Part shown: positions 1-34,990 of the stretch, piece by piece
Position numbering within the stretch: the first letter of the stretch is position 1
Layout of the letters: each line of letters opens with the position of its first letter
NCBI GenBank assembly: GCA_903847195.1
Contig: CAINCZ010000052.1
Location: 1 to 34,990, forward strand
Source of the DNA: an uncultured Acidobacteriota bacterium
Lineage (GTDB): Bacteria > Acidobacteriota > Terriglobia > Terriglobales > CAINCZ01
DNA: 34,990 bases
Direction: 5' to 3'
Notes under the pieces: model-generated
Database searches by the model: none
What the model saw: the letters and a program-made list of their open reading frames with translations, nothing else
What the model was told of the DNA's origin: nothing
Position numbers and translations under genes: made by a program

Positions 1-1382
1 GCGGATTCGGCCGAGACCCAGAGCTTGAGCTTGATGTAGCCGGTCAGCTCGGTGTCTTCGTTGAAGGTAACGCCAAATACGGCGTTTCCGCCCTGCGTGG
101 AGTGATAGGAAACCTTGGCGGCGGCAGCCGGCTTGTCGGCCTTGAGCGCACCGTCGCGTCCGTCGAGGTAGAGCTTCTTATACTGCGTGCGCTTCAGCGG
201 CCATTCGTTTTCGTTGCGGACGGTGTATTCGTCGCGGGTCTCGCGGACTTCCAGCCGCACGCGCGGCGTGGAGGTCCAGCCGTTCTGCTCGCCCTTCAGG
301 TAGAAGTCGAAGAACTTCTTCTGGTAGGCCAGCCCGTCGCCCGCGTAGTAACGTTCCCACTTCTTGCCGCCGTGGGTGTAGAGCCACTTGTCCTTGGCCG
401 GAATGTCGTTGAAGGCCTCAAACGTCCCGTAGGTATGCAGTCCCTTGTCGCTCCAACTGGCGCAGAGCAGGGTGGGGATGTTGATGTTGCCGAGTTGCGG
501 CGCGCCCGAGCGCAGCTTCTGGTTGGCGGTCGGGTCCATGGCATCCACCCAGACCTTGGCGGCCTGATCGGGAGGCATCTTGCCCACGCCGGCCTTCCAG
601 GGGCCGAGGCTGCGCAGGAAGTTGGTCTCGGGAATGCCTCCCCAGAACATCGCTTCGCGATAGGCGTCGACGAAGCCTTCCCACGGGGTGATGGCCTTCA
701 GGTGCGGCGGCGGCGGATTGTGCGCGGCGGCATAGTACTGATTGATGGCCAGCGCAGAGACGCCGGTCATGCCGACGTTGCCGTTGCTCCACGGCTGCAC
801 GGCGGCCCATTCGATGATGTTGTAGGCGTCGTCGCCGATCTGCGTGTAGCCAGGCAGAGACAGCGGAACGGGCTTGCCGCCCGACTTCCATCCGCCGCGC
901 TGGTCAACCACGAGTATGACGTAGTCGTTGGGCACCCAGTATGCCGGGTCGGGGCCTTCCCAGCCGGTCAGCATCGAGACCTGCATGTGTCCAACGTCAG
1001 CGCCGTGCGAGTAGACGCGGAAGACGTAGGGGAAGTAGCTGTTGGGCGGGAAGGTGCCGTCCTGCTTGTAGGTCGGCGGAGCCTGGTCCTTGCCGTAGGG
1101 CGTGAGGGCCAGGATGACCGGGAACTTGCCCGGCTTGTTGGGACGGTGGACGTTGGCCGCCAGCTTCACGCCGTCGGGCATGGAGATCATCACGTCGACT
1201 TCGGTCTTGACGCTGTCGGGAACGGGGATGATCTGGTAGGCGAGCTTACCGTCAGGCGAGGGGCGAACCTCGTACGGGTTGGTGGTCGGATGATCGATGG
1301 CCACGGCGAACGACGGCAGCAGAATGATGGCTGCCACGGCGGCAAATAACAACAGCAGGCGAAGCGGCGAACGGGAATTCAT
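1..1382 (-). CDS. Secreted CocE/NonD-family hydrolase (S15-type), 3' end outside the window
   Basis: The reading frame starts at ATG 1382-1380 and stays open to the left edge, giving about 460 residues. It begins with a signal peptide (MNSRSPLRLLLLFAAVAA...). A peptidase-S15 alpha/beta-hydrolase domain follows, with a nucleophile-elbow motif GMTGVSALAINQYYAAA and an upstream DQRGGWKSGG that resembles the TRG region of cocaine esterase and X-Pro dipeptidyl peptidases. The last visible residues (ELTGYIKLKLWVSAES) match the start of the C-terminal jelly-roll domain, so only the end is missing. Family members hydrolyse esters or amides such as acyl esters, beta-lactam esters or N-terminal X-Pro dipeptides. 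The substrate here cannot be read from sequence. The signal peptide points to export. The family call is firm and the specificity is unknown. Confidence 0.85.
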   Translation of the reverse strand, partial: MNSRSPLRLLLLFAAVAAIILLPSFAVAIDHPTTNPYEVRPSPDGKLAYQIIPVPDSVKTEVDVMISMPDGVKLAANVHRPNKPGKFPVILALTPYGKDQAPPTYKQDGTFPPNSYFPYVFRVYSHGADVGHMQVSMLTGWEGPDPAYWVPNDYVILVVDQRGGWKSGGKPVPLSLPGYTQIGDDAYNIIEWAAVQPWSNGNVGMTGVSALAINQYYAAAHNPPPPHLKAITPWEGFVDAYREAMFWGGIPETNFLRSLGPWKAGVGKMPPDQAAKVWVDAMDPTANQKLRSGAPQLGNINIPTLLCASWSDKGLHTYGTFEAFNDIPAKDKWLYTHGGKKWERYYAGDGLAYQKKFFDFYLKGEQNGWTSTPRVRLEVRETRDEYTVRNENEWPLKRTQYKKLYLDGRDGALKADKPAAAAKVSYHSTQGGNAVFGVTFNEDTELTGYIKLKLWVSAES

Positions 1383-1545
1383 AGTTCGTTCTCCTTAGGG
1401 TGCGGCGTGAGAGTAATTCGTGCACGGTGCTCAGAAGAGACGGAAATTGTACATCGGGGGGCGATGCTGGGCGAGGGGGATTCTCGGTGGTAGCGATTCC
1501 CCACTCAAGCCGGGTGCCGGGTGTCCCACCCTAGCGCGCCGGGTG

Positions 1546-1586
1546 CCCCACCCTCACGCGCCCGCCGTTGGCGCGTTAGGGTGGGG
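1546..1586. repeat. Palindromic intergenic repeat, CCCCACCCT type
   Basis: The arms CCCCACCCT (1546-1554) and AGGGTGGGG (1578-1586) enclose an inner GCGC/GCGC pairing. The flank CGGGTG just before the element is the reverse complement of the CACCCG tail found after other hairpins in this window. The same hairpin recurs at 2802-2842 with the same downstream sequence. Confidence 0.75.
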
Positions 1587-1670
1587 GTTTTGACCTTGAA
1601 TTGGTCCGACCAACACCAGCCCAAGCCCTTCCTGCGCACTCATATACCCATGCAAACAACTTCCCAAGGC

Positions 1671-1716
1671 GTCATCCTGAGCGCAGCGAGGGATCTGCTG
1701 TATGCCCGCCCCACCG
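1671..1716 (+). repeat. Dispersed GTCATCCTGAGCGCAGCGA repeat, copy 1
   Basis: GTCATCCTGAGCGCAGCGA is followed by GGATCTGCTG and then by TGCCCGCCCCACCG. It is nearly identical to 2927-2972. Core-only copies in the opposite orientation lie at 3728-3757 and 18741-18770. Confidence 0.7.
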
Positions 1717-1737
1717 AAAAGGCTGGGAACTGCACAA

Positions 1738-1795
1738 TTGGCGATGTTCCAACTTTGGAGCTGCCGCAGGGGCTGAGTGGATAGGCGAGAGATGG
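1738..1795 (+). repeat. Module M, copy 1 (shared with 2726-2795)
   Basis: The module starts TTGGCGATGTTCCAACT and contains GCCGCAGGGGCTGAGTGGAT and a GAGATGG end. The second copy at 2726-2795 has the same landmarks plus about 12 extra bases in the middle. Here the module follows the hairpin and the GTCATCC repeat; in the second copy it precedes them. Confidence 0.6.
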
Positions 1796-1817
1796 CCGCA
1801 ATGCTGTCGAGGAAATG

Positions 1818-1848
1818 GCCCCAAGTTGGAAAACGCCAACTCTGGGGC
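1818..1848. repeat. Palindromic repeat, AGTTGG...CCAACT type
   Basis: GCCCC-a-AGTTGG and CCAACT-ct-GGGGC pair around an AAAACG loop. A related perfect stem, ACAGTTGG/CCAACTGT, lies at 3043-3065. Confidence 0.6.
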
Positions 1849-1923
1849 TCCCGCCCGCCCAGATGGCCCGGGCGGAGATAACTACCGACTGAGGCGGCGA
1901 CAGGCGCAGCAGCTCATAAGTGA

Positions 1924-1960
1924 AGCGCAAAGACCCCGTGCGGTGCGGGGTCTTTGCGCT
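1924..1960 (-). terminator. 15-bp perfect stem downstream of the DUF3011 gene
   Basis: AGCGCAAAGACCCCG (1924-1938) pairs perfectly with 1946-1960 around a 7-base loop. It lies 38 bp beyond the stop codon of the DUF3011 gene. There is no clear T-run on the minus strand, so it may act as a 3' stabiliser as much as a terminator. Confidence 0.6.
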
Positions 1961-1998
1961 CCATAAGTCGGCGTTGCGCCACGCGGCGACATTCGGTC

Positions 1999-2541
1999 CT
2001 ACTGCGCCAGCTCCACTTCGAACTCAGCGCGGCAGCCACGGCTTACCCATATTGCTCCGTTCCGCGTGTATTTCCAGGAATACCCCAGGCGGCACTCCGA
2101 CTCGCTCAACTGCCGTTCCACGCGGGCGCGGCGGATCGGCCCGGGCGCAGAGCAGCTCCGAGGTCCCATATCCTGGGATTCACAGCGGACCGTGGCAAAC
2201 TGGCCAGTACCGCGGCCGTAATCCCTGCCCCTGCCCCAATCACGAGCCCGGTCACCGTTGCCAGGACCAGGGCCACCAGGCCCCTCGCCGAAGACCGCGA
2301 ACTCGGCGCGGCAGCCACGGTCAACCCAAACGCGGTTGCGCTCGATACCGTATGTTCTTCCCTGATCACAGGGCGACTCGCTCGCCTGCCGGGAAAAACG
2401 GATCTCGCGGTTCGGCCCGACGTCACAAAAACGCCGCTGGCCATCATTGGATTCGCAACGAACGATCGTGTCCTGGGCCAGGGCCGCCCCGGCGCAAGCG
2501 AGCGTCAGCGCAACGCACAGCGTGAGAAATCGAAAACGCAT
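1999..2541 (-). CDS. Secreted protein with two DUF3011 repeats
   Basis: 180 residues. A signal peptide ends near ALAQ (residue 23). Two copies of the DUF3011 motif follow: RCES...C......RQ.S...C..G.(T/S)...(R/N)..(V/I)WV.RGCRAEF, at about residues 27-83 and 118-175. A Gly/Arg/Asp-rich linker (GPGGPGPGNGDRARDWGRGRDYGRG) joins them. The paired cysteines in each repeat suggest disulfides in the periplasm or outside the cell. The start ATG at 2541 has GGAGA five bases upstream. DUF3011 has no established function. The gene stands alone, with a composite repeat on each side. Confidence 0.85.
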   Translation of the reverse strand: MRFRFLTLCVALTLACAGAALAQDTIVRCESNDGQRRFCDVGPNREIRFSRQASESPCDQGRTYGIERNRVWVDRGCRAEFAVFGEGPGGPGPGNGDRARDWGRGRDYGRGTGQFATVRCESQDMGPRSCSAPGPIRRARVERQLSESECRLGYSWKYTRNGAIWVSRGCRAEFEVELAQ

Positions 2542-2725
2542 ATTCTCTCCAGATCTTCCTGCTGCCTTCGAGCGGAATTGGCAGCACGATACCTTCTACA
2601 AACTGCTTGATCTCAGACTTGCCTAAGTTCGCACGCCCGTTCTCGGACCGCTGTATAGAATCGCTCACTGAGGCTGAAACGTGTATTCAAGCTGGGGCGG
2701 AAAGTTCCCCGTCGCTGGCCCACCG

Positions 2726-2795
2726 TTGGCGATGTTCCAACTGTGGCGGAGCAGTTGCGGGAGCCGCAGGGACTGATTGGATAGGCAGGAGATGG
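2726..2795 (+). repeat. Module M, copy 2
   Basis: TTGGCGATGTTCCAACT, GAGCCGCAGGGACTGATTGG and a GAGATGG end match 1738-1795, with a 12-base insertion. Here the module precedes the hairpin, the reverse of the order in copy 1. Confidence 0.6.
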
Positions 2796-2801
2796 CGGGT
2801 G

Positions 2802-2842
2802 CCCCACCCTCGCGCGCCCGCCTTTGGCGCGTTAGGGTGGGG
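2802..2842. repeat. Palindromic repeat, CCCCACCCT type, copy 2
   Basis: CCCCACCCT (2802-2810) and AGGGTGGGG (2834-2842) with an inner GCGC pair. It is followed by ATTGACTTTGAAT-GGTCCGAC, matching the downstream flank of 1546-1586. Confidence 0.75.
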
Positions 2843-2926
2843 ATATTGACTTTGAATAGGTCCGACTAAAATTGGTCCATGCCCTCTCTTAACACTCATA
2901 TCCTCTTATAAGCAGCTCTCCAAGAA

Positions 2927-2972
2927 GTCATCCTGAGCGCAGCGAAGGACCTGCTTTTTGCCCGCCCCACCG
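2927..2972 (+). repeat. Dispersed GTCATCCTGAGCGCAGCGA repeat, copy 2
   Basis: Same core and same TGCCCGCCCCACCG end as 1671-1716. Both copies are also preceded by CACTCATAT about 30-40 bases upstream. Confidence 0.7.
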
Positions 2973-2983
2973 AAATGATGTGG

Positions 2984-3018
2984 CCCACATATGCGCCAGC
3001 CTCTGGCGCACATGTGGG
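2984..3018. repeat. 16-bp palindrome CCCACAT-GCGCCAG
   Basis: CCCACATATGCGCCAG pairs with CTGGCGCACATGTGGG around a 3-base loop with one mismatch. It is a member of the CCCACAT...ATGTGGG hairpin type. Confidence 0.65.
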
Positions 3019-3042
3019 AACCCCACAAATGGTGAGTACCCC

Positions 3043-3065
3043 ACAGTTGGAACAGCGCCAACTGT
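3043..3065. repeat. Perfect 8-bp palindrome ACAGTTGG/CCAACTGT
   Basis: The arms 3043-3050 and 3058-3065 pair perfectly around AACAGCG. It is related to the hairpin at 1818-1848. Confidence 0.5.
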
Positions 3066-3217
3066 GAGCCACCTGCCACATCGAGAACTTTCTGGGATTT
3101 GTTCAGCCTGCCTGCATATGCTGCTCAGGCATTTATGAGACTGCTTGTAGCATCGACTGCGAGCGCGCGCAGGTGGGCACCCGGCACCACAACCACCGGC
3201 CGCGAGAAGCGGAGTAG

Positions 3218-3622
3218 CTAGGCTGCCGCCGCCCTGGCGCGTTCGCGCGCGGCGGGTGCGATGCGGCGCGGCTGTGTCGCTCGTTCGATAATCGGCACCA
3301 GGGCATCTGGCAACTCGCTCCTCATCACGAAATCATCTACCAGCCACAGAACCCGCTCCGGCATCTGGAAGTAGGCGGAGAGCAGGATGATCGGCAGGTT
3401 GGGAAAACGTTGCTTGATGTAGTGGGCGGCGGCCTCGGCGTCCATGCCTTCCAGCTTGTATTCCAACAGAACCGCTGCCACCGCTGTCTCTTCCAATATC
3501 TTTATCGCCGAGCGGGTGCTCGAGGCGAGCTTGACCGAATAGTTGTGGGATTCAAGAGCTGCCTGGCGAAGCTTGAGGATTTCCGGTTGGTCATCAATGC
3601 ACAACACAATAGGGGCTTCCAT
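3218..3622 (-). CDS. Stand-alone response-regulator receiver with Glu in place of the phospho-acceptor Asp
   Basis: 134 residues starting at ATG 3622, chosen because GGAGGAG lies nine bases upstream; the frame is open further up but without a comparable site. The protein is a single CheY-like receiver. The acidic pocket is present (CIDD, Asp10/Asp11), as is Ser82 in the usual Thr/Ser position (ILLSAY). The phospho-acceptor strand reads AVLLEYKLEGMD, with Glu54 where the family has Asp. The conserved Lys is Arg101 (FVMRSE). The C-terminus is an Ala/Arg tail with no output domain. Asp-to-Glu changes often mimic phosphorylation, so this may be a constitutively on or phosphorylation-independent receiver. 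No kinase gene is adjacent. Confidence 0.8.
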   Translation of the reverse strand: MEAPIVLCIDDQPEILKLRQAALESHNYSVKLASSTRSAIKILEETAVAAVLLEYKLEGMDAEAAAHYIKQRFPNLPIILLSAYFQMPERVLWLVDDFVMRSELPDALVPIIERATQPRRIAPAARERARAAAA

Positions 3623-3727
3623 AGTGACAACTCCTCCGTAGCTGGGCCCATTCATGGCCGGAAGTTTAGTAGGAGCGGTTGGCGAAGTCTGGTCAAAGTT
3701 GCACACTCCTGGGAATATTTGTGAGGG

Positions 3728-3757
3728 CAGCAGATCGCGAGCTACGTTCAGGATGAC
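3728..3757 (-). repeat. GTCATCC repeat core, inverted and diverged
   Basis: The reverse complement reads GTCATCCTGAACGTAGCTCG followed by CGATCTGCTG, matching the core at 1671 and 2927 with several changes. Confidence 0.5.
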
Positions 3758-3987
3758 AAGACTATGAATGGGGGCAGACCGCGACTGTGCCACCGTCAAG
3801 TGACGTTCACGGATACAGCGGGATCGACCTCGGCCACGCTGGCCATCGGCACTGCGGTACCGCTGTGAAGGTCCAATTTCTCAGCCGCGTTCCTGGAAGT
3901 TAATCTACTCAAGCGGACCGCGCTGTTCGTGGATGTTCATCAAGATCACGAAGGCGGGCCGGGAACAGGTCGCTGATACGCCGAGGC

Positions 3988-4024
3988 CCCACCCTCGCGG
4001 TCCGCAGTTGGCCGCGTGGGTGGG
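3988..4024. repeat. Palindromic repeat, CCCAC...GTGGG type
   Basis: CCCACCCTCGCGG pairs with CCGCGTGGGTGGG with a few mismatches. It lies seven bases past the stop of the glycosyltransferase at 4031 and could serve as its 3' hairpin. Confidence 0.5.
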
Positions 4025-4030
4025 ATTCAC

Positions 4031-5026
4031 TCACCCGGGAAAACTCGTCGGCTCATCTTGAAACCACCGCGCCAATTCCTGATCCGACACCCGCCGCTTC
4101 GCCTGTACCTGCCGCCTCTTATCCTTCAGCACCGCGCGCCGCTGCCACACGAATTGCAGCGCCGAAAGCAGCCGGCGATCCTTCAGCACGCAATAGCCGA
4201 CGATCAGCAGGTCGCGCCACGTCGTTGGCACGATCAGCCGCCAGTAGAGCCAGCCCGAAATATTCTTCGCCCGCATCAGAAAGCGGTTCTTCACCGAGTG
4301 CCAGTTGATGAGCAGCGGCAGCTTGTTGAATCGCGCCGGAGTCACCCGTCGCACGTGCCATGCCACGGCCGTCGGCACGTAGCGGCACTTCCATCCCATG
4401 AGTTGCGCGCGCCAGCTCAGGTCGGCGTCTTCGCGGTAGGCAAAAAAATCGTCGTCGTAAAACTCGCCGCTGATCGACACGTCCTCGACCATGCGGCGCC
4501 GGTAAATCGCCGCCGCGCCCGTCGCGCCAAAGACGTATTCAGGACGCTCGTACAGCCCGCAGTCCACCTCTTCCGAACCGCGGTCGAAGTGCCGCAGGTT
4601 GCGCGTGAAGTAGATGCCCGTCGAATCGATCACCGGCTCGTCCGTGGCCTCATCCCCGGACGGCCAGCGCATCAGCTTGCCGCACAGCGAACCCGCACTC
4701 GGGTCCTGCTCGCCCGCTGCCACCAGTTCGCTGATGAAGTTCTTCTCCAGCTTCACATCCGGATTGAGCGAGAGCAGCCACTCGCCCCGCGCTTGCGCAA
4801 TCGCCGCGTTCTGCCCGCCCGTGAATCCCCGGTTCTCCGCGTTATAGATAACGCGAAAGCGGCCTTCGTAGCGCCGCAGAATCTCGCGCGTCTGGTCGGT
4901 CGAGGCGTTGTCGATGATAACGACCTCAAGCGGTGAGTACTCCACCGCCGCGACCGACTCCAGGCAGGCCTCGAGCGCTGCCGCCGAGTTGTAAGTGGTC
5001 ATCAGGATCGAGACAAGAGTAGGCAT
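4031..5026 (-). CDS. Family 2 glycosyltransferase (WbbL/rhamnosyltransferase-like)
   Basis: 331 residues from ATG 5026; an in-frame TTG at 5035 is an alternative start with GGAG just upstream. The GT-A fold is clear: VSILMTTYNS near the N-terminus, VVIIDNASTDQT (residues 36-47), NRGFTGGQNAAI (65-76) and a nucleotide-metal motif LSLNPDV (85-91). The pattern is that of WbbL-like glycosyltransferases, many of which transfer rhamnose from dTDP-rhamnose to lipid-linked glycans on the cytoplasmic face. The gene begins 21 bp after the stop of the glycosylphosphotransferase and shares its orientation, so the two are probably co-transcribed. Rhamnose as donor is inferred from the RmlD gene nearby. Confidence 0.85.
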   Translation of the reverse strand: MPTLVSILMTTYNSAAALEACLESVAAVEYSPLEVVIIDNASTDQTREILRRYEGRFRVIYNAENRGFTGGQNAAIAQARGEWLLSLNPDVKLEKNFISELVAAGEQDPSAGSLCGKLMRWPSGDEATDEPVIDSTGIYFTRNLRHFDRGSEEVDCGLYERPEYVFGATGAAAIYRRRMVEDVSISGEFYDDDFFAYREDADLSWRAQLMGWKCRYVPTAVAWHVRRVTPARFNKLPLLINWHSVKNRFLMRAKNISGWLYWRLIVPTTWRDLLIVGYCVLKDRRLLSALQFVWQRRAVLKDKRRQVQAKRRVSDQELARWFQDEPTSFPG

Positions 5027-5047
5027 CTTTTCCAACAGGCTCCGCGG

Positions 5048-6466
5048 CTAGCAGGCTCCGCGTCCGCGCAGCACGTGCGGGATGGTCTTGAAGAATATTT
5101 TAACGTCGAGCCACAGCGACCAGTTGTCGATGTAGGTCAAATCCAGTTGCATCCAGCGGTCGAACTTCATTGCGCTGCGTCCTTCGAGCGCCCACAGGCA
5201 GGTCAGCCCGGGACGCATGCGCAGCCGCCGCCGCTGCCACTTCTCATACTGTGCCACCTCGGAAGCCAGCGGAGGCCGAGGCCCTACGAACGACATGTCG
5301 CCGCGCAGGATGTTCCACAGCTGCGGCAGCTCATCGAGACTGAACTTGCGCAGCCATCGTCCCACCGGCGTAACCCGCGGATCGTGCGCCATCTTGAAGA
5401 CCGGGCCGTGCGCCTCGTTCTGGTCTTGCAGACTTTCACGCAGCCCTTCGGCATTGGCCACCATCGAACGGAACTTGTAGAGCGTGAACGGACGCCCGCC
5501 CAGCCCGCAGCGCGTCTGCCGGTAGATCGCCGGCCCCGCCGACGTGTACCTCACCAGCAGCGTAATCACGAGCAGCAGCGGTGAGATCACGACGAGCATC
5601 CATACCGCCATCACCACGTCGCACAGCCGCTTGAGCAGCAGCAGCGGCGTGTCGGGCGTGTTGGCAAAGGTCAGCAGCGGCACGCCGCGTATCTGCTCCA
5701 CGTAAACGTTCGGCACGCTCAACGGCAGGAAGTCCAGGTGCACGCGCGTATGTACGCCGTCCTCCTGGCAGCGCCGCATGATCGGCTCCATCTGCTCCAG
5801 TTCATCGCGCGTGACCGCGAAGATCACTTCATCGACCGGCTGCGCCTCGATCACCGCAGGCACTTCGTTGACCGGAATCAGGCGGTAGCGTTCCGGTAGA
5901 TCCGTCGGTGGCGCCTCACCCGTGTACGCCAATCCCACAATACGGTCGCCGATCGACTCGCCATGCTCGATCACCGTCACCACGTCGCGCGCCGGTGCGC
6001 CCGTTCCCACGATGAGGAAGTAGCGGAAGTTCCCCATGCGGTTCTTGAACCAGTTTGTTGCCGAGAAGAAAAACAAACGCCCGATCACCACGAACAGCAG
6101 GTCCACAGCCCACAGGCACATCACCAGCGAGCGGCTCACATACTCGCCGCGCGACAGGTACAGGCCCGCAAGCACCATCACCGAGCCGATCGTCACTAGC
6201 CCCACGCCATGCCGCGCCATGCGCCACTTCTCGCGCGGATCCACGCGGCGGTAGGTGCCCAGCACCCAGCCGACGATGGGCCACAGCACCAGCACCGAAA
6301 GCCACAGGTGCCAGTAAGTGAGCATCGGATAGGTGGGACCAAGCGGGGTGACCAGCGGCAGCAGGTGGGCGCGCAGCAGGTAGGCGACCGGGAATGCCAC
6401 GACCGTCAGCGCCAGGTCGTAGGCCTGGCACTGCAATCCGTACAGCCTTGAACGGCGGGCAAACAC
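5048..6466 (-). CDS. Exopolysaccharide polyprenyl glycosylphosphotransferase (initiating sugar-phosphate transferase)
   Basis: 472 residues from GTG 6466, with AGGAGAGG about ten bases upstream. An N-terminal set of membrane helices (roughly residues 15-135) leads into a cytoplasmic Rossmann-like region ([14 protein letters not shown], about 150-260). One more membrane segment precedes the C-terminal bacterial sugar transferase domain. That domain shows [50 protein letters not shown] and RPGLTCLW. Such enzymes move a hexose-1-phosphate from a UDP-sugar to undecaprenyl phosphate, the first step of capsule or exopolysaccharide repeat-unit synthesis. The gene is divergent from the RmlD gene and upstream of a glycosyltransferase, fitting a small surface-glycan locus. 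The sugar is not predictable from sequence alone. Confidence 0.9.
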
Positions 6467-6529
6467 TCTGGCGCGCCTCTCCTGAACCGGCGCAGCGATT
6501 GCGCCTCTTTGCTATAGTAAACAACCGTT

Positions 6530-7468
6530 ATGAAGGTATTGCTTACAGGCGCTGGCGGACAACTGGCGCAAGACATCCTCGCCACCTGGACCGGGCACGA
6601 GATCACGCCTCTTGCCCGTGCCGCGCTCGACATCACCTCGGCCGCCGCCGTCGATGCCGCCGTGGATTCCATCCACCCCGACTGCATCGTCAACACCGCC
6701 GCCTTCAGCCTGGTTGACCAGTGCGAGGACCGCTACGAGGAGGCCTTTCGCGCCAACGTCTTCGCCGTCGCGCACCTGGCGCGTGCGGCCCAGCGTCATG
6801 GTGCAATCCTGGTGCAGTTTAGCACTGATTACGTGTTCGATGGCCTCAAGCGCACGCCCTACGTCGAGACCGACGCGGCCCGTCCACTGTCCGCCTACGG
6901 CGCGTCGCGGCTCTCCGGCGAATGGATGGCCAGCCACTTCTGCCAGCGCGCGCTCGTCATCCGCACCTGCGGACTCTACGGCATCGGCGGACAGTTCACC
7001 CGGACCGGCAACTTCGTCGAATCCATGTTGCGACTGGCCGCCGCCGGGAAGCCACTCCGGGTTATTGGTGACCAGATAGTAACCCCTACTTCCACGTGGG
7101 AGCTGGCACAGAAATGCCTCGAGTTGGTATCGACGTATCAATCGGACAATTTTGTGAAAAATGGTTGCCTGAAATCGAATTGCCTAGAAGTGGAATCGGG
7201 GTTCTCATCAAAAATTTTCCATTTAACAAACACTGGCGAGTGCTCATGGTTTGACTTTGCACGACAGATCTTCCGCGAGTTCGGGGTCTCGGCCGACCTC
7301 GCTCCGACCTCCGCTGCCGCGTACAACTCCCCCGCCCGCCGCCCCGCTTACTCGGTGCTGGACAACTTCCGTCTGCGGCAGGCCGGCATCGCCGACTTCC
7401 GTCCCTGGCAGGAGGCGCTGGCCCGCTACGCCCATGCCCGGCGCAAAGGCAACGCGACGCACAGTTGA
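6530..7468 (+). CDS. rmlD: dTDP-4-dehydrorhamnose reductase-like protein (RmlD), altered active site
   Basis: 312 residues. RmlD makes dTDP-L-rhamnose from dTDP-4-keto-L-rhamnose with NAD(P)H. The sequence shows the nucleotide-binding TGAGGQLAQD, VNTAAF..VD, STDYVFDG (catalytic Thr99) and PLSAYGASRLSGE. In the last of these Tyr123 is present but the catalytic Lys of YxxxK is Arg127. Residues about 201-228 form an extra AT-rich stretch (about 7130-7213) before FHLTNTGECSWFDFA, where most relatives have only a short loop. The start ATG lies close behind a TATAGT box (6514-6519). No rmlA, rmlB or rmlC is in the window. The family call is firm; activity is less sure because of the Lys-to-Arg change. 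Confidence 0.85.
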   Translation: MKVLLTGAGGQLAQDILATWTGHEITPLARAALDITSAAAVDAAVDSIHPDCIVNTAAFSLVDQCEDRYEEAFRANVFAVAHLARAAQRHGAILVQFSTDYVFDGLKRTPYVETDAARPLSAYGASRLSGEWMASHFCQRALVIRTCGLYGIGGQFTRTGNFVESMLRLAAAGKPLRVIGDQIVTPTSTWELAQKCLELVSTYQSDNFVKNGCLKSNCLEVESGFSSKIFHLTNTGECSWFDFARQIFREFGVSADLAPTSAAAYNSPARRPAYSVLDNFRLRQAGIADFRPWQEALARYAHARRKGNATHS

Positions 7469-7499
7469 TTTTGAAATGGTGTTGCGGGGATTGCGGAGG

Positions 7500-8594
7500 C
7501 TATCGGCCCAGCAGCTCGTTGAACAGCGCCTCGTACTGCGCGGCGACGGCTTCCCAGCTGTAGCGTTCCGCAACGCGGGCCAGACCACGCCCTTGTAACT
7601 GCGCGCGCAGCCCCTCGTCTGCCAGCAGTTGCCGCATCTTTGCCGCCAAATCATCGGCTTCGAGCTGGTAGGGCAGACCGGCGTCGGCCACGGTCTCGCG
7701 GCCTTCGACGGTGTTCAAATAGAGGAGGGCGTTGCCGGCGGCCATGGCTTCGACCAGCGCCGGATGCGTGCCGCCGATCTCAAAGGCGGTGACGAAAATG
7801 CCCGCGCCCTTCTGCAGCGTCCAGTATCCGTCGCCGTAAACCGCGCCGGTAAAGCGCACGCGCGGGTCGGCGATGGACCTCAAATGAGTAACGTAGGCTT
7901 CGTTATAAGGATTGCCCCCCACCACCACCAGCGGCCAGTCGGTCTCCACCTGGCGGTAGGCGCGAATCACCAGCTCAGGGTTGTTCTCCGGCTCGAGGCG
8001 GCTGACGTAGAGCAGGTAGCGGCCCGCTTCGAGGCCGAACGTCTCGGGCCCGGGCACCTGCGCCGGAACCTCGGCGCCGTAGGCGATCATGCTGGAGCGG
8101 CAGTGGTAGCGGCTGAGGAAGTACTGCTCGATGGAGTCGGAGTCGGTGACGACGCGGCTCGGCGAGTATACGGAAAGCATTTCGCAGAAGAGCAGAAAGG
8201 CTTGGCCTAACCAATTCCATTTTTTGCGTTTGCGGTCGAGGCCATCGACGTTGAGCACGGTCGGCTTGCCGGTCAGACGCGGCAGCCACACCCAGACGCT
8301 GTTGGCGACGTTGCAGGTGAGCACCACGTCGTAGCCGCCGAAGGTGGCGTGCAGGTGGGACAGGCATCCGTGCCAGAGCGTGTCGAAGTGCTTGCTGGAC
8401 AGGCTGGGAATGACGAAGCGGCTGACGCCGGGCGGCAGCAGCAGCTCGTCGCCCGGCTGCGTGAAGCTGCTGAGGCAATAAACCGTGACCTGATGGCCGC
8501 GGCGCGCGAGCCGGGCAGCGAGTTGCTCGGCGAAGGTCTCAAAGCCGCCATAGCGGGACGGAATGCCGCGCGTGCCGAGGATCGCGATCTTCAT
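7500..8594 (-). CDS. DUF1972 / GT4-type glycosyltransferase (probable rhamnosyltransferase)
   Basis: 364 residues from ATG 8594. The N-terminus MKIAILGTRGIPSRYGGFET is the signature of DUF1972 glycosyltransferases, a group that includes capsule rhamnosyltransferases acting on lipid-linked glucose. The C-terminal donor-binding half shows LLYVSRLEPENNPELVIRAY and the family's GGTHPALVEAMAAG motif. It is convergent with the RmlD gene, with 31 bp between the two stops. A TTG 30 bp upstream (8624) is in frame but has no better ribosome site. With a glycosylphosphotransferase and an RmlD homologue nearby, addition of rhamnose as the second sugar is a reasonable inference, not a demonstrated one. 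Confidence 0.85.
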   Translation of the reverse strand: MKIAILGTRGIPSRYGGFETFAEQLAARLARRGHQVTVYCLSSFTQPGDELLLPPGVSRFVIPSLSSKHFDTLWHGCLSHLHATFGGYDVVLTCNVANSVWVWLPRLTGKPTVLNVDGLDRKRKKWNWLGQAFLLFCEMLSVYSPSRVVTDSDSIEQYFLSRYHCRSSMIAYGAEVPAQVPGPETFGLEAGRYLLYVSRLEPENNPELVIRAYRQVETDWPLVVVGGNPYNEAYVTHLRSIADPRVRFTGAVYGDGYWTLQKGAGIFVTAFEIGGTHPALVEAMAAGNALLYLNTVEGRETVADAGLPYQLEADDLAAKMRQLLADEGLRAQLQGRGLARVAERYSWEAVAAQYEALFNELLGR

Positions 8595-9074
8595 CAAGGG
8601 TGTCCGAAATATTCCTAAGTGCAAGCTAACACACCGCTATCGGCAGCGGTGAGAGAAATGGACAGGCCGCCCAGCGCGGCCAACGAGCGGGCGCGGGGCG
8701 GTTTGGGAATGCCGCGAGAACGGCCTTAACCGCTGATTTCAAAATAATTGCGTGCGCCTGCGGGCAGGCCATGAGCGCGGCAGAATATTGTTGACCTCAT
8801 CCGAGGTGCGGGGATACGCTTGCGGGCGTCATCAAACCGGTTGTGCAATGGGAAAACGCGACCTCGACGGCGCCGACGGCCCAATTGCCCGCGTTTCGCC
8901 TGAAGGTCTGCCGGTCGAATCAGCGTTCCGGGTTTTCCCGGAAAGCCGACAGACAAGTGCTGACGGCTGAACCCATGCAGTTCAGCAGCAGACTCGCAGT
9001 AGCGTACATTTGACGGAAACCCATACCACGGCGTCCGCTCGCCCGCACGCGGCGGCGCAGCCCGAGGAGGCACG
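8595..9074. other. 480-bp intergenic region
   Basis: Divergent promoter region of the DUF1972 glycosyltransferase (minus) and the decarboxylase (plus). The only structure I see is a perfect TTCCGGG/CCCGGAA hairpin with a TTTT loop at 8926-8943. Open frames here lack plausible composition or ribosome sites. Confidence 0.5.
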
Positions 9075-10064
9075 ATGAAAGGGAAGATCGCGTTCGAGGA
9101 GCATTTCTCCACCCCGGAAACCCTGATTGATTCGGAAAGACCCCACGGCAACACGCCGATCTGGCCGGAGCTGAAGCACAACCTGCTGGACATGCACGGC
9201 TCGCGCCTCGAGAAGATGGACAAGCTCGGCATCGAAATCTCCGTGCTGTCGCTCAACGCGCCGGTGCTGCAGGCGATGTGGGACACGAAGGCGACGATCG
9301 AGCTGGCCAAGCGTTCAAACGACTTCCTGGCCGAAGTATTGGTGAAGCACCCGAAGCGCTTCCTCGGCTTCGCCGCCCTGCCGATGCAGGACCCGGAGGC
9401 GGCCGCCCAGGAGCTGACCCGCTGCGTGAAAGAGCTGGGCTTCGTCGGCGCGCTGGTCAATGGCTACACCGAGCGCGGCAAGCCGGGCACGGCATTTCAC
9501 TACGACCTGAAGGAATACTGGCCGTTCTGGGCGCAGGTGGAAAAGCTCGATGTGCCGTTCTACCTGCATGCGCGCGACCTGAGCCGCAAGGAGATCTTCG
9601 ATGGGCATCCGTGGCTGCTGACGGCCGCGTGGTCGTTCGGCGTGGAGACCGCGACGCACGCCCTGCGGATGATCTGCAGCGGCCTGTTTGACGCCTATCC
9701 GAAGCTACAGATCATCCTAGGCCATCTCGGCGAGGGCCTGCCCTACACCATCTGGCGCACCGATCACCGCATCGAGAAGGACCCGCGCGGCATCACCATC
9801 AAGAAGAAGGTGAACGACTACTTCCGCCAGAATTTCTGGGCCACCACCAGCGGCAACTTCCACACGCAGACGCTGCTGGATTGCATGTGGGAGCTGGGCG
9901 GCGACCGCATCCTGTTCGCCACCGACTTCCCGTTCGAGGACATGGAAGAGGCCGCCGGATGGCTCGACGGCTGCGACATCAACCCGCACGACAAGCGCAA
10001 GATCGCGCGCGAAAACGCCGTCCGGCTGCTGAAGCTCGACAAGGCGCTGGCCGCGCACGTGTAA
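9075..10064 (+). CDS. Metal-dependent decarboxylase of the amidohydrolase superfamily (resorcylate/dihydroxybenzoate-type)
   Basis: 329 residues; GAGGAGG lies just upstream of ATG 9075. The protein belongs to the Amidohydro_2 (ACMSD-like) group. Metal-site residues match gamma-resorcylate decarboxylase: Glu8 and His10 (AFEEHF), His165 (FYLHARD), His217 with Glu220 (ILGHLGEGLP) and Asp284 (FATDFPFED). ATTSGNFHTQ (residues 256-265) is also typical of this decarboxylase group. Such enzymes remove CO2 from hydroxylated benzoates in the cytosol. No other aromatic-degradation gene is in the window, so the substrate is open; a related hydrolase is possible. Confidence 0.85.
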   Translation: MKGKIAFEEHFSTPETLIDSERPHGNTPIWPELKHNLLDMHGSRLEKMDKLGIEISVLSLNAPVLQAMWDTKATIELAKRSNDFLAEVLVKHPKRFLGFAALPMQDPEAAAQELTRCVKELGFVGALVNGYTERGKPGTAFHYDLKEYWPFWAQVEKLDVPFYLHARDLSRKEIFDGHPWLLTAAWSFGVETATHALRMICSGLFDAYPKLQIILGHLGEGLPYTIWRTDHRIEKDPRGITIKKKVNDYFRQNFWATTSGNFHTQTLLDCMWELGGDRILFATDFPFEDMEEAAGWLDGCDINPHDKRKIARENAVRLLKLDKALAAHV

Positions 10065-10181
10065 GAATGTAAGACGGTGGCGCCGGGGCCCGTCGCAAGA
10101 TGGGCCCCGCGCCGCAGCCATGGGCCACAGCAGTATCACCGTCGGCGCCGCACGAGCTGAAAGCGGGCGAGGAGCGCGGAG

Positions 10182-10292
10182 ATGGGTTGCTTGCTGGTTG
10201 TTCTTGGAGTGTTGTGTTTGATCTTCGGCTGGCCGTGGGGCGCGCTGGTGGGCGCGATCTTGATGCTGGCCGGGGTGATTATGTGGAAGTAG
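10182..10292 (+). CDS. 36-residue hydrophobic membrane peptide
   Basis: A short frame starting MGCLLVVLGVLCLIFGWPWG and ending in VIMWK. It forms two hydrophobic stretches split by a GWPWG turn, enough for a helical hairpin in the membrane. AGGAG lies eight bases before the ATG, and a Rho-independent terminator follows at 10349-10380, so it looks like an independent small gene downstream of the decarboxylase. I do not recognise the family. Confidence 0.5.
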   Translation: MGCLLVVLGVLCLIFGWPWGALVGAILMLAGVIMWK

Positions 10293-10348
10293 CAACGTCC
10301 CTGCTCTCATGGTTGAGGGCGAGGTATGGGATTGTATGGTTGGATGGG

Positions 10349-10380
10349 ACCCAGGCTTGAGGCCTGGGTTTTTGTGTTTT
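10349..10380 (+). terminator. Rho-independent terminator
   Basis: ACCCAGGC (10349-10356) pairs with GCCTGGGT (10362-10369) around TTGAG, followed by TTTTTGTGTTTT. It would end the transcript of the small membrane peptide and perhaps of the decarboxylase. Confidence 0.8.
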
Positions 10381-10396
10381 GGGGGCGATGGCTCAA

Positions 10397-10426
10397 CCCA
10401 CATCTGCCAAAGCCGGCAGATGTGGG
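10397..10426. repeat. Palindromic repeat, CCCACATCTGCC type
   Basis: CCCACATCTGCC and GGCAGATGTGGG pair perfectly over 12 bp around AAAGCC. The tail is GGGGCACCTG. Relatives are at 18224, 18795 and 19944. Confidence 0.8.
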
Positions 10427-10452
10427 GCACCTGACACCTGGAGAGTCAAAAG

Positions 10453-10492
10453 CCCCAGGTTAGCGCCGAAAGACACGGCGCGAAACCTGGGG
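10453..10492. repeat. Palindromic repeat, CCCCAGGTT type
   Basis: CCCCAGGTTAGCGCC pairs with GGCGCGAAACCTGGGG with small defects, followed by the tail CACCCGGC. A near-identical element lies at 22982-23019. It sits 21 bp beyond the kinase stop. Confidence 0.75.
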
Positions 10493-10513
10493 CACCCGGC
10501 ACTTGGAAAATGC

Positions 10514-12949
10514 CTAGTTGGCGGCTTTCGGCGCCGCCATGCACTCCTGCACCTTCGCCAGCAGTCCGGCACGGGAAAAAGGCTTCTGAAGGAACATGGT
10601 GTTTTCTTCCAGCACGCCGTGGTGGACGATGGCATTGGCGGTGTAGCCCGACATAAAAATCACCCGGGTCCTGCCACCCAGGGCGAGCACGGCGTCGGCC
10701 AGGTCGCGGCCACTGCAATCCTTGAGAATCACGTCGGTGAGAAGAATGTCGAAGCCGTCCGGATGGGCGCGCACCAGTTCCAGGGCCTCCGCGCATGACT
10801 CGGCGGAGAGGACGCGGTGGCCCTCCAGGGCGAGGAATTCCGAAATGACCAGCCTGATGGGGTGTTCGTCCTCGACCACCAGGATGGAATATCCAGTGGC
10901 GGCCGGCACGTAAGGCGCGGCAGCAACAGCGTCCAGCTGAGGCATGTCGACCGCCGATACGGGAAGGTAAATCTTGAAGCAAGTGCCCTGGCCGGGCTCG
11001 CTATAGACCCAGATGAATCCGCCATTCTGCTTGACGATGCCGTAGACCATGGCGAGCCCCAACCCGGTGCCTTTGCCCGCTTCCTTGGTGGTGAAGAAGG
11101 GCTCAAACATATTGGCCTTGGTTGCTTCATCCATGCCCTCGCCGGTATCGGTCACGGCCAGCATCACGTACTTGCCGGGTTCGACCAGCGGATGAGACTG
11201 CCGGTATTCATCGCCCAGCTCGCAGTTGGCCGCTTCGAGCGTGAGTTTGCCTCCGCGCGGCATGGCATCGCGCGAATTGACGGCGAGGTTCATGATGATC
11301 TGTTCGATCTGCGATCTGTCCACCTTGATGGGCCATGGGGTTTCGGCCAGCGACAAAGTGACCTCGATGTTCTCACCCACTAGGCGCGAGACCATCTCGC
11401 CGAAGCCGCGCAGGATGACGTCCATGGTGGTGACCTTGGGCTGATAGATCTGCTTGCGGCTGAAGGCCAGCAACTGGCCGGTCAGTTCGGCGGCGCGCTG
11501 GGCGGAGCGAAGGATTTCCCGGGTTCGCTTCAGGGGCTCGTCATGCAGCTCCAGGGTCAACATCTCGGTCTGGGCAGAAATGACCATGAGCAGGTTGTTG
11601 AAGTCGTGAGCAACTCCGCCGGCGAGGCGGCCCAGGGATTCGAGTTTTTGCGCCTGTAGCAGCTGGGCTTCCAGCGAGAGGCGCTGCGCGTGCTCGGCCT
11701 CGGCCTGGCGGCGGTGGACGATCGCCTGAAGCCCGCGGGAGATATCGTCGGCCAGCTTGGTCAGCAAGGCGACTTCCGATTCGCTATAGGCGTGGACCTG
11801 GCGGGAGTAAACCGCGAGCGCCGCCTGGGTTTCCCCTTCAAACCTGAGCGGCAAGGCAATCGCCGAGCGCAGGCCGTATGCGTCGGCGAGCTCCATCCAA
11901 GCGGTGACGCCGTTTGGCCGATGCATGTCCGGGACAACGCAGACGGACTCTCCGCGCAAGACGCGCGACAAAGGCCCGCGGCCCAAAGGGTGCTGTTCGT
12001 CCCAACTCAAGGTGGTCCGGGAGAGCAGTTCCACAGCCGCTCCGCACGAAGCGCGAACGCGAACGGAACGGGCGGGGTCATCTTCGCGCGAGCCGACCCA
12101 GACGAGGTCGTAGTTGCCTTCTTCGGCCATGCATTTGACGATTGCCTGATAGGCCGCATCCTCGTTGGGCGCATTGGCCAGAGCCGCCTGCACGGCGTTG
12201 ATCGCCCGCAGGGCGAAGTTCAAGCAACGCAGTTCCTCGGTGGCGCGCGCGCGGTCCGTGACGTCGATGTCGCATTGCAGGATGGAGCCCGTTTGGGCGT
12301 CCATCGCCCATGAGCTCTCAACAATCAACTGGCTGCCATCCTTGTGGCAGCGCAGCAGGCGGCCCTTCCAGCGACCATCCCGCTTCAATTCGGCATCGAC
12401 CGTGGCCCGGGCATCGGAGAGATCGGGGTGGACGGTTTGCAGCAAATGGCTGGCATCCTCACCCCGCGCTTCATCTTGCGTCCAGCCGTACATGCGTTCG
12501 GCGCCCTTTTGCCAGCGGAGGATGCGGTGCTGCGAGTCGGTGGTGAAGTTGGACTGGGTGGCGAGTTCCAGCAGCTTATGCTGGGTGCGCACGAAGGACT
12601 CGCGGCGACGCCGGTCGCGATCAATCCACCACGAAGCGGCGACCAGAACCACGACGAAAACCAGCTGCGGCAGAGCTTCATTCCATGACGTGCTGAACAC
12701 ATACAGCGGGGGCGTAACAAAGTAGTCGACCGCGAGGGCCGACAGGACAGTTGCCAGCACCGCCGGGCGTAGCCCGCTATACCAGAGAACGAAAAGCACG
12801 CAGGGAAAGAAAAGCAGGAAAGGAGCACGCTGGCTTATCGGCCGGGTGACGATGGAAATGACAGTGCAAAAGGAAACGATCCCGATGGCAACGAGGTAGG
12901 AATTGAGGGTCTTGCGGACTTGGGGGGCCTTTCCAGAATAGTGGGACAT
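10514..12949 (-). CDS. Hybrid sensor histidine kinase (membrane-PAS-GAF-HisKA-HATPase-receiver)
   Basis: 811 residues. Residues 15-110 form membrane helices of the DUF4118 (KdpD-like) type. A PAS domain follows (about 125-235, ending in a DVTDRARATEEL linker) and then a GAF domain (about 250-405). The dimerisation box LGRLAGGVAHDFNN carries His448. The ATPase domain shows the N box (IIMNLAVNSRDAM), DTGEGM and GKGTGLGLAMVYGI. The C-terminal receiver (about 688-805) is intact: Glu693/Asp694, phospho-acceptor Asp739, Ser767 and Lys789. The GGVAHDFNN box is typical of kinases whose receiver is the end point or hands phosphate to a separate regulator. No partner regulator is adjacent and the signal is unknown; DUF4118 and GAF domains suggest a small ligand or redox cue. 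Confidence 0.92.
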   Translation of the reverse strand: MSHYSGKAPQVRKTLNSYLVAIGIVSFCTVISIVTRPISQRAPFLLFFPCVLFVLWYSGLRPAVLATVLSALAVDYFVTPPLYVFSTSWNEALPQLVFVVVLVAASWWIDRDRRRRESFVRTQHKLLELATQSNFTTDSQHRILRWQKGAERMYGWTQDEARGEDASHLLQTVHPDLSDARATVDAELKRDGRWKGRLLRCHKDGSQLIVESSWAMDAQTGSILQCDIDVTDRARATEELRCLNFALRAINAVQAALANAPNEDAAYQAIVKCMAEEGNYDLVWVGSREDDPARSVRVRASCGAAVELLSRTTLSWDEQHPLGRGPLSRVLRGESVCVVPDMHRPNGVTAWMELADAYGLRSAIALPLRFEGETQAALAVYSRQVHAYSESEVALLTKLADDISRGLQAIVHRRQAEAEHAQRLSLEAQLLQAQKLESLGRLAGGVAHDFNNLLMVISAQTEMLTLELHDEPLKRTREILRSAQRAAELTGQLLAFSRKQIYQPKVTTMDVILRGFGEMVSRLVGENIEVTLSLAETPWPIKVDRSQIEQIIMNLAVNSRDAMPRGGKLTLEAANCELGDEYRQSHPLVEPGKYVMLAVTDTGEGMDEATKANMFEPFFTTKEAGKGTGLGLAMVYGIVKQNGGFIWVYSEPGQGTCFKIYLPVSAVDMPQLDAVAAAPYVPAATGYSILVVEDEHPIRLVISEFLALEGHRVLSAESCAEALELVRAHPDGFDILLTDVILKDCSGRDLADAVLALGGRTRVIFMSGYTANAIVHHGVLEENTMFLQKPFSRAGLLAKVQECMAAPKAAN

Positions 12950-13102
12950 AACGTCTCTCTGGCCGACAAACGTGAGGAGAACATAGAGACTTTAGCACAC
13001 TAATTTCTTCGCGTTTGCAGGCATGGGTGAAGCGTGACCTAAAAGTCCATTATAGGCCGGGTTGAATTGAGGCTGGCGGGATTGAAGAACACAGGGAACA
13101 TG

Positions 13103-13138
13103 CCCACCTTGGCGCCCCAGAGCGGGCGCGAAGGTGGG
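13103..13138. repeat. Palindromic repeat, CCCACCTT type
   Basis: CCCACCTTGGCGCCC pairs with GGGCGCGAAGGTGGG with one mismatch, followed by GGAACCTGG. It is part of the same hairpin family as the other intergenic repeats. Confidence 0.65.
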
Positions 13139-13177
13139 GAACCTGGCTCAGGTTGACCCCGCTGGAGATTTTTGGAT

Positions 13178-13209
13178 AAAGAAAACCGCGGGTCGGGTGA
13201 CCCGCGGTT
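13178..13209 (-). terminator. Rho-independent terminator of rpsA
   Basis: AACCGCGGGT and ACCCGCGGTT form a perfect 10-bp stem with a 6-base loop. On the minus strand the stem is followed by a T-rich TTCTTTA. It lies about 60 bp beyond the rpsA stop. Confidence 0.8.
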
Positions 13210-13268
13210 GAGTTATTTCAGAGGAACCAGTACATACTGCCGCGCGGAGTTGCCGCCGCGCCTGACGA

Positions 13269-15251
13269 TTACTGCCCGCGCTTCCAATTCATCAACTCGC
13301 CCAGGGTAGCGCTGGAGCCGTCGCTGTGCTGCTTGTAGTTCTCGACCTCGTGCCGGCTGGCTTCTTCGCCGACGGCGCGGATGGAGAGGCCGACCTTTTT
13401 CTCGGCCGGGTTCATCTTGATGATCTTGAACTCGTAGTCGTTGCCGGGTTCAAGCTGCATCGGCTGCTGGTTGGCGTCGGTGGCCTCGGAGTTGTGGCAG
13501 AGGCCTTCGACTCCCTCAGCGATCTCGACGAAAGCGCCGAAGCTGGCGACGCGGAGTACCTTGCCGTGAACCACGTCGTTGACGCGGTGGTTCTGGAAGA
13601 AGGTATCCCAAACGTCGGGCTCAAGCTGCTTGACGCCGAGCGAGAGGCGGCGATTTTCCGGCTCGATGGCCAGCACCTGCGCCTTGACGCGGTCACCCTT
13701 TTTCAGCACTTCGGAAGGATGCTTGACGCGCTTGGTCCAGCTCAGGTTGCTGACGTGCACGAGGCCGTCGATGCCGTCTTCGATTTCGATGAAGGCGCCG
13801 AAGTCGGTGAGGTTGCGCACGCGGCCTTCGACGGTGGAGCCGATCGGATACTTGTCGTGCAGCGACTCCCACGGGTTGGTCTCAAGCTGCTTGAGGCCGA
13901 GGGAGATGCGGCGTTCCTGGGGATTGACGTTGAGCACCACGGTCTCAAGGGTGTCGCCGACGTTGACGATCTTCGAGGGGTGCTTCATGCGCTTGGACCA
14001 GGTCATTTCGCTGACGTGGACCAGGCCTTCGATGCCCTGCTCGAGTTCGACGAACGCACCGTAGTCGGTGACGCTGATGACGCGGCCGCGGACGTGGGCG
14101 CCGATCGGGTAACGCTCGGCGGCGTCGAGCCACGGATCAGGCGTGAGCTGCTTGAAGCCGAGAGAGACGCGCTGCTTGTCCTTGTCGAACTTGAGAACCT
14201 TGACCTGGATGTGGTCGCCGACCTGAACGAGATCGCGGGGATGCGTGAGGCGTCCCCAGCTCATGTCGGTGATGTGCAGCAGGCCGTCGATGCCGCCGAG
14301 GTCCACGAACGCACCGTAGTCGGTCAGGTTCTTGACCACGCCGGTCAGCACCGCACCTTCGTGCAGGCTTTCGAGAGTCAGGCCGCGCTTCTCCGAGACT
14401 TCCTCTTCGAGGAGCTGCTTGCGCGAAACGACAATGTTGCCCCGCTTCTTGTTGAGCTTGATGACGCGGACTTCAAAGCTCTGGGCGCGCAAACCTTCGA
14501 GGTTGCGCACCGGGCGGAGGTCCACCTGCGAGCCGGGCAGGAAGGCACGGGCACCGAGGATGTCCACGGTGAGTCCGCCCTTGATGCGCTCGACGACGCT
14601 GGCCTTGATGGGGGTCTTGTCGTTGTAAGCCTTGTCGATCTCGTCCCAGGCGCGCAGACGCTGCGCACGCTGGTGGCTGAGCCGGATGTAGCCCTCTTCC
14701 GTCTCGCCCTTGTCGACCATGACATCGATTTCCTGGCCCGGCTGCACGGTGACAACACCGTCGGGACCAGTGACTTCGGAGATCGGCACCATGCCTTCCG
14801 ACTTCTGGCCGATGTCAACTACGACTTGGGTGGCGGTAACCTTCAGGACTGTGCCCTTGATGACGCGCTCTTCTCCGCTGGCCTGTTCGGGCTCGGGATT
14901 GGAGTACGCTTCCAAGGCGGTGGCGAAATCCATCGACTCCATGCCGCCCTTGTCGTCGTCGTCGCTCATGTCGAACGTTTCGACTTCAGGTTCGGGCTCG
15001 GGCTGAGGAATGGGTTCCGGCGTGTTGGGTTCGAGGTTCATGGGCGTATCGGAGGTTGTGAGTTCAGTAGACGTAGGAGCACCCTGCAAGGAAGAATGAA
15101 GTTCAGAACTTGTGGTCGGCGCGGATTCCGGAGCCCGGTGTTCGCTCGCCAAGGAAGGCGGCGCAGGTTGCGACGCGGAACCTGTATCGATCGGGGCCGG
15201 CGTTTCGGGAGCGCCGGAGTCGGCGCGGTTATTATCTTCGTACAAAAGCAT
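13269..15251 (-). CDS. rpsA: 30S ribosomal protein S1 with long acidic N-terminal extension
   Basis: 660 residues from ATG 15251 (GGCGGA six bases upstream; an in-frame GTG at 15266 is the alternative). Six S1 RNA-binding domains follow one another from about residue 129 to 630. Each starts with a G-x-V motif (IKGTVLKV, IKASVVER, LTGVVKNL, VRGRVISV, VEGRVRNL, VHGKVLRV) and several carry DYGAFV or DFGAFI. S1 binds mRNA on the small subunit and aids initiation on structured or weakly ribosome-bound messages. The first 125 residues are low complexity: Pro/Ser/Thr/Glu-rich and then an acidic SDDDDKGG. E. coli S1 (557 residues) lacks this extension. A near-consensus promoter and a structured leader lie upstream. 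Confidence 0.93.
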   Translation of the reverse strand: MLLYEDNNRADSGAPETPAPIDTGSASQPAPPSLASEHRAPESAPTTSSELHSSLQGAPTSTELTTSDTPMNLEPNTPEPIPQPEPEPEVETFDMSDDDDKGGMESMDFATALEAYSNPEPEQASGEERVIKGTVLKVTATQVVVDIGQKSEGMVPISEVTGPDGVVTVQPGQEIDVMVDKGETEEGYIRLSHQRAQRLRAWDEIDKAYNDKTPIKASVVERIKGGLTVDILGARAFLPGSQVDLRPVRNLEGLRAQSFEVRVIKLNKKRGNIVVSRKQLLEEEVSEKRGLTLESLHEGAVLTGVVKNLTDYGAFVDLGGIDGLLHITDMSWGRLTHPRDLVQVGDHIQVKVLKFDKDKQRVSLGFKQLTPDPWLDAAERYPIGAHVRGRVISVTDYGAFVELEQGIEGLVHVSEMTWSKRMKHPSKIVNVGDTLETVVLNVNPQERRISLGLKQLETNPWESLHDKYPIGSTVEGRVRNLTDFGAFIEIEDGIDGLVHVSNLSWTKRVKHPSEVLKKGDRVKAQVLAIEPENRRLSLGVKQLEPDVWDTFFQNHRVNDVVHGKVLRVASFGAFVEIAEGVEGLCHNSEATDANQQPMQLEPGNDYEFKIIKMNPAEKKVGLSIRAVGEEASRHEVENYKQHSDGSSATLGELMNWKRGQ

Positions 15252-15395
15252 TTCTGTTCCGCCCACTGACCGTTGTTAAGTCGTGGGCACCGTCAAATGA
15301 GACTGCTGGCTTAAAGCCTTTGATCCAACGGATCGCCCGGCTAGCGGGCAAGGATTGAAGACCAGCGGTCGGCGCTCGGGGACACCCCGAGGGGC
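15252..15395 (-). promoter_or_regulatory. Structured 5' leader of rpsA
   Basis: From the predicted transcription start near 15395 to the ATG is about 145 nt. The leader opens with a perfect CTCGGGG/CCCCGAG hairpin (15376-15392) and also contains GATCC-GTT-GGATC. Autogenous control of rpsA through its leader is known in E. coli. A similar role here is inference. Confidence 0.5.
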
Positions 15396-15401
15396 ATATC
15401 G

Positions 15402-15430
15402 ACTATAACAATCTCAATCTGAGGTGTCAA
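15402..15430 (-). promoter_or_regulatory. Near-consensus housekeeping promoter of rpsA
   Basis: On the minus strand TTGACA (15430-15425), a 17-base spacer and TATAGT (15407-15402). This is the best sigma-70-type promoter in the window and fits a highly expressed ribosomal gene. Confidence 0.85.
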
Positions 15431-15523
15431 TCCGGGAACGGGCGGCGCGAAGAGCGACCACCATGCGGGACGGGGTCGGAATGTTCGGCTGAAGAAAACA
15501 AAGGTTGTGCTAGCCTGTGGCGC

Positions 15524-16006
15524 ATGGACTACCTCTGGACACCGTGGCGCTACAGCTATGTGAGCACGACCGACAGGGCCAAGGAGTGTGTTTTCTGCCA
15601 CAAGCCGGAGGGTGACGACCGCAGGAACTGCATCGTGCACCGGGCCGCGCACTGCTTCGTGGTGCTGAATATCTTTCCTTATACGTCGGGGCACGTGATG
15701 GTGGTGCCTTATACCCACGTGGATGCGCTCGAGAAGTTGTCGCTGGAGGCGGCGACGGAGATGATGGCGCTGTCGCGGCGGATGGAGGGGATTCTGCGGC
15801 GGATGTACTCGCCCGATGGCATCAACCTGGGGATGAACATCGGCAAGGCGGCGGGCGCGGGAGTGGCGGGACACATCCACATGCACGTGCTGCCGCGCTG
15901 GGTGGCCGACGCGAACTTCATGACCACGGTGGCCGAGACGCGGGTGCTGCCGGAGACGCTGGACCAGACTTGGGAGCGGATGCGGGCGGAGTTCGAAGCA
16001 AAATAG
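15524..16006 (+). CDS. HIT-domain nucleotide hydrolase/phosphorylase
   Basis: 160 residues. The histidine-triad motif is GHIHMHVLPRW, with His117, His119 and His121; the middle histidines form the nucleotidyl-transfer site. The N-terminus MDYLWTPWRYSYV and the Cys22-x-x-Cys25 pair are typical of the Ap4A-phosphorylase/Fhit-like bacterial group that may bind zinc. Likely substrates are dinucleoside polyphosphates or adenylated compounds in the cytosol. It is divergent from rpsA and convergent with ligA, with nine bases between the stops. The exact substrate is unknown. Confidence 0.88.
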   Translation: MDYLWTPWRYSYVSTTDRAKECVFCHKPEGDDRRNCIVHRAAHCFVVLNIFPYTSGHVMVVPYTHVDALEKLSLEAATEMMALSRRMEGILRRMYSPDGINLGMNIGKAAGAGVAGHIHMHVLPRWVADANFMTTVAETRVLPETLDQTWERMRAEFEAK

Positions 16007-16015
16007 CGACTGGCC

Positions 16016-18626
<2,611 letters not shown>

Positions 18627-18740
18627 GAGTTAAAGGAGAATATCCATTGCTCGTTTCTCCGTCTCGACGAATTCCTTGTCTACAGAAAGTCCAATATTAC
18701 ACCCAGTACTGTGCAGCCAACGGAGGGCCTGACTAACGAA

Positions 18741-18770
18741 CAGCAGATCCTTCGCTTCGCTCAGGATGAC
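18741..18770 (-). repeat. GTCATCC repeat core, inverted copy
   Basis: The reverse complement reads GTCATCCTGAGCGAAGCGAA followed by GGATCTGCTG, matching 1671 and 2927. Confidence 0.65.
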
Positions 18771-18794
18771 CCGGCAGGTTGGACGCAACGAAAA

Positions 18795-18825
18795 CCCACA
18801 TCCGCCAATGGCGGCAGATGTGGGG
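18795..18825. repeat. Palindromic repeat, CCCACATCCGCC type
   Basis: CCCACATCCGCC pairs with GGCGGCAGATGTGGG with a small bulge, followed by the tail GGCACC. It is 28 bp from the end of the dehydrogenase gene. Confidence 0.7.
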
Positions 18826-18852
18826 CACCTTCGGGAAACTATGGGGCGGATT

Positions 18853-19731
18853 CTACGCCGGGGATTTGGTGACGGCGATGCCGGCCCATTTTTCGAGCAG
18901 TTCGAGGGTGGCGGCGTAGTCGCGGTCGGCCAGGCCTTCTTCGGCGGCGATGGCGTAGATCTCTTCGACAGTCTCGAGCGCGGGCAGCTTGACGCGGGCT
19001 TCGCGCGCGGCTTCCAGCATCAGCAGGATGTCCTTGTGCATGAGGCGCAGCGGGAAGTTGGGGGTGAAGTCGCGGGCGAGCACGAAGGGCGCTTTGTATT
19101 CGACGACGCCGGAGCGGACCATGGAGGCCTTGACGAGTTCGACGATGCGTTCGGGATCGACGCCGAGCTTGGCGGCGAGCGTAAGGCCCTCGGCGAAGCC
19201 TTCGTAGATGAGGGCGATCTGCAGGTTCATGGCGAGCTTGGCGGCCTGTCCCTTGCCGGTGTCGCCGACGCGGATGACGATCTTGCCCATGGAGTCAAAG
19301 AGCGGACGCAGGCGGCCGATGAGTTCCTCGCTGGAGCCGACCATGAAGGTGAGCGTGCCGGCGGCAGCAGCGATCTTGGAGCCGGTCATGGGGGCATCGG
19401 CGTAGTCGGCACCGCGCGCGCGCACGCGCTGGGCGAAGCGCAGGGTGGCGGATGGCGAGATGGTGCTGGAGTCGGCGACGATCATGCCGGGAGCCAGCAC
19501 GGCCTCGACGCCGCCTTCGCCGAACAGGATGCTGTCAACGGCGGCGGTGTCGGAGACGCACATCCAGACGACTTCCATGCCGGCAGCGGCTTCGGCGGGA
19601 GTGGCGGCCAGGCGCGCGCCCTCGATGGTCTTCGGCGTGCGGTTCCAGACCGCGACGTCGTGTCCGGCCTTGACCAGATTGGCCGCCATACGTTCGCCCA
19701 TGATGCCCAGACCGAGGAAAGCCACACGCAT
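18853..19731 (-). CDS. NAD(P)-dependent beta-hydroxyacid dehydrogenase (3-hydroxyisobutyrate dehydrogenase-like)
   Basis: 292 residues from ATG 19731, with GGGAG six bases upstream. The N-terminal Rossmann motif is FLGLGIMGERMAANL, followed by VWNRTP, where Arg suggests NADPH preference. The substrate loop reads DAPMTGSKIAAAAGTLTFMVG and the catalytic lysine lies in GKGQAAKLAMN. The TGSK version of the loop resembles the glyoxylate/succinic-semialdehyde reductase (GLYR) branch rather than true 3-hydroxyisobutyrate dehydrogenase. The enzyme would reduce a small aldehyde or oxidise a hydroxyacid in the cytosol. It stands alone with its own promoter. Confidence 0.88.
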   Translation of the reverse strand: MRVAFLGLGIMGERMAANLVKAGHDVAVWNRTPKTIEGARLAATPAEAAAGMEVVWMCVSDTAAVDSILFGEGGVEAVLAPGMIVADSSTISPSATLRFAQRVRARGADYADAPMTGSKIAAAAGTLTFMVGSSEELIGRLRPLFDSMGKIVIRVGDTGKGQAAKLAMNLQIALIYEGFAEGLTLAAKLGVDPERIVELVKASMVRSGVVEYKAPFVLARDFTPNFPLRLMHKDILLMLEAAREARVKLPALETVEEIYAIAAEEGLADRDYAATLELLEKWAGIAVTKSPA

Positions 19732-19802
19732 TGTCGTCTCCCGTGCCACCGGATTTCGCCGCGCCTGAGACGCAGCGGCTGTTGAGCTTGACAACTTGCC
19801 AG

Positions 19803-19832
19803 ATTACACACGCGCAGCGGTGGCAAGGTCAA
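19803..19832 (-). promoter_or_regulatory. Probable promoter of the beta-hydroxyacid dehydrogenase
   Basis: On the minus strand TTGACC (19832-19827), 18 bases, TGTAAT (19808-19803). Each box matches consensus at five of six bases. The start codon is about 65 bases downstream. Confidence 0.55.
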
Positions 19833-19943
19833 GTAAACACGCCGTAAAACTGCATTGACGGCGGCGCAGCGCGGCAGGCGGAGCAGGGGCGAGCGGGAGC
19901 AATCACGCGGCCTCGTGCCGCGATTCATTACCCGCATGAAAAT

Positions 19944-19973
19944 CCCACCTCTGCTAAAGAAGGCAGATCTGGG
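19944..19973. repeat. Degenerate palindromic repeat, CCCACCTCTGC type
   Basis: CCCACCTCTGC and GGCAGATCTGGG, a decayed relative of the 10397 element. Confidence 0.5.
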
Positions 19974-20122
19974 ACTCCTGCGATTGCGACGATCCGGTAG
20001 CTGTCAGAGGCTGGCTGATGTGGGGCACCATAGGGCGTACAGAAGTTTCAAAGGGAAGACTGCCGGGAAGCGGATGGTTCGCGGTACTATCGCTACAGGT
20101 TCCTACACTCAGGCGGATCGTG

Positions 20123-22246
20123 ATGATTGAAGCCGAAACCGGCACAGGTACCAGTGTGAGCGCGGGTTCCACCGCGCCTTGTTCGGAGCAGGGCGGAGGC
20201 GGCAGACGGGCCCCCGTCGTGCTGTTTGCGTCTTCCATTTTTCTCTCGGCTTTCCTGCTGTTCGAGATCGAACCGGTGATTGCGAAGGCGATCCTGCCGC
20301 GCTTCGGCGGCTCGTCGGCGGTGTGGAGCACCTGCCTGCTGTTCTTTCAAGTTGTCCTGCTGGCCGGGTATGTCTATTCGCACTGCCTTTGCCAGTACCT
20401 GACGGCGCGGATGCAGGTATGGGTGCACATCCTGCTGCTGGCGGTGAGCGCGGCGGTGTTTGCGACGCAGCAGGGTGCGGTGGCGGGAGCAACCGTGGGC
20501 GATCCGGTGTGGCTGGTGCTGCGGACGCTTGGGATTTCGATCGGGCTCCCGTATTTTCTGCTCTCAAGCACGAGTCCGCTGATGCAGGCGTGGTATGCCA
20601 GGACAAGCCGCGCGGCGGCGCCCTACCGGCTGTATGCGCTGTCGAACGTGGCGTCGGTGGCGGCCTTGCTGGCCTATCCCGTGCTGATTGAGCCGTACAT
20701 CGGGCTGGGAAGCCAACTGCGCGTGTGGCTGGTGCTCTACGTGGTGTTCTGCGTGCTGACCGGGGTGATTGCGTGGCGGAGCCGCCTGTTGCCGGCGCTG
20801 CCGCCGGTGAGCGTGGAAGAGACGGCCGCGCAGGCGCCGCCGGGCGCGGTCAATCGCGTGCTGTGGGTGCTGCTGCCGGCATGCGCGTCGGTGATGCTGC
20901 TGGCGATCACGGCCTACCTGACGCAGGACATCGCCTCGGTGCCGTTCCTGTGGGTGCTGCCGCTGTGCGCCTACCTGATGACCTTCATCTTCGCCTTTGA
21001 GACGCCGCGATTTTATAACCGCGCGGTGTTCCTGCCGCTGTCGCTGGTGGCGTTGGCGGGCGCGGCCTACCTGCTGAGCCAGAGCGCGCTGAAGTTCAAG
21101 ACCGTGCACATCATCGCGATGGTGGTGGGCGGGCTGTTTGTGCTGTGCATGGTGTGCCACGGCGAGCTGGTGCGGATCAAGCCAGCGCCGCGGTACCTGA
21201 CGGCGTTCTACGTGATGATGTCGATCGGCGGAGCGCTGGGCGGGATCTTTGTGGGATTGATTGCGCCGCGGGTGTTTCACTGGACGTGGGAGATGCCGAT
21301 CGGCTTGACTGCCTGCCTGGCGCTGATGGTGCTGATCCTGCTGCGCGGCTACCGGGTATTCTTCGCGCCGCCGGCCGGGAAGGTGCTGGCGGTGGTGATG
21401 CTCGTGGCGGTCGTCGGCTACGGTGCGCTGCTGCGATCCGAGATCCGCGGGTTCATCCAGGGCTCACTGGTGACGGCGCGCAACTTCTACGGGCTGCTGC
21501 GGGTGCAGGACTACGAGGACGAATTGGGAACGCGGCGGCAACTGGTGCACGGCAATATTCTGCATGGCGACGAACTGATCGCCGACGAACACCGGCGCAC
21601 GCCCACCACATATTATTGCGAGGCCAATCCGGTCGGTCAGGTGCTGAAGGGCAATCCGTCGCCGCAGAAGGTTGGCCTGGTCGGGCTTGGTTCGGGAACG
21701 CTGGTAGCGTATGGACGGCCGGGCGATACCTACCGCGTGTACGAGATCAATCCGATGGTGCTCAAGCTGGCGCGGGAGCAGTTCTTCTACCTGGGCGACA
21801 CGCAGGCGAAGCTGGACGTAGTGCTCGGCGATGCGCGGCTATCGTTGCAGGACGAAGCGTCGCAGCAGTTCGACGTGCTGGCGGTGGATGCTTTTTCCGG
21901 CGACTCGGTGCCGATTCACCTGCTGACGCGCGAGGCGTTTACGGCCTACTTCCGGCACCTGAAGCCGGGCGGCGTGCTGGCGATTCACATCTCGAACCGC
22001 TACCTGGACCTGGGGCCGGTGGTGGGACGCGCGGCCGACAGCTTCGGCATGCTGGCGGTGCATTACTCATTTGAGGCTCCGGAAGACGACGGCAACGTGT
22101 GCTCGAATGCGGAGTGGGTGCTGATTACGAGCAAGGAGAAGGCGGACGATCTGCCCGACTACGACGAGGAAGATGTGCTGCACGGGCGGGCCGACGTGCC
22201 GATCTGGACGGATGACTTCTCGAGCTTGTGGAAGGTGTTGCGGTAG
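20123..22246 (+). CDS. Fused membrane transporter-like / spermidine synthase-like protein
   Basis: 707 residues from ATG 20123; the frame opens earlier but family similarity begins here. After a Gly/Ser/Thr-rich start, residues about 35-450 form many membrane helices (FASSIFLSAFLLFEIEPVIAKAILP at the start). The C-terminal 240 residues are a soluble Rossmann domain like spermidine synthase: VGLVGLGSGTLVAYG, the acidic YRVYEINP, LGDARLSL and FDVLAVDAFSGDSVPIHLLT. This layout matches the family annotated as fused MFS/spermidine synthase. Spermidine synthase transfers aminopropyl groups, but members of this fusion family are uncharacterised in substrate. It stands alone, and a strong hairpin terminator follows. 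Confidence 0.85.
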   Translation: MIEAETGTGTSVSAGSTAPCSEQGGGGRRAPVVLFASSIFLSAFLLFEIEPVIAKAILPRFGGSSAVWSTCLLFFQVVLLAGYVYSHCLCQYLTARMQVWVHILLLAVSAAVFATQQGAVAGATVGDPVWLVLRTLGISIGLPYFLLSSTSPLMQAWYARTSRAAAPYRLYALSNVASVAALLAYPVLIEPYIGLGSQLRVWLVLYVVFCVLTGVIAWRSRLLPALPPVSVEETAAQAPPGAVNRVLWVLLPACASVMLLAITAYLTQDIASVPFLWVLPLCAYLMTFIFAFETPRFYNRAVFLPLSLVALAGAAYLLSQSALKFKTVHIIAMVVGGLFVLCMVCHGELVRIKPAPRYLTAFYVMMSIGGALGGIFVGLIAPRVFHWTWEMPIGLTACLALMVLILLRGYRVFFAPPAGKVLAVVMLVAVVGYGALLRSEIRGFIQGSLVTARNFYGLLRVQDYEDELGTRRQLVHGNILHGDELIADEHRRTPTTYYCEANPVGQVLKGNPSPQKVGLVGLGSGTLVAYGRPGDTYRVYEINPMVLKLAREQFFYLGDTQAKLDVVLGDARLSLQDEASQQFDVLAVDAFSGDSVPIHLLTREAFTAYFRHLKPGGVLAIHISNRYLDLGPVVGRAADSFGMLAVHYSFEAPEDDGNVCSNAEWVLITSKEKADDLPDYDEEDVLHGRADVPIWTDDFSSLWKVLR

Positions 22247-22270
22247 GGAACTGCGCGATAGAAGACCGAC

Positions 22271-22313
22271 GCCCCGTCCCGGCCACAGATGCCGGGATGG
22301 GGCATTGATTTTT
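22271..22313. terminator. Bidirectional terminator between convergent genes
   Basis: GCCCCGTCCCGGC (22271-22283) pairs with GCCGGGATGGGGC (22291-22303) with one wobble pair, followed by ATTGATTTTT. It lies between the fusion gene (plus) and ahpD (minus). Confidence 0.8.
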
Positions 22314-22324
22314 GTGCGCGGAAA

Positions 22325-22873
22325 CTAAGCCGTTGCGGAACCGGCGGCGATGGCGGCTTCGCCATCGAGGGCGGCGGCGATGGCATGGATGACGGCGGCG
22401 ATGCGTACGGCGGTGAGGATCATCTCTTCGCTGACGCCCTTTTCGCGCAGGACTTTTTCGTGCGCGTCCAGACACATCCCGCAGCCGTTGATGGCGCTGA
22501 CGGCGGTGCTCCAGAGTTCGAAGTCGAGCCCAACGGTTTGCGAGCGCAAGACATTCATGCGCAGGCGCGCGGGCAGGGTGCGGTACTTCTCGTTGGCGAC
22601 GAGATGAAGGAATCGGTAATAGATGTTGTTCATGCCCATGATGGCGGCGGCAGCCTTGGCGGCGTCGAGCGCTTCGGGCGTGAGGTGGGTGGCGGCCTCG
22701 GTGAGGGCGGCGGCGGTCAACTGCGGGTTGCGCGAGGCGAGGGCGGAGACGGCGACGGTGCCCCAGAGCTGCTGCGCCGAGAGGTCGGTCTGCTGGCGGA
22801 CGAGGCTGGAGTAATTGAGCTTGAGGTCGCGGGCGTATGCGGGCAGGGATTCGACTAGCTGATCGAGCGTCAT
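22325..22873 (-). CDS. ahpD: Alkylhydroperoxidase AhpD
   Basis: 182 residues from ATG 22873, with GGAG seven bases upstream. All-helical carboxymuconolactone-decarboxylase fold with the AhpD active site INGCGMCLDAHEK: Cys131, Cys134 and His138, plus Glu119 upstream, close to the Glu118/Cys130/Cys133/His137 set in Mycobacterium tuberculosis AhpD. AhpD reduces oxidised AhpC, linking it to lipoamide-type electron donors in the cytosol, and has weak peroxidase activity itself. AhpC lies just upstream in the same direction. No ahpF is present here. Confidence 0.92.
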   Translation of the reverse strand: MTLDQLVESLPAYARDLKLNYSSLVRQQTDLSAQQLWGTVAVSALASRNPQLTAAALTEAATHLTPEALDAAKAAAAIMGMNNIYYRFLHLVANEKYRTLPARLRMNVLRSQTVGLDFELWSTAVSAINGCGMCLDAHEKVLREKGVSEEMILTAVRIAAVIHAIAAALDGEAAIAAGSATA

Positions 22874-22919
22874 GAATACTCTCCGTTGGCCGCGGCGACG
22901 CGGCGAGAACATGATGGCG

Positions 22920-22951
22920 AAAAAAAGACGCACGGCTGGTGGGCCTGCGTC
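22920..22951 (-). terminator. Rho-independent terminator between ahpC and ahpD
   Basis: On the minus strand GACGCA-GGC and GCC-g-TGCGTC pair around CCACCA, followed by seven T. It lies downstream of ahpC and 47 bp upstream of the ahpD start, so much of the ahpC transcript may end before ahpD. Confidence 0.8.
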
Positions 22952-22981
22952 CGGAAGAATGCCCCGAAAGAAAATCTAGAG

Positions 22982-23019
22982 CCCAGGTTAGCGCCCAACA
23001 GCAGGGCGCGGAACCTGGG
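22982..23019. repeat. Palindromic repeat, CCCAGGTT type
   Basis: CCCAGGTTAGCGCCC pairs with GGGCGCGGAACCTGGG, followed by GGCACCCGGCC. Nearly the same as 10453-10492. Confidence 0.75.
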
Positions 23020-23055
23020 GCACCCGGCCTGAGCCCTTTGCATCCGGGGATCAAA

Positions 23056-23098
23056 TCCCCACCCTAGCTCCGCCCTCTGGGCTCCGCGAGGGTGGGGC
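23056..23098. repeat. Palindromic repeat, CCCCACCCT type
   Basis: CCCCACCCT (23057-23065) and AGGGTGGGG (23089-23097) with a longer GC-rich loop, followed by CACCGG. It lies 21 bp past the ahpC stop. Confidence 0.7.
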
Positions 23099-23118
23099 AC
23101 CGGTCGTTTGCCGGCACG

Positions 23119-23655
23119 CTACACCTTCAGAGTTTCTTCACCCTTCTTCCAGTTGCAGGGGCAGAGCTCGTCGGTTTGCAACGCATCGAGTACGCGCAGC
23201 ACTTCGGCGGGGCTGCGTCCGACGCTCAGGTCGGTGACGTAGACGAAGCGGATGACGCCCTGCGGGTCGACGATGAAGGTGGCGCGCTGGGCCACGCCGG
23301 CGCCGGGGTCTTCGATGCCGAGCTGCTGGATCAGGTCATGCTTGATGTCGGCCAGCATGGGGAAGGGAAGGTTCTTCAGGTCGGGGTGATTGTTGCGCCA
23401 CGCCAGGTGGACGAATTCGGAGTCGATGCTGCCGCCGAGCACCTGGGTGTCGCGCGCTGCGAATTCGGGGTTCATCTTGCCGAAGGCCGCGATTTCCGTG
23501 GGACAGACGAAGGTGAAGTCCTTAGGCCAGAAGAAGTAGAGCTTCCACTTGCCGGCGTAGTCTTCGTTGGTGATGGTTTTAAAGGCGGTCTTCAGGTCGG
23601 TGCTAACGGTGGCCGTCAGTTTGTAATTCGGGAACTTCTCTCCAACTCCAAGCAT
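23119..23655 (-). CDS. ahpC: Alkyl hydroperoxide reductase AhpC (two-cysteine peroxiredoxin)
   Basis: 178 residues from ATG 23655; AGGAGAG lies nine bases upstream, which rules out the longer open frame. The thioredoxin fold carries peroxidatic Cys51 in FTFVCPTEI and a C-terminal resolving pair Cys165/Cys167 in ELCPCNWKKGEE. This CPCNW ending is typical of AhpC proteins that work with AhpD rather than AhpF. It detoxifies hydrogen peroxide, organic peroxides and peroxynitrite in the cytosol. The downstream ahpD supports this pairing. Confidence 0.95.
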   Translation of the reverse strand: MLGVGEKFPNYKLTATVSTDLKTAFKTITNEDYAGKWKLYFFWPKDFTFVCPTEIAAFGKMNPEFAARDTQVLGGSIDSEFVHLAWRNNHPDLKNLPFPMLADIKHDLIQQLGIEDPGAGVAQRATFIVDPQGVIRFVYVTDLSVGRSPAEVLRVLDALQTDELCPCNWKKGEETLKV

Positions 23656-24041
23656 GTTGTAATTCTCTCCTTGTTGAAAATTTGAAATGAACCTGTTTCG
23701 GCCAAGGCCGGATTCGACGGTGGGGCCGGGCACGAGATCTTCTGTGGCAACGGCAAGCCTCGCAACGTGCCAACAATCGTTTCGATGACAACAGGGAGAG
23801 CAGGATGCAAAAGCTGTGCCTGTTTCCGAGAGGTGAGGCGGGCCAACGCCAGGGCGGGCGGAAGCGACGCGGCGCGAGATGAGGGTTCCCGAAAGGGGAA
23901 GTAACGGAAGGAGGGCGCAGGGGTTAACGCATAAGCGCGGGCCGCAACAATTATTACGGGACGCGCGCAACCGGAGTTAGGATAGGCGGAACCGGCGACC
24001 GCAGTGGCCGCAGCCGGAGCAGGACGGAAGAGGGAGGCAGA
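23656..24041. other. 386-bp divergent intergenic region
   Basis: Shared upstream region of ahpC (minus) and the cytochrome c gene (plus). I see no clear promoter pair, repeat or operator. The long open frames crossing it have no ribosome sites. Confidence 0.5.
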
Positions 24042-24833
24042 GTGCTGAAATACAAGCCTTACCTGATCGGATTCCTTGTTGCCGTCATCGTGATCTGGCT
24101 GATCGTATACGTCTATTTTTACTGGGGCTTCATGGGCTGGGCGGCCGACGGCCCGATGGGGTCGCTGGAGGCGTTTTTCCTGGCGGGTTCGCTGGACCGC
24201 TGGATTTATCGCAACGCGCCGATCATGTCGAATCCGCAACCGGCCAACGACTCGACGATCATGGCCGGGATCAAGATCTACCGAAATCATTGCGCGGTGT
24301 GTCACGGGAATCCGCAGAACACGGTCAGCGAGCTGGGGCGGGGGTTCTATCCGCCGGCACGGCAGTTTATGCGGGACTCATCCAGGATGTCGGAGAACGG
24401 CATTTACTGGGTGGTGAAGCACGGAATCGCGCGCAGCGGGATGCCGTCATGGAAAGGCGTGCTGTCGGACGCCGACATCTGGCGGGTGACGATGGCGGTG
24501 AGCCGCTTCTCGAACGTGGAGCGGTTGTGGGGACCAGCGCAGCAGGAGGTCATCGTGACGCCGGCGGAGGCCCCGGCGACTATCGTGACGAGGCCGGTGC
24601 CGACCGCACGGGTGGTGACGACCCGGCCGGAGGTGGTAACGACGGTGCCGAACCGGGCACCGATGGCGACGGTGACGACCCGGGCGACGGACTCGACGGC
24701 GCGGCCATCGGCCGTAGTGCCACGCTCGACGGTGGTGGTGCGACCGCGGCGGCGCGCAACGCCCGAAGATTGCGCGACATACCCGAATTGCCCGATTCCG
24801 AAGGGCTCGCCGCAGAGCCCGTACGTGTACTAA
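24042..24833 (+). CDS. Membrane-anchored monohaem cytochrome c with Thr/Arg/Val-rich tail
   Basis: 263 residues from GTG 24042, with GGGAGG just upstream. Residues 8-30 form an uncleaved membrane anchor (LIGFLVAVIVIWLIVYVYFY). The haem-binding motif CAVCH is at residues 84-88 and a likely axial Met lies in SGMPSW (about 131). From about 170 onward the protein is a low-complexity Val/Thr/Arg/Pro tail (VTRPVPTARVVTTRPEVVTT...) that ends in a Cys-containing ATPEDCATYPNCP. The haem domain faces the periplasm and would carry electrons. The tail is unlike ordinary cytochromes c. It is divergent from ahpC. Confidence 0.82.
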   Translation: MLKYKPYLIGFLVAVIVIWLIVYVYFYWGFMGWAADGPMGSLEAFFLAGSLDRWIYRNAPIMSNPQPANDSTIMAGIKIYRNHCAVCHGNPQNTVSELGRGFYPPARQFMRDSSRMSENGIYWVVKHGIARSGMPSWKGVLSDADIWRVTMAVSRFSNVERLWGPAQQEVIVTPAEAPATIVTRPVPTARVVTTRPEVVTTVPNRAPMATVTTRATDSTARPSAVVPRSTVVVRPRRRATPEDCATYPNCPIPKGSPQSPYVY

Positions 24834-24896
24834 AAGGGTGGGTGTTTGGCGCGAAAACGGGTAGGATGGAAGCAGGGAGAATTGTACCGGTAAGCA

Positions 24897-24926
24897 TTGA
24901 CCCACGGCAGGTTCTGCGGATACGAT
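24897..24926 (+). promoter_or_regulatory. Probable promoter of acpP
   Basis: TTGACC (24897-24902), 18 bases, TACGAT (24921-24926), with a leader of about 110 bases to the acpP start. Confidence 0.55.
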
Positions 24927-25040
24927 ACGTTTTCACGGAGTTGAAATCGTCGGGGTATGTCTCGCCTTTACAGACTTTCAGCTGCACCAGTACACTGTTC
25001 GCCTATCACCAAATAAGACCGTTTCAGGAGGCCGGATTCA

Positions 25041-25286
25041 ATGGCAGCGTTACAAGACAAGATTAAGCAGATTATTGTGGAGCAACTTGGCGTAGATGAA
25101 GCGGAGGTAACCTCCACTGCTTCGTTCGTGGACGACCTCGGGGCCGATTCGCTCGACCAGGTGGAACTGATCATGGCCTTCGAAGAGGCGTTCGACATGG
25201 AAATTCCGGACGAAGAAGCCGAGAAGATCAAGACCGTGCAGGACGCTGTGGACTACATCGAGAAGCACAATAAGGTCGCGAAGTAG
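25041..25286 (+). CDS. acpP: Acyl carrier protein
   Basis: 81 residues, strongly acidic and all helical. The 4'-phosphopantetheine attachment Ser lies in [12 protein letters not shown], the universal ACP signature. AGGAGG is nine bases before the ATG. AcpP carries growing acyl chains in type II fatty-acid synthesis. The fabF gene follows in the same direction after about 360 bp, the usual acpP-fabF order. Confidence 0.97.
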
Positions 25287-25649
25287 CCAGAGCCGCGCCG
25301 CTCAGGCGGTGCGCAGGAATTCGAGGCGGGCCGGACGCATGGGCCGGCCCGCACGGGATTAGCAGTAGAATTACCCCAGCAGGCGGATTGACAGGGGAGT
25401 TGCCCAGCTAGCAACATTGGCGACGCTTTCCATGGGTCATCCGCAGAGCAGGCGGGGCGTGGAGGAGTTGAGGTCACGCCCGGCGCGGGTTTCGCAGGAG
25501 ATCCGGGGAGATTCGATTTACCACGGTGAAGTTGGGCATGGCGTTGGTCAGGACCTTCCTGAGGGAATGCGGACGGGGACACGAAGCAGATCTGCAGCTC
25601 AAGGAATACCGAAGGATTGATTCCGAAAAACGCCAAAGGGAGGAATGGA
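25287..25649. other. 363-bp spacer between acpP and fabF
   Basis: Contains a perfect GCGGGCCGG/CCGGCCCGC stem (25326-25352) without a T-run. Overlapping short frames cover the rest, none with coding character I trust. The spacer is long for an acpP-fabF pair. Confidence 0.5.
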
Positions 25650-26894
25650 TTGGCGCGTCGCGTCGTTATCACCGGCATTGGACTGGTTTGCGGCTTGGGC
25701 AACACCACCGACGAGGTTTGGAAGAACCTTCTGGCGGGGGTGAGCGGAGTGGCCCGGATCACCTCGTTTGATGTGTCCCAATACTCCTCGCAAATCGCGG
25801 CGGAAGTGAAGAACTTCGATCCGCTGAATTTCATTGAAAAGAAGGAACTGCGCAAGATGGGGCGGTTCATTCACCTGGCGATCGCGGCGGCGACGGAAGC
25901 GCTGAAATCGTCGGGGCTGCAGGTGACGCCGGACAACGCCGAGCGGATCGGGGTGCACATTGCCTCGGGCGTGGGCGGATTCGACGTGATCGAGCGGGAG
26001 CACGCCAATCTGCTGCAGTTCGGACCGCGCAAGATATCGCCTTTCTTCATCCCGGCGGCGATCGTGAACCTGGCGGCGGGACAAGTGAGCATGCGCTACG
26101 GGCTGAAGGGTCCGAACGGCGCGGCCTGCACGGCCTGCACCAGCAGCGCGCACTCGGTCGGCGATGCGTTTAAGATCATCGCCCGCTGCGACGCGGATGT
26201 GATGGTGGCAGGCGGTTCGGAAGCGGCGATCACGCCGATGGGCGTGGGCGGCTTCGCGGCGATGCGGGCGCTATCGACGCGCAATGACGAGCCGACGAAG
26301 GCCAGCCGTCCGTGGGACAAGGACCGCGACGGATTCGTGATGGGCGAAGGCTCGGGCATCCTGGTGCTGGAAGAGTTGGAGTTCGCGAAGGCGCGCGGCG
26401 CCAACATCCTGGCAGAGATTGTCGGCTACGGCATGAGCGCCGATGCGTATCACATCACGGCGCCGGCCGAAAACGGCGAAGGCGGATTCCGCGTGATGAT
26501 GAACGCGATGCGCGACGGCAAGGTCGATCCCAACTTGGTGGGCTACATCAACGCGCACGGCACGTCGACCGACCTGGGCGACAAGCTGGAGACGCAGGCG
26601 GTCAAGCGGGCCTTCGGTGAGCACGCCTACAAGCTGCTGGTCAGCTCGAGCAAGTCGATGACCGGGCACGTGCTGGGCGGAACGGGCGCGATCGAAGCGG
26701 CGTTTACGGTGCTGGCGCTGCGCGACCAGATCGCGCCGCCGACGATCAACCTGGACAACCCGGACGAGGGCTGCGACCTGGATTACGTGCCGCACACGGC
26801 GCGGCCGGTGAAGGACATGGAGTATGCACTGACGAATTCGTTCGGCTTCGGCGGAACGAATGGATGCCTCGTGTTCCGGCGCTGGACGAATTAG
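25650..26894 (+). CDS. fabF: Beta-ketoacyl-ACP synthase II (FabF)
   Basis: 414 residues from TTG 25650, chosen because GGGAGG sits six bases upstream and the resulting numbering matches E. coli FabF: Cys163 (TACTSS), His303 (NAHGTSTD) and His340 (SMTGHVLGG). The frame is open 33 bp further to another TTG. The ATG at 25645 is out of frame. FabF condenses malonyl-ACP with acyl-ACP to lengthen fatty acids in the cytosol. It is preceded by acpP and followed by a strong terminator. Confidence 0.95.
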   Translation: MARRVVITGIGLVCGLGNTTDEVWKNLLAGVSGVARITSFDVSQYSSQIAAEVKNFDPLNFIEKKELRKMGRFIHLAIAAATEALKSSGLQVTPDNAERIGVHIASGVGGFDVIEREHANLLQFGPRKISPFFIPAAIVNLAAGQVSMRYGLKGPNGAACTACTSSAHSVGDAFKIIARCDADVMVAGGSEAAITPMGVGGFAAMRALSTRNDEPTKASRPWDKDRDGFVMGEGSGILVLEELEFAKARGANILAEIVGYGMSADAYHITAPAENGEGGFRVMMNAMRDGKVDPNLVGYINAHGTSTDLGDKLETQAVKRAFGEHAYKLLVSSSKSMTGHVLGGTGAIEAAFTVLALRDQIAPPTINLDNPDEGCDLDYVPHTARPVKDMEYALTNSFGFGGTNGCLVFRRWTN

Positions 26895-26910
26895 GTCAAG
26901 GAAATCTGGG

Positions 26911-26950
26911 CAAAGCGAAACGCCTCCGGAGACGGAGGCGTTTTGCTTTG
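26911..26950. terminator. 18-bp bidirectional terminator after fabF
   Basis: Positions 26911-26928 pair with 26933-26950 around a GAGA tetraloop; a single G-T wobble interrupts an otherwise perfect stem (inner arms AAACGCCTCCG/CGGAGGCGTTT). A run of four T lies in the 3' arm. Confidence 0.85.
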
Positions 26951-27026
26951 TGCGGGCGAGGAGGCGGCGCAGGCTGCGGGCAAGCAAACGGTCCGGTTTG
27001 GCCGGCGGGCAGTTTACAATCGCAGC

Positions 27027-27737
27027 GTGGAAGGCGAAGCGAAACGGAAGGCAGAACGGCAGAAGTTCACCCTGTGGCAGCGGTTTGTGCTGGCGGCCGG
27101 CAGCACGCTTACCCATGCGTTTTTGTCGCTGCTGTTGCGGACGCTGCGGTGGTCGTTTGAGTTGTCGGACGACGTGACCAGCACGGAGCCGGTGAAGCCG
27201 GCGATTTACGTGTTCTGGCACCGGTGCCTGGCGCCGGGCGTGTACGGCTTCCGCGACAAAGGGCTGGCGGTGATGATCAGCAGCAGCTTCGACGGCGAGT
27301 ACATTGCGCGGGTGGCGGAGAAGTTCGGCTACCAGACGACGCGGGGTTCGAGCACGCGCGGTGGAGCGCGGGCGCTGCTGGGGATGCACCGTCTGCTGGA
27401 GCGCGGCACGGCGGTGGTGTTCACGATCGACGGGCCGAGGGGTCCGCGCTACGTGGCCAAGCCGGGGCCGGTGATGCTGGCGCGCAACACGGGCGCGCCG
27501 ATCTGGGCCTTTCACATCGCCATCGAGAAGGCGTGGGTGCTGCGGTCGTGGGACCGGCTGATGATTCCCAAACCGTTTTCGCGGGCGCTGCTATGCATAA
27601 GCACGGCGCTGCGGGTGCCCGCTGATGCCAACGAAGAGCAGATGGCGCAGTATCACGCGCAGATGCAGGCCATGCTGGATGCAGTGCGCGAGAAGAGCGA
27701 GGCTGGGATGAGGGCGATGACGGGGCGCAACGCCTGA
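27027..27737 (+). CDS. DUF374 lysophospholipid acyltransferase-like protein
   Basis: 236 residues from GTG 27027; no strong ribosome site is seen, and the open frame further up overlaps the fabF terminator. A membrane-associated N-terminus (FVLAAGSTLTHAFLSLLLRTL) precedes the DUF374 core: FWHRCLAPG with a His where acyltransferases have HxxxxD, ISSSFDGEYIARVAEKFGY, RGSSTRGGARALL and the GPRGPRYVAKPG motif. Members are related to lipid A and lysophospholipid acyltransferases and probably act on lipids at the inner membrane. Its place after fabF fits a lipid role. The start is uncertain. Confidence 0.8.
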   Translation: MEGEAKRKAERQKFTLWQRFVLAAGSTLTHAFLSLLLRTLRWSFELSDDVTSTEPVKPAIYVFWHRCLAPGVYGFRDKGLAVMISSSFDGEYIARVAEKFGYQTTRGSSTRGGARALLGMHRLLERGTAVVFTIDGPRGPRYVAKPGPVMLARNTGAPIWAFHIAIEKAWVLRSWDRLMIPKPFSRALLCISTALRVPADANEEQMAQYHAQMQAMLDAVREKSEAGMRAMTGRNA

Positions 27738-27741
27738 GCCG

Positions 27742-27966
27742 TCAGCGGGTGAAGCGGCGGATCAGATAGCTGATGACCGACAGCGCGATGCTGATGAGGA
27801 TGCAGGTGACGATCGGGAAGTAGAAGGCGGAGTTTTTGCCGCGATAGACGATGTCGCCGGGCAGGCGTCCGAGGGGAAGATGAAGACGGCCGCCGGCGAG
27901 CAGTAAAAGTCCTATGACCACCAGCAACAGGCCCAGCCCGACCAGCACTTTGCCGATTTCGCTCAC
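27742..27966 (-). CDS. DUF2905 small membrane protein
   Basis: 74 residues from GTG 27966. Two membrane helices (VLVGLGLLLVVIGLLLLAGG and FPIVTCILISIALSVISYLI) flank the conserved LPGDIVYRGKNSAFYFP loop that defines DUF2905. Function unknown. It is convergent with the DUF374 gene, with four bases between the stops, and divergent from xseA, with about 30 bp between the starts. Confidence 0.85.
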   Translation of the reverse strand: MSEIGKVLVGLGLLLVVIGLLLLAGGRLHLPLGRLPGDIVYRGKNSAFYFPIVTCILISIALSVISYLIRRFTR

Positions 27967-27997
27967 CGGAATATTCTACTAAGAACAAAGGTTGCCG

Positions 27998-29368
27998 ATG
28001 TCGACCCCCGACCAACTCGGACTGCATTTCGGCCCCCCAACGCGACGCGTATGGACGGTGGGCGAGCTGATGGCAGCGGTGCGCGGGCAACTGGAGCGAG
28101 AATACGCAGACGTCTACATCGACGGCGAGATCTCGAATTTCACGGCGGCTTCGTCCGGACATCTTTATTTCACCCTGAAGGAAGGCGCGGCGCAGGTGCG
28201 GGCGGTGATGTTCCGTTCGCAGGCGAGGCTGCTGCGGTTCCGCCCGGAGAACGGCTTGCAGGTGGTGGCGCGCGGGCGGGTGACGGTGTACGAGGCGCGC
28301 GGCGAGTTGCAGATTTCGGTGGAGCATCTGGAGCCGAAGGGCGCAGGCGCGCTGCAGGTCGCGTTTGAGCAGCTGAAGGCGAAGCTGGGAGCCGAGGGTC
28401 TGTTTGATGCGGCGCGCAAGAAGCCGCTGCCGGCGCTGCCGCGACGGATCGGGGTGGTGACCTCTTCGGGGGGCGCGGCGCTGCACGACATTCTGCAGGT
28501 GCTCGGAAGACGGCATCAGTCGCTGGGCGTACTGATTTATCCGGCGCAGGTGCAGGGCGCGGCGGCCGTGGGCGAGGTGGCGGCGGGAGTGAACTACTTC
28601 AACCGCACGCGCGAGGTGGACGTGATCGTGGTGGCGCGCGGCGGGGGTTCGCTCGAAGACCTGGCGGCGTTCAACGATGAGGCGCTGGCGAGGACGGTGG
28701 CGGCATCCGAGATTCCGGTGATCTCGGCGGTCGGGCACGAGGTTGATTTCACGATCTGCGACTTCGTGGCGGATCTGCGGGCGCCGACTCCGTCGTCGGC
28801 GGCCGAGATGGTGGTGCGCTCCGAGCGCGAACTGCTGGAGCAGGTGGAAGGAATCCACCTGCGGCTTGCGCGCGGCATGCGGTACCAGATGTTGATGGCG
28901 CGACAGGCGCTGACGGAGCTGGCGCAGCACGGCGCGTTTGCGCAGATGCGGAGCCTGATCGGGCGCAGGCAGCAGCGAGTGGACGAGGCGGGCTTTCGCC
29001 TGACGCAGGCCGAGCGGGAGATGCTGTCAGGGCAGCGGCAGCGGCTGGAAGTAGCCAGCGCGCGGCTGCGGCAGCTCGACCTGCGGCGGCAGATTGCTAA
29101 TTCGAGGCAGGCGCTGGAGGCGCGCGAGCGCACGCTGGCGGCTGCGGCGCGGCGGCTGTTGTTCGCGGCCAGAGCGCGGCTGGCGCAGTCCAACGGCAAA
29201 CTGGATGCGCTTTCTCCACTGAATATCCTGGAGCGTGGCTATGCGCTGGTATTTGACGGTGAAGGGAAGCTGGTGAAGGATGCGGCGCAGGTTCAGCGTG
29301 GGGATCCGATTCGGGTACGGCTGGCGCGGGGACAGGTGGAGGCCGCCGTCAAGGGAACGGGAGGCTGA
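27998..29368 (+). CDS. xseA: Exodeoxyribonuclease VII large subunit
   Basis: 456 residues from ATG 27998 (AAAGG seven bases upstream; a TTG two codons earlier is also possible). The N-terminal OB fold (VWTVGELMAAVRGQLE...DVYIDGEISNF) is followed by the nuclease core (RRIGVVTSSGGAALHDIL; VDVIVVARGGGSLEDLAAFNDE; ISAVGHEVDFTICDFVADLRAPTPSSAAE). A long coiled coil and a C-terminal ILERGYALVFD segment complete it. ExoVII degrades single-stranded DNA together with many copies of the small subunit XseB. No xseB lies next to it. Confidence 0.95.
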   Translation: MSTPDQLGLHFGPPTRRVWTVGELMAAVRGQLEREYADVYIDGEISNFTAASSGHLYFTLKEGAAQVRAVMFRSQARLLRFRPENGLQVVARGRVTVYEARGELQISVEHLEPKGAGALQVAFEQLKAKLGAEGLFDAARKKPLPALPRRIGVVTSSGGAALHDILQVLGRRHQSLGVLIYPAQVQGAAAVGEVAAGVNYFNRTREVDVIVVARGGGSLEDLAAFNDEALARTVAASEIPVISAVGHEVDFTICDFVADLRAPTPSSAAEMVVRSERELLEQVEGIHLRLARGMRYQMLMARQALTELAQHGAFAQMRSLIGRRQQRVDEAGFRLTQAEREMLSGQRQRLEVASARLRQLDLRRQIANSRQALEARERTLAAAARRLLFAARARLAQSNGKLDALSPLNILERGYALVFDGEGKLVKDAAQVQRGDPIRVRLARGQVEAAVKGTGG

Positions 29369-29512
29369 AAGACAATAGCGCCGAGCGGAAATAGTCAGGC
29401 TGGTTCAAGGCAAAACGTGGCAACATAGAAGTATCGCTATGGTGGCATTAGTGTGGCCGGCGGCGCCCCTGAAGGGCTCGCGTGGAAGTGGCGGCCCGCG
29501 AGGAGGCAGTTT

Positions 29513-30652
29513 TTGCACCAGAGAGTTTCCTACCTGTGGAATGAGCCGGGGGCGGCCGCTGGTTACCAGACTGGCGTGTCGCTGCACGGGCATACGAACC
29601 ATTCCCGGGAGTGCCTGGCCTTTGTGGCCGACCTGGGCAAGGAAATACCGCTGATCCGCTGGGCGCTGGAGCGCGGCGAGAAACAGGCGATGGTAGGCGG
29701 AGTAAAGATAGACTTCCGGCGCTGCTTCTGGACGCCGCCGATGTCACCGCGTGCGGCCTACGGGCTGGAATCCGGGCAGATTACCGAGCAGCTGCAATTA
29801 AACGCGATCGTTTCGCTGACCGATCACGAGAACATCCACGCACCGTTGCGGCTGCGCATGCTGCCGGAGTCGAGCGAGGCGCCGATTTCGGTCGAGTGGC
29901 CGCTGTGGCTGGAGGGGTCGGAGATTCACCTGGGCGTCCACAACCTGCCGGAGAAAGACGCAGGACCGATCGTAGCGGCGATGAACGAGTGCACGCAGCG
30001 GCGCGATGATGCGGGTACGGCTGAGTTGTTGCGGGCGCTTGACGCGATGCCTGAAGTGCTGATCGTGCTGAACCATCCGATGTGGGATCTGCGGCGCACG
30101 GGACGGCCGCGGCTGCTGCGGGTGTTGACTAATTTCATGCAGCGCCACGGGTACGCGATTCACGCGATGGAGTTGGGCGGGCTGCGCAGCTGGGACGAGA
30201 ACCAGCGGGCGGTGAATTTTGCCGAGCAGTGGGGACGCCCGGTGGTTTCCGGCGGCGACCGGCATGGCTGCGAAGCGAATGCCTGCGTGAACCTGACGCG
30301 GGCCGCCAACTTTGCGGAGTTCGCGGACGAGGTGCGGCAAGGGTGCAGCCGGGTGCTGTTCATGCCGCAATACGCCGAGCCGCTGGTGATGCGCTACATC
30401 CGCGCGGTGAACGACATCGTGGGCAAGTATCCCGACAGTCCCCTGGGCGAGAACTGGGACGAGCGGGTGTATCATCCGGGGCGCAACGGGGAAGAGCGTC
30501 CGATCTCAGAGCTGTGGGGCAAGACGCCGGCCTACCTGGGAGTGGTGCGGATGCTGTTCCGGCTGATGGAGACGCGTCCGATGCAGCGGCTGGCGCAGTC
30601 GCTGGGGCAACCGGAGCAGCCGTTTGAGTTCACCTGGACAGGCAAGGCGTAG
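29513..30652 (+). CDS. Uncharacterised PHP-type metal-dependent phosphoesterase
   Basis: 379 residues from TTG 29513, chosen because AGGAGG lies six bases upstream; the frame is open 60 bp further. A full set of PHP metal-ligand motifs is present: LHGHTNHS (His25, His27), SLTDHEN (Asp104, His105), GSEIHLGVHNLP (Glu137, His143), LNHP (His188) and GGDRHG (Asp249, His251). PHP enzymes hydrolyse phosphoesters at a trinuclear metal site; substrates range from DNA ends to small sugar phosphates. The C-terminal 120 residues (about 260-379) look like an extra helical region. No neighbour identifies the substrate. The fold call is good and the function is open. Confidence 0.75.
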   Translation: MHQRVSYLWNEPGAAAGYQTGVSLHGHTNHSRECLAFVADLGKEIPLIRWALERGEKQAMVGGVKIDFRRCFWTPPMSPRAAYGLESGQITEQLQLNAIVSLTDHENIHAPLRLRMLPESSEAPISVEWPLWLEGSEIHLGVHNLPEKDAGPIVAAMNECTQRRDDAGTAELLRALDAMPEVLIVLNHPMWDLRRTGRPRLLRVLTNFMQRHGYAIHAMELGGLRSWDENQRAVNFAEQWGRPVVSGGDRHGCEANACVNLTRAANFAEFADEVRQGCSRVLFMPQYAEPLVMRYIRAVNDIVGKYPDSPLGENWDERVYHPGRNGEERPISELWGKTPAYLGVVRMLFRLMETRPMQRLAQSLGQPEQPFEFTWTGKA

Positions 30653-30690
30653 GAAGCTTCGCACGGGGCGTCCTCTCGCCTTCGTGAACA

Positions 30691-30718
30691 TTTCCACACA
30701 AAAGTAAATGAGTATAAT
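30691..30718 (+). promoter_or_regulatory. Promoter of the candidate ncRNA
   Basis: TTTCCA (30691-30696), 16 bases, TATAAT (30713-30718) in an AT-rich patch within GC-rich DNA. Predicted transcription start near 30725. Confidence 0.7.
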
Positions 30719-30956
30719 GCGTCCTGGCCGCAAGCCGCGGCTCACGCTGCTGCGCTGGCGGGCGGGAGCTATGCAGAGACCTTAGGCCGTGCCGGTGAGC
30801 GGGCGGTGGCAGGGAGGCAACTCACCTTAACCCTAGCCCGTGCACCACCGGGATCTCGGCGCATCGCTGCACAGAAACAGGAAAGCACTCCCGTAATGGA
30901 TGAAGGAAATCGACCTACCGCGAGAAAGGAGTTGTGCGGCCGAGTACGAACAGCGC

Positions 30957-30962
30957 TATAAT
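30957..30962 (+). promoter_or_regulatory. Possible internal promoter (-10 TATAAT)
   Basis: A perfect TATAAT sits exactly between the closed 5' domain and the hairpin array. The nearest -35-like box, TTGTGC, is 19 bases away, so it is weak. It may split the locus into two RNAs. Confidence 0.35.
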
Positions 30963-31215
30963 CGCCTCGCCCAGGGAAACCGGGCGAGACCTAGTGCACA
31001 CCACCGGTGCGCACATCGATGCAAAACGCATCACCTCGCGGCGGTCTGGAGACGAGCCGTTCCAGAACAGCGGAACGATGGGGAGGTAGGAGCTATAGAA
31101 AACGACTACCTAGAACACGCTGCATGCCACCGTGCAGTCGCAGGAACATTCGAGTAGGCTCGCATAGCGAACGCCCTCTTCTCCTGTTGAGAAACAATGT
31201 TTCCTCGCGACTGCA

Positions 31216-31245
31216 GCGGTGGTGTGAATACCGCAAGAGTTTTTT
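31216..31245 (+). terminator. Terminator of the candidate ncRNA
   Basis: GCGGT (31216-31220) and ACCGC (31230-31234) form a short stem, followed by AAGAG and six T (31240-31245). It directly abuts the 14-bp helix. Confidence 0.6.
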
Positions 31246-31349
31246 CGATCTTCCTCTTCTTCTCCTTCCTGCCTGATTGAATCCCGCAAATATTTGAGCT
31301 CCGGCTGCATTGCGTCTCTGCGCCTGCCGCGCGGGAGGGCAGAGACGAA

Positions 31350-31383
31350 ATCCCCACCCTGCGCCTGTGCAGAGGGTGGGGAT
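31350..31383. repeat. Palindromic repeat, ATCCCCACCCT type
   Basis: ATCCCCACCCT and AGGGTGGGGAT pair perfectly over 11 bp. It lies 25 bp past the alcohol dehydrogenase stop. Confidence 0.7.
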
Positions 31384-31407
31384 TGGATACCACGGGTAAT
31401 AAGGGAA

Positions 31408-32610
31408 TCAGCGTGCCGCAGCGTTGACCAGCGGGACGCCCATGGCCGATTGCAGGATGCCCAGCATCTGCGGGAAGTTGACGGTGCGTGGATTGGTGCG
31501 GGCGGCGATGCTGGGAACGGACTCGCGGGCCATCGCTTCCAGATCGGTGGCCTTGACCCCGGCTTCAGCCAGGTTGGCCGGCATGCCGACGTCGCGATTG
31601 AGCTTGCGGATGGCGATGGGCGCGCGGACAGCAGCCTCGCCGACCGAAAGTCCCGCGACGTGTTCGCCCAGCGCGGCGGCGATTTCGGCGAAGCGCTCGG
31701 GCTCGGCGATCAGGTTATATTCGCAGACGGCAGGCAGCAGGAGTGCGCAGCAGACGCCGTGCGGCAGATCGCAGATGGCGGCCAGTGGGCTGGCGATGGC
31801 GTGAACGCAGCCGAGGCGTCCGTTGCTGAAGGCCATGCCGGCCATGTATTCGGCGTAGGCCATGCGGTCGCGCGCCAGCAGATTGGCGCCGTTGGCATAC
31901 GCAGGACGCAGCCATTGGCCGATCAGCTTGATGGCGCCGACGGCCAGCGCGTCGGTAATCGGAGTGGACGCGGTGGAGACATAGGTTTCGACGGCGTGGC
32001 TGAGCGCGTCCAGGGCGGTGGAGGCCGTCAGGGAGGGCGGCATGCTGAGCATCAGCCGGGGATCGTTGATGGCGACCCGGGGGGTGATGCGGGGATCGAC
32101 GATGGCGACCTTGTCATGATTGGCGGCGTTGGTGATGACGGCGGCACGGGTGGCCTCGCTGCCGGTTCCGGCCGTGGTGTTGATGGCGATCAGTGGGGGC
32201 AGCGGCTTCTTGACCGTGCCCATGCCGGCGTAGCTGAGAATGTCGCCGCCATTGGAGATGACGATGCCGGCGCCCTTGGCGCAGTCGTGGGCGCTGCCGC
32301 CACCGAAGGAGACGAGGGCGTCGCACTGGTTCTGGCGATAGAGTTCGGCGGCCGCGTGCACGTTGGCGTCGGTCGGGTTGGGTTCAACTCCGTCGAAGAC
32401 GGTGACGCGCAAGCCGGCGGACTCGAACTGGGCAGCCATGGGCTGCACCATGCCGAGCTGGCTGAGGACCGTGTCGGTGATGAGAAGTATATGAGTAGAT
32501 CCGAGCATCTTGGCCTGCGCGGCGGCTTCGCGGGAGCTGCCGGGGCCGGTAATGGCGACGCTGGGACAGAAGAACGAGAAGATTGCATCGGCGAGCGCAA
32601 CGGGTGGCAT
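31408..32610 (-). CDS. Iron-type (group III) alcohol dehydrogenase with Ser for the conserved active-site His
   Basis: 400 residues from ATG 32610, with GGAGGGG seven bases upstream. The fold and NAD site (FGGGSAHDCAK, residues 102-112; NTTAGTGSEATRAAV) are typical. All four metal ligands are present: Asp201 and His205 (LDALSHAVETY), His270 (GCVHAIAS) and His284 (LPHGVC). The extra His that usually follows the third ligand by four residues (His267 in E. coli FucO) is Ser274. The enzyme would interconvert an alcohol and an aldehyde with NAD. It lies 81 bp downstream of an MFS permease in the same direction, which may import the substrate. Confidence 0.88.
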   Translation of the reverse strand: MPPVALADAIFSFFCPSVAITGPGSSREAAAQAKMLGSTHILLITDTVLSQLGMVQPMAAQFESAGLRVTVFDGVEPNPTDANVHAAAELYRQNQCDALVSFGGGSAHDCAKGAGIVISNGGDILSYAGMGTVKKPLPPLIAINTTAGTGSEATRAAVITNAANHDKVAIVDPRITPRVAINDPRLMLSMPPSLTASTALDALSHAVETYVSTASTPITDALAVGAIKLIGQWLRPAYANGANLLARDRMAYAEYMAGMAFSNGRLGCVHAIASPLAAICDLPHGVCCALLLPAVCEYNLIAEPERFAEIAAALGEHVAGLSVGEAAVRAPIAIRKLNRDVGMPANLAEAGVKATDLEAMARESVPSIAARTNPRTVNFPQMLGILQSAMGVPLVNAAAR

Positions 32611-32691
32611 GGTTTTTCCCCTCCAGTTGATGGGCGGCGGCGATCCGGAGGACGGACCGCCGCCGCCGAGAATTGAGAACTGCAACCGGCG

Positions 32692-33945
32692 CTACTGGGC
32701 CGGGGCCGAAACTGCGTCCGCCTTGGGCTCCCCGCCGCGTTTGACCGCCGGGTAGCGATACGGTCCCAGGCAGGCCAAGATGACGATCGAGACCGCCAGC
32801 AGGACCTCCATGATCAGCAGGCCGGGCCCGTAGGTGCGCTTCAGCTGGAAGGACCAGCCGAGCATGTTGTTGCCCACGGCGTTGGCCATGATGGCAAAGC
32901 CGAACATCAGGCCGTGCATGGCGCCGAAGGATCGGATGCCGAAGTAGCGGGAGATGATGAAGGCGATCAGGTCGATCTCGGCGCCTACGCCCATGCCGAG
33001 CAGCATGGGGCCGAGGGCGATGCCGAGGCCGTCCATGCGGAATCCGAGAATGGCGATGCCGACCATGGGGCAGAGCAGGAAAAAGATCACGATGTAGGGG
33101 GCGAAAATCCGGTCGAGCAGATAGCCGGCGACGATGCGCCCGACGATCATGGCAATGCCGGCGCCCGACATGACGCCGACGGCGGCGCCGAGGGGGATGC
33201 CGCGGTCGGTGAGCATGGGCACGACGTGGATCAGCGTGCCATTGATGGCGATGAGTGAGAAGAAGAAGGCAAAGCAAACCGCCCAGTATTTGCCGCTGCG
33301 CAGGGCCTCGGAATATTCAAGGCCGGGGAAGGTATTCGCCGCGGGGCCGACGCGGAGGCGGGCGGCCTTCAACGCGGGCGTTTCTCCGAACCAGAGCGCC
33401 ACCGGGATGAAGGACAGCACGAGGATAGCGATGCCGATGCCGATGTATCCGCCGCGCCAGCTGAAGTGCTGGAGCAGAATGCGCGCGTACTGCGGCAGCA
33501 GGGCGGTGCCGACGCCGACTCCGGCGAGGGCGAGTCCGAGCGCCAGGCCGCGGCAGTCGTCAAAGCGCGAGGAGATCATCTTGGAGTAGGCGGTGGGCGT
33601 CTGGCCCGCGCCGACGATGCCCTGCAAGGCGAACATCGCCAGCAGCATGACCACCGAGGACTGCAGCAGCGAGAGCGAGGCGGTGACGATGGCGAACAGC
33701 ACGAGGAAGGGAAGCAGGACCGGGCGGACGCCGTGGCGGTCCATCATGCGTCCCAGGAAGGGGATCATGATCGCCGTGGTGATGTTGGCGCAACTCATGG
33801 CGGTGGAGATGACGCCCCGGCCCACGTTCAGGTCCTGAGCCAGCGGCTTCATGAACACACCGGTTGCGAATACCTCGACTGCACCCTGACCGACAATCAG
33901 GGCAAAAAACGATCCGACGACGACCCACCAGCGGCTCTTGAACAT
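32692..33945 (-). CDS. MFS transporter (oxalate/formate antiporter or monocarboxylate type)
   Basis: 417 residues from ATG 33945, with GAGGGG six bases upstream. Twelve membrane helices can be traced. The loop between helices 2 and 3 has the MFS motif GRMMDRHGVRPVLL. The first helix region (VVVGSFFALIVGQGAVEVFATGVFMKPLAQDL) and the overall pattern resemble the oxalate/formate-antiporter and monocarboxylate-porter branch of the major facilitator superfamily. It probably moves a small organic anion across the inner membrane. It is likely co-transcribed with the alcohol dehydrogenase. Confidence 0.85.
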   Translation of the reverse strand: MFKSRWWVVVGSFFALIVGQGAVEVFATGVFMKPLAQDLNVGRGVISTAMSCANITTAIMIPFLGRMMDRHGVRPVLLPFLVLFAIVTASLSLLQSSVVMLLAMFALQGIVGAGQTPTAYSKMISSRFDDCRGLALGLALAGVGVGTALLPQYARILLQHFSWRGGYIGIGIAILVLSFIPVALWFGETPALKAARLRVGPAANTFPGLEYSEALRSGKYWAVCFAFFFSLIAINGTLIHVVPMLTDRGIPLGAAVGVMSGAGIAMIVGRIVAGYLLDRIFAPYIVIFFLLCPMVGIAILGFRMDGLGIALGPMLLGMGVGAEIDLIAFIISRYFGIRSFGAMHGLMFGFAIMANAVGNNMLGWSFQLKRTYGPGLLIMEVLLAVSIVILACLGPYRYPAVKRGGEPKADAVSAPAQ

Positions 33946-34080
33946 GGACAACCCCTCATCTTGGATTTGCAGCGCGTTCTCGTGCAGGGATTTGGTACTG
34001 AGCCGCGAATTATATCGCGCGCACGCGGATTTGCAATGGGGGCGGATTTCCGGGCAGAGGGCGGCGGCGGGGCCGGCCGC

Positions 34081-34284
34081 TTAGTCGAAGGGCAGGCGTC
34101 CCTCGCCGGGGATGAAATCGTCGGTGGTGTAGGAATGGATGTCGTGGCAGTGCGGGCATTCAAAGGCGCCGGCGGCAACGCCGGGGACGAGCGACTCGGT
34201 GCTCTTGCCGGGAACCACGGTGCGCGCCTTCGCGGGAAAGGGCAGACAGCACGTCTTGCATTCGATCATCCAGACAAAGGGCAT
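34081..34284 (-). CDS. Small zinc-ribbon protein
   Basis: 67 residues from ATG 34284; GAGGT lies about ten bases upstream. Two CxxC pairs, CKTC (residues 9-12) and CPHC (43-46), would bind one zinc. The spacer contains VPGKSTESLVPG. No family name recognised. It starts 86 bp from, and divergent to, another small zinc protein. Confidence 0.65.
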   Translation of the reverse strand: MPFVWMIECKTCCLPFPAKARTVVPGKSTESLVPGVAAGAFECPHCHDIHSYTTDDFIPGEGRLPFD

Positions 34285-34370
34285 GATTGATTTTACCTCG
34301 GGAAATTGTACAACCGGGGGCGGATGACGGCGAGCAGTTCAATCGGGTCGAAGTGTTTTAAAATTGACGC

Positions 34371-34580
34371 ATGGCGTATCCGATCAAAACCTGCGTCAAG
34401 TGCGGGGAAGAATTCGAGCTGAAGCCCGGCAAGCCGGGGTTCGCCAACCGATGTCCGGATTGCAGCGAGCCGGAAGAGAATGCGTCGCCGGGCAAAGGGG
34501 CGCTGGACGCCGGCGATAAAGAGATGAACGCCGCACGGCGGAAGGCCATCCGGCAGTTGCTTTACAACAAGGACAATTAG
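34371..34580 (+). CDS. Small zinc-ribbon protein
   Basis: 69 residues. CVKC (residues 8-11) and CPDC (28-31) form a zinc ribbon at the N-terminus (TCVKCGEEFELKPGKPGFANRCPDC). The C-terminal half is charged and helical (NAARRKAIRQLLYNKDN). No strong ribosome site. Function unknown; possibly a nucleic-acid or protein-binding adaptor. Confidence 0.65.
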   Translation: MAYPIKTCVKCGEEFELKPGKPGFANRCPDCSEPEENASPGKGALDAGDKEMNAARRKAIRQLLYNKDN

Positions 34581-34628
34581 GTTTCGTGGGGGTTTCGCAC
34601 GCCGTGCGGATGGCTGGGGAGTGCCGAA

Positions 34629-34664
34629 CCCACCCACGCGCCAAAATCGGGCGCGCGGGTGGGG
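34629..34664. repeat. Palindromic repeat, CCCACCCACGCGCC type
   Basis: The arms CCCACCCACGCGCC and GGCGCGCGGGTGGGG, followed by the shared tail CACCCGGC. Confidence 0.7.
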
Positions 34665-34736
34665 CACCCGGCGTCGCCAACTGCAGAGCCAACTCTGGGC
34701 CACCGGCGCTGAAGCTGGGGAATTGAACTGCCCCAC

Positions 34737-34760
34737 CCTTCGCCAAATGCAGGCGAAAGG
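34737..34760. repeat. Small palindrome CCTTCGCC/GGCGAAAGG
   Basis: An 8-bp stem with one bulge around AAATGCA, preceded by the CCCCAC motif of the family. Confidence 0.45.
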
Positions 34761-34850
34761 ACGCGCCACCCGCCCTCAAATTCTGCTAAGGAGGCAAAGA
34801 AACATTCAAAGAGGCTTGGTGTCTCTCTCCCTCAACAACAACAATGTGCC

Positions 34851-34990
34851 TAGAGCGTGTTTCATAAACAGTGCCTCAGGGTAATCCAGAAGCACGCGAG
34901 ATAGAAGAAGGCCCGGTAAGTGGCAAGCAGATGCTCGTGACGAACCAGCAGCCTGCGGAACTGGCCGAGCCAAGCGTTCGTGCGTTCCAC
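34851..34990 (-). mobile_element. End of an IS5-family insertion sequence, cut by the window edge
   Basis: The element enters from the right. Its transposase frame ends at 34862 and is bounded by a terminal sequence near GAGCGTGTTTCATAAAC (34853-34869), the type of end seen in IS5-group elements. The exact outer end and target duplication cannot be fixed without the other side. Confidence 0.65.
34862..34990 (-). CDS. IS5-family transposase, C-terminal 42 residues only
   Basis: Open from the right edge to TGA at 34862. The peptide VERTNAWLGQFRRLLVRHEH, continuing to FFYLACFWITLRH, is the conserved C-terminus of DDE transposases of the IS5 family (IS427-like group); the first Glu after Val is the likely catalytic Glu of the DDE triad. 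The N-terminal part lies outside the window, so completeness is unknown. Confidence 0.8.
   Translation of the reverse strand: MERTNAWLGQFRRLLVRHEHLLATYRAFFYLACFWITLRHCL

Follow-up and report, generated by a model that had tools for sequence, protein, structure and literature searches.

The RNAs OLE, ROOL and GOLLD are hundreds of nucleotides long. They have been described as 'ornate, large' RNAs, and covariation support for them comes from genomic and metagenomic sequences (PMC12286853). For Acidobacteria, another paper lists Acido-1 (RF01686) and Acido-Lenti-1 (RF01687) as ncRNA candidates that are not cis-regulatory (PMC2864571). Here, we analyzed a candidate locus in a stretch of 34,990 nucleotides from an uncultured Acidobacteriota bacterium, referred to below as the window. 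Like OLE, ROOL and GOLLD, the candidate extends over hundreds of nucleotides and is predicted to contain many helices and junctions. It differs from them in being a single sequence, in reaching the gathering score of no Rfam family, and in having only about 330 nucleotides that are clearly structured; the window matches neither the Acido-1 nor the Acido-Lenti-1 model. We observed at this locus a convergent gene geometry, a promoter match and an excess of folding. The explanation we favor, with a confidence that falls just short of even, is a stand-alone structured ncRNA gene confined to a lineage of acidobacteria for which sampling is poor, and whose transcription, strand, 3' end and function we infer.

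The convergent gap and its promoter-like site

The locus occupies an intergenic gap of 755 bp (30653-31407) on which, in agreement with the original prediction, both flanking genes converge, with stop codons at 30652 (plus strand) and 31408 (minus strand). The upstream gene (29453-30652, plus strand; the 379 aa of its database entry, P0001, place the start at 29513) encodes a hypothetical protein that has no match in Pfam or NCBIfam, nothing credible among PDB sequences (one match, E 1.5) and no relative in viral contigs. On the other side, a gene for an iron-containing alcohol dehydrogenase (Fe-ADH; 31408-32685, minus strand) ends into the gap, and beyond it lies an MFS transporter gene. Defence-system models gave no match among seven neighboring ORFs. 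The homologue searches covered two ORFs inside the gap, 30900-31154 (plus) and 31109-31393 (minus), and found no protein homologue at E 10 or better; an additional ORF of 89 aa is located at 31007-31276 (plus). In the open frame 30900-31157, the translation AIENDYLEHAA spans the hairpin 31084-31111 (within 31081-31157). It bears what we take to be a faint resemblance to a tmRNA tag, and ARAGORN finds no tmRNA.

By protein comparison, the host belongs to the acidobacteria and has no close relative in the genomes searched: the XseA of the window found matches in 378 of the 396 phylum genomes, with a top identity of 66%, and the best public relative of the upstream protein, after P0001 itself, is 67% identical (P0002), followed by P0003 at 66% and by P0004 and P0005 at 61%. 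The relatives of the upstream protein come from assemblies labelled Acidobacteria, Terriglobales, Acidobacteriaceae, Terriglobus or Bryobacterales.

A sigma-70-type promoter-like site, TTTCCA-16-TATAAT, is present at 30691-30718 (plus strand) in an AT-rich island, where it had been predicted. It has 10 of 12 consensus matches with a perfect -10 element, and it starts 39 bp past the final base of the upstream stop codon. This is the only promoter-like site within 30500-31500; one such site alone is unsurprising, since 0.3 +/- 0.6 are expected at the scan threshold. In the whole window, five sites on both strands, this one included, show at least 10 of 12 matches with spacers of 15-19. The score is informative here because two of the others sit just upstream of ORFs: 34036 (minus), at a distance of about 60 bp from ORF 32692-33951, and 15430 (minus), at about 135 bp from ORF 13269-15266, these ORFs bearing MFS and S1 domains, respectively. 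The promoter-like site falls in one of the five clusters of 33-bp stretches with a GC content of 30% or less in the window. A second perfect TATAAT is found at 30957-30962 (plus), within the folded core described below, and the scan gave it no -35 partner.

Fold, strand and 3' end of the candidate RNA

Folding was evaluated by z-scores relative to dinucleotide-preserving shuffles. The 531-nt stretch 30720-31250 has a z-score of -4.07, with none of 100 shuffles as good. A core at 30918-31244 (plus strand) folds far better than its shuffles (z -6.17, 0 of 100), whereas the 5' part, 30725-30890, shows no fold excess (z +0.17). The excess of folding is limited to roughly the extent of this core. 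For the ncRNA of about 520 nt that had been proposed, the 3' two thirds are structured; the first 190 nt or so are not unusually structured, and the 3' end is uncertain. In the 5' part, a hairpin at 30719-30769 is weak alone (z -1.8, 13 of 300 shuffles), and a second hairpin domain at 30772-30871 has a z-score of -1.25 (31 of 300).

Four consecutive plus-strand elements are predicted in the core. Core A (30918-31041; z -5.3, 0 of 300 shuffles) is a multibranch domain closed by CCGCGAG/CTCGCGG; its hairpins 30966-30988, 30994-31014 and 31018-31032 have pair probabilities of at least 0.96, and a weak one is added at 30928-30957. Core B is a hairpin at 31045-31066 (z -2.25, 6 of 300), and core C (31068-31122; z -2.8, 3 of 300) is a hairpin with an inner helix, 31084-31089/31106-31111. 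Core D (31123-31226; z -7.4, 0 of 300) consists of a bulged stem of 28 pairs, 31123-31150/31196-31226, leading to a three-way junction with two hairpins. The 14-bp helix with a single bulge described earlier (31133-31146/31201-31215) exists as a part of this stem. Pair probabilities along the stem range from 0.32 to 1.00 (0.9999 at 31140/31208), and its absolute stability is unexceptional, since a set of 2684 windows of 104 nt contains 33 (itself included) that equal or exceed it. An internal duplication between 30832-30879 and 30990-31028 was considered and rejected, 42 of 1000 shuffle pairs being equally good.

Besides forming the foot of the long stem, the segment 31213-31226 has two other possible partners. 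Pairing with 30997-31010 would create a long-range helix (30997-31226, plus strand; 14 nt, 93% complementary) that competes with core A and core D, and pairing with 31230-31234 would create a terminator-like hairpin. In the folding models this choice of partner could signify alternative states. When the first 8 pairs of the long-range helix were forced, the whole fold became about 11 kcal/mol worse, and forcing the terminator-like hairpin incurred a penalty of about 8 kcal/mol; a single state should therefore dominate. A possible closing helix, 30898-30913/31245-31260 (spanning 30898-31260, plus strand), requires an RNA extending past the T-run, and the probability of its pair 30911/31247 varies from 0.01 to 0.98 with the stretch folded.

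The hairpin and T-run end that had been predicted do exist, as an element at 31216-31245 (plus) composed of a hairpin at 31216-31234, the spacer AAGAG and a T6 run at 31240-31245. As a terminator-like site this element is weak, in contrast to the good promoter-like site: its hairpin is predicted at -8.8 kcal/mol and is separated by five bases from the T6, one such site was found in 30500-31500 versus 0.7 in shuffles, and in full folds the pairing probability of the hairpin is about 1e-6, with its 5' arm sequestered by the long stem. The 3' end of the candidate RNA is thus uncertain.

As the minus strand of the core (30918-31244) folds about as well (z -6.14) as the plus strand, folding energy cannot assign the strand. 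The minus-strand fold contains 20 G-U pairs versus 10 in the plus-strand fold; together with the similar z-scores, this counts against a plus-strand RNA or, at the least, does not favor one. Adenine makes up 43% of the unpaired bases on the plus strand and 24% on the minus strand, compared with a background of 31 +/- 6% (192 windows, at least 5 of which exceed 43%). Neither the purine share of unpaired bases (0.63, background 0.51 +/- 0.13) nor the fraction of A that stays unpaired (0.62, background 0.59 +/- 0.07) is remarkable. AT skew across 30750-31124 (0.28-0.41) is the strongest within the profiled region, 29000-33000. The promoter and the A-rich unpaired positions speak for the plus strand.

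Searches for relatives

BLAST searches with the RNA yielded no credible relative in 13 genomes (best per-genome E 0.010), 298 genomes of the order (best E 7.8e-4), 150 of the family (0.0011), 396 of the phylum (3.2e-4) or the genus mates (4 and 2), and no match in plasmids and phages. The best matches were all short, from 17 to about 65 bases. Candidates were scored per listed genome, at most two in the order and phylum sets and at most four in the family set. The genome sets overlap and none includes a genome known to match, so that an empty answer alone shows nothing. We also built single-sequence covariance models of three parts, R1 (30917-31042), R2 (30771-30872) and R3 (31044-31227); R1 and R3 recover themselves in the window as a control. 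R1 had a best E of 0.12, which is not credible, in searches of 300 and 41 genomes (the value coming from the set of 300), R2 found no credible relative in 300 and 17 genomes, and R3 found nothing at E 0.5 in 39 genomes.

All 15 R1 and R2 loci from the 300-genome searches lie in stop-free frames of at least 364 aa (two of the loci being one sequence). We inspected 25 additional loci, namely the best 4 of the 37 matches in the 13-genome BLAST, all those from the order, family and phylum BLAST and from R1 against 41 genomes, and four viral ones. Stop-free frames of at least 227 aa contain 24 of them, and the other (L014) lies in an RNase P RNA; the remaining 33 of the 37 matches have E 0.09 or worse. 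Exact 17-18-mers occurred in 2, 0 and 2 viral contigs, all four in stop-free frames of at least 228 aa.

Gene order was compared in two ways. For 13 relatives of the upstream gene (best 46%), flanking sequence of up to 10 kb contained none of the 7 other window ORFs tested, and the xseA neighborhoods of 7 of the 8 genomes with the nearest XseA (G048 was omitted, its gene lying near a contig end) contained none of the 17 other window proteins tested. These comparisons revealed no synteny and hence no orthologous gap suitable for alignment. The negative result applies to the genomes covered, at the sensitivity employed; with the nearest genomes at about 66% in XseA, the best relative of the upstream protein at 67% and no synteny, it is weak evidence of absence beyond them. 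No title naming this locus was found in the open-access literature, which does not imply its absence from print.

Competing explanations and the favored reading

An unlikely explanation is that the gap contains a DNA-level feature without a functional RNA, such as palindromes that have accumulated there, the decayed remains of a mobile element, or an array for recombination or termination between convergent genes. That both strands fold alike and that no relatives were found would fit it, and so would strong folding in other stretches of the window. Background windows of 531 nt, 100 in number and taken every 700 bases on both strands, had a mean z-score of -0.35 (sd 1.5); the candidate scored -3.64 in this comparison, and three windows outside the gap scored lower (2801 plus, 2801 minus and 9801 minus). 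A scan of 318 windows of 327 nt with 30 shuffles each gave the core -7.23 on the plus strand and -4.58 on the minus strand, and one window, 10247 minus (-7.26), beat the core. The next strongest places outside the gap were 10247 plus (-6.69), 1745 (-5.52 and -4.84), 22237 (-4.71), 2835 (-3.82) and 18095 (-3.79). Repeated palindromes lie inside windows 10247 and 18095, 1745 has a palindrome of its own (1921-1963), and 2835 includes the edge of one, so that repeated palindromes explain some of the strong folding elsewhere (two of five places) and not all of it. The stretch 22237-22563 (plus; z -4.71) is without any listed palindrome.

The window is also rich in REP-like palindromes, CCCCACCCT...AGGGTGGGG or near variants (1546-1586, 2802-2842, 3986-4017, 18281-18321, 23057-23097 and 31349-31384), which fold strongly as the core does. 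The last of these, AATCCCCACCCT...AGGGTGGGGATT at 31349-31384 (no strand assigned), is in the same gap, outside the core, and resembles the others. Beside it, downstream of the Fe-ADH stop codon, there is an inverted repeat, ATTGCGTCTCTGC/GCAGAGACGAAAT, at 31309-31351. Further families of repeated palindromes are 10395-10432/18222-18259/18793-18830/19942-19979 and 10454-10500/22982-23028, and a 180-nt direct repeat, 1540-1719/2796-2975 (82% identical), has one palindrome inside. However, the core has no sequence in common with the palindromes among the families listed and no repeat connects it to other parts of the window (the best match has E 0.077, and none of the 20 repeat families listed, out of 32, has a copy in the core). 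Its several distinct hairpins in a nested multibranch arrangement and the promoter upstream of it likewise argue against a DNA-level feature.

Still less probable is that the stretch belongs to the mRNA of the upstream gene, as a structured 3' UTR that protects this mRNA or yields a 3'-UTR-derived sRNA from an internal promoter. In favor of a 3'-UTR origin, no terminator-like site was found from the stop codon at 30652 to the promoter, nor indeed before the core, the sole one in 30500-31500 being 31216-31234; the short distance from the stop codon to the promoter points the same way. Against it stand the good promoter inside the gap and the 20-kb xseA neighborhoods of the 7 genomes, which contain no relative of the upstream gene, so that nothing shows that this gene and the RNA travel together.

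We consider it improbable that the locus represents a new large multi-domain RNA class of an unsampled acidobacterial lineage, without relatives in Rfam, in which alternative pairing of 31213-31226 would serve as a conformational switch or the fold as an RNP scaffold.

It is very improbable that the locus is a highly diverged version of one of the large RNAs already known (RNase P, tmRNA, group I or II intron, or retron RNA). The comparison of the gap with all Rfam models, proposed as a check in the original prediction, was carried out and found no family at its gathering score, and none in Rfam 15 reached its threshold in the whole window. At E up to 10, an 851-base stretch gave no match in the gap, the whole window gave four (E 0.5-7.4), all outside the gap, and a 581-base stretch gave two weak hits on the minus strand, at E 5 and 7.3, to unrelated families and far below their gathering scores. 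Rfam 15 includes models for 6S, SRP, group I and II introns, OLE, ROOL and GOLLD; none of these matched, nor did Acido-1. ARAGORN detected no tRNA or tmRNA, and no Rfam match to tmRNA was obtained. The bacterial covariance models recognized no RNase P RNA in the gap and gave 280.5 bits (RF00010) to the positive control, the RNase P RNA L014 of genome G002. The failure to recognize RNase P, tmRNA, SRP or 6S RNA by their landmarks was therefore borne out, as was the broader description of the locus as structured, unrecognized and, given the convergent genes, not a leader. Two observations would favor a diverged known RNA. The segment 30875-30907 matches the same G002 RNase P RNA (33 nt, 85%), but it overlaps a stretch that is an insertion in that RNA when compared with the family consensus, and was rejected as chance. 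The end pairing 30898-30913/31245-31260 has what we presume to be a likeness to retron ends, but the neighbors encode a hypothetical protein, Fe-ADH and an MFS transporter, and no reverse transcriptase domain was found among the neighboring genes scanned. A sponge RNA sequestering CsrA/RsmA, of the CsrB/RsmZ type, can practically be dismissed, since the 13 GGA motifs within 521 nt are no excess (composition alone predicts 12.1, and 216 of 500 shuffles contain at least 13) and are not concentrated in loops, 2 being fully unpaired when 22 of 68 background windows have at least 2.

For the stand-alone ncRNA gene that we favor, the following course can be proposed. Transcription would start near 30725, driven by the promoter at 30691-30718, and the transcript would stop close to the T-run at 31240-31245 or past it. 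A leader-like part would comprise the first 190 nt or so, and the core of about 330 nt (30918-31244) would fold as a multibranch domain and a long bulged stem. Since the next downstream gene is on the opposite strand and so is not open to control in cis, a riboswitch or attenuator is unlikely, and the most likely role of the RNA would be that of a trans-acting folded scaffold that binds protein or oligomerizes.

Currently a single sequence without relatives, the locus is a credible candidate for an orphan RNA gene, for which the promoter and the fold allow a cheap and concrete test. If it is transcribed, and if relatives yet to be sampled conserve it, a large orphan RNA would join the candidates from Acidobacteriota, of which, to our knowledge, there are few.
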